Positions 1-39,714 of a stretch of 39,714 nt of DNA are shown piece by piece. The notes under the pieces were generated by a model, which worked only from the letters and a program-made list of their open reading frames with translations, did no database searches and had not been told where the DNA came from. The DNA lies in the NCBI GenBank assembly GCA_016882545.1, contig VGPW01000007.1:1-39714 (forward strand), in the 5' to 3' direction. Every line of letters begins with the position of its first letter. Position 1 is the first letter of the stretch. The stretch comes from Cyanobacteria bacterium M_surface_10_m2_179. Lineage in GTDB: Bacteria > Cyanobacteriota > Cyanobacteriia > PCC-6307 > Cyanobiaceae. Both the position numbers and the translations under genes were made by a program.

Positions 1-107
1 CCGCGGATGAAGGGAATGATCGGGTCGTTGGGCACCACCGGCTGGCCGTTCTCGAAGCGGATGGCCGTGCCCTGGGCTGGGGCGGTGAGCTTCTCGTAGT
101 TGGCCAT
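1..107 (-). CDS. icd: NADP-dependent isocitrate dehydrogenase, N-terminal fragment
   Basis: The reverse strand reads from an ATG at 107 to the window edge and gives about 35 residues. They begin MANYEKLTAP and continue through RFENGQPVVPNDPIIPFI, which matches the conserved N-terminus of bacterial NADP-isocitrate dehydrogenase. The enzyme oxidatively decarboxylates isocitrate to 2-oxoglutarate in the cytoplasm, supplying the carbon skeleton for ammonium assimilation in cyanobacteria. Catalytic and cofactor residues lie outside the window, so the call rests on N-terminal similarity alone. The gene is divergent from the small hypothetical gene at 192, and the 84 bases between them must hold its promoter. 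Truncation is due to the window edge only. Confidence 0.85.
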   Translation of the reverse strand, partial: MANYEKLTAPAQGTAIRFENGQPVVPNDPIIPFIR

Positions 108-191
108 GGGTGCTTGCTGACCGAGCGCAGCGTGGACAGTGGACCGAGCCTAGGTTTCGGGGATTCGCGGTTCTGCTGCAGGGGCAACGGC

Positions 192-656
192 ATGAATGCG
201 TCCGACCAGGTCCGATCCGTGGAACTGGCTCAGCGCGTGGCTTCCGTTGCGGTGTTGTTCCGCCAGCACTTCCCGGATGCTCGCGCCAACCTCACCCCCT
301 GGCGTGACGATCCCCAGACCCGCGCCCACGCCGAGCAGGAAAGCCTCGATCTCTCCTTTCATCTGCCGGGCTGGAGCCCCCGCAGCCAGTGCCGCTCCTT
401 CCTGGTGCAGCTGCGGCTGGAGCAGCCCCCCGCTGGCGCATCGGCCCGGCCGCGGCTGCTGGGGGTGACGATCCGCGGCCTCACCTACGACGCGGAGCGT
501 TGGCGCCTGGCCAGCGTGGGCGACTGGCAACCCACCGGCAGCCATCTGCCCCAGCCGGCGGTGGTGGAGGCCCTGCAGGGGTTTGTGCGGGAGGTGTTCG
601 CCTTGTTCGATGCCGATCAGCAGCGCAGCGGCGGCCTGGATGCCCGTGTGGCCTGA
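192..656 (+). CDS. Hypothetical protein, about 154 aa
   Basis: I do not recognise a characterised family. From the ATG at 192 the product starts MNASDQVRSVELAQRVASVA. It is soluble with no membrane segment or signal peptide, and has a central beta-like stretch (FLVQLRLEQPP, LLGVTIRGLTYDAERWRLAS) followed by a helical C-terminus. The frame is open further upstream to 114, but that extension is Arg/Cys-rich and reads like non-coding translation, so 192 is preferred. The gene lies between icd (divergent) and ho1 (same strand, 124 bases downstream). It may be a cyanobacterial conserved hypothetical; nothing visible assigns a function. Confidence 0.65.
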   Translation: MNASDQVRSVELAQRVASVAVLFRQHFPDARANLTPWRDDPQTRAHAEQESLDLSFHLPGWSPRSQCRSFLVQLRLEQPPAGASARPRLLGVTIRGLTYDAERWRLASVGDWQPTGSHLPQPAVVEALQGFVREVFALFDADQQRSGGLDARVA

Positions 657-704
657 GCGGGCTGCGGGCCGCCGGTCGTAATCCTTCGCAACCTTGAAGA
701 CGCC

Positions 705-718
705 GGGGCGGACGCCCC
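705..718 (+). terminator. Short GC hairpin between the hypothetical gene and ho1
   Basis: The 657-780 gap holds a perfect 5-bp stem, GGGGC (705-709) and GCCCC (714-718), with a 4-base loop. No T-tract follows it, so it is at best a weak terminator for the gene ending at 656 or a structured element upstream of ho1. I see no convincing -35/-10 pair in the rest of the gap, although the ho1 promoter may lie there. Confidence 0.2.
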
Positions 719-780
719 ACCTACCTTGGCCCTTCTGCCATGCGGCAGTTCACCATCCCTGCTCAGCACGACCAGCAGCC

Positions 781-1500
781 ATGTCTGTCGCCCTTGCTTC
801 TCAACTGCGCGAAGGCACCAAGAAGTCGCACACGATGGCCGAGAACACCGGCTTCGTGAGCTGCTTCCTCAAGGGGGTGGTGGACAAGGCCAGCTACCGA
901 ACCTTGGTGGCCGATCTCTTTTTCGTGTACAGCGCCATGGAGGAGGAGATCGGCCGGCTGCGTAGCGAAGGGCATCCTGTGGTGGGCCCTGTGGGCTTCC
1001 CCGAGCTCAACCGCCGCGAAACCCTCGAGCAGGATCTCGCCTTCTATTTCGGCGAGGGTTGGCGCAGCGCCGTGAAGGCCACGCCGGCTGCCCAGGAGTA
1101 TGTGGCGCGCATCCATCAGGTGGCACATGAGGCCCCTGAGCTGCTGGTGGGCCACCACTACACCCGCTACATCGGCGATCTCTCCGGCGGCCAGATTCTC
1201 AAGAACATTGCGCAGAAGGCGATGAGCCTGGGCGACCACGACGGCCTTCGCTTCTACGAGTTCGACGCCATCCCCGACGAGAAGGGCTTCAAGGCCAACT
1301 ACCGCTCCACCCTCGACGGCCTGCCGATTGACCAGCCCATGGCCGATCGCATCGTGGAGGAGGCCAACCACGCCTTCCACCTCAACATGAAAATGTTCCA
1401 GGAGCTCGAGGGCAACCTCGTGGCAGCCATCGGCAAGGTGCTGTTCGGCTTCCTCACCCGGCGCCAGCGGGCCGGCAGCACCGAGGCTGTGGCCGCCTGA
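781..1500 (+). CDS. ho1: Heme oxygenase (biliverdin-forming)
   Basis: The 239-aa product is the usual length of cyanobacterial HO1. The enzyme opens heme with reduced ferredoxin and oxygen to give biliverdin IX-alpha, CO and iron, the first step of phycobilin synthesis. The proximal heme ligand is His17 in TKKSHTMAENTGF, matching the position of the axial His in Synechocystis HO1. The distal-helix signature YIGDLSGGQIL, with its glycine-rich heme-contact segment, is intact. The ATG at 781 is chosen because MSVALASQLREGTKKSH matches the family N-terminus; the frame is open upstream to 694 but without family similarity. A glycosyltransferase gene begins 2 bases after the stop, so the two may share a transcript. 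Confidence 0.95.
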   Translation: MSVALASQLREGTKKSHTMAENTGFVSCFLKGVVDKASYRTLVADLFFVYSAMEEEIGRLRSEGHPVVGPVGFPELNRRETLEQDLAFYFGEGWRSAVKATPAAQEYVARIHQVAHEAPELLVGHHYTRYIGDLSGGQILKNIAQKAMSLGDHDGLRFYEFDAIPDEKGFKANYRSTLDGLPIDQPMADRIVEEANHAFHLNMKMFQELEGNLVAAIGKVLFGFLTRRQRAGSTEAVAA

Positions 1501-1502
1501 TC

Positions 1503-2552
1503 TTGCGCGCCACCCGCTTTCTGGTGCCCGGCACCACCGGCAGGTTCCGTTGCGGCGGCCTGTTGGTGGAGCTGCAGACGGCGCGGCTGGTGGCTCAGGT
1601 GGCGCCGGTTGAGCTGGTCACCTACCGCCAGCGCGAGCCGGAGCATCCGTTTCTCGACGACCTGCTGCGAGCTGAGCCCCTGACTGAGGCCCAGGAAGCC
1701 CATGCGCCGCTCTGGATTGTGAGCTGGGGGTTCGATGTGCCCATGCTGCTGCGGCGTTTGCGGGGCCGTGCCACCGCGTATCACGCCCACAGCAGCGGCT
1801 ATGGCTTTGCACTGCCCCCGGGCGTGCCCGTGCTGGCGGTGAGCCGCAACACCCTGGGCTACTGGGGAGATCGTGCCCCGCGCAACCCGCTGTTCCTGGT
1901 GCCCAATGCCCTGGAGCCCCAATGGTTGGCGCGCGGCGCTGCTGCCCAGGCGGCGCAACAGCCGGGCCCGCGGCCGATCGATGTGCTGATCCAGCAGCGC
2001 AAAACCAGCGCCTATGTGCTCGATCAGTTGGTGCCAGCTCTGCGTCAGCGCGGCCTGCGGGTGGAGGTGCAGAGCGGCTGGGTTGACGACCTGGTGGATC
2101 TGTTCAACAGCGCCGCCGTTTACCTGTATGACTCAGCGGACTATTGGCGCGGCCGCGGCGTGAGCGAAGGCTTCGGTCTGCCGCCGGTGGAGGCTCTGGC
2201 CTGCGGTTGCGTGGTGTTCAGCAGCCTCAACCATGCCCTCGCCGACAGTCTCGATCCGGGGTTGCTGGCGCATCAGATCGGTTGCGGCACGCTGGAGGCT
2301 GATGTGGAGCGCATTGCAGCGGCCGTGGCCGACCCTGTCGCCTGGCAGGCACCACCTGCAGCACTGGCCGCCCTGCTGAACCAGTTGCAGGAGCCGGTGC
2401 TGCTGGAGCGCTGGCAGCGAGCCCTGGCTCAGATCGATCACCACTGGCAGCGCTTGCTGGTGGAGCGAGCTCAGCCCCTTACGACCCTGCCGCCCTGGCG
2501 GCTGCGCTGCCGCCAACTGAAGATAGCGTGCCGCCGCCGTTTGAGGCTTTGA
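1503..2552 (+). CDS. Glycosyltransferase, GT4-like (GT-B fold)
   Basis: This 349-aa protein probably transfers a sugar from a nucleotide donor to a surface-glycan intermediate on the cytoplasmic face of the membrane. The C-terminal half has the GT4 signature EGFGLPPVEALACG, with the E-x7-E pair at Glu222 and Glu230 that contacts the donor. The N-terminal domain is divergent, so donor and acceptor cannot be predicted. The start is a TTG at 1503, two bases after the ho1 stop; no closer ATG matches the frame, and a downstream start is possible. The last 74 bases overlap the 3' end of the convergent Wzy-like gene. It opens the glycan block. Confidence 0.78.
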   Translation: MRATRFLVPGTTGRFRCGGLLVELQTARLVAQVAPVELVTYRQREPEHPFLDDLLRAEPLTEAQEAHAPLWIVSWGFDVPMLLRRLRGRATAYHAHSSGYGFALPPGVPVLAVSRNTLGYWGDRAPRNPLFLVPNALEPQWLARGAAAQAAQQPGPRPIDVLIQQRKTSAYVLDQLVPALRQRGLRVEVQSGWVDDLVDLFNSAAVYLYDSADYWRGRGVSEGFGLPPVEALACGCVVFSSLNHALADSLDPGLLAHQIGCGTLEADVERIAAAVADPVAWQAPPAALAALLNQLQEPVLLERWQRALAQIDHHWQRLLVERAQPLTTLPPWRLRCRQLKIACRRRLRL

Positions 2553-3753
2553 TCAGCGCACCGGACAACATCGCGCCGAACAGCACGGTGAGCAGGGGAA
2601 CCTTGAGCATTCCCAGCTCAAGCAGGTTGAACAGCACGCCGTAGATCAGCGGTGCTGAGAGCGCCACAGCTTCTGGAGCCTGCTGCTGCCTCCTCAGCTG
2701 GAGACCTAGCAATAGGCCTCCGATCAGGACAATGCCCAAACCTAGGCTGCCAGTCTCTGCCCAGACCTGCAGCGGCAAGTTGTGGGCATGGCGCATCGGT
2801 TTTGGCATGCGCGGCACCCGGATCGGACACATCTCTCGAGCGCGGCCATATCCAACGCCGTATAGAAGGCGGTTACTGCCGCTGAAAGGGAGGCCCGCAT
2901 AGCAGCGCCATAGGCGAAGTCGGCCTTGGTCGCTACCAAGGTTGTTTGGGCCATAAAGCGCCGCCAAGTTCTGCCGCAGGCTTGGCCCCTGAGGGCTGGC
3001 CAGCCAGACCAGCGGGGTGCCGACCAGCAAGGTCACCACTACAGCCATCACCAGGCCCCGCCGCCGCAGCCAGCCGCCAAGCGTGCGGCGATGCTGCGTG
3101 CCCTGTTGCACCGCCCAGGCGAGCAGCAGGCTGATGGGGATCAGGCCGACTCCGGCTCGCGAGTGCGTGGCCAGGGTCATCACAGCGCACCCGCCACTGC
3201 CGAGGACCAGGGCCAGCTGGATGCCGGGCTGTGCCCGCGCAGCCTGGGGTGTTTGCCACAGCTGCAGAGCGGCCAAGCCGCTCACACAGCCCAGCCCAGT
3301 CAGCAGAGCGGTTTGGTTGATCAGCAGAAATCCCAGCCGGTAGCCGATCTCGGATCCGGTGAGGTGCTGCCACACCGTTGCCGCTTGCCACAGGCCGCAA
3401 CTGGCAACCGATAGACAGATGCCGCTCAGGGTGGTGCGCCAGCGCGGTAGCTGTAGTCCGTTGCCTGCCAGTACTGCGGCGATCAACAGCACGTAGTCGA
3501 CGTGCGACACGGGCCTCGGGCCCTCCCCCAACACGATTCCCCGCACGTTGAGCAGCAGGATCGCCAGCACGGCCACAGGCCAGAGCCGGTTTGATCCCGG
3601 CGTGCTCACTGCCTGCTGGCCGATGCTCAGCACCACCCAGCTGAGGCTGAGGGCGGCGCTCAGCCGTTCTCCCTCCTGGATTAGCCCCGTTGAAGCAATG
3701 GCCAGGGCTAACACCAGAGGCGTGACGATGCCGATGCGTCGTGTCAGCGTCAT
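2479..3753 (-). CDS. O-antigen polymerase/ligase family membrane protein (Wzy/WaaL-like)
   Basis: This 424-aa multi-pass membrane protein has about ten hydrophobic segments. Near the C-terminus lies HAHNLPLQVWAETGSLGLG, the H-x-H-N ... E-x-G motif of the Wzy_C/O-antigen ligase family in the large periplasmic loop. Members polymerise undecaprenyl-linked repeat units or ligate glycan to a lipid acceptor; sequence alone does not separate the two roles. The ATG at 3753 places MTLTRRIGIVTPLVLALAIA directly before the first membrane helix. The frame extends to 3936, but that part is hydrophilic and crosses into the divergent sulfotransferase gene. Among glycosyltransferases and beside an exporter, polymerase is somewhat more likely than ligase. 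Its 3' end overlaps the convergent GT4 gene by 74 bases. Confidence 0.8.
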   Translation of the reverse strand: MTLTRRIGIVTPLVLALAIASTGLIQEGERLSAALSLSWVVLSIGQQAVSTPGSNRLWPVAVLAILLLNVRGIVLGEGPRPVSHVDYVLLIAAVLAGNGLQLPRWRTTLSGICLSVASCGLWQAATVWQHLTGSEIGYRLGFLLINQTALLTGLGCVSGLAALQLWQTPQAARAQPGIQLALVLGSGGCAVMTLATHSRAGVGLIPISLLLAWAVQQGTQHRRTLGGWLRRRGLVMAVVVTLLVGTPLVWLASPQGPSLRQNLAALYGPNNLGSDQGRLRLWRCYAGLPFSGSNRLLYGVGYGRAREMCPIRVPRMPKPMRHAHNLPLQVWAETGSLGLGIVLIGGLLLGLQLRRQQQAPEAVALSAPLIYGVLFNLLELGMLKVPLLTVLFGAMLSGALIKASNGGGTLSSVGGSAAARAAGS

Positions 3754-3858
3754 CGCCACTGGTGAAGACCGTTTAAGGATCGCAGGCCGCTCAATGCCCC
3801 GTAGTCGGATCAAGAACTGATGGACTCGCGATAGGGTCCCACCAGCGCAGGCGGTGTT
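3754..3858. promoter_or_regulatory. Divergent intergenic region between Wzy-like gene and sulfotransferase
   Basis: This 105-base gap separates two divergent starts and so must contain promoters for at least one of them. It is less GC-rich than the flanking genes. I could not identify a convincing -35/-10 pair or an operator; the assignment rests on gene orientation only. Confidence 0.3.
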
Positions 3859-4653
3859 GTGAATCCACAGGTGGGACGGAAGGACCGCGTGGCCGCGGCC
3901 GTGTTGGCTTGGAGCACGGGCCGGCAACCGGTGCACGCAGCGGCTGTGCGCAATCTGTTGATCTATCCCCAGGCTGGTCTCGCTTACAACCGCATCAAAA
4001 AAAGCGGTAACTCATCCATGCTGCTTTATCTGCGTGACGCCCTCGCGCCAGGCTCGCCGCAGGCTTCTCAGCCCTACAACCGGGCCAAGGATGAGGCGAT
4101 TGCCCTGGGGTGCACCATGCGTCAGCTCTTGCGCCGGCCCCGAGCTCTCCTGCGGTTGCCGCAGTGTTTTTTCTTCACGGTGATGCGTGATCCGCGGGCG
4201 CGCTTGCTCTCGGGTTTTCTGGAGAAGGTGGGTTCCGGTCATGCCCAGCGCTATAGCGCCGCCGGCGGCTTTGGAGATGCGTCACCGCAGGGGTTTGAGC
4301 GTTTTCTCACCTATCTCGAAGAGGGCGGTCTGCACGACGACGCCCATTGGTGGCCCCAGGTGGATCTGATGGCCTTCGCGCCTGACCAGTTCGATGCCAT
4401 CTACCAGCTGGAATCGATTGATCAGCATCTGCCGGCTCTGTTGCGTCAGCGCGGGTTGACGGTGGATGGGCTCGACTGCAGCCGCCCCCATCGGGTGGAG
4501 CAACAATTCACAGTTCCGGGCAAGCCGTTCAAACTCAAACAAGCTGCCAGCAAGCTCCAGCACTATCTGGCTCCCGGCGTGGAGGAGCGCATCGTTCGCC
4601 TCTATGAGCCCGATTTCTATGCGGGTGGCTATGCCCCCGGTGTGATCGGATGA
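3859..4653 (+). CDS. Sulfotransferase, carbohydrate type
   Basis: The 264-aa product carries both PAPS-binding signatures of the sulfotransferase superfamily. The 5'-phosphosulfate loop is IKKSGNSSM (Lys47-Lys48 with Ser52-Ser53), and the 3'-phosphate motif is MRDPRARLLSGF (Arg110, Asp111, Pro112, Arg115, Ser118). The family moves sulfate from PAPS to hydroxyls of glycans. Length and the KKSGNSS form resemble the Sulfotransfer_2-type carbohydrate enzymes. There is no obvious signal peptide or membrane anchor, so it probably acts on a cytoplasmic glycan intermediate. The start is a GTG at 3859; the next in-frame ATG (residue 54) falls inside the PAPS loop and would destroy it. It sits between the Wzy-like gene and the exporter, which suggests it decorates the same glycan. 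Confidence 0.8.
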   Translation: MNPQVGRKDRVAAAVLAWSTGRQPVHAAAVRNLLIYPQAGLAYNRIKKSGNSSMLLYLRDALAPGSPQASQPYNRAKDEAIALGCTMRQLLRRPRALLRLPQCFFFTVMRDPRARLLSGFLEKVGSGHAQRYSAAGGFGDASPQGFERFLTYLEEGGLHDDAHWWPQVDLMAFAPDQFDAIYQLESIDQHLPALLRQRGLTVDGLDCSRPHRVEQQFTVPGKPFKLKQAASKLQHYLAPGVEERIVRLYEPDFYAGGYAPGVIG

Positions 4654-4707
4654 AGGCACGATGAGGCCGGCACTGCAGTGAGGGTCAATCGGTTCTCCGG
4701 CTGGCCA

Positions 4708-4719
4708 CGTTCGCGAACG
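4708..4719. promoter_or_regulatory. 12-bp perfect palindrome upstream of the ABC exporter gene
   Basis: The 120-base gap 4654-4773 contains CGTTCGCGAACG, a perfect 12-bp palindrome about 55 bases before the GTG start of the exporter gene. A second small palindrome, CTTGCAAG, lies at 4741-4748. Position and symmetry fit an operator for a dimeric regulator, but a chance GC-rich palindrome cannot be excluded. No clear promoter boxes were found beside it. Confidence 0.3.
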
Positions 4720-4773
4720 GCGGTCGCGGCTGCGGAATACCTTGCAAGCAAGCGCTGGATGTGACTGGCCTCT

Positions 4774-6687
4774 GTGGATGTGTCGGCGCTCGCTGCCCAG
4801 GAGGTCACCGGTCCCGATGGCGGGCTGCCTGGTTCCCATCGACGCCCTCCCCAAAAGACGCCGCTGAAGCTCCTCAACAGCCAGACCCTGCATCAGCTCC
4901 GGGACCTGCTGAGCTATCTGCCTGGCCAGCGCCTGCGCGGCCTGGCCGTGCTGCTGGTGGTATCGCTGGTGGTGGGCCTGCTCGATCTGGTGTTCATTGG
5001 CCTGCTGGCCCGGTTGGTGGGCGCCTTGAGCGGCTCGCGTCTGGCCGATCGCATCCCGCAGATCCTGGTGTTCGGTGGCAACAAGGCCGATCAGGGCATC
5101 TGGATCGCGGTTTTGGTGATCGCCCTGGTGTGGCTGTCGATGGCGCTGCGCTACGGCGCTTCCTTGATTCAGAGTTTTTTAAGTGCGCAGATCTGGGCTG
5201 ATTACGGCAATCGGATTTATGCCAACGTGTTGCTGCAGCCCTATGAATACTTTCAGACGCAAAACACGGCTCACCTGTTGGCGCGTTTGAATCGCATCCT
5301 CGGGCGCATTTCCGATGATCTGATTCTGCCGCTGCTCACAGTGGTTTCCAATGCCCTGTCTGTGACCGTGCTCACGTTGGGCATTGTGTTCAGCTTTGGT
5401 TGGCCGGCGTTGTTGATCTTTGTTTTTCTATTTGGTGCCTACACCCTTTCCTCGCAGCTGATCGCGCCGCCGCTTCGTTTCGCCGCAAAGCAAAAGCTTA
5501 ACTTCTCGTTGCGGGTCAACTCCTTGTTGATGGAGTCCACCCGTTCCATTCGCGATGTTCAGCTCTATGGAGCAGAGCCGTATTACCTGGAGCGTTTTGA
5601 AGCGATTGGTGTGCGTGGCAAGAAATACGACCGCCTCACCAAGCTGTTGCCGGAGATCCCGCGCTATGTGATCGAGCCGGCGGGTATCACCGTGTTGTTT
5701 GTGGTTGGGCTGCTGCCGGCGTTGTTGCAGGGTGATTCCGGCAAGGTGCTGCGTGATGCGCTGCCCACTCTGGCGGCGATCATGTTCGCTGCCCTCAAGT
5801 TGTCGGCGCCGATTCAGGCCATTTTTCGCTCGGTTAACAAGTTGCGCGGCGGTCTACCCGACATCAGTGATGCCTTGATGTTGCTGGAGCTCAAGCCCCG
5901 GCGCCGGCTGCTGGGTGATGCTGCCACCCCCACGCCCAGTGGCGTGCTGCCCCGCACCACCATTCGCCTCGATCAGGTTTGGTATCGCTATCCCCAATCA
6001 GCCGATTGGGTGATGCGAGGCGTGAGCTTGAGCGTGCCTGTTGGTTCTCGCGTGGCTCTCGTGGGAGCCACCGGTGGCGGTAAAACAACGGCGGCTCATC
6101 TCTTGCTGGGGTTGTTGCAGCCCCAGCAGGGCAGCCTGCTGTTGGATGGAATCCCGGTGACCTCCGATGAGTTGCCGGCCTGGCAGGCCTGTTGCGCCAT
6201 CGTTCCGCAGAACATTGCGCTGCTCGACGCCAGCATTCGCAGCAATGTGGCCTTCGGTATTGACGACCACTGCATCGAAGACGACCGGGTTTGGGAGGCA
6301 TTGGAGATGGCTCAGCTGGATGATTTTGTGGCTGAGCTCCCCTATGGCTTCTACACCGTTGTGGGCGAGGACGGCATGCGTTTGTCCGGTGGTCAACGGC
6401 AGCGTCTGGCGCTTGCGCGTGCTTTCTACAAACGGGCCAAGGTGTTGATCCTCGATGAAGCCACCAGCGCTTTGGATAACAAAACCGAAAACGATGTGCT
6501 CGAAGCCCTGGAGCTGGTGGGGCGCCGCTGCACCACTGTGGTGATCGCCCATCGCTTGTCCACGATTCGCTATTGCGACCGCATCTTTGAGTTTGAAAAC
6601 GGGTGTGTGAAAGCTTCCGGCACTTATCAGCTGTTGCAGGAGCGCTCTGACACGTTCCGTCAGCTGGTGGCCCTTCAGGATGGCTGA
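4774..6687 (+). CDS. ABC exporter (MsbA/PglK-like), probable lipid-linked glycan flippase
   Basis: The 637-aa protein is a half-transporter with an N-terminal transmembrane domain (about residues 45-360, five to six helices) fused to a nucleotide-binding domain. All ATPase motifs are present: Walker A GATGGGKTT (431-439), Q-loop IVPQN, signature LSGGQRQR (from 537), Walker B LILDEATSALD (Asp561, Glu562) and H-loop His593. It would work as a homodimer in the inner membrane. MsbA flips lipid A and PglK flips undecaprenyl-linked oligosaccharides; lying among glycosyltransferases and a Wzy-like gene, the latter role is favoured by inference. The start is GTG 4774; a start nearer residue 30 is possible. 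GC is low for the region: bases 5401-5460 contain 30 G+C of 60. It overlaps the next gene by 8 bases. Confidence 0.83.
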   Translation: MDVSALAAQEVTGPDGGLPGSHRRPPQKTPLKLLNSQTLHQLRDLLSYLPGQRLRGLAVLLVVSLVVGLLDLVFIGLLARLVGALSGSRLADRIPQILVFGGNKADQGIWIAVLVIALVWLSMALRYGASLIQSFLSAQIWADYGNRIYANVLLQPYEYFQTQNTAHLLARLNRILGRISDDLILPLLTVVSNALSVTVLTLGIVFSFGWPALLIFVFLFGAYTLSSQLIAPPLRFAAKQKLNFSLRVNSLLMESTRSIRDVQLYGAEPYYLERFEAIGVRGKKYDRLTKLLPEIPRYVIEPAGITVLFVVGLLPALLQGDSGKVLRDALPTLAAIMFAALKLSAPIQAIFRSVNKLRGGLPDISDALMLLELKPRRRLLGDAATPTPSGVLPRTTIRLDQVWYRYPQSADWVMRGVSLSVPVGSRVALVGATGGGKTTAAHLLLGLLQPQQGSLLLDGIPVTSDELPAWQACCAIVPQNIALLDASIRSNVAFGIDDHCIEDDRVWEALEMAQLDDFVAELPYGFYTVVGEDGMRLSGGQRQRLALARAFYKRAKVLILDEATSALDNKTENDVLEALELVGRRCTTVVIAHRLSTIRYCDRIFEFENGCVKASGTYQLLQERSDTFRQLVALQDG

Positions 6688-7855
6688 CATCACGTTGCTC
6701 TCCACGGCGGATTGGGACCAGCCGTTGTGGACCAACAAGCAGCACGTGGCCTGTGAGCTGGCGGCGCTGGGGCAGCGGGTGCTCTACGTGGAATCGCTGG
6801 GGCTGCGCGGTCTGCGTGCGGCTCGCCCTGGTGCCAAGGCGGATGGGCGGCGCGTGTGGCGACGGCTTCGCCGCGCCCTGACCCCGCCGCGGCAGGTGCG
6901 GCCCCATCTCTGGGTGTGGTCGCCCTTGGTGGTGCCTGGAGCCGCCGGCGGCTGGGCGCTGCGGCTCAACCGCTGGCTGCTGCGCTGGGGCCTCGCCCGC
7001 GCTCAGCGCTTCATTGGCCTGGGCCGCGATTGCCTGTGGACCTACAGCCCGATGACCCTGGCGGTGTTGCCCAACCTGGATTACGGCCAGGTGGCGTATC
7101 ACTGTGTGGATGCGATCCAGGCCCAGCCCGAGATGCCGGCTGCAGCGATCAGCCACTGGGAGCAGCTGCTCTGCCGCCGCGCTGATCAGGTGTTCGTCAC
7201 CTCTCCTGCCTTGCTGCGCAGCCTCAGCCCGCTCAACAGCCGCATCCGCTTCTATCCCAACGTGGCCGACGGCGCTCATTTCGCCCAGGCGATGGATCCG
7301 GCCCTGCCCATCGCCACCGATCTGGCCGGGATCCCCGAGCCCCGCCTCGGTTTCGTGGGTGCGGTGAGCGGCTACAAGCTCGATCTGCCGTTGCTGGTTG
7401 ATCTGGCCCGGCGCCGGCCCGAGTGGTCGCTGGTGTTGGTGGGGCCCGTGGGAGAGGGCGACCCCAGCACGGATGTGTCGGCGTTGCGGGAGCTTCCCAA
7501 CGTGCATCTTCTGGGCCAGCGCCCCTACGCGAGCCTGCCGGCCTACCTCAAGGGATTCCAGGTGGGGTTGTTGCCCCTGGGCTTCAACGCCTACACCGAG
7601 GCGATGTTCCCGATGAAATTCTTCGAATATCTCGCTGCTGGCTTGCCGGTGGTGGCCTCCGCCATCGATGCCTTGCAGCCCTACGGCGATCTGGCCCAGT
7701 TGGTGCCGGCTGCGCCCGAGGCGTTTGAGCAGGCCATCGCCACCGCCCTGGCGGGCGGCGGTCCCAACCGTGAGCAGCGCCTGGCCGGTGCTGCGGCGCA
7801 CACCTACCGGCGCCGCACCGAAGCGATGCTCGCCGACCTGGCTGCAGTCCCATGA
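6680..7855 (+). CDS. Glycosyltransferase, GT-B fold (TuaH-like)
   Basis: This 391-aa protein is probably a cytoplasmic, membrane-associated glycosyltransferase. The N-terminal domain begins MADITLLSTADWDQPLWTNK and carries the segment VAYHCVDAIQAQP, which resembles the YHCVDD region of TuaH-type enzymes. The C-terminal Rossmann domain contains GFVGAVSGYKLDLPLL and PMKFFEYLAAGLPVVAS (Glu316), the usual donor-binding end of the GT4/GT1-like group. The ATG at 6680 overlaps the exporter stop by 8 bases and the following gene begins within its stop codon, so this is an internal operon gene. Donor and acceptor are unknown. Confidence 0.8.
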   Translation: MADITLLSTADWDQPLWTNKQHVACELAALGQRVLYVESLGLRGLRAARPGAKADGRRVWRRLRRALTPPRQVRPHLWVWSPLVVPGAAGGWALRLNRWLLRWGLARAQRFIGLGRDCLWTYSPMTLAVLPNLDYGQVAYHCVDAIQAQPEMPAAAISHWEQLLCRRADQVFVTSPALLRSLSPLNSRIRFYPNVADGAHFAQAMDPALPIATDLAGIPEPRLGFVGAVSGYKLDLPLLVDLARRRPEWSLVLVGPVGEGDPSTDVSALRELPNVHLLGQRPYASLPAYLKGFQVGLLPLGFNAYTEAMFPMKFFEYLAAGLPVVASAIDALQPYGDLAQLVPAAPEAFEQAIATALAGGGPNREQRLAGAAAHTYRRRTEAMLADLAAVP

Positions 7856-9771
7856 CCCGCAGGCTCAGCATCGTGACGGTGTGCATGAACCGCCGCGAGC
7901 ACCTGCTGCACAGCGCTCAGCAGGTGGCGGCGTGGCCGCATCACCAGGAGCATCTGATCGTGGATTGGAGCAGTGCGATCCCGATCGATCGCCGCGAGTT
8001 GCCTGCGGATCCCCGCCTGCGTCTGCTGCGGGTTGACGGCGAGCGTGGCTGGAATCTCGCCCGGGCCTACAACTTCGCCTGCGCTCAGGCCCAGGGCGAT
8101 TGTCTGTTCAAGCTCGATGCCGATTGCTGGCCTGAGCCGCAGCTGCATCCGTTGCAGTGGCTCCATGCCGGGCCGGTGTGTCAGGTGGGCAGCGGGCCAG
8201 ATGGGCGCCTGGGCCAATGGGTGCTCGACCGTGATCTGTTCGAGCGGGTGGGCGGGTTCAACGAGTTGATGCAGGGCTATGGCTTTGACGACAAGGACCT
8301 GAAGGCCCGCCTGATCGCCCATGGGCAGGTGCAGCCGCAGCCGCTGCCGCTGGAGGCGCTTGGGGTGCTTCGCCATTCGGTGTTGCTGCGGGCTGAGCCG
8401 GGCAAAGCTGCTGCTGGGCTTGGGGCAGTGCAGCGCGCCCAGGCGCTCAAACGCAGCAGCTCCCTGGCCAATCGGCTGGTGGCAGCCGCCTGCCCCTGGT
8501 CGGCCAGCCGGCCCCGTTCCCGTTACCGCCAAGATGCTGCCACGGGCCACTGGCAACTCGAGCCTGGCAGTGCTCCCCAGTTGCCGGAAGCCGTCCGCCG
8601 TGAATGGCTGCGCCTGCGCCGCGACACCTTCTGGAGCGAGCTGCTCTGGGTTCCCGCTCCGCTGGTGCGGCAGCTGCCGCCGCGGTTGCTGCCGGCTGAA
8701 ACCGGCGAGGGCTTTGCGATCAGGCCCTGGCTCTGGTTGGTTTGGGGCTGGCAGCGCCTCAGCTGGGCGCCGTTGCTCTGGCTGTTGGCCAGCAGCCGCA
8801 ATGGCGTCAGCTCCCTGCGGCGCAGTTGGCAGGGTGGGTGCCGTGGGTTGAGGCAGGGGTTGGCTGTTGGCTGTCGCTGGCTGCTCGCCACACCCCTGGC
8901 CTGGCTGTTGCCGGCCCGGCTGCAGGCGCTGGGGCTGCAAGCCCGTGCGGACTCAGCCCTGCGTCAGGGCCAACCGGTGGAGCGGATTTGGGCGGATCTG
9001 CAGCAGCTGTTGCACCAGCACGGCAGCGAGGCGGTGCTGCATCGCTTGCTGTTTCGGCGGGGCTATCGGCCGCGGCGTCCCGCCGATCAGGTGGCGTTGT
9101 TTGAGGCCATGGCCGCTGATGTCGCCGTGCCCGAGGTGCTGCGCGCCTATGCCCGGATCAGCCTGGCCTACCGCAGCCTCAAGGACACGAACCGGCCACT
9201 GGCGCAGGCCTTGATTCCGGCGCTCCATGCCCAGGTGCAGGCGCTGCTGAGCGGTCCAGACAGCCTGCGCTGCCAGCGTTCCAACCGTCGCAACCGCTTC
9301 AAGTTGCTGGTGTCCAGCCTCACTGCCCTGATGCATCTGCAGCTGCTGCAGGGGGAGCAGACCGGTCTGCAGGCCAGTGCCGATCAGCTCTTGGCGTTGC
9401 TGGAGCCGCATCCCTGGCTTGGGTTGCCGGCCGATGTGGCCTTTCGGTTGCTCACGAACACCTCGCGCTGTCTGGGTATGGCGGCGCTGCTGGCCTGGCG
9501 CCTACACAACCATGACCGTCTGCAGGCGATCCTGCTGCTGCTGGATGCCCTGCAACGGGAGGCCTGGGCGGATCGGCACCGCCACAGCGCTGCCCAGGAA
9601 AATCACCGCGCCTACGTGGCCCAGATGTGCTGGCGGGTGGCGGCGTTGCTGGAGCCTGCTGGTGAGCGGGGTGAGCTGCAGCAGGAGATTCCCGGCCTGG
9701 CTGTGGGTCTCTGGGCCCTGAACGTGACCACGCCGGCCCTGCAGCAGCGGCTCGAGGCCCTGGTGGTATGA
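7852..9771 (+). CDS. GT2-type glycosyltransferase with large C-terminal helical region
   Basis: The 639-aa product has an N-terminal GT-A domain of about 200 residues. It starts SIVTVCMNRREHLLHS and contains LIVDWSSAIPIDRREL, the metal-binding FKLDADCWPEP (Asp-x-Asp), and QWVLDRDLFERVGGFNE followed by GYGFDDKDL, as in galactosyltransferase-like GT2 enzymes. The remaining 400 or so residues are helical, Leu/Gln/Arg-rich and match no domain I recognise. A Trp/Leu-rich stretch around residues 285-365 could contact the membrane. The ATG at 7852 overlaps the previous stop by 4 bases and the stop overlaps the next start by 4 bases, which implies translational coupling. It probably adds one sugar to the surface glycan; the role of the extension is unknown. 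Confidence 0.75.
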   Translation: MTRRLSIVTVCMNRREHLLHSAQQVAAWPHHQEHLIVDWSSAIPIDRRELPADPRLRLLRVDGERGWNLARAYNFACAQAQGDCLFKLDADCWPEPQLHPLQWLHAGPVCQVGSGPDGRLGQWVLDRDLFERVGGFNELMQGYGFDDKDLKARLIAHGQVQPQPLPLEALGVLRHSVLLRAEPGKAAAGLGAVQRAQALKRSSSLANRLVAAACPWSASRPRSRYRQDAATGHWQLEPGSAPQLPEAVRREWLRLRRDTFWSELLWVPAPLVRQLPPRLLPAETGEGFAIRPWLWLVWGWQRLSWAPLLWLLASSRNGVSSLRRSWQGGCRGLRQGLAVGCRWLLATPLAWLLPARLQALGLQARADSALRQGQPVERIWADLQQLLHQHGSEAVLHRLLFRRGYRPRRPADQVALFEAMAADVAVPEVLRAYARISLAYRSLKDTNRPLAQALIPALHAQVQALLSGPDSLRCQRSNRRNRFKLLVSSLTALMHLQLLQGEQTGLQASADQLLALLEPHPWLGLPADVAFRLLTNTSRCLGMAALLAWRLHNHDRLQAILLLLDALQREAWADRHRHSAAQENHRAYVAQMCWRVAALLEPAGERGELQQEIPGLAVGLWALNVTTPALQQRLEALVV

Positions 9772-10916
9772 GCCGGGTGCTCGTTTACATCGATTCGCTC
9801 AAGGCCGGCGGGGCCGAGCGGGTGGCCCTGCAGTTCGCCAGCTGGCTGCAGGAGGCGGGGCATCAGCCGCTGTTGCTCACGCGGCGCCCCGCCCGAGACG
9901 ACTTCTATCCGGTGCCAGCCGCTCTGGAGCGCCAGGTGGAGCCCGCTGAGCCCCGCTGGTTACGGCGCCTGGGCTGGGCCGGTTTCCCGCTGCGCCTACT
10001 GCGCCTGCGCCGCCTGGTGCAGCAGCAGCGGCCCGACCTGGTGTTGGCGCTCACCACGCTCCCTGCGGTGAAGATGCTGCTGGCCACGGCCGGCCTGGGG
10101 CTGCCGGTGGTGGTGTCGGAGCGCAACTACCCCCCGGCTAAGCCGCCGGCGTTGCCCTGGCGCTGGTTGCGCCGGCTCACCTATCCGCGTGCCGCCCTGC
10201 ATCTGGTGCAAACCGAGCAGATCGCCTGCTGGCTGGAGCAGCAGCGGCTGGCGCGGCGCACCAGCGTGCTCGCCAATGCCGTGAGCTGGCCGCTGCCTGC
10301 CTTTGCCCCCCAGCTGTTGCCCGCTGACTGGTTGGAGCCGCAGCAGCGGTTACTGCTGGCGGTGGGCACCAAGGCGTACCAGAAGGGCTTTGATTGGTTG
10401 GTGCAGGCCTTCGCCGCTGTGGCCGAGCGGCACCCGGAATGGCGGCTGGTGCTGCTTGGCCTCACGTCCGAGCCCTACCGCGCTGCAGACCAGTGCGCCG
10501 CCCTGCTGGCCGGCTTGCCGCCCCTGCATCCCGCTCGATCGCGGATCCTGTTCCCCGGCCGCGCCGGCAATGTGGCCGATTGGTATGGGAGGGCGGAGCT
10601 GTTTGTGCTCAGTTCCCGCTACGAGGGGTTCCCCAACGTGTTGCTGGAGGCGATGGCCAGCGCCGTGGCCTGCCTGGCCTTCGATTGCCCCACCGGACCC
10701 TCCGACCTGATCGCCAATGGTGAGAACGGCTGCCTGCTGCCCCTGGATCCGAGCGACCCGGTGGGTGATCTGGCGGCTGGCCTGGATCGGCTGATGGCGG
10801 AGCCGCACACCCGGGCCCGATTGGGCCATGCCGCCCAGGCGGTGCGGGAGCGCTTCAGCCCCAGCCGGCAGCGCCAGCGCTTTCTGGCGCTGCTGGATCC
10901 GTGGCTGAGCCGATGA
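9768..10916 (+). CDS. Glycosyltransferase family 4
   Basis: The 382-aa product shows both ends of the GT4 fold. The N-terminal glycine loop is SLKAGGAERVALQFA, and the C-terminal donor site is RYEGFPNVLLEAMAS, with the E-x7-E pair at Glu286 and Glu294 followed by DCPTGPSDLI. The GGAER and CPTGPSEI-like motifs are typical of enzymes that add hexoses or HexNAc to undecaprenyl-linked oligosaccharides (PglJ/PglH-like). It would act at the cytoplasmic membrane face and its sugar cannot be predicted. The ATG at 9768 overlaps the upstream stop by 4 bases, and the downstream gene begins 4 bases before its own end, so it belongs to the same tightly packed operon. Confidence 0.88.
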   Translation: MSRVLVYIDSLKAGGAERVALQFASWLQEAGHQPLLLTRRPARDDFYPVPAALERQVEPAEPRWLRRLGWAGFPLRLLRLRRLVQQQRPDLVLALTTLPAVKMLLATAGLGLPVVVSERNYPPAKPPALPWRWLRRLTYPRAALHLVQTEQIACWLEQQRLARRTSVLANAVSWPLPAFAPQLLPADWLEPQQRLLLAVGTKAYQKGFDWLVQAFAAVAERHPEWRLVLLGLTSEPYRAADQCAALLAGLPPLHPARSRILFPGRAGNVADWYGRAELFVLSSRYEGFPNVLLEAMASAVACLAFDCPTGPSDLIANGENGCLLPLDPSDPVGDLAAGLDRLMAEPHTRARLGHAAQAVRERFSPSRQRQRFLALLDPWLSR

Positions 10917-12085
10917 GCACCACCCCTCCATCGCCGCTGCGTTTGCTGGTGTTCGCCCCGTCGCGGCGGCGGGCTTCCGAAACCTTCATCCGCGCCAACC
11001 TGCGCGGCTTGCCCTGCAGCACCACGGTGTATTGCGGCGATGAGTGGCCCTGGCGCGGCCCGCCGTTGCGGCTGGCCTACGGCCTGGCGGTGGGGGTGAG
11101 CAAACTCCTCGATCGCTGCGGCTGGCAGCGAGCGGCCAGCTGGTTGCCCAGCCTGGTGGCCACCTGGATCTGCCGTCACGAGCGCCCTTCGCTGGTGCTG
11201 GCGGAATTCGGCTTTCATGCGGTGCGGATCATGGAGCTGGTGCCGGCCACCGGTTTGCCGCTGGTGGTGCATTTCCGCGGTGCTGACGCCTCCTCCCAGC
11301 GTTATCTGGGACGCCTCTCCCACCGCTACCGGCGCCTGCTGGCTCTGGCATCGGCAGTGGTGGTGAAGTGCGAACCGATGGCGGCGCGTCTGCGGCAGCT
11401 GGAGCCGCCCCGGCCCTCGCCCCTGCCGCTGCTGGTGAGCCCTTCCGGCGCCAACGCTGAGCTGTTTGGTGGCGGCGCGCCTGCCGCGGCGGCGCCTTGC
11501 TTCCTCGCGGTGGGGCGGTTCGTGGCCAAGAAAGGTCCGTTGATCACCTTGGAGGCGTTCGCGATCGCTGCCCGCACCCGCCCCGCGCTGCAGCTGGTGA
11601 TGGTGGGCGAGGGGCCGTTGCTCGAGCCTGCGCGTCGCCGGGCCGTGGAGTTGGGTGTGGCCGAGCGCGTGCAGTTCGCTGGGGTTGAACCGCCGCCGCA
11701 GATCGCCGTACGCCTGCGCCACTGCCGCGGCTTTGTGCAGCACTCGCTCACCGGCCCGGATGGTGATCAGGAGGGGTCGCCGGTGGCCGTGATGGAGGCC
11801 CAGCTCAGTGGCGTCCCGGTGGTGGCCACCCGCCATGCCGGCATTCCGGAGGTGGTGCTCGATGGCCACAGCGGTCTGCTGGTGGAGGAGGGCGATGGCG
11901 TGGCCATGGCGGAGGCGATCGGTCGGCTGGCTGATGATCCGGCCCTGGCCGCTCGCCTGGGGGCAGCGGGGCGCGCCCGGGCTCTGGAGCAGTTCACCGT
12001 GACCCACCATCTCCGGGCCCTGATGGATCTGTTCCAGCGTGTGGCAGCCATGCCGATGAACAGCAGCGATACCCTGCCTCGATGA
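10913..12085 (+). CDS. Glycosyltransferase family 4 (WcaL/AmsK-like)
   Basis: This product of about 390 aa has N-terminal VVHFRGADASSQRYL and C-terminal DGDQEGSPVAVMEAQLSGVP, with the E-x7-E pair at Glu287 and Glu295, then VVATRHAGIPEVV. That combination resembles colanic-acid and amylovoran-type GT4 enzymes (WcaL/AmsK). I chose the ATG at 10913 because it makes an ATGA overlap with the preceding stop, as at the other junctions here; an in-frame GTG at 10901 would lengthen the protein by four residues. Bases 11561-11568 are one of the few HIP1 octamers seen. The stop overlaps the pcrA start by 4 bases. Confidence 0.86.
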   Translation: MSTTPPSPLRLLVFAPSRRRASETFIRANLRGLPCSTTVYCGDEWPWRGPPLRLAYGLAVGVSKLLDRCGWQRAASWLPSLVATWICRHERPSLVLAEFGFHAVRIMELVPATGLPLVVHFRGADASSQRYLGRLSHRYRRLLALASAVVVKCEPMAARLRQLEPPRPSPLPLLVSPSGANAELFGGGAPAAAAPCFLAVGRFVAKKGPLITLEAFAIAARTRPALQLVMVGEGPLLEPARRRAVELGVAERVQFAGVEPPPQIAVRLRHCRGFVQHSLTGPDGDQEGSPVAVMEAQLSGVPVVATRHAGIPEVVLDGHSGLLVEEGDGVAMAEAIGRLADDPALAARLGAAGRARALEQFTVTHHLRALMDLFQRVAAMPMNSSDTLPR

Positions 12086-14478
12086 GCTTTCTGGCCGGCC
12101 TCAACGACGCGCAGCGACAGGCGGTGGACCACCACACCGGGCCGCTACTGGTAGTGGCTGGGGCAGGCAGCGGTAAAACGCGGGCGCTCACCCACCGCAT
12201 CGCCCATCTGATCGGCCAGCACGGTGTGGATCCGGCCGAGTTGCTGGCGGTGACCTTCACCAACAAGGCCGCCCGCGAGATGAAGGAGCGGCTGGAGCTG
12301 CTGCTGGCCCAGAAGCTTGCCCAGAGCCAGTTCGGCCAGCCCTGGAGCACCCTGCCGCCGGTGGAACAGCGCCAGCTGCGTTCGCGTATTTACCGCGAGG
12401 TGATCAAGGACCTCTGGATCGGCACCTTCCACGCCCTGTTTGCGCGGCTGCTGCGCTTCGACATCGATAAGTTCCGCGATCCCGAGGGGCTGAATTGGAC
12501 GCGGCAGTTTTCGATCTACGACGAGGGGGACACCCAGAGCCTGGTGAAGGAGATCGTGACCCAGGAGCTGGGCCTCGATCCGAAGCGGTTCGAACCCAAG
12601 AAGGTTCGCTGGGCGATCAGCAATGCCAAGAACCAGGGCTGGATGCCTGAGCAGCTGGAGGCCGATGCCGGTGGTCAGCGCGGCAAGTTAATGGCGGAGA
12701 CGTATCGGCGCTATCGGCGAGCCCTGGCCGCCAACAACGCGCTCGACTTCGACGATCTGTTGCTGTTACCGGTGCAGTTGCTGCGCCAAAACGAGCAGGT
12801 TCGCCACTACTGGCACCGCCGCTTTCGCCACGTGTTGGTGGATGAATACCAGGACACCAACCGCACGCAATACGAACTGATCAAACTGCTTGTGACCGAT
12901 GGGCGGGATCCGGAGACCTTCGACGACTGGAACGGTCGATCGGTGTTTGTGGTGGGTGATGCCGACCAGAGCATCTACAGCTTCCGCGCCGCCGACTTCA
13001 CGATCCTGATGGGCTTTCAGGACGACTTCGGTGATGGTGCACCCGACGACGCCACCCGCACGATGGTGAAGCTGGAGGAGAACTACCGCTCCACCGCCAC
13101 GATTCTCGAGGCCGCCAACGCCCTGATCGCCAACAACACTGAGCGGATCGACAAAATCCTGCGCCCCACCCGCGGCGAGGGTGAGCTGATCACCGTGACC
13201 CGCTGCGACGACGAGATCGCCGAGGCGGAGGCCGTGGTGCACCGCATGCGCATGCTCGATGCCGCCCACCCCGATCTGCGCTGGGGGGATATGGCGGTGC
13301 TGTATCGCACCAATGCGCAGTCGCGGGCGATGGAGGAGTCGCTGGTGCGCTGGGGTATCCCCTACATCGTGGTGGGCGGCCTGCGTTTCTACGACCGGCG
13401 CGAGATCAAGGACGTGCTCGCCTACCTCAAGCTGCTAGTGAATCCAGCCGACACGGTGAGCCTGCTGCGGGTGCTCAACGTTCCGAAGCGCGGCATCGGC
13501 AAGACCACGATCGAGCGGCTCACGGATGCGGCCAATCAGCTGGGCATTCCGCTCTGGGAGGTGGTGCGCGACCCCGAAGCCGTGCGCAGCCTCGGCGGCC
13601 GATCCGCCAAGGGCCTGCTGCAGTTCTGCGAGTTGATCAACACCCTGCAGGTGCGGTTGGAGCAGGCGCCTCCTTCGGAATTGGTGCAGCTGGTGATGGA
13701 GCAAAGCGGCTATCTGGCGGAGCTGATCGCCACCGGCACCGATGAGGCGGAAGACCGCCGCCGCAACCTCAATGAGCTCGTGAACGCCGCCCTGCAATAC
13801 CAGGAGGAGAATGATGAGGGATCCCTGGAGGATTTCCTGGCCTCCAGTGCGCTGGCCAGCGACGCCGACAGCAAGGACACGGAACAGGATCGCGTCACCC
13901 TGATGACGCTCCACGCCAGCAAGGGGCTCGAGTTCCCCGTGGTGTTTCTGGTGGGCATGGAGCAGGGGCTGTTCCCCAGCTACCGCTCGCTGGAGGATCC
14001 GGCGGCGATGGAGGAGGAGCGGCGTCTCTGTTATGTGGGCATCACCCGCGCCAAGGAGCGCTTGTTTCTCTCCCATGCCAGCGAACGTCGTCTCTGGGGC
14101 GGCATGCGTGAGCCGGCGGTGCCCTCGGTGTTTCTCTCGGAATTACCGGAGGCGCTCGTGCAGGGTGATGTGCCCCGCAGCGGCGGTGCTGCGATCCGCC
14201 GTGAGCAGCGCCTGGATCGGCTCACCCGAGTCGACCGCGACGAGAGCCTGCGCACCCAGGCGGGAGGTGCTTCGGGCGCTCCGGCTAACGCGGTGCGCCG
14301 CCGGGCGGCGGGCAAGGCCTGGGCTGTGGGTGATCGGCTGCTGCACAGCTCCTTTGGAGAAGGGCAGGTGACCCACCTGTTTGGCAGCGGCGAGAAGATC
14401 TCGATCGCCGTGAAGTTTGAGGGGATGGGGCCAAAGATCCTCGATCCCCGCCTGGCACCGATCGAGCCGCTGGCCTGA
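12082..14478 (+). CDS. pcrA: UvrD/PcrA-type superfamily 1 DNA helicase
   Basis: The 798-aa protein is an ATP-dependent 3'-5' DNA helicase of the UvrD/PcrA/Rep family, acting in nucleotide excision repair, removal of stalled RNA polymerase and control of recombination. Motif I is AGAGSGKT (26-33, Lys32); motif II is VDEYQDTN (Asp254, Glu255); motif III is GDADQSIYSFRAAD. Later motifs LEENYRS, TLHASKGLEFPVVF and YVGITRAKERL are intact. The C-terminal AVGDRLLHSSFGEGQV region matches the small Tudor-like domain through which PcrA/UvrD contact RNA polymerase. Its ATG lies inside the stop of the upstream glycosyltransferase (4-nt overlap), and its stop abuts the convergent sulfotransferase stop with no gap. 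Confidence 0.94.
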   Translation: MSFLAGLNDAQRQAVDHHTGPLLVVAGAGSGKTRALTHRIAHLIGQHGVDPAELLAVTFTNKAAREMKERLELLLAQKLAQSQFGQPWSTLPPVEQRQLRSRIYREVIKDLWIGTFHALFARLLRFDIDKFRDPEGLNWTRQFSIYDEGDTQSLVKEIVTQELGLDPKRFEPKKVRWAISNAKNQGWMPEQLEADAGGQRGKLMAETYRRYRRALAANNALDFDDLLLLPVQLLRQNEQVRHYWHRRFRHVLVDEYQDTNRTQYELIKLLVTDGRDPETFDDWNGRSVFVVGDADQSIYSFRAADFTILMGFQDDFGDGAPDDATRTMVKLEENYRSTATILEAANALIANNTERIDKILRPTRGEGELITVTRCDDEIAEAEAVVHRMRMLDAAHPDLRWGDMAVLYRTNAQSRAMEESLVRWGIPYIVVGGLRFYDRREIKDVLAYLKLLVNPADTVSLLRVLNVPKRGIGKTTIERLTDAANQLGIPLWEVVRDPEAVRSLGGRSAKGLLQFCELINTLQVRLEQAPPSELVQLVMEQSGYLAELIATGTDEAEDRRRNLNELVNAALQYQEENDEGSLEDFLASSALASDADSKDTEQDRVTLMTLHASKGLEFPVVFLVGMEQGLFPSYRSLEDPAAMEEERRLCYVGITRAKERLFLSHASERRLWGGMREPAVPSVFLSELPEALVQGDVPRSGGAAIRREQRLDRLTRVDRDESLRTQAGGASGAPANAVRRRAAGKAWAVGDRLLHSSFGEGQVTHLFGSGEKISIAVKFEGMGPKILDPRLAPIEPLA

Positions 14479-15362
14479 TTAACGCCGGCACCAGCGATGG
14501 GCTGTGGGCCAGAGGCTGGCCAGATTGGCCTCGGGACAATGCTGCTCCACAGCCGCATAGTTGGCGGCTTGCCAGTGTCCCAAGGCGTCGAGCACATCGT
14601 CGGGGACCGTGGTGGAGGTTCGACTGCGGTTCACCTGTTCATCCCAGTTGGGTTCGCGGTAGGGAATTCTCAAGGCACAGCAGAGTGCGCCATAGGTGTC
14701 TGGAGTGAACAGGGTTTCGTAAAAAGCGATGAAGCAGTTGTTGAGGCCGAAGGCTTCATTAAGCTCGGTCAATGTGTGTGCGTAGTTGCCACGCAGCTCG
14801 GCGCCGCGTGGGCGCTGGCTGCCCAGTTTGCGCAGGGCTGCCACTTCTGTTGCCGCATCGCGCCGACCCGATTTGCGGCACTTCATGCGTTGTTTGGAAA
14901 TCAACCGTTCAATCGGATCGCGCATCAGAAACACAGGGCAAACCCTGATGCCACGCTGTTCAAACTGCTCGCGAATGCTGTGCAACGCGCTGGCGGGCAA
15001 GGCGGCATAGGAGGGGTGATGTCACCCGTGAGTGCAATGCCAGGTCGTTGCAGGATGGTATGAAAATAGTTGTAATAGCGGGCTGGATCACCCATCAGCC
15101 AGCGCCGTCTGAGGCTGCGTGGGCCGAAGGCCCAGCGTCTGCCGCGGCCGTAGTTGGCGAATCCATCCACGTGCAGAGCGTCGTGAATGTGATACTCCTT
15201 CAGAAAACCAAAATGCGCATCATTCCGCTGGTTGAGTTGTTGGTGCAGCCAGGATGTGCCGGCTTTCTGTGCACCAACGCCCAGCAGAAAGGTGCCGGCG
15301 TTTCTGCTGTTGGATCGGGGATCCAGGTTGCATGAATCCGAGAGATGGTCGGGTCCTGGCAT
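14479..15362 (-). pseudogene. Sulfotransferase interrupted by a one-base frameshift
   Basis: Two reading frames together make one sulfotransferase of about 294 aa. The first, from the ATG at 15362, carries the PAPS 5'-phosphosulfate loop GVGAQKAGTSWL (Lys33 to Trp38) and reads correctly to GDITP. The second, ending at 14479, resumes with YAALPASALHSIREQF and carries the 3'-phosphate motif FLMRDPIERLISKQRM. The join is at the four-base G run 15013-15016 (C run on the coding strand). One extra C would restore GDITPSYAALP, the normal family sequence. The cause may be a real mutation, a sequencing error in a homopolymer, or less likely frameshifting during translation. GC is low (bases 15181-15240 have 26 G+C of 60). 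The stop directly abuts that of pcrA. Confidence 0.8.
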
Positions 15363-15407
15363 CGCTTCAGCCTACGGTTGCAGCATGGTTGGGGTTGTTT
15401 CCTGCTG

Positions 15408-16274
15408 ATGGGTCTGCCCAAGTTGCTGTTGATCCGTGGTCTCGGCCACAGCGGCACCACGATTTTGGATCTCGCTTTGGGAGCGCATCCGCAGATCGTG
15501 GGTTTGGGAGAAGCCGCGCGCATCCTGGAGAAACCCAGGCCGGGTGAGGAGCGGCGGGGGCCTGCCCGGTTGAGGGCGGAGCTGCGGCACCAGCGGCTGT
15601 GCACCTGCGGGCTCACGGCGGCCTGTTGCCCCGTGTGGGGCGAGCTGCTCACCTGGCTTCCCCAGCACGATCACCTGCCTCTGCCCAGCAAGTTCGAACG
15701 GCTGTGCCAGGCGGTGCAAGCCCATGCCCATCAACAGGCTGAGCCGGTGGAGTGGCTGGTGGATTCGTATCAGGACGACCTGGTGCTGCCGTTCGCCGCG
15801 CTGCCGGAGCTGGATGTGCGGGTGCTGTTTCTGGTGCGCGATGTGCGCTCCTGGGTGCATTCCCGGGCCCGCGATGGCCGCAACAAGGGCAAGGCCCTGC
15901 CGGCGACTCGTGCCTTCCTGCGCTGGGTTCGCCTGAATCAGCGCTTCGAGGCCAAGTTGCGGCAGTGCGGCAAGCCTCTGTTTCACCTCGGCTATGAGGA
16001 GCTAGCGCTCGCTCCGGAGCGCGCCTTGAGCAGTGTGTGCAGCTGGCTGGGGTTGGAGTTCTCGGCCGCGATGCTCACGCCGGGCCCCTGCTCCACCAGC
16101 CACATCCTGGCGGGCAATCGCGTGCGCTTCGATCCCACCCGAAGCCGCGCCATTCGCTACGACGCCTCCTGGATGCAGGGCTCTGGCTGGCCTGCCTCCA
16201 TCGCCATGGGCTGGCCCGGCCTGGCGGCACTCAACCGCCGCCTTGTTTATGCCAACGGCTGGCTCAGTAAGTGA
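15408..16274 (+). CDS. Sulfotransferase
   Basis: The 288-aa product begins MGLPKLLLIRGLGHSGTTIL. Its PAPS loop is GLGHSGTTIL (11-20) and its 3'-phosphate motif is FLVRDVRSWVHSRARDG (Arg144, Ser at the expected spacing). Between them is a cysteine group, C65-T-C67 with C73-C74 and PVW, which resembles the C-x-CG...CPxW segment of many bacterial sulfotransferases. The ATG at 15408 is chosen because it starts directly before the core strand; the frame extends to 15345 without family similarity. It is divergent from the frameshifted sulfotransferase with 45 bases between starts, so the two could share a regulatory region. Its last 28 bases overlap the convergent unidentified gene. The substrate is probably the surface glycan. 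Confidence 0.78.
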   Translation: MGLPKLLLIRGLGHSGTTILDLALGAHPQIVGLGEAARILEKPRPGEERRGPARLRAELRHQRLCTCGLTAACCPVWGELLTWLPQHDHLPLPSKFERLCQAVQAHAHQQAEPVEWLVDSYQDDLVLPFAALPELDVRVLFLVRDVRSWVHSRARDGRNKGKALPATRAFLRWVRLNQRFEAKLRQCGKPLFHLGYEELALAPERALSSVCSWLGLEFSAAMLTPGPCSTSHILAGNRVRFDPTRSRAIRYDASWMQGSGWPASIAMGWPGLAALNRRLVYANGWLSK

Positions 16275-17347
16275 CGCAAAGCCTGCGGGTCGCGGTGGTG
16301 CGTGAAGCCCCAGTAGGGCTCCAGCAGCTCGCGCAGGCGGCCTGTTGGCTCTGACGCTGAGTCGGCCTGCTGCAACAGCTGCTGCAGTGCTGTGCTCAAC
16401 CGCTCGCGCTCCTGCCATTCCGCCGCTTCGCGAGCTGCCTGCTCGGCAGTGAGTGCTGAGAGGTCTTGCTGTGCCTGCTGATGGAGCCAGTGGATGGATT
16501 TGTCCAGGGCCACGGCGTAGCCCAGGTGGGTGCCGAAGGCGTTGCTGGCCAGCCCGTCGCTGAGCTCCAGCAGCGTTCGCAGGCTGTCGAGAAACCAGGG
16601 GTTGGAGCGGTGGCCGTTGCAGGCCACGATCCAGGAGGGGGGCAGGGGCAGAGCAGGCGGATCCTGCCAATGGCGCAGCCAGATCACGCTGCGATAGCCC
16701 TGGCGCTGGCTCAGGGCCTCGACGGCCGCGATGCAGGCCTGGTCATCGCTGTGCCGCTGCACTCGGTCCCAGCTGTGAGCCAGCACCACCAGCAGCGTTT
16801 TGCCCAGCTGCTGCCGGCGTTCCGCCAGCTCAGCGTCCTCCAGCAGCGGCCTGGCATAGAGGATCCAGGGCCCGATCGCTTGGGCCGCGCAGCCATAGCG
16901 CTCCTGCAGCCAGCGGGCCCGGAGGGGCCCCATGCACAGGTAGCCGCCACGGGCCCAGGGGCGCGGTGTTTCGAACTGCGCCTCCTCAGACACCTTCAAG
17001 CCGTGCTCCAGCAGGAAGGGCAGCGGTCTGCCCACCAGGGGCAGTTCCGCATGGCGTTTGAGCTGGATGTCGTGGCCGTAATGGTGGGAGGAGCCTTCCC
17101 GTTCGCGCTGGCTCGGGTTGAAAAAGGCCGGTAGGCCAGCGGTGCTCCGGAACTGGCCGCCGCTCCACACATCGGCCACAACCTCGGGGTGCAGCGGCGC
17201 CTGTCGCCAGGCCTGCTGCACCAGGCCCCGATAGGCAGCGAGCCCCTGCCACTCGCTGGGTTCGGTCCGCTCCCCGAGGAGCTGTCGCCGCCAGCTGCGT
17301 TGGTGCCAGCCCAGCTCCCGCCTCAGCCGGCGCCACCGCTCAAGCAT
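16247..17347 (-). CDS. Unidentified protein overlapping kdsA; possible glycan transferase
   Basis: I do not recognise this 366-aa protein with confidence. It is soluble, without signal peptide or membrane helix. The N-terminus is Arg/Trp-rich ([20 protein letters not shown]); the middle has Rossmann-like strands ([37 protein letters not shown]). A later segment, [20 protein letters not shown], resembles the donor-site loop of GT-B capsule enzymes, where a conserved Ser/Asn and G-T/S-H-x-G occur. That comparison is inference. The gene starts with ATG 17347 inside the 3' end of kdsA (8-base overlap), so the two are almost certainly co-translated, which suggests a Kdo-related or surface-glycan role. 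Its 3' end overlaps the convergent sulfotransferase by 28 bases. Confidence 0.7.
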
Positions 17348-18149
17348 GGCTGGGGGCGAGGCTGCTGCCGACGGCGCCGCGGATGTCCAGTAGCTGCCGC
17401 AGCAACGGCTCCAGTCGGTGCAGCGGCACCATGTTCGGCCCGTCGCTCAGGGCCTGATCCGGATCGGGGTGCACCTCCATGAACAGGCCGTCCACCCCCA
17501 CGGCCACGGCGGCCCTGGCCAGGGGTGCCACGAACTCCCGCTGCCCGCCTGTGCTCGTGCCCTTGCCGCCGGGCTGTTGCACCGAATGGGTGGCATCAAA
17601 GATCACCGGGCAGCCCAGTTCTTGAAGCTGCGGCAGCCCTCGGTAATCCACCACTAGCGTGTTGTAACCGAAGCTGCTGCCCCGCTCGGTGAGCCACAGG
17701 TTCTCCACGCCGGCCTCCCGCAGCTTCTTCACCACTTGCGCCATGTCCCACGGGGCGAGGAACTGGCCCTTCTTCACGTTGATCACTTTGTCGGTGCCGC
17801 GCGTGGCCTCTGCGGCCGCGAGCAACAGATCGGTCTGGCGGCAGAGAAAGGCCGGGATCTGCAGCACATCCACCACCTCGGCCACCGGCGCGGCCTGCTG
17901 GCTTTCGTGAATGTCGGTGAGCACCGGCAGCCCCAGCTGTTGCTTCACCTCCGCCAGCACCGCCAGGCCCTCCTCCACGCCGGGGCCGCGGAACGATCCA
18001 CCCGAGCTGCGGTTGGCCTTGTCGTAGCTGGCCTTGAACACGTAGTGAATGCCGAGGCGATCGGTGATCGCCTTCACCTCCTCCGCCACCTGCAGCGCCA
18101 GATCGCGGCTCTCGATCACACAGGGGCCGGCGATCAGGGTGAGGGGCAT
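17340..18149 (-). CDS. kdsA: 3-deoxy-8-phosphooctulonate (Kdo-8-P) synthase
   Basis: The 269-aa enzyme condenses arabinose-5-phosphate with phosphoenolpyruvate to Kdo-8-phosphate. Family landmarks are [39 protein letters not shown], the KKGQF loop and [12 protein letters not shown]. Cys10 in AGPC, together with the His of DATH, the Glu of MEVH and the Asp of SDGPN, forms the set used by the metal-dependent class; the metal-independent E. coli enzyme has Asn in place of that Cys. The ATG at 18149 starts directly at the first beta strand. It is divergent from the HIT gene (65 bases) and its 3' end overlaps the unidentified gene by 8 bases. Confidence 0.95.
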
Positions 18150-18214
18150 GGGGTGGGGCCTTACGACGGGTCAATCCTGTCCCATCAGACTGCCGGGAGT
18201 CGGAATGGGGTTGT
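18150..18214. promoter_or_regulatory. Divergent spacer between kdsA and the HIT gene
   Basis: These 65 bases separate the divergent starts of kdsA and the HIT-kdsB unit, so they must carry promoter elements for both halves of the Kdo locus. No clear -10/-35 boxes or operator are visible by eye; the call rests on gene orientation. Confidence 0.35.
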
Positions 18215-18676
18215 GTGCAGTCTTGCGGCGTTTGCCACCACCACAGCGACCCCGAGCAGCGGCGTTTGTATGAAATCGGTCGCGACGCTCGCTGGCTGCT
18301 GCGTCATCACCCCGATCCGGCGCCCCTGCCCGGTTGGCTGTTGCTGGATGCATTGCGCCATCTGGGCGGCCCGCTTGAGTTCACGGCTCAGGAAGCCGCG
18401 GAGTGGGGGCGGGTTGTGCAACATGGTTCGCAGCTGGTGCAGCAGCTCAGCGGCTGCGAGCGTGTGTATGCCATCGCCTTTGGCGAGGGTGCGCGTCATC
18501 TGCATCTGCACCTAATTCCGCGCTTTGCCGCTGATCCCGACACCGAGGCTTGGCGGGTGGCGGATCTCTATCGGGCCGTGGCCCAGGGCCGAGCCGCGGC
18601 CGCCGATCCTGCGGCTGTGGCAGCTCTGGTGGAGCGGGGGCGGCCGTTGTGGAGCCACTTACGCTCCCAGTCATGA
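18215..18676 (+). CDS. HIT-family nucleotide hydrolase/transferase
   Basis: The 153-aa protein carries the histidine-triad active site RHLHLHLIPR, with His95, His97 and His99. HIT enzymes hydrolyse or transfer nucleoside phosphates such as ApnA or AMP conjugates. The N-terminal CGVCHHH is a Cys-x-x-Cys, often a zinc site in this family. The GTG at 18215 is the best start, giving MQSCGVC as in related HIT proteins that begin with a C-x-x-C segment. It is the first gene of a plus-strand unit; its stop overlaps the next start by 4 bases (ATGA). A link to CMP-Kdo formation is suggested only by position. Confidence 0.82.
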   Translation: MQSCGVCHHHSDPEQRRLYEIGRDARWLLRHHPDPAPLPGWLLLDALRHLGGPLEFTAQEAAEWGRVVQHGSQLVQQLSGCERVYAIAFGEGARHLHLHLIPRFAADPDTEAWRVADLYRAVAQGRAAAADPAAVAALVERGRPLWSHLRSQS

Positions 18677-19371
18677 CCCAGCCCATCCCGATCTTCATCG
18701 GCTACGACCCGCGTGAACGGGCCGCCACGAATGTGCTGATCGACAGCCTGTATCAGCACACCAGTGTTCCGCTGGCGATCACGCCGTTGGTGACGCCGCA
18801 GCTGGAGGGCCAGGGGCTCTACCGCCGCGAACGGGATCCGAAGCAGAGCACGGCTTTCTCGTTCACCCGCTTTCTGGTGCCCCATCTGATGGGCTACCAG
18901 GGCTGGGCCATCTTTATGGACTGCGACATGCTCGCCCGCGGTGATATCGCCGCATTGTGGGCTCAGCGGGATGAGCAGTTCGCTGTGCAGTGCGTGCAGC
19001 ACGAGCATGAGCCCGGCGAAACGGTGAAGTTCCTGGGTGAGGTGCAGAGCGCTTATCCCAAGAAAAACTGGAGTTCGCTGATGCTGCTGAACTGCAGCCG
19101 CTGCACGGCCCTCAGCGTGGATTACGTGAACAGCGCCACGGGCCTGGAGCTGCATCGCTTCCATTGGCTGGCGGGTGATCACGAGATCGGTGCCCTGCCG
19201 GAGGGTTGGAACCATCTGGTGGCGGTGCAGGATCCCGCCAAGGCCGAAGGTGCGCCGCTGTTGCACTGGACCCTTGGGGGCCCTTGGTTTCGTGAGCAGC
19301 GCACTATGGGCGAGGGGCTGGCGGCCGAGTGGTTTGCCGCCCGCGATGACGCCTTCCGCCTGTGGGACTGA
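18673..19371 (+). CDS. GT-A type glycosyltransferase (GT8-like), coupled to kdsB
   Basis: The 232-aa product begins MTQPIPIFIGYDPRERAATN. It contains AIFMDCDMLARGDIAAL, with the metal-binding Asp83-Cys-Asp85, and later NWSSLMLLNCSRC and LHWTLGGPWF, a layout typical of GT8-like transferases that keep both substrate ends in one domain. The donor is unknown. The ATG at 18673 overlaps the HIT stop, and its own stop TGA shares one base with the kdsB ATG. The very tight coupling to kdsB makes a role in building or using Kdo glycan plausible by inference. No membrane segment or signal peptide is seen. Confidence 0.75.
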   Translation: MTQPIPIFIGYDPRERAATNVLIDSLYQHTSVPLAITPLVTPQLEGQGLYRRERDPKQSTAFSFTRFLVPHLMGYQGWAIFMDCDMLARGDIAALWAQRDEQFAVQCVQHEHEPGETVKFLGEVQSAYPKKNWSSLMLLNCSRCTALSVDYVNSATGLELHRFHWLAGDHEIGALPEGWNHLVAVQDPAKAEGAPLLHWTLGGPWFREQRTMGEGLAAEWFAARDDAFRLWD

Positions 19372-20144
19372 TGCAGAGCGTTGTTGCTGTTCCGGCTCGA
19401 TTGGAGTCGAGCCGCTTGCCGGGCAAGGTGTTGGCAGATATCGGTGGCAAGCCGATGCTGCAGCGGGTGTTGGAGCGTTGTGCCGAGGCCACAACTCCGG
19501 CGGCGGTCGTGCTCTGCACCGACAGCCAGGACCTGGTGGATCGAGCCGCGGCCTGGGGGTTTGCCGCACTGATCACCAGCGCCAACTGCGCCTCCGGCAG
19601 TGAGCGGATCGCCTCGGTGGTGGACCAGTTGGTGGCAAGGGCGGGCGGCTCCAGCGCCGACACCCTGATCATCAATGTGCAGGGCGATCAGCCCTTCATC
19701 GATCCGCAGGTGATCGAGGCGATGGCCGGTGAATTCGCCGAGCGTTGCCCCACCCCCGAGGTGCTCACCCCCGTGTATCGGATGAGCCCCGACAAGGTCC
19801 ACAACCCCAACGTGGTGAAAACCCTGCTGGCTGCCGATGGCCGGGCCCTCTACTTCTCCCGTTCGGCGGTGCCGCATGTGCGCGGGGTGGAGCCGGAGCA
19901 CTGGCATGCCCACACCACCTATTGGGGGCATGTGGGCATCTATGGCTACCGCGCTGATGTGCTGCAGCGCTGGCAGCAGCTGCCCCATTCACCCCTCGAG
20001 CAGATCGAGAAGCTCGAGCAGCTGCGGTTGATCGAGGCGGGTATTCAGATCGGCACCTTCCCGGTGGAGGGTGAATCGTTATCGGTGGACACAGCCGAGC
20101 AGCTCGACGAGGCTCGCGCCATTGCTGCCGGACTGGCGGCCTGA
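19371..20144 (+). CDS. kdsB: CMP-Kdo synthetase (3-deoxy-manno-octulosonate cytidylyltransferase)
   Basis: The 257-aa enzyme activates Kdo with CTP to CMP-Kdo, the donor used by Kdo transferases. The nucleotide-binding N-terminus reads VVAVPARLESSRLPGKVL, and the conserved VQGDQPFIDPQVIEAM, YFSRSAVPHVR and the HVGIYGYR-type segment are present. Length matches the family. The ATG at 19371 shares one base with the upstream TGA; a start at 19362 would add three residues and cut deeper into the upstream gene. It converges on kdsC with only 6 bases between stops, which leaves no room for a separate terminator. Confidence 0.95.
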   Translation: MQSVVAVPARLESSRLPGKVLADIGGKPMLQRVLERCAEATTPAAVVLCTDSQDLVDRAAAWGFAALITSANCASGSERIASVVDQLVARAGGSSADTLIINVQGDQPFIDPQVIEAMAGEFAERCPTPEVLTPVYRMSPDKVHNPNVVKTLLAADGRALYFSRSAVPHVRGVEPEHWHAHTTYWGHVGIYGYRADVLQRWQQLPHSPLEQIEKLEQLRLIEAGIQIGTFPVEGESLSVDTAEQLDEARAIAAGLAA

Positions 20145-20150
20145 GGACCG

Positions 20151-20723
20151 TTAGTCGTTGCGGTCGCGCCAGCCTTCGCGGCTCAGCTGCTGCCAGTGCC
20201 CGTGCACCCGCAGCAGCCGCTCCGCCAGCTCTCGCACCGCCCCGTGACCGCCGGGTCGAAGCAGCACGGCATCGGCCCGGCGTCGCAGGGGCAGTGCCGC
20301 ATCGGCGGTGGCCACCAGCAGCCCCACCGCACCCTGCAGCGCCAGGTCGTTCACGTCGTCACCCACGAAGGCGATCTGTTCCGGCGTCACGTCGAGCTGC
20401 TCCCGCAGGCTTGCCAGGGCGAGCGGTTTGTCCTTGGCGCCCACCAGGCAGTGGCGGATGCCCAGCTGCTGGGCGCGCACCTCGGTGGCGCCGCCGCGTC
20501 CGCCGCTGAGAAAGGCCACCTCCAGGCCGGCGTGCTGCAGCAGGCGGATGCCCAGCCCATCGCGCACATCGAAGCGTTTGATCAGCTCACCCGCCGGGCC
20601 ATGCCAAAGCCCGCCATCGGTGAGCACGCCATCCACATCCAGCACCACCACCTGGATGGGCCGCAAACGCCGGCGTTGCCACCACCACATCCAGCGCCAC
20701 CAGAGCCTGCGCAGCCGCTGCAT
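20151..20723 (-). CDS. kdsC: Kdo-8-phosphate phosphatase (HAD family)
   Basis: The 190-aa product is a C0-type HAD phosphatase that removes phosphate from Kdo-8-P. The nucleophile motif is VVLDVDGVLTDGGL with Asp29 and Asp31; motif III Lys is in VGAKDKP and motif IV is FVGDDVNDLAL. The first 20 residues are extraordinary for this family, rich in Trp and Arg (LWWRWMWWWQRRRLR). The ATG at 20723 shares one base with the kdsD stop (TGATG), which supports it; starting at the internal ATG 20690 would still include most tryptophans. It follows kdsD in the same transcript and converges on kdsB. Confidence 0.9.
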   Translation of the reverse strand: MQRLRRLWWRWMWWWQRRRLRPIQVVVLDVDGVLTDGGLWHGPAGELIKRFDVRDGLGIRLLQHAGLEVAFLSGGRGGATEVRAQQLGIRHCLVGAKDKPLALASLREQLDVTPEQIAFVGDDVNDLALQGAVGLLVATADAALPLRRRADAVLLRPGGHGAVRELAERLLRVHGHWQQLSREGWRDRND

Positions 20724-21709
20724 CACGCCAAACCCGCCTGCACCAGATCGTGCAGACGCAGCAGGCCCTGCATCTGGTGGGCGTCGTTCACCACCGGCAG
20801 CACGCCGATCGCCTTGCGGCGATTGCGCTCCATGCAGGCGATCGCGTCGATGGCCAGGGTGGTGGCGGTCACGGTGATCGGGTCGGCTGTCATCAGATCC
20901 GCGGCGGTGAGCGTGCTCCATTCCGCCGGGCCATGGCTTTGCAGCGCCCGGCGCAGGTCGCCATCGGTGATCAGGCCTTGGATGCGGCTGGGGTCGCCGG
21001 GGCTGGCGATCCAGCAGGCGCCCACGCCATCGGCGGTGAGGTGGGCGATCACCTCGGGTAGGGGTGCCGCCGCCGCGAGCGGCTCCAGCCGTGACGCCGG
21101 CACCATCAGATCCGCGGCGGTGAGGGTGAGCTGTTTGCCCAGCGAACCGGCCGGGTGGTTGAGGGCGAAGTCTTCCGGCGACACACCGCGCCGCTCCATC
21201 CACACCGCCGCCAGCGCATCACCGATGGCCATCGCCACCGCCGTGCTGGCGGTGGGGGCCAGGTTGAGCGGGCACACCTCCCGGTCCACCGAGCCATCCA
21301 GCACCACATCACAACCGCGGGCCAGGCTGGAGTTCACCCGACCCACCAGGGCGATGCGAGCGGTGCCGCGGCGTTTGAGGTGGGGGAGGATCTCCAGCAG
21401 CTCCTGGGTTTCGCCGCTGTTGGAGAGCAGCAGCGTGAGGTCATCCGCCGCGATCACCCCCAGGTCGCCATGCAGGGCATCGAGGGGGTTGAGGTAGATC
21501 GCCATCACGCCGATCGAGGAGAACGTGGCGGCGATCTTGCGCGCCACGATGCCGCTCTTGCCCACGCCCGTGATCACGAGCTTGGCCCGGTTGTCGGCGC
21601 AACGATCGAGCAGGGCTAGGGCCTCCTCCACCTGCTTGGGTGCCAGGCGCTCCGCTGTGGCTGCAATAGCGGCGGCCTCTTCCTGCAGGCAACGGGTGAG
21701 GGCGGACAC
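20723..21709 (-). CDS. kdsD: Arabinose-5-phosphate isomerase (KdsD/KpsF)
   Basis: The 328-aa enzyme interconverts ribulose-5-P and arabinose-5-P, the first committed step towards Kdo. Residues 30-170 form a SIS domain with ITGVGKSGIVARKIAATFSS and LLLSNSGETQELLEIL. Residues 200-328 contain two CBS modules, beginning LTAADLMVPA and LTAADLMTADP and ending GLLRLHDLVQAGLA. SIS plus paired CBS is the standard KdsD/KpsF layout. The ATG at 21709 starts the helical N-terminus expected for the family. The stop shares one base with the kdsC start, so isomerase and phosphatase are translationally coupled. The upstream gap to galE is 45 bases on the same strand, so galE-encoding transcripts may start elsewhere. 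Confidence 0.95.
   Translation of the reverse strand: MSALTRCLQEEAAAIAATAERLAPKQVEEALALLDRCADNRAKLVITGVGKSGIVARKIAATFSSIGVMAIYLNPLDALHGDLGVIAADDLTLLLSNSGETQELLEILPHLKRRGTARIALVGRVNSSLARGCDVVLDGSVDREVCPLNLAPTASTAVAMAIGDALAAVWMERRGVSPEDFALNHPAGSLGKQLTLTAADLMVPASRLEPLAAAAPLPEVIAHLTADGVGACWIASPGDPSRIQGLITDGDLRRALQSHGPAEWSTLTAADLMTADPITVTATTLAIDAIACMERNRRKAIGVLPVVNDAHQMQGLLRLHDLVQAGLA
20891..20911. repeat. 21-nt exact direct repeat in kdsD, copy 1 (copy 2 at 21104-21124)
   Basis: The same 21 bases occur at 20891-20911 and 21104-21124, 213 bases apart. Each copy encodes the peptide LTAADLM at the start of one CBS module. The protein-level similarity of CBS repeats explains part of it, but identity at all synonymous positions suggests recent duplication or gene conversion between the two modules. 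Confidence 0.8.
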
Positions 21710-21754
21710 GCAGCTGCGGTGTGGGGTTGCGCTGATTCTCCCCCAGCTCCGGCG

Positions 21755-22810
21755 CTAGCCCGCTGGCGGAGCGCTGGCGTAGCCCTCCGGGTTGGCCTGC
21801 TGCCAGGCCCAGCCGTCGCGGCAGATCTCCGGCAGGCCGCGGCGGGTGCGCCAGCCCAGGCGTGCGCTGGCCTGCGTGGGATCGGCCACCGTGGTGGCGG
21901 CATCGCCGGGGCGGCGCTCCACCAGGGCGTAGGGCACGCGGCGGCCGCTGGCGCTCTCCAGCGCCCGCACCACCTCCAGCACCGAGTGGCCCTGGCCGCT
22001 GCCCAGATTGAGCGTGAGCAGTTGGGGCGGTTCGCCCAGCAGGGTGGTGAGGGCGGCGGCATGGCCCTCCGCCAGATCCATCACGTGGATGTAGTCGCGC
22101 ACGCCGGTGCCATCAGATGTGGGCCAGTCGCTGCCGAATACCTGCAGCTGCTGGCGCCGTCCCACGGCCACCTGGGTGATGAAGGGGAACAGGTTGTTGG
22201 GGATGCCGTTGGGGTCTTCGCCGATGCGCCCGCTCGGGTGGGCGCCCACCGGGTTGAAGTAGCGCAGGCTGGCGATGCGCCATCCGGGCTCGCTGGCCGC
22301 CAGATCCGCCAGCAACCGCTCCACCGCCGCCTTGCTGTGGCCGTAGGGATTGATCGGTTGCACCGGCGCTGTTTCGGGGATCGGCACCTGGTCGGGGTAG
22401 CCATAGAGCGTGGCGCTGCTGCTGAACACCAGCGTGCGGCAGCCGGCTACCTGCATCGCCGCCAGCAGCTGGCGCGATCCGGCCACATTCACATCCCAGT
22501 AGCGCAGCGGGTGTTGCACCGATTCGCCCACCGCCTTCAGGCCGGCGAAGTGGATCACAGCATCGATCGAGGCTGCTGTGAAGGCTTGCTGCAGGTCAGC
22601 TGGTTGGCGGATGTCGCCTTGGATCACCCGCAGGCGTTGTTGCTGGGTTGCGGGCGGCAGCTCAGCTAGGGAGGCTACGCGGCGCAGCGCTTCGGGGGAG
22701 CTGTTGCTGAAGTTGTCGAGCACCACCAGGTTGTGGCCCGCTTCCAGCAGCACCAGGCAGGTGTGGCTGCCGATGAAGCCAGCCCCACCGGTGATCAATA
22801 GTGTGGCCAC
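21755..22810 (-). CDS. galE: UDP-glucose 4-epimerase
   Basis: The 351-aa extended short-chain dehydrogenase interconverts UDP-glucose and UDP-galactose. The NAD-binding loop is TGGAGFIGSH (Gly8-Gly14). The catalytic triad is visible as SSSATLYG and PYGHSKAAVE (Tyr-x3-Lys). HFAGLKAVGES and NPVGAHPSGRIGEDPNGIPNNL are GalE-specific and separate it from the decarboxylase and 4-epimerase encoded at 25560 and 26530. The start is ATG 22810, divergent from hisS with 67 bases between. It probably provides UDP-Gal for the surface glycan. The last codons and stop contain two copies of CGCTGGCG three bases apart, a minor oddity. Confidence 0.95.
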   Translation of the reverse strand: MATLLITGGAGFIGSHTCLVLLEAGHNLVVLDNFSNSSPEALRRVASLAELPPATQQQRLRVIQGDIRQPADLQQAFTAASIDAVIHFAGLKAVGESVQHPLRYWDVNVAGSRQLLAAMQVAGCRTLVFSSSATLYGYPDQVPIPETAPVQPINPYGHSKAAVERLLADLAASEPGWRIASLRYFNPVGAHPSGRIGEDPNGIPNNLFPFITQVAVGRRQQLQVFGSDWPTSDGTGVRDYIHVMDLAEGHAAALTTLLGEPPQLLTLNLGSGQGHSVLEVVRALESASGRRVPYALVERRPGDAATTVADPTQASARLGWRTRRGLPEICRDGWAWQQANPEGYASAPPAG

Positions 22811-22877
22811 AGCCCGTGAGCAGGGCCAACAACCCTACGGTTGATCCACGCCGATCCCGCAGACTGACCCCAGCCAG

Positions 22878-24131
22878 GTGTGGTTTGTGGAGAAGCTGCA
22901 GAGTCTGCGCGGGATGGTGGATCTGCTGCCGCAGCAGATGGGGGTGTGGCAGCAGCTGGAAGCCACGGCGCGCTGCCATTTCCAGCGGGCCGCTGTGGCT
23001 GAGATCCGCACACCCATCCTCGAAGCCACGGAGCTGTTTGCGCGGGGAATTGGCGAAGCCACCGATGTGGTGGGCAAGGAGATGTACACGTTTCTGGATC
23101 GCGGCGAGCGCAGCTGCACCCTGCGGCCGGAAGGCACCGCATCGGTGGTGCGGGCTGCCATCCAGCACGGCTTGCTGAACCAGGGTCCCCAGCGGCTCTG
23201 GTATGGCGGGCCGATGTTCCGGTATGAGCGCCCTCAGGCCGGCCGGCAGAGGCAGTTCCATCAGATCGGCCTGGAATTTCTGGGCTTCGCCGATGCCCGT
23301 AGCGATGTGGAAGCCATCGCCATTGCCTGGGATCTGCTGGCGGATCTGGGGGTGCAGGAGCTGGCCCTTGAGCTCAACAGCCTCGGCAGCGCCGACGACC
23401 GGGCCCTCTACCGCCAGCAGCTGGTGGCCTGGCTCGAGCAGCGGCGGGACCAGCTCGACCCGGATTCCCAGGACCGCCTGGCCCGCAACCCCCTGCGCAT
23501 CCTCGACAGCAAGAACCCCACCACCCAAGCCCTGCTGCAGGACGCTCCCACCCTGGCGGCGGCCCTGGCCCCCGAGAGCCGCGAACGGTTTGAACGGGTG
23601 CAAGAGGGGCTCACGGCTTTGGAGATCCCCTTCCAGCTCAACCCCCGGCTGGTGCGCGGACTCGATTACTACAGCCACACCGCCTTTGAAATCACCTCCA
23701 GCCAGCTGGGAGCCCAGGCCACCGTGTGTGGCGGCGGCCGCTACAACAGCCTGGTGGAACAGCTGGGTGGTGCCCCCACGCCGGCAATCGGCTGGGCGCT
23801 GGGGGTGGAACGCCTGGTGATGCTGCTGGCGCAGGTGGGTGAGAGCCAGGCGACGGCGCCAGACATTTATGTGGTGAGCCGCGGCGGCCTGGCGGAGGGT
23901 CAGGCGCTGGTGTTAGCGCGTCAGCTGCGCCGCAGCGGTCGGGCGGTGGAGCTCGATCTGAGCGGTTCGGCCTTCGGCAAGCAGCTGAAGCGGGCTGATC
24001 GCAGCGGTGCGCGCTGGGCTGTGGTGATCGGTGAGGACGAAGCGCTGCTGGGCCAGGTGATCGTGAAGAACCTCCAGGAGCAAACCGAACAGCCGATGGC
24101 CGCGGCTGAGCTGCTAAGCCAGTTCGCTTAG
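22878..24131 (+). CDS. hisS: Histidyl-tRNA synthetase
   Basis: The 417-aa class II synthetase charges tRNA-His. Motif 2 is [18 protein letters not shown], the histidine-specific loop is [13 protein letters not shown], and the following [14 protein letters not shown] and [10 protein letters not shown] (motif 3) are intact. An anticodon-binding domain occupies the last 90 residues. The frame begins with GTG at 22878, but a second GTG at 22887 has AGG about eight bases upstream and would give a product starting [15 protein letters not shown], closer to the family; the true start may be there. It is flanked by surface-sugar genes on both sides. Confidence 0.94.
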
Positions 24132-24164
24132 GTTGCGAGGGCTGATGCGACTGCAGCGTTTCTG

Positions 24165-25556
24165 ATGTCCAGCCCTGCAGCCGTGCGCGCCATCTGTTGC
24201 ATCGGCGCGGGCTATGTGGGCGGACCCACGATGGCGGTAATTGCCGATCGCTGCCCCCACATCCAGGTGACGGTGGTGGATCTCAACGCTGAGCGCATTG
24301 CCGCCTGGAACGATCCCGATCTGAGCCAACTGCCGGTGTACGAGCCCGGCCTCGATGCCGTGGTGGGCCGTGCCCGCGGCCGCAATCTGCACTTCAGCAC
24401 GCAGGTGGAGGCGGCCATCGCCGCCGCTGATCTGGTGTTCATCTCGGTGAACACCCCCACCAAAACCCGAGGCTTGGGGGCTGGCCAGGCCAGCGATCTC
24501 AAGTGGGTGGAGGCCAGTGCTCGCACGGTGGCCAGGGCGGCCCGTGGTCACACGATCGTGGTGGAGAAGAGCACGCTGCCGGTGCGCACCGCTGCGGTGA
24601 TCCAGGAGATCCTCACGGCAGCCCAAGGTGAACAGGCGGGCAGCAGCTTTTCTGTGCTCTCCAACCCGGAGTTTCTGGCAGAGGGCACTGCGATTGAGGA
24701 TCTGGAGCAGCCCGATCGCGTGTTGATCGGTGGTCAGGATCCCGCTGCTGTGGAGGCCTTGGCAGAGATCTACGCCAGCTGGGTGCCGCAGGAGCGGATT
24801 CTGCGCACCAACCTCTGGAGCAGTGAGCTGAGCAAGCTCACCGCCAACGCCTTCCTGGCGCAACGGATCAGCTCGATCAACGGCATTGCCGCCTTCTGTG
24901 AGGCCACCGGCGCTGATGTGCGGGAGGTGGCCCGCGCCATTGGCGCTGATAGCCGCATCGGCCCCAAATTTCTGCAGGCTGGGCCTGGTTTTGGTGGCAG
25001 CTGCTTCCAGAAGGACATCCTCAATCTTGTGTATCTCTGCCGCCATTACGGCCTGGAGGAGGTGGCGGACTACTGGGAGCAGGTGGTGGCGCTCAACCGC
25101 TGGCAGCAGCAGCGCATTGCCCGGTTGGTGATCACCAAGCTGTTCGGCACCGTGAGCGGCAAGCGCATCGGGGTGCTTGGTTTTGCCTTCAAGGCCGACA
25201 CCAACGACACCCGTGAATCCCCAGCCATCCGTATCTGCCAAGAGCTGCTGGATGAGGGCGCCATCCTGCAGATCGTGGATCCCAAGGTGAGCGAGCGGCA
25301 GATCACCCTCGATCTGGGCCGCCCCGCCGGGGAGGGTGAGGGCAGCTGGCAGCAGATGTCCACGGTGCAGCAGGCGGCAGCCGGGGCTGATGCGCTGCTG
25401 CTGCTCACGGAATGGCAGCAGTTCGCCCAGATCGACTGGCCGGCCGTGGCAGCCTTGATGCGGCGGCCCGCTTGGCTGTTCGACGCCCGGGCCAAGGCCG
25501 ATGCCAGCGCCGCTCGGGCCGCCGGGCTGCAGGTGTGGGTGGTGGGCGAGGGCTGA
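24165..25556 (+). CDS. ugd: UDP-glucose 6-dehydrogenase
   Basis: The 463-aa enzyme oxidises UDP-glucose twice with NAD to UDP-glucuronate. The N-terminal Rossmann loop is CIGAGYVGGPT. The catalytic site is GPGFGGSCFQKDILNLVYLC with Cys280; VEKSTLPVRT, LSNPEFLAEGTAI and KADTNDTRESPAI complete the family pattern. The SCFQKD form, length and spacing resemble the longer animal-like class rather than the classic short bacterial SCFPKD enzymes. The ATG at 24165 lies 33 bases after the hisS stop. The next gene starts 3 bases after its stop, so the product of one enzyme feeds the next. Confidence 0.95.
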   Translation: MSSPAAVRAICCIGAGYVGGPTMAVIADRCPHIQVTVVDLNAERIAAWNDPDLSQLPVYEPGLDAVVGRARGRNLHFSTQVEAAIAAADLVFISVNTPTKTRGLGAGQASDLKWVEASARTVARAARGHTIVVEKSTLPVRTAAVIQEILTAAQGEQAGSSFSVLSNPEFLAEGTAIEDLEQPDRVLIGGQDPAAVEALAEIYASWVPQERILRTNLWSSELSKLTANAFLAQRISSINGIAAFCEATGADVREVARAIGADSRIGPKFLQAGPGFGGSCFQKDILNLVYLCRHYGLEEVADYWEQVVALNRWQQQRIARLVITKLFGTVSGKRIGVLGFAFKADTNDTRESPAIRICQELLDEGAILQIVDPKVSERQITLDLGRPAGEGEGSWQQMSTVQQAAAGADALLLLTEWQQFAQIDWPAVAALMRRPAWLFDARAKADASAARAAGLQVWVVGEG

Positions 25557-25559
25557 GCG

Positions 25560-26510
25560 ATGCCGGAGGGACTGACGCGCAACCTGATCACCGGCGGTGC
25601 CGGTTTCGTGGGTTCACATCTGGTGGACCGGCTGATGCAGGCCGGCGAGGAGGTGATCTGTCTCGATAACTATTTCACCGGCCGCAAAGCCAACATCGAA
25701 GCCTGGATCGCTCACCCCCGCTTTGAACTGATCCGCCACGACGTCACCGAGCCGATCCGGCTCGAGGTGGATCGCATCTGGCATCTGGCTTGCCCAGCCT
25801 CACCGGTGCACTACCAGCACAACCCGATCAAAACCGCCAAAACCAGCTTCCTGGGCACTTACAACATGCTGGGGCTGGCGCGGCGGGTGGGGGCGCGGCT
25901 GCTGCTGGCCAGCACTTCTGAGGTGTATGGCGATCCCGAGCTGCATCCCCAGCCGGAGAGCTACCGCGGTTGCGTGAACACCATCGGCCTGCGCAGCTGC
26001 TACGACGAGGGCAAGCGCATCGCCGAAACCCTCTGTTTCGATTACAAGCGCATGCACGGCACGCAGATCCGCGTCGCCCGGATCTTCAACACCTATGGGC
26101 CGCGCATGTTGCCGGATGACGGCCGCGTGGTGAGCAACTTCATCGTGCAGGCGCTGAACGGCCAGCCGCTCACCCTCTACGGCGATGGCAGCCAGACCCG
26201 CTCCTTCTGCTACGTGGACGATCTGGTGGAAGGGCTGATTCGCCTGATGAACGGGGCCCATACGGGCCCGATCAACCTCGGTAACCCCAGTGAATTCACG
26301 ATTCGCCAGCTGGCGGAGCTGGTGCGGGCCCGGATCAATCCGGCGCTGCCGTTGATCGAGAAGCCCCTGCCGATGGACGATCCCAAGCAGCGTCAGCCAC
26401 TGATCACCCTGGCCCAACAGGAGCTGGGCTGGCAGCCGAGCGTGGCTTTGGAGCAGGGCCTCGAGCCCACGATCGCCGATTTCCAGCGTCGCCTCAGCGA
26501 CTGCCCCTGA
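25560..26510 (+). CDS. uxs: UDP-glucuronate decarboxylase (UDP-xylose synthase)
   Basis: The 316-aa short-chain dehydrogenase decarboxylates UDP-glucuronate to UDP-xylose. NAD-binding [12 protein letters not shown] is followed by the signature [25 protein letters not shown], the Ser/Thr of [10 protein letters not shown] and the catalytic SCYDEGKR (Tyr148, Lys152). [13 protein letters not shown] and the [12 protein letters not shown] stretch are typical of this family and absent from 4-epimerases. Start ATG 25560 lies three bases after the ugd stop, consistent with one operon. The product provides xylose for the glycan. The following gene uses the same substrate, so the two compete at a branch point. 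Confidence 0.93.
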
Positions 26511-26529
26511 GCGGCACCCCCGTTTCTTT

Positions 26530-27570
26530 ATGACTGCAACCCAACCCATCCTGGTCACCGGCGCCGCCGGTTTCATTGGCGCTGAGGTGGCCTGTCAGCT
26601 GTTGCAGCGCGGCGAGGCGGTGGTGGGCCTTGACAACCTGAACAGCTACTACAGCCCAGCCCTCAAGCAGGCCCGGCTCGATCGGGTGCAGCAGTGTGCA
26701 GCAGCCTGCGGCAGTGCCTGGCGGTTTGAACGGCTGGATCTCGCCGATGCCGAGGCGATGGCGGCTCTGTTTGCGGCGGTACGGCCGCGGGCGGTGGTGC
26801 ATCTCGCTGCCCAGGCCGGCGTGCGTTATTCGCTCGAGAACCCCGGGGCCTATGTGCAGAGCAACCTGGTGGGCTTCGGGCACATCCTCGAGGGTTGTCG
26901 CCATCAGGGTGTGGAGCATCTGGTGTATGCCTCCAGCAGCTCGGTGTATGGCGGCAACCGCCAGATGCCCTTCAGCGAGCAGCAGGCCGTGAATCACCCG
27001 GTGAGCCTGTATGCGGCTACCAAGAAGGCCAATGAATTGATGGCCCACACCTACAGCCACCTCTACGGCCTGCCAGCCACCGGACTGCGCTTTTTCACGG
27101 TGTATGGCCCCTGGGGCCGGCCCGATATGGCACCGATGTTGTTTGCCCGGGCCATCCAGGCGGGCGAGCCGATCCGCGTGTTCAATCACGGCCGCATGCA
27201 GCGGGATTTCACCTACATCGACGACATCGTGCAGGGTGTGATCCGTTGCCTGGATAAGCCGGCTACCGCAGACCCCAGCTTTGATCCGTTGGATCCCAAT
27301 CCGGCCACCGCCGCAGTGCCCCATCGCGTGTTCAACATCGGTAACGCCCAGCCCACCCCGCTGCTGCGGTTCATCGAGGTGTTGGAGCAGGCCCTCGGCC
27401 GCTCGGCAATCAAAGACTTTCAGCCCATGCAACCCGGCGACGTGGTGGCCACCGCCGCCGACACCTCGGCCCTCGAGGCCTGGGTGGGCTTCAAGCCCCA
27501 CACCCCACTCGAGCAAGGGTTGGCAGCCTTCGCCACCTGGCTTCGCGACCACCCGCGCTTCCTGGCGTGA
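26530..27570 (+). CDS. UDP-glucuronate 4-epimerase
   Basis: The 346-aa enzyme converts UDP-glucuronate to UDP-galacturonate. It has TGAAGFIGAEVA, LDNLNSYYSPALKQARLD, HLAAQAGVRYSLENP, SSSSVYGGNRQMPFSE and the catalytic YAATKKANE (Tyr161, Lys165). FFTVYGPWGRPDMA and HGRMQRDFTYIDDIV are characteristic of the GAE/CapI/LpsL group. Start ATG 26530 is 19 bases after the UDP-xylose synthase stop; its own TGA overlaps the next ATG by one base. Together with ugd and uxs it forms a small acidic-sugar operon. Confidence 0.92.
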   Translation: MTATQPILVTGAAGFIGAEVACQLLQRGEAVVGLDNLNSYYSPALKQARLDRVQQCAAACGSAWRFERLDLADAEAMAALFAAVRPRAVVHLAAQAGVRYSLENPGAYVQSNLVGFGHILEGCRHQGVEHLVYASSSSVYGGNRQMPFSEQQAVNHPVSLYAATKKANELMAHTYSHLYGLPATGLRFFTVYGPWGRPDMAPMLFARAIQAGEPIRVFNHGRMQRDFTYIDDIVQGVIRCLDKPATADPSFDPLDPNPATAAVPHRVFNIGNAQPTPLLRFIEVLEQALGRSAIKDFQPMQPGDVVATAADTSALEAWVGFKPHTPLEQGLAAFATWLRDHPRFLA

Positions 27571-28841
27571 TGGATCTGGCGGAAGCCCTGCATCCGGGCC
27601 TGATCGCTGCCTTGCAGCAGGTGGCTGAGCCGGATGTTGAGCTCTACCTGGTGGGTGGCGCCCTGCGCGATGCTCTGTTGCATCGCTTGCACCGCGATCC
27701 CTGGCGCGGCCTGCCCGACATTGATCTGCTGGTGCAATACCGCGATCCAGGTGTTGACCCGGCAACCGCTGAGCCAGCGGCCCATGCCCTGGCCCAGCGG
27801 TTGCTCGCCCAGCAGGGCCCCGGGGCGGTGCGCTGCCAGTTCCATCACGCCTACGGCACGGTGGAACTGGAGTGGCAGGGCGTGTGGATCGATCTGGCCA
27901 CGGCCCGGCATGAGCACTATCCCCGGCCGGCGCAGAACCCGCAGGTGCGTCCTGGCCGCCTGGAGGACGACCTGGCCCGCCGCGATTTCAGCGTGAACGC
28001 CATGGCCCTGCCGCTCCGAAACCTGCAGGAGCAGGCGGTGGTGGATCCCTACGGCGGCCTGGAGGATCTGGCGGCGCGCCAGCTGCGGCTGCTGCACCCC
28101 CACAGCCTGCGCGACGACCCCACCCGCGCTCTGCGGGCGGCCCGTTACGCCGCCCGGCTGGGTTTTGCCCTCGAACCCTCCAGCCTTGCGCAACTGCGCA
28201 GCACCCTGCAGCGCTGGCCCTGGAGCTGGAAGCCAGGCGATCCCGCTGATCAGGCGCCGCCCGCCCTCAGCACCCGCCTGCGGATGGAGCTGGAGCTGCT
28301 GCTGGATCACGAGCCCTGGGCTGCAGCGCTGAGCCAGCTGCAGCAGTGGGGTGCCCTGGTGTTGTTGGAGCAGGGGCTGCAGCGCGATCCAACCTGGCAG
28401 CGGCGGTTGCGCTGGGCGGCTCGGCTCGGCCTACCGCCCCTGCCGGCGCTGTTGATGGGCGCCGATGATCCTGCCGCTGTGGCCCAGCGGCTGCAGTTGC
28501 CCCACCGCCAGCAGCAGCTTCTCAGGCGGAGCAGCCAGTTGCTGCACCAGTTGCAGCAGCAAGCAGCAGTTGCTGCCCTTCCCCAGACGGCCGCGGCCTG
28601 GGCAGAGCAGCTTGAGACGGGCGCCGACGCCCCTCAGGTGGTGCAGCTGGTGCTGGTTGCCGCACGCCATCCCCAGCCTCCCTGGCGCAGGCCCCTGCTG
28701 CGTTGGTTGCTGCGCTGGCGCCTGCTGGTGGCACCGGTGACGGCGCAGATGTTGCTGGAGCAGGGCTATCGCCCGGGCCCAGCCTTGGGTGAGGCATTAA
28801 AAAAGGCCAGAGCGGAACGCCTGGCCTCAGAGCAGTATTGA
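27570..28841 (+). CDS. cca: tRNA nucleotidyltransferase / poly(A) polymerase family protein
   Basis: The 423-aa class II nucleotidyltransferase probably adds C, CC or CCA to tRNA 3' ends. LYLVGGALRDALL and DIDLLV (Asp50, Asp52) form the catalytic head, and ARRDFSVNAMALPL and RDDPTRALRAARYAARLGF are the later family motifs. Several cyanobacteria split CC-adding and A-adding work between two such proteins; the sequence alone does not tell which this is. I chose ATG 27570, which overlaps the upstream stop by one base; an adjacent GTG at 27567 would add one residue. The 3' end encodes AERLASEQY and contains the reverse-strand terminator of the psb operon. Confidence 0.88.
   Translation: MDLAEALHPGLIAALQQVAEPDVELYLVGGALRDALLHRLHRDPWRGLPDIDLLVQYRDPGVDPATAEPAAHALAQRLLAQQGPGAVRCQFHHAYGTVELEWQGVWIDLATARHEHYPRPAQNPQVRPGRLEDDLARRDFSVNAMALPLRNLQEQAVVDPYGGLEDLAARQLRLLHPHSLRDDPTRALRAARYAARLGFALEPSSLAQLRSTLQRWPWSWKPGDPADQAPPALSTRLRMELELLLDHEPWAAALSQLQQWGALVLLEQGLQRDPTWQRRLRWAARLGLPPLPALLMGADDPAAVAQRLQLPHRQQQLLRRSSQLLHQLQQQAAVAALPQTAAAWAEQLETGADAPQVVQLVLVAARHPQPPWRRPLLRWLLRWRLLVAPVTAQMLLEQGYRPGPALGEALKKARAERLASEQY
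28799..28827 (-). terminator. Intrinsic terminator of the psbEFLJ operon, inside the 3' end of cca
   Basis: On the minus strand a perfect 7-bp stem, AGGCCAG with CTGGCCT and a 10-base loop, is followed directly by TTTTTTAA, the classic Rho-independent form. It lies about 34 bases beyond the psbJ stop and wholly within the coding region of the convergent tRNA nucleotidyltransferase. On the plus strand the T run lies on the wrong side, so it should stop only the psb transcript. Confidence 0.85.
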
Positions 28842-28860
28842 CCGTTCTGCGTTCGCCTGA

Positions 28861-29061
28861 TCAGGCGGAACCCACTCCGGTGTAGGAGCCATAGAAGAAC
28901 AGGCCCAGCACGAAGATCACGGCCATGCCGCCGGCGGTGGCCACGAGCCACAGGGGCAGGGTGCCTTCGGTCCAGCGTGAGCGCCAGGCCACGGCCGGGC
29001 GGCCGTCGGGAAGGCGATCGGGGATCCGGCCGTCAGGAAGGTTGGATTTCTTGCCGCTCAT
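28861..29061 (-). CDS. psbJ: Photosystem II protein J, long form
   Basis: The 66-aa product ends with one transmembrane helix ([22 protein letters not shown]) and the conserved YTGVGSA C-terminus. PsbJ is a small PSII subunit near cytochrome b559 that affects plastoquinone exchange and assembly. Most PsbJ proteins have about 40 residues; here an additional 25 hydrophilic residues ([17 protein letters not shown] and onward) precede the core, as I recall for marine picocyanobacteria. It lies 15 bases after psbL. The stop region forms the palindrome CGCCTGATCAGGCG (28854-28867). Confidence 0.95.
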
Positions 29062-29076
29062 CGCAGGTGCTCCCGA

Positions 29077-29196
29077 TCAGTTGAAGAAGTAGCTGGAGAA
29101 CAGAATCCCGCAGGTGAACACAAACAGCAGGCCCAGATAGAGGCTGGTGCGGTTCAGTTCAACCGGCAGGTTGTTCGGGTTGGGATTGCGTTCCAT
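29077..29196 (-). CDS. psbL: Photosystem II protein L
   Basis: The reverse strand encodes 39 residues starting [20 protein letters not shown], continuing with a hydrophobic helix and ending SSYFFN, an essentially canonical PsbL. PsbL is a single-helix subunit at the PSII dimer interface that affects electron flow from QA. The ATG is at 29196 and the TGA at 29077. It lies 10 bases after psbF and 15 before psbJ, in the standard psbE-F-L-J order. The length equals the family norm. Confidence 0.97.
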
Positions 29197-29206
29197 GGCG
29201 AAGGCC

Positions 29207-29344
29207 TCAGCGACGGATGAACTGCATGGCAGCCAGGGCACCCAGGAAAAACACCGTGGGAACGCCGAGGGCGTGCACCGCGAGCCACCGGACCGTGAAG
29301 ATCGGGTAGTTGCGGGGAGTGGAGGTGGCGGTCGACTGGGTCAT
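29207..29344 (-). CDS. psbF: Cytochrome b559 beta subunit
   Basis: The reverse strand encodes 45 residues, [20 protein letters not shown] and a single membrane helix, ending QFIRR. His24 in [11 protein letters not shown] is the axial heme ligand shared with PsbE; the two form the b559 heterodimer essential for PSII assembly and photoprotective electron transfer. ATG 29344 lies 3 bases after the psbE stop, and TGA ends at 29207. Length and residues are canonical. Confidence 0.97.
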
Positions 29345-29347
29345 GGC

Positions 29348-29596
29348 TTATTTCAGGCGCTGGTCGAGGGAAGCCTTGGCGTCATAGCGCTGGCTCACAA
29401 CGGGTGCCTTGGCGTCCTGAGCCTGGAAGTAAGCATCCGGACGAGGTGTGCCGAAGGCGTCGTAGGCCAGGCCGGTGGACACGAACAGGAAGCCCGCCAG
29501 GAAGATGGCCGGCAGGGTCACGGCGTGGATCACCCAGTAACGGATGCTCGTGATGATTTCAAAGAACGGGCGTTCACCCGTTGAGCCGGCGGCCAT
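29348..29596 (-). CDS. psbE: Cytochrome b559 alpha subunit
   Basis: The 82-aa product has the heme-ligand segment [15 protein letters not shown] with the axial His23, one membrane helix and the lumenal tail typical of PsbE ([23 protein letters not shown]). It pairs with PsbF to bind the b559 heme in the PSII core. ATG 29596 is in the expected place for the family. It is the first of four tightly packed psb genes; ycf48 lies 102 bases upstream on the same strand. Length is normal. Confidence 0.97.
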
Positions 29597-29698
29597 GAGC
29601 AGCGAGCATTCAGCTGGACGATCCTAGGGCGATCGAGGCGGCAGGCGGGATCACGCTGGCGCCTTGGTTACAGAGGGAAAGGTGTCAGCCCCTCCACC
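29597..29698 (-). promoter_or_regulatory. Spacer between ycf48 and psbE; possible psbE promoter
   Basis: This 102-base gap is the only sizeable one inside the rubA-ycf48-psbEFLJ cluster, so a separate promoter for the highly expressed psb genes would fit here. On the minus strand TAGGAT (29621-29626) could be a -10 box, giving a leader of roughly 17 bases; no good -35 box is seen 17 bases upstream. No terminator after ycf48 was found. Confidence 0.35.
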
Positions 29699-30694
29699 TC
29701 AGCCCACCCAGCGCAGCAGCGAGCCGCGCTCGCCGAGCACGAAGCCCTTGCCGTCGTTGAAAAAGGCGATGCGGGTGAAGTTGGTGGGCTGCTGAGCTCC
29801 CACCGGATCCTTCTGCCAGCTCTTGCCGCCGTCGTTGCTCACCAGCAGCGTGCCGCTGCCGCCACCGGTCCAGATCGAGCCGTTGGGATCCCAGGCCATA
29901 TCGAGATAGCCGTAGCCATTCACGATCGGCACCACCGGCTTGCTCCATTCATCGGGGTTGGCGGCATCGGGGCTAAAGCGCAGCTGGGCGCCGCGCGCCA
30001 ACATCCACAGGGCGCCATCGGGCTGGAAGCCCATCGATTGCAGCCGCTGACTGCTCATCCGCTGGTGGGGCGTCCACACCGCGTCGCCGGGGTTCCAGGT
30101 GGCAAAGAAGTTGCCCAGGCTGCTCACGCTCACATAGCGGCCTTCGGGGCTGCGGCGCAGGTCGCGCACGGCGCCGGCAGCGTCTTCCACCTCGGCCTGC
30201 CAGGAATTGCCGCCGTCGCTGGTGCGATACACCGCGCCCACGTTGGTGGCCAGCTCCGCCCGGTTGCTGCCCTGGGCGGTCACCAGGTAGGGCTCGCCCG
30301 GCAGCTTGGTGTCGAGGAAGAGGCGGCTCCAGTTCTGACCGCCATCGGTGCTGTGCAGCAGCAGGCCGGGTTGCCCCACGATCCAGCCTTCATCCCCGGC
30401 GAAATCCACGCTGATCAGCCGGAAGTTCTCCTCTTCCGGCAGATCCAGCGCCCGCTCCTGCCAGGAGGAGCCGCCGTCGTTGGTTTCCAGGATCAGGCGG
30501 TTGCTGCCCACCAGGAAGCCGTGGCGGCTGTCGGTGAAGGCCAGCGCCAGGGGGTTCGATTTGGTGTGGATGTCCACGGCCTGCCAGGGGCTGGCACTGG
30601 CGCTGGGCAGGCCGGTGCTGACGCAGCCGCTCAGGCCGAGGGCTAACACCAGCGAGAGCGCCAGGGCGCCCAGAGAGGAGAGGAAACGAGGCAT
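29699..30694 (-). CDS. ycf48: Photosystem II assembly factor Ycf48 (HCF136 homologue)
   Basis: The 331-aa lipoprotein assists early PSII reaction-centre assembly by binding precursor D1 in the lumen. It begins MPRFLSSLGALALSLVLALG and has a lipobox LSGC with Cys24. The mature part is a seven-bladed beta-propeller made of BNR/Asp-box repeats, seen as TNDGGSSWQE, STDGGQNWSR, TSDGGNSWQA and SNDGGKSWQK. The ATG at 30694 starts the signal peptide; the open frame continues to 30736 but that segment reads into the rubredoxin end. It lies 7 bases after rubA, the conserved cyanobacterial order. Confidence 0.95.
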   Translation of the reverse strand: MPRFLSSLGALALSLVLALGLSGCVSTGLPSASASPWQAVDIHTKSNPLALAFTDSRHGFLVGSNRLILETNDGGSSWQERALDLPEEENFRLISVDFAGDEGWIVGQPGLLLHSTDGGQNWSRLFLDTKLPGEPYLVTAQGSNRAELATNVGAVYRTSDGGNSWQAEVEDAAGAVRDLRRSPEGRYVSVSSLGNFFATWNPGDAVWTPHQRMSSQRLQSMGFQPDGALWMLARGAQLRFSPDAANPDEWSKPVVPIVNGYGYLDMAWDPNGSIWTGGGSGTLLVSNDGGKSWQKDPVGAQQPTNFTRIAFFNDGKGFVLGERGSLLRWVG

Positions 30695-30701
30695 GCCGTG
30701 C

Positions 30702-31130
30702 TCAGCGCAGGGAGTAGAGGGAAAGGAAGAAGGCAAAGGCCAGCGCGAAGCCGCCGAAGATCAACACATTCTTCTGGCCGGGGGTGAGCTGGTTCACACC
30801 GAGCCCGTAGCCCAGGTTTTCTTCGAAGCCGCTGGGCTTGTTGCGCGGACCGATGTCCTTGAACGCTTTGGTCTTGCTGCGGCAGACCGGGCAGCGAAAG
30901 CTGATCGGATCCAGGGCGCTGAAGGGCGTGCCCGGCGCGATCCCCAGCTTTTTGATGCCTTCGCCCGGGTCGAACACGAAGCCGCAACTGCGGCACTCAA
31001 ATCGGTGGGTATCGGGATCATCAACGGGTGCCTCGGGCGCTTCAGGCGCAGCCACAGCACCAGCCTCTAGTTCGGCCTGCGGCTCGGGCTCGCTCGCGGG
31101 CGGCTGCTCCTGGATTGGGTCCTCGCTCAC
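30702..31130 (-). CDS. rubA: Membrane-anchored rubredoxin
   Basis: The 142-aa product has a rubredoxin fold with Cys46-x2-Cys49 and Cys80-x2-Cys83 ligating one iron, and a C-terminal membrane helix (NVLIFGGFALAFAFFLSLYS). Cyanobacterial RubA takes part in photosystem assembly, notably PSII reaction-centre formation. The 40 residues before the first cysteine pair are Pro/Glu/Ala-rich and low-complexity. The best start is GTG 31130 (VSEDPIQEQPP); the frame stays open far upstream through the divergent ndh genes, but that stretch is antisense to ndhC and ndhK. It heads the rubA-ycf48-psbEFLJ cluster. Confidence 0.93.
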   Translation of the reverse strand: MSEDPIQEQPPASEPEPQAELEAGAVAAPEAPEAPVDDPDTHRFECRSCGFVFDPGEGIKKLGIAPGTPFSALDPISFRCPVCRSKTKAFKDIGPRNKPSGFEENLGYGLGVNQLTPGQKNVLIFGGFALAFAFFLSLYSLR

Positions 31131-31349
31131 GGCATCCGGCGCTGGTGGCGGCGACTCTAGGAAGTTGGAACCCGGCGGCTCGCTTGCCGCCCGGAGACCG
31201 TCCAACTGTGCGACCACATTTGGCCCAGGTTGGTACCACTCCCGGACACGCCTGCAGACACCCAACGCGGCGCCCGTAACGCCGAGGCCGCTGCCCCAGG
31301 CCTGGGCCATGGATGCCAGACTGCCCCAACGGTTGGGCAGTTGCAGCCC
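31131..31349. promoter_or_regulatory. Divergent region between rubA and ndhC
   Basis: These 219 bases separate the PSII-assembly cluster from the ndhCKJ operon and should hold both promoters. A perfect 6-bp hairpin GGCGGC/GCCGCC with a 6-base loop lies at 31174-31191. A second near-palindrome (CTGCCC ... GGGCAG) at 31321-31340 ends ten bases before the ndhC GTG and could mask its start. No consensus promoter boxes were convincing. Confidence 0.4.
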
Positions 31350-31712
31350 GTGTTCGTTCTCTCCGGCTACGACGCCTTTCTGGGCTTCCTGCTGATCGCG
31401 GCGGCGGTGCCTGTGTTGGCGCTCGTCACCAACAAGATCGTGTCGCCCAAGTCGCGCACGGGTGAACGGGACCTCACCTACGAATCGGGTATGGAGCCCA
31501 TCGGCGGTGCCTGGATCCAGTTCAACATTCGCTACTACATGTTCGCGTTGGTCTTCGTGATCTTCGACGTGGAGACCGTCTTCCTCTATCCCTGGGCCGT
31601 GGCCTTCCACCGCCTGGGGTTGCTGGCCTTCGTTGAGGCCCTGGTGTTCATCGCCATCCTGGTGGTGGCCCTGGCCTATGCCTGGCGCAAGGGCGCCCTT
31701 GAGTGGAGCTGA
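31350..31712 (+). CDS. ndhC: NAD(P)H-quinone oxidoreductase subunit 3
   Basis: The 120-aa membrane subunit of the cyanobacterial NDH-1 complex has three helices. The conserved [18 protein letters not shown] loop, with its quinone-channel position, and [26 protein letters not shown] are intact. The GTG at 31350 yields [13 protein letters not shown], the expected N-terminus; nearby ATGs at 31309 and 31313 are out of frame. It is the first gene of ndhC-ndhK-ndhJ, with ndhK starting 6 bases after its stop. The complex serves respiration, cyclic electron flow and CO2 uptake. Confidence 0.95.
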
Positions 31713-31718
31713 TCTGAG

Positions 31719-32471
31719 ATGACCCCCTCCTCTGCAACCTCCGGCATGGCCGAGGCCCTCTCCATCGGTGCCCTGCGCGATCAGCGCGGCGCCAGCTGCA
31801 ACCCCGTGGGAGCTCCGGCTGTCACCTCGGATCTCTCCGAGAACGTCATCCTCACCACTCTCGACGACCTGCACAACTGGGCTCGCCTGAGCAGCCTCTG
31901 GCCGCTGCTGTATGGCACCGCCTGCTGCTTCATCGAGTTCGCGGCGCTGATCGGATCCCGCTTCGACTTCGACCGGTTCGGTCTGGTGCCTCGCTCCAGC
32001 CCGCGTCAGGCCGATCTGTTGATCGTGGCCGGCACGGTGACGATGAAGATGGCGCCGGCCCTGGTGCGGCTCTACGAGCAGATGCCGGAGCCCAAGTATG
32101 TGATCGCCATGGGTGCCTGCACGATCACCGGCGGCATGTTCTCGGCTGACTCCACCACCGCTGTGCGCGGTGTGGACAAGCTGATCCCTGTGGATCTCTA
32201 TCTGCCTGGTTGCCCGCCGCGCCCCGAGGCCATTTTTGATGCGGTGATCAAGCTGCGCAAGAAGGTGGGCAACGAAGCGCTGTCGGAGCGCGGCAATCTG
32301 CTGCCCACCCACCGCTATTGCACCGTGTCCCACCAGATGAAGGCGGTGGAGCCGATTGTGGACGGCCGCTATCTCCGCGCTGAAACCCAGAAGGCTGCCT
32401 TGGTCGCCGCCGAGGGTCTGCCTGTCGCTGCCGCCGATCTCGCCGCCAATCCCGTCATCAACCCCGCCTGA
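31719..32471 (+). CDS. ndhK: NAD(P)H-quinone oxidoreductase subunit K
   Basis: The 250-aa peripheral-arm subunit binds the N2 [4Fe-4S] cluster next to the quinone site. The ligands are Cys69-Cys70 in TACCFIEFA, Cys134 in MGACTITGG and Cys165 in PGCPPRPEA, the conserved NuoB/NdhK set. The 36 or so N-terminal residues before the conserved [15 protein letters not shown] segment vary between species, so the ATG 31719 is likely but an internal start is possible. The spacing (6 bases from ndhC, 3 to ndhJ) fits a single transcript. Confidence 0.95.
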
Positions 32472-32474
32472 GCC

Positions 32475-33029
32475 ATGCCCGAGGACACCGCTCCAACCAC
32501 CCTCACGGCGCCCGAGCCCGGTCCGGTGAGCCGCTGGCTCAGCAGCCAGGGCTTTGAGCACGAGCTGCTGGAGCCGGATCATCTGGGTGTTGAAGTGCTG
32601 GGCGTGGAAGCGCCCTTCCTGCCCTTGATCGCCACCGCCCTCAAGGCTTCCGGGTTCGATTACCTCCAGTGCCAGGGCGGTTATGACGAAGGCCCCGGCG
32701 GACGTTTGGTGAGCTTCTATCACCTAGTGAAACTGGGTGCCCTCGCTGATCAGTGCAGCTCCAGTGAGCCGCTCGCCTCTGATCTCAAGCCGGAGGAGGT
32801 GCGTCTGAAGGTGTTCCTGCCCCGCGATGGTGCGCTGTCGATTCCCAGTCTCTACGGCCTGTTCCGTGGTGCGGATTGGCAGGAGCGTGAAACCTTCGAC
32901 ATGTTCGGGATCAGCTTCGAAGGTCATCCTCATCCCAAGCGGCTGTTGATGCCTGAGGACTGGAAGGGCTTCCCGCTGCGCAAGGACTACGTGCAGCCCG
33001 ACTTCTACGAAATGCAGGACGCCTACTGA
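32475..33029 (+). CDS. ndhJ: NAD(P)H-quinone oxidoreductase subunit J
   Basis: The 184-aa subunit belongs to the NuoC/30-kDa family. The C-terminal [20 protein letters not shown] followed by [19 protein letters not shown] is the family signature (ERE-x-x-DMFGI). It completes the hydrophilic connecting module with NdhK, and no iron-sulfur ligand is expected. ATG 32475 is three bases after the ndhK stop. The 3' end overlaps the convergent YvcK-family gene by 7 bases, so the two stop codons nearly coincide and there is no intergenic terminator. Confidence 0.95.
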
Positions 33030-34456
33030 GCCCGCGTCTCGAGCGGGTTGCGGCCGTCCTGTTTCTGGCGTTTGAAGAAGCGCATCACCGCCACGCCCAC
33101 GCTGCGCGGGTCGTGACGCAGCGTGGCTGATGGCCTGGCTCCCTGCATGGGCGCCAGCATCACGTCGTAGCCCTGGCTGCGCAGCCGCCGCACATTGCAG
33201 CGCACCGGCTCGGCGCCGCGTTGGCGGTAGTGGTGCACCAGGGGCGAGTCCCCCAGATCTTCCTGCGCCAGCACGGCATTGAACAGGCGTTGCTGAATCC
33301 CAAGGCTGGCCAGCTGGGCCTCGATAGCCCGCAGATGGCCCTCCACGTCCAACCCGTCAGTTTCACCGGGCTGGGTCATCAGGTTGCAGATGTAGAGGCG
33401 TGGTGCCTTGCTGCGGCTGATGGCGCTCACCAATTCGGGCACCAGCAGGTTGGGCAGCAGGGAGGTGTAGAGGCTGCCCGGGCCGAGCACGATCAGATCG
33501 GCATTGGCGATGGCCTCGATGGCGCGCGGCAAGGCCGGGGGCCGTTCAGGGGTGCAGCCCAGGCGAACGATCGGGCTGGAGGCATGGCCGATCTGCGACT
33601 CGCCTTCGATGCGGCGGCCGTCCTCCAGTTCAGCCCAGAGGCGCACATCGGCATTGGTGGCCGGCACCACCGTGCCCTGCACGGCAAGCACGCGGCTGCT
33701 GGCGGTGATCGCTGATTCCAGGCTGCCGGTGATCGCGGTGAGGGCCGAGAGGAAGAGGTTGCCGAAACTGTGCCCTTCCAGGCCCGTGCCGGCGCGGAAG
33801 CGGTATTGGAACAGACGGGTGAGCAGCGGCTCCTCGGTGGCGAGGGCCGCCAGGCAGTTGCGGATGTCGCCGGGGGGGAGCACGCCGAGTTCGCGGCGCA
33901 GCACCCCTGAGCTGCCGCCGTCATCGGCCACGGTGACGATCGCCGTGAGGTTGCTGCTGTAGCGCTTCAGGCCGCTGAGCAGGGTGGAGAGGCCCGTGCC
34001 ACCGCCGATGGCCACGATCGAGGGGCCGCGGTTGAGCCGCCGCTTGGCGGCCAGGGCATCCACCAGCAGCGTGTCCTTTTCAGGGGCGAGCGCCTTCTGA
34101 ATCGTGCCGAAACTGCGGCTCTGGCCCAGCCAGATCAGGCCGCCGCCCACCAGCAGCACCAAGGGGCCGGTGATCTCCCGCGGTAACACCTGGGTGACGT
34201 TCTGCAGCGACCAGCGGATCGACTGCAGCAACCAATAGATCGGTTGCAGATCCGCCCAGACGGCCGCGCCGAGCAGCGCCAGCAGCAGGCCGATGCCCGA
34301 GGTGAGCATCCAGCGCTTCACCACCAGCCCCGGCTGCAGCCAGCGGGCCGCGCGCCGGGAGCGGCTCACCAGATCCTGCTGGCGCAGATCCCCGCGTCCA
34401 ACCCAGCTGGGTCTGGGTCTGGTGCGCTGGCTGCTGCGTGGCGTTCGAGCGCGCAT
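33023..34456 (-). CDS. yvcK: YvcK/CofD-family protein (gluconeogenesis-factor type)
   Basis: The 477-aa product has two N-terminal membrane helices (about 51-70 and 94-110) followed by a CofD/YvcK domain. The nucleotide-binding loop is [14 protein letters not shown] (151-160), followed by [30 protein letters not shown] and [11 protein letters not shown], all canonical. YvcK in Bacillus binds UDP-sugars and controls the balance of carbon flow to cell-wall precursors. The ATG at 34456 gives the membrane-anchored form; the frame runs on to 34726 but overlaps the divergent ABC gene. It converges on ndhJ with a 7-base overlap. Confidence 0.87.
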
Positions 34457-34526
34457 CACCCCAGGAGAGTGCTGGAACTGTACGGAGAAACCGCCAAGAT
34501 GGCCCGGTTGCCTGCGTGAGTGTCCA
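34457..34526. promoter_or_regulatory. Short divergent gap between yvcK and the ABC ATPase gene
   Basis: The 70 bases between the divergent starts at 34456 and 34527 must contain at least one promoter. Both starts are inferred, so the true gap may be somewhat larger. I see no confident boxes, and an ATG at 34499 is out of frame with the ATPase gene. Confidence 0.25.
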
Positions 34527-35306
34527 GTGCCTGCACCCGTGGTGGAACTGCACGACGTGAGCGTGCGCTGGGGCAGCAAGAGTGTGCTCAGTGATGTGGA
34601 TCTGCAGCTGCAACCGGGCGAGCGCCTGGCGGTGGTGGGTCCCTCCGGAGCCGGCAAATCCACGATCCTGCGCCTGCTGGCGGGCCTGCTCCTGCCGAGC
34701 AGCGGCACGCTGAGCATCCACGGCATCCCGCAGACCTACCTCCGCCTGGATCAGCGCCATCCACCGGATGTGCGGCTGGTGTTTCAGAACCCGGCGCTGC
34801 TGGCCTCGCTCACCGTGCGTGAAAACGTGGGCTTTCTGTTGGATCGCTTCAGTCGCATGAGCGAACGGGAGATCCGCGAGCGGGTGGGCCAGGCCTTGGA
34901 TGCGGTGGGCCTCGCCGGCACGGAAGACCTGTATCCAGGCGAACTCAGCGGTGGCATGCAGAAGCGGGTGAGCTTTGCGCGGGCGGTGATCGACGATCCC
35001 AGTCAGCCTGATGGCACGGTGCCGCTGCTGCTCTTTGATGAACCCACCGCTGGTCTCGATCCGGTCGCCTGCACCCGCATCGAGGATCTGATCGTGCAGA
35101 CCACCAACCTGGCCCGCGGCAGCTCGGTGGTGGTGAGCCACGTGATGAGCACCATCCTGCGCTCGGCTGATCGGGTGGTGCTTCTGTACGAGGGCTTGTT
35201 TCGCTGGCAGGGATCTGTGGCTGACTTTCAGACCACCACCAATCCCTATGTGCTGCAGTTCCGCACCGCTAGTCTCAGCGGACCGATGCAGCCGGCGGAG
35301 CTCTGA
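34527..35306 (+). CDS. ABC transporter ATPase, MlaF/TGD3-like
   Basis: The 259-aa ATPase has Walker [10 protein letters not shown] (38-46, Lys44), signature [14 protein letters not shown] (from 140), Walker [12 protein letters not shown] (Asp171, Glu172) and H-loop His205. LSGGM-Q-K-R and the GLDP ending are characteristic of MlaF/TGD3-type ATPases that move phospholipid across the envelope. The GTG at 34527 ([16 protein letters not shown]) is the best start in frame; there is no in-frame ATG at the expected distance. The MCE protein gene begins 5 bases downstream, so they are partners. The MlaE/TGD1 permease is not in the window. Confidence 0.88.
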
Positions 35307-35311
35307 GATCC

Positions 35312-36226
35312 ATGCGCCGCAGTGTGCGAGAAGCAATGGTGGGCTTCACCCTGATTGCGGCCCTTACCGGATCGGGGTTGTTCTGGTTGTGGCTGAGGGG
35401 GGTATCGCTGGCCAGCCGCACCTGGCGCTTTCAGCTGAATTTCGCTGATGCCTCCGGCCTGGCGGAGCGTTCAGCCGTGACCTACCGGGGCGTGTTGGTG
35501 GGCAACGTGAACAAGCTCACCACCACCTCCTCCGCCGTCGTGGTTGAGCTTGAAATCGACGATCCATCCCTGCAGCTGCCCTTGCCGCTGGTGGCACAGG
35601 TTCAGGAAGCCTCTCTCCTGGGTGGTGATGCGGTTGTGGCTCTGATTGCCTCCAGTCGCCAACTGCCGGCGGGTACGCCTGGGCCCACCGCCGCCGATTG
35701 CAACCGCCGCCTCACGGTGTGTGCGGGTAACACTCTCAACGGCGTCAATGCCGCGAGCATCTCCAGCCTCACGGTGACGATGCAGAAGCTGCTGGAGCAG
35801 GTGGATCGCGAAAACCTGGTGCCGGAGCTGGTAAAAACCACCCGAAGTTTCGATCTGACCGCCAAGGAGGCCACCAAGTTCCTGGAGGACGGTCAGCAGC
35901 TGATCAAGGAGCTGGAGGCGGCTGTCAACAAGGCTCAGCCCACCATCGACAACCTCAACGCCTCCACCGCCAGCATCCGCAACTTCACCCACGCTCTCGA
36001 CAACCCAAAGACGGTGTCGGAGTTGAAAACCACCGTCACTAACGCGGAGAAGCTCACCGCGCGCTGGAACGAGGTGGGCGGCGATGTGGAGAAACTCACC
36101 GCCGATCCTCGCTTCATGAATGGCCTGCGCAGCGTGAGCATCGGGCTGGGCAAGTTCTTTGATGAGCTCTACCCGGCCCAGACCGGCTCCAGCAAGGAGA
36201 AGCCGGTCCAGACCGGCCAGCGCTAA
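35312..36226 (+). CDS. MCE-domain lipid-transport protein (MlaD/TGD2-like)
   Basis: The 304-aa protein has an N-terminal membrane anchor (about 10-30) and one MCE domain (about 38-115: [28 protein letters not shown]). A long helical C-terminus follows (160-290). It would act as the periplasmic lipid-channel subunit with the ATPase encoded just upstream, moving lipid between membranes; in chloroplasts the TGD homologues import lipid. A Cys pair at 130 and 137 could form a disulfide. The last residues hold a duplicated QTG-containing segment ([14 protein letters not shown]). The stop overlaps the chlD stop by 4 bases. Confidence 0.86.
36181..36208. repeat. Inverted repeat at the end of the MCE gene
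   Basis: GACCGGCT (36181-36188) and AGCCGGTC (36201-36208) form a perfect 8-bp stem with a 12-base loop, just before the overlapping stop codons of the convergent MCE and chlD genes. No T-tract follows on either strand. It might serve as a bidirectional transcription barrier where no intergenic space exists, or be a by-product of the duplicated coding segment. Confidence 0.45.
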
Positions 36227-38349
36227 ACCCCGCTGATCGCCTCCATCGCAATCGCCGCGATCGCCTGATCGCTGGCCTTGGGCAGTTGCACGTATTTGCC
36301 ACCGGCGGCATCGGCCAGGTCTTTACCCATGCCGCTGCCGATGAATTTGCGCTCGGTGTCGATCACCAGCAGCTTGATGCCGAGGGAGCGGTAGCGGCTG
36401 GCCACCTGCTTCACCTCTTCCTTGAGGTCCACGGGTTCCTCACCCTCCAGTTCCGGCTGACCGAGGGAGCGGCCGAGGGGCACGTTGCCGCGCCCATCGG
36501 TGATCGCCACCACCACGACTTGGCCGAGATCTCCGGTGGCCAGGGCATTGGCCCCCACGCGGGCGGCCTGGGAGAGGCCATGGGCCAGGGGGGAGCCGCC
36601 GCCGCAGGGCATGGATTCCAGGCGCCGGCGGGCGGCGGTGATCGAGCGGGTGGGGGGAAGCAGCACCTCGGCGGCTTCGCCGCGGAAGGGGATCAGGGCT
36701 ACTTCGTCGCGGTTTTCGTAGGCCTCGGTGAGCAGACGGATCACAGCGCCCTTGGCGCTCTGCATCCGGTTGAGCGCCATCGAGCCGCTGGCATCCACCA
36801 GAAAGATCACCAGGGCGCCGGCCTTGCGCTGCAGCTGCTTGGCCCGCAGGTCGCCGTCTTCCACCACCACCTTGCGGTGGGGCTCGCGCTCGCGGCGTGT
36901 TTTCTGATACGGCGCGGCGGCCCGCAGGGTGGCGTCCACGGCGATGCGCTTCACCGGACCGCGGGGGAGCATCGGCTTCACGTAGCGGCCGCGCGAATCG
37001 CTGAACACCACGGCACGGCTGCCGCTGCCGCCGCTCTTGGCTTTGCCGGCGTTGAACAGCAGCAGGTCGGGATCAATGGCGGTGGCCTCCGGATCCAGCA
37101 GGAATTCCTCCGGGATTGATGGGGGTGCCTGATCCTCAGGGGTGTCGTCGTCTTCGTCGTTGTTGTCGTCTTCGGGCTCGTCGGGCTCCTGCTCGTTCTC
37201 AGGCTGCTCGGGCTCCTCCGGCGGCTGTTCGCCCTGCGGGGGCGGTGGCGGCGGGGGCTCCATCGGCTGATCGGGATCCGGCGGCGGCAACTGCAGCGCC
37301 CGTGGAGCGATCACCAGACGCACTGCCACCTGAAGGTCGTCGGCTTCGACCCGATCGCGGCCGCTGAGGGCGGCATGGGCACGGGCGACGCGCACGGCAT
37401 AGAGCTCGCTGCGATGCCCCTCCACGCCGCCCCGCAGGGCTTCGTTCACCAAGTAGGCAATTTGTTCGCGCGTGATCTGCACATCCGGCAGCCACTGGCG
37501 GGCCAGCAACAGCTGGGTGGCCAGGGCGTCGGTGTCTTCCTGGAAGCGGGCGGCGAAGGCCTGGGTGGATTCGGCGTGGCCGATGGCGCTGCGGGCGATC
37601 TCCACCCGTTGATCCAGCTCCAGCACCTGGTTGGCTGAGAGGGCGATCGCAAAGCGATCGAGCAGGTGGTCGCGCACCGCTCCCTCTTCAGGGTTGTAGG
37701 TGGCGATCAGCAGGCAACGGCAGGGGTGGCTGAGGCTCAGGCCCTCGCGCTCGATCCGGTTCTCGCCGCTGCCGACAGCCGCCAGCAGCAGGTTGGTGAT
37801 GTTGTCGTCGAGCAGGTTCAGCTCGTCGACGTAGAGCACGCCCCGGTGCGCTTCCGCCAATAGGCCCGGCTGGAACACGGCCTGGCCGCTGGCCAGCGAC
37901 GCGGTCACGTCCACCGATCCGACGAGGCGGTCTTCCGTGATTCCCAGCGGCACCTGCACAAACGGTGCCGGAATCACCTTGGTGGGCAGCAGCACCCCTG
38001 CATCGTTGCCGCTGGGATCGGCCCCCAGCTCGGTGAGGCGGCGGCGAGTGGGCTCGTCCCAGTCGTCGGGGCGCTGCGGGTCGATGTTGAGCGCCGCCGG
38101 GGCTGGCTGGCCCGCGGGTGCGGTGCCCAGATCGAGCACATCGATTGGTGGCAGCAGGGCGTGCAGGCCCCGCGCCAACACAGATTTCCCGGTTCCGCGG
38201 CCGCCGGCGATCACCACGCCGCCCAGGCCCGGATCCACCGCCGCCAACAGGAGCGCCAGCTTCAGGGTGCCGTGGCCGGTGATCGCCGCCAGCGGGAAAG
38301 CCCGTTGAGCGGCGTCGTTGGCGGCCTCAGAACGGGCGCTTGCAAGCAT
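36223..38349 (-). CDS. chlD: Mg-protoporphyrin IX chelatase subunit D
   Basis: The 708-aa ChlD is the platform subunit of Mg-chelatase, inserting magnesium into protoporphyrin IX for chlorophyll synthesis with ChlI and ChlH. The N-terminal AAA+ module has [14 protein letters not shown] (Walker A about residues 49-56) and [14 protein letters not shown]. The middle is a Pro-rich then acidic linker ([17 protein letters not shown] and runs of D/E/N). The C-terminal von Willebrand A domain has the [13 protein letters not shown] (Asp519, Ser521, Ser523). ATG 38349 gives [10 protein letters not shown] before the family's conserved [18 protein letters not shown]; a GTG at 38421 would add 24 residues and overlap the divergent gene. 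Confidence 0.95.
37131..37258 (-). repeat. Low-complexity DNA encoding the ChlD acidic/proline linker
   Basis: The plus strand here is a run of TCG/TCT/GTC-rich trinucleotides and then CGG-rich sequence, corresponding on the coding strand to codons for Asp/Glu/Asn and Pro. It separates the ATPase-like and VWA modules of ChlD. Such tracts vary in length among cyanobacteria and are prone to slippage, though the frame here is intact. Confidence 0.7.
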
Positions 38350-38360
38350 GGGCGGGCGCA

Positions 38361-39714
38361 GTGCACCGACAGGTGGCGACAAGTCTCTCTGATCAGGTTG
38401 GTGCCGCGTGTCGCCGTCCACGAATCCGCCAAGGCCTGTTGCTTCTGGCGGTCGTGTCGCTGGTGGTGCTGTTCGCCGATTGCTTTGACACCAACGAAGC
38501 CGACAAGCTCCCGCTGGCGCTGCAGCGCGTTCAGCCCACCTGGTTGCCCGGTGATTGGTACCTGAATCAGGCTCAGCCCCACCAGTGGTTGTTTCTGGAT
38601 CTGACCGGCCGCGTGCTGAGTCAGCTGGGGTTCGTGGCGGGCTCGGTGGTGATTCGCCTCTCGGGCTATGCCCTCTGGTGTTGGGGGGTGTTGGTGCTCG
38701 CGGCGGAGCTGGGCTTGGGGCTGCCCTGGTTGTTGGCGGCGCTGGCCCTGTGGCTGCCGCGCCAGGGGATGGTGGCTGGGGAGTGGATGCTGGGTTCAGC
38801 GGAACCCAAAACCTTTGCTTACGGCCTGCTCTTGCTGGCTTTTGTCAGCTGGCGGAGAGGCCGATCGGGCTTGGCTGGTTTGCAGGCCGGGCTGGCCTGC
38901 TCCGCCCATGTGCTGGTGGGCGGCTATGGCGCTCTCACGCTCGCGGCTCTGGCCTGGCGGCGCTCAGCCCAGCGGCGTTGTCGCGGCTGGCTGGCGCTGG
39001 CAGCGGCGCTGGTCGGAGCCTTTGCGCTCTACAAGCCCGTGTTGGGGCGAGTGGCTGAGCTGGCGATGCCTGCACCGGTCTTGCCGCAGGGCCTGAGCTC
39101 AGCCTGGCTCTACGTGGTGTTCCGCCATCCGCATCACCTGGTGCCTTCCAGCTGGGGCAAGGGCTGGTTGGTGCTGCTGGTGGTGTTGGCCGGTTGGAGT
39201 GTGTTGGGGGCCTGGCTGGCCCGCGGGGCAGTCAGGCATCTGCCTGGCCACGAAACTCAGGCATGCCGTGATCTGTGGCTCTGGTCTGCCCTGGTGCTGG
39301 TGCCGTTCGGTGTGGGCTTGCTCGCCAGCCTGGTGGACGCCGATGGCGTGCTGCTGCAGCTCTATCCCTTCCGCTTGGCCGACACCTTGGTGCCGCTGAC
39401 GCTGGTGCTGCTGGGGGCGAGGGCTCTTCAGTCCCTGGTTGGTGCGTGCACCATCCGTTCTCGGGTCTGGCCGAGTCTTTGCCCTGTTGGCCTGTCGGCG
39501 TTGGTCCTGGTCTCAGCTTGGTTGACCAGCCGGGGCGCGGTGCTTCGCCCTTGGCAGGCTTTCGCTGCTCCTGAAGAAAAGGCCCCGCTCTATCGCGCCT
39601 TGATGACCTCGACGCCGCCTGGCAGCCGTGTGCTCACGCCACCCGGTGGTTTTTCTGATCTGGCGCTGCGCACCAGCCGCGCTCAGGTGGTGCAGTTTCG
39701 CCAGGTGCCAGGGT
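38361..39714 (+). CDS. Multi-pass membrane protein of unknown function, incomplete at the window end
   Basis: An open frame runs to the window edge without a stop, so at least 451 residues are seen. It begins near [14 protein letters not shown] and has about nine hydrophobic helices. Recognisable segments are [44 protein letters not shown] and [14 protein letters not shown]. The layout, with long hydrophobic helices and loops bearing Asp/His motifs, recalls polytopic GT-C or DUF-type proteins, but I cannot name the family. The start is uncertain: GTG 38361 or 38373, or TTG 38439. It is divergent from chlD with an extremely short gap if the first start is used. Function is not proposed. Confidence 0.65.

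Follow-up and report, generated by a model that had tools for sequence, protein, structure and literature searches.

Sulfotransferase genes of cyanobacteria lie mostly within extracellular-polysaccharide clusters, as described in PMC8205485, and the neighbourhood of the gene analysed here is consistent with that pattern. XssA and XssE of the synechan cluster in Synechocystis 6803, presented in the same paper, are likewise cyanobacterial sulfotransferases encoded among glycosyltransferase and polysaccharide genes. Unlike these two, our gene is broken, and its likeness to them is one of gene setting. Our literature searches returned no paper on the split sulfotransferase gene and none that fully matched the topics of picocyanobacterial sulfotransferase islands or Cyanobium pseudogenes.

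The gene also departs from PAPS-dependent sulfotransferases in general, since its two binding sites are found in different reading frames. Our preferred reading, to which we give a probability of about 0.56, takes the locus for an accessory gene that was inactivated recently through a real loss of one base; we infer that living cells, and not just the assembly, carry this loss. The weights given to a real loss and to its main rival, an error or a minor allele, were set by judgement and not calculated.

A sulfotransferase gene in two reading frames

The window, by which we mean the whole stretch of DNA analysed (39,714 bases), is the complete contig C7, one of the 127 contigs of a 1.92-Mb draft genome with an estimated completeness of 85.65%. 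Phycobilisome linkers encoded in this genome identify its source as a cyanobacterium. On its minus strand, positions 15362-14479 carry a single sulfotransferase gene that is cut by a one-base frame change at 15013-15016. The N-terminal part (15015-15362, minus strand, 116 aa) begins with the ATG at 15362 and ends in GDIT, while the C-terminal part (14479-15012, minus strand, 177 aa plus the stop codon at 14479-14481) starts with SYAALP in another frame. Between them lies a minus-strand four-base run (15013-15016; plus-strand sequence GGGG, with A at 15012 and T at 15017 on either side), at which relatives have one more base in a proline codon. The frame that opens at the ATG therefore leaves the correct register after GDITP and closes at a stop codon at 14925-14927, giving 145 aa (14925-15362, minus strand). 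A frame-tracking codon-usage HMM trained on the source genome, to which the position was not supplied, placed the switch at 15014/15015, and neither part contains a further stop or frame change.

In every intact relative examined, a single proline codon links the two halves into one continuous stretch, and the junction reads GDITPSY or nearly so. Reading frames, HMM and relatives all agree with the proposal of the earlier note that a one-base contraction at 15010-15018 splits a sulfotransferase gene. Its placement of the join between GDITP and YAALP also holds, except that the two are not directly adjacent: a serine stands between them, in keeping with the family motif. The missing base is the third of the junction proline codon; as read from run lengths, 24 of the 36 intact sites have CCC there and 12 have a different proline codon (the 36 sites include the more distant paralogue L039; three further paralogues are without the motif). 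Because this codon is CCC in only part of the intact sites, contraction of a C run is the likely origin of the break, as judged from the aligned sequences, without being forced or proven. On this detail the earlier note was firmer than the sequences warrant.

Both motifs expected of a PAPS-dependent enzyme are preserved, one on each side of the break, as the earlier note had recognized, and their invariant residues are kept. The N-terminal part contains the loop GAQKAGTSWL (15246-15275, minus strand), which we take to be the 5'-phosphosulfate-binding motif; the residues G, Q, K, G, W and L of this loop do not vary among 35 intact relatives and are retained here. The C-terminal part contains the RDP...S strand-helix element FLMRDPIERLIS (14896-14931, minus strand), presumably the 3'-phosphate-binding motif, whose R, D, P, E, R and S are invariant in the same 35 relatives and occur in the window only in the other frame. 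With the frame changing at 15014/15015, the two sites do not come together in one translated protein.

Assignment to the sulfotransferases draws on the intact relatives, of which 28 of 35 match PF13469 (Sulfotransfer_3) and 18 of 35 match PF00685 (Sulfotransfer_1) at E values up to 0.01; in the first family member, the better of the two Pfam scores falls below its curated cut-off. Neither half of the window copy alone reached the cut-off of any Pfam family, and a PDB sequence search gave no useful match for either half alone. A profile of the 35 intact relatives, by comparison, found the solved sulfotransferase 3rnl in the PDB (E 0.0028). We also examined a predicted model of the intact relative L009, not of the window copy (mean pLDDT 85.5). 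Its PDB matches at E up to 0.001 number 18; every one is a sulfotransferase, although the TM-scores are modest (0.31-0.64). Among these were the PAPS-dependent sulfotransferase 3rnl from Alicyclobacillus acidocaldarius (TM 0.58/0.64), tyrosylprotein sulfotransferases and heparan 3-O-sulfotransferases. In the model, the junction follows the strand at residues 97-101; it comes after the 5' loop and ahead of the RDP...S site, and neither half is expected on this basis to bind PAPS fully.

The stop codon of the split gene abuts that of a convergent neighbour, the UvrD/PcrA helicase gene (12082-14478, plus strand), and on its other side lies a divergent gene for a second, intact sulfotransferase of the Sulfotransfer_3 type (15345-16274, plus strand). 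Genes nearby encode glycosyltransferases, an O-antigen ligase, an ABC exporter, a DAHP-synthetase-I family protein, a cytidylyltransferase, a UDP-sugar dehydrogenase and epimerases, a content that marks the surroundings as a surface-polysaccharide region. The substrate was probably a surface polysaccharide.

Family members and origin of the gene

Of 300 genomes from the same family, 46 contain a match to the N-terminal part, the best with 64% identity across 97 aa; for the C-terminal part the count is 54 of 400, with 49-56% identity in the best near relatives. Identities of 64% and 55% for the two halves in their best relatives show that the reading as one gene is not a matter of chance. We counted 42 gene copies in 40 of the 400 genomes, the window copy included: 41 with at least 37% identity in the C-terminal part, plus that of G283, whose C-terminal part is 32% identical and whose N-terminal part shares 52% identity with the window copy and 90% with an intact member. 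More distant paralogues, mostly at 22-34% identity, were excluded. A comparison of relatives for the two halves as one protein had been suggested as a check, and 36 of the 42 copies indeed form one open frame through the junction; five are broken and one (G318) is cut by a contig end. The window copy therefore combines intact homologues with a disabling lesion at 15013-15016, as a pseudogene would.

Broken copies other than that of the window make up 4 of the remaining 41 and carry stops or frame changes: G140 (L037:8146-8994), G093 (L048:8909-9757), G283 (L038:3550-4370) and G303 (L133:3-818). The G093 copy contains TGA and TAG in a genome that is one contig and 99% complete, and the copies in G140, G283 and G303 have several lesions each. 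In G140, a base is lost at the same codon as in the window, together with in-frame stops and a second frame change. All four thus bear two or more lesions, against one in the window copy. Judged by sequence, the gene family is one that decays repeatedly outside the source genome.

Compositional and distributional evidence bears on where the gene came from. Its GC3 is 0.63 in the N-terminal and 0.69 in the C-terminal part, versus 0.82-0.87 in five neighbours. A search of 24 congeners gave no match above 31% identity to the split gene, which is also absent from all 17 congener stretches behind uvrD, each covering 1.8 to 8 kb downstream. Directly behind uvrD, congener G019 has the second sulfotransferase, and G001 has instead a homologue of a window gene at 16247-17347. 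A second intact copy in the source genome was not found, each half having a single match in the 85.65% complete assembly. A scan of genome contigs with the C-terminal part confirmed nothing. Across the wider phylum, 11 of 292 genomes match and, among the matches listed (the source genome included), all belong to the same family. The base composition and the lack of a close copy in congeners mark the split gene as accessory and suggest horizontal acquisition, probably from another genus.

Mobile elements were considered as sources. The N-terminal part is matched by 6 of 72,556 plasmid records, all under 60% identity, and a phage origin was rejected, the C-terminal part having no match in 50,697 phage records or in viral contigs.

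The interval from uvrD to the conserved genes downstream (window 14479-22669) is variable among congeners and rich in sugar and sulfotransferase genes. Within it, the minus-strand gene at 16247-17347 encodes a 366-aa protein without a Pfam match, 66% identical to the one directly behind uvrD in G001.

Age and cause of the break

Across the 50 alignment columns that are invariant in the 35 intact members, the window copy keeps 48. One exception is the junction proline, a residue outside both halves; the other is an F-to-L change. Intact members that are equally isolated, with a best identity of 55-56% to any relative, show 0, 2 and 4 private changes, so the window copy displays no excess. In the phylogenetic tree it is sister to the intact G203 copy (support 0.954), and its branch, 0.547, has about the same drawn length as the G203 branch. 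With a single lesion, invariant residues kept and no excess in rate, the gene, if dead, died recently, and an error accounts for these features equally well.

To place the break in the context of its assembly, frame switches were scanned in the window and twenty 20-kb stretches of the source genome (439,714 bases) with a detector that recovers 124 of 150 planted one-base losses. Inspected by eye, the candidates were mostly ordinary overlaps between genes or weak signals. Clean single-base switches emerged in three genes of these 440 kb: the sulfotransferase and, convincing by homology, a cation-efflux transporter that switches twice and a phycobilisome rod linker. The break had been called unusually clean, a description that does not survive the finding of two other such genes in the same 440 kb. 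In the transporter (L123:10739-11690), the first switch lies near a six-C run, and close congener copies are open frames of 317-332 aa. The linker (L130:26-1149, contig C9), split by one base, is a single frame in its three best congener matches at 93-95% identity, and it overlaps L139/L190 on contig C69. At another site, L143:8925-9816, what seems to be an inner portion of photosystem II protein D1 follows unrelated sequence in another frame, perhaps as a truncated copy or a misjoin.

The scan bears directly on the main rival, in which sequencing or assembly introduced the loss, or the draft consensus caught the allele of a minor strain, and the gene is intact in most cells. This is a serious contender, if one that we would bet against. 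The overlap of C9 and C69 (about 400 bp, the first 399 bases) contains four mismatches and a single one-base gap, this gap being the linker frame break, and the C69 version stays in frame; at least one single-base loss in this assembly is thus contradicted by the assembly itself. Comparison of 61 contig ends, one of them masked, gave six overlaps that total 1109 bp and contain eight mismatches and one gap, which suggests a mixed population or low-quality ends. Recent inactivation is weakened by the draft state of the assembly, by this demonstrable single-base conflict in a conserved gene, and also by the two or more lesions of every other broken family copy, which make a one-lesion state the rarer one. 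Against an error, detected switches are infrequent, with 4 in 439,714 bases or about one every 110 kb, and at that rate an error would be expected in a given 0.9-kb gene less than 1% of the time. The linker conflict, moreover, lies within 400 bp of a contig end, whereas the sulfotransferase break is about 15 kb inside its contig. The split gene is also of the sort that dies: accessory, foreign in composition and often broken in relatives.

Three further explanations invoke the junction itself, and all are improbable. The codon after GDIT could be a mutational hotspot at which this surface sulfotransferase is repeatedly inactivated, in the source genome and independently in G140, with populations mixing on and off alleles; this we consider a long shot. 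A phase-variable switch, in which slippage of the run would alternately enable and disable the sulfotransferase among the cells of a population, is if anything slightly less credible. Surface-sugar enzymes are typical targets of phase variation, the G140 copy lost a base at the same codon, and a five-C run occurs in 17 of 36 intact relatives. Reported contingency tracts, however, are usually longer than four or five bases. The window run of four is short by this measure, is exceeded by a T5 within the same gene, and is one of 3466 runs of exactly four in 440 kb of the source genome, where another 1161 are longer. Nor is the run conserved, its length being 5, 4, 3 and 2 in 17, 6, 7 and 6 of the 36 intact sites; the proposal of phase variation through a slippery tract consequently finds no support. 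The in-frame stops and second frame change of the G140 copy mean that no one-base change would switch it on, identifying it as a decayed gene and not an "off" state. Least credible is programmed -1 ribosomal frameshifting that joins the halves. A P-site slip from CCT to CCC would yield the correct frame, yet the site has no XXXYYYZ slippery heptamer, the 86-nt segment that starts at the run is no more stably folded than shuffled sequences (z -0.08) and so offers no downstream stimulator, and all intact relatives encode the protein without recoding.

Of the three origins that the earlier note had left side by side, a freshly dead gene therefore fits best, a sequencing error is the live second, and phase variation is not supported. 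Under recent inactivation, a PAPS-dependent sulfotransferase gene would have entered the lineage between uvrD and the second sulfotransferase gene, inside the surface-polysaccharide region, and its enzyme probably sulfated a surface polysaccharide before the break. The loss of one base in the codon after GDIT would then have split the gene in two. Translation from the only good start, the ATG at 15362, would now give a 145-residue product with the 5'-PAPS loop and without the 3'-phosphate site; lacking that site, the product should be inactive.

Consequences for annotation and gene loss

The split sulfotransferase is an ordinary event, either a young pseudogene or a draft-assembly error, and its main relevance is to annotation. 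As each half falls below the Pfam cut-offs, automatic annotation would probably report two hypothetical proteins and overlook a surface-modifying enzyme. Should the break be an error, it calls for caution when draft genomes are used to infer gene loss. A real loss would make the locus an accessory surface-sugar gene caught at its first lesion, in a family that is often broken.
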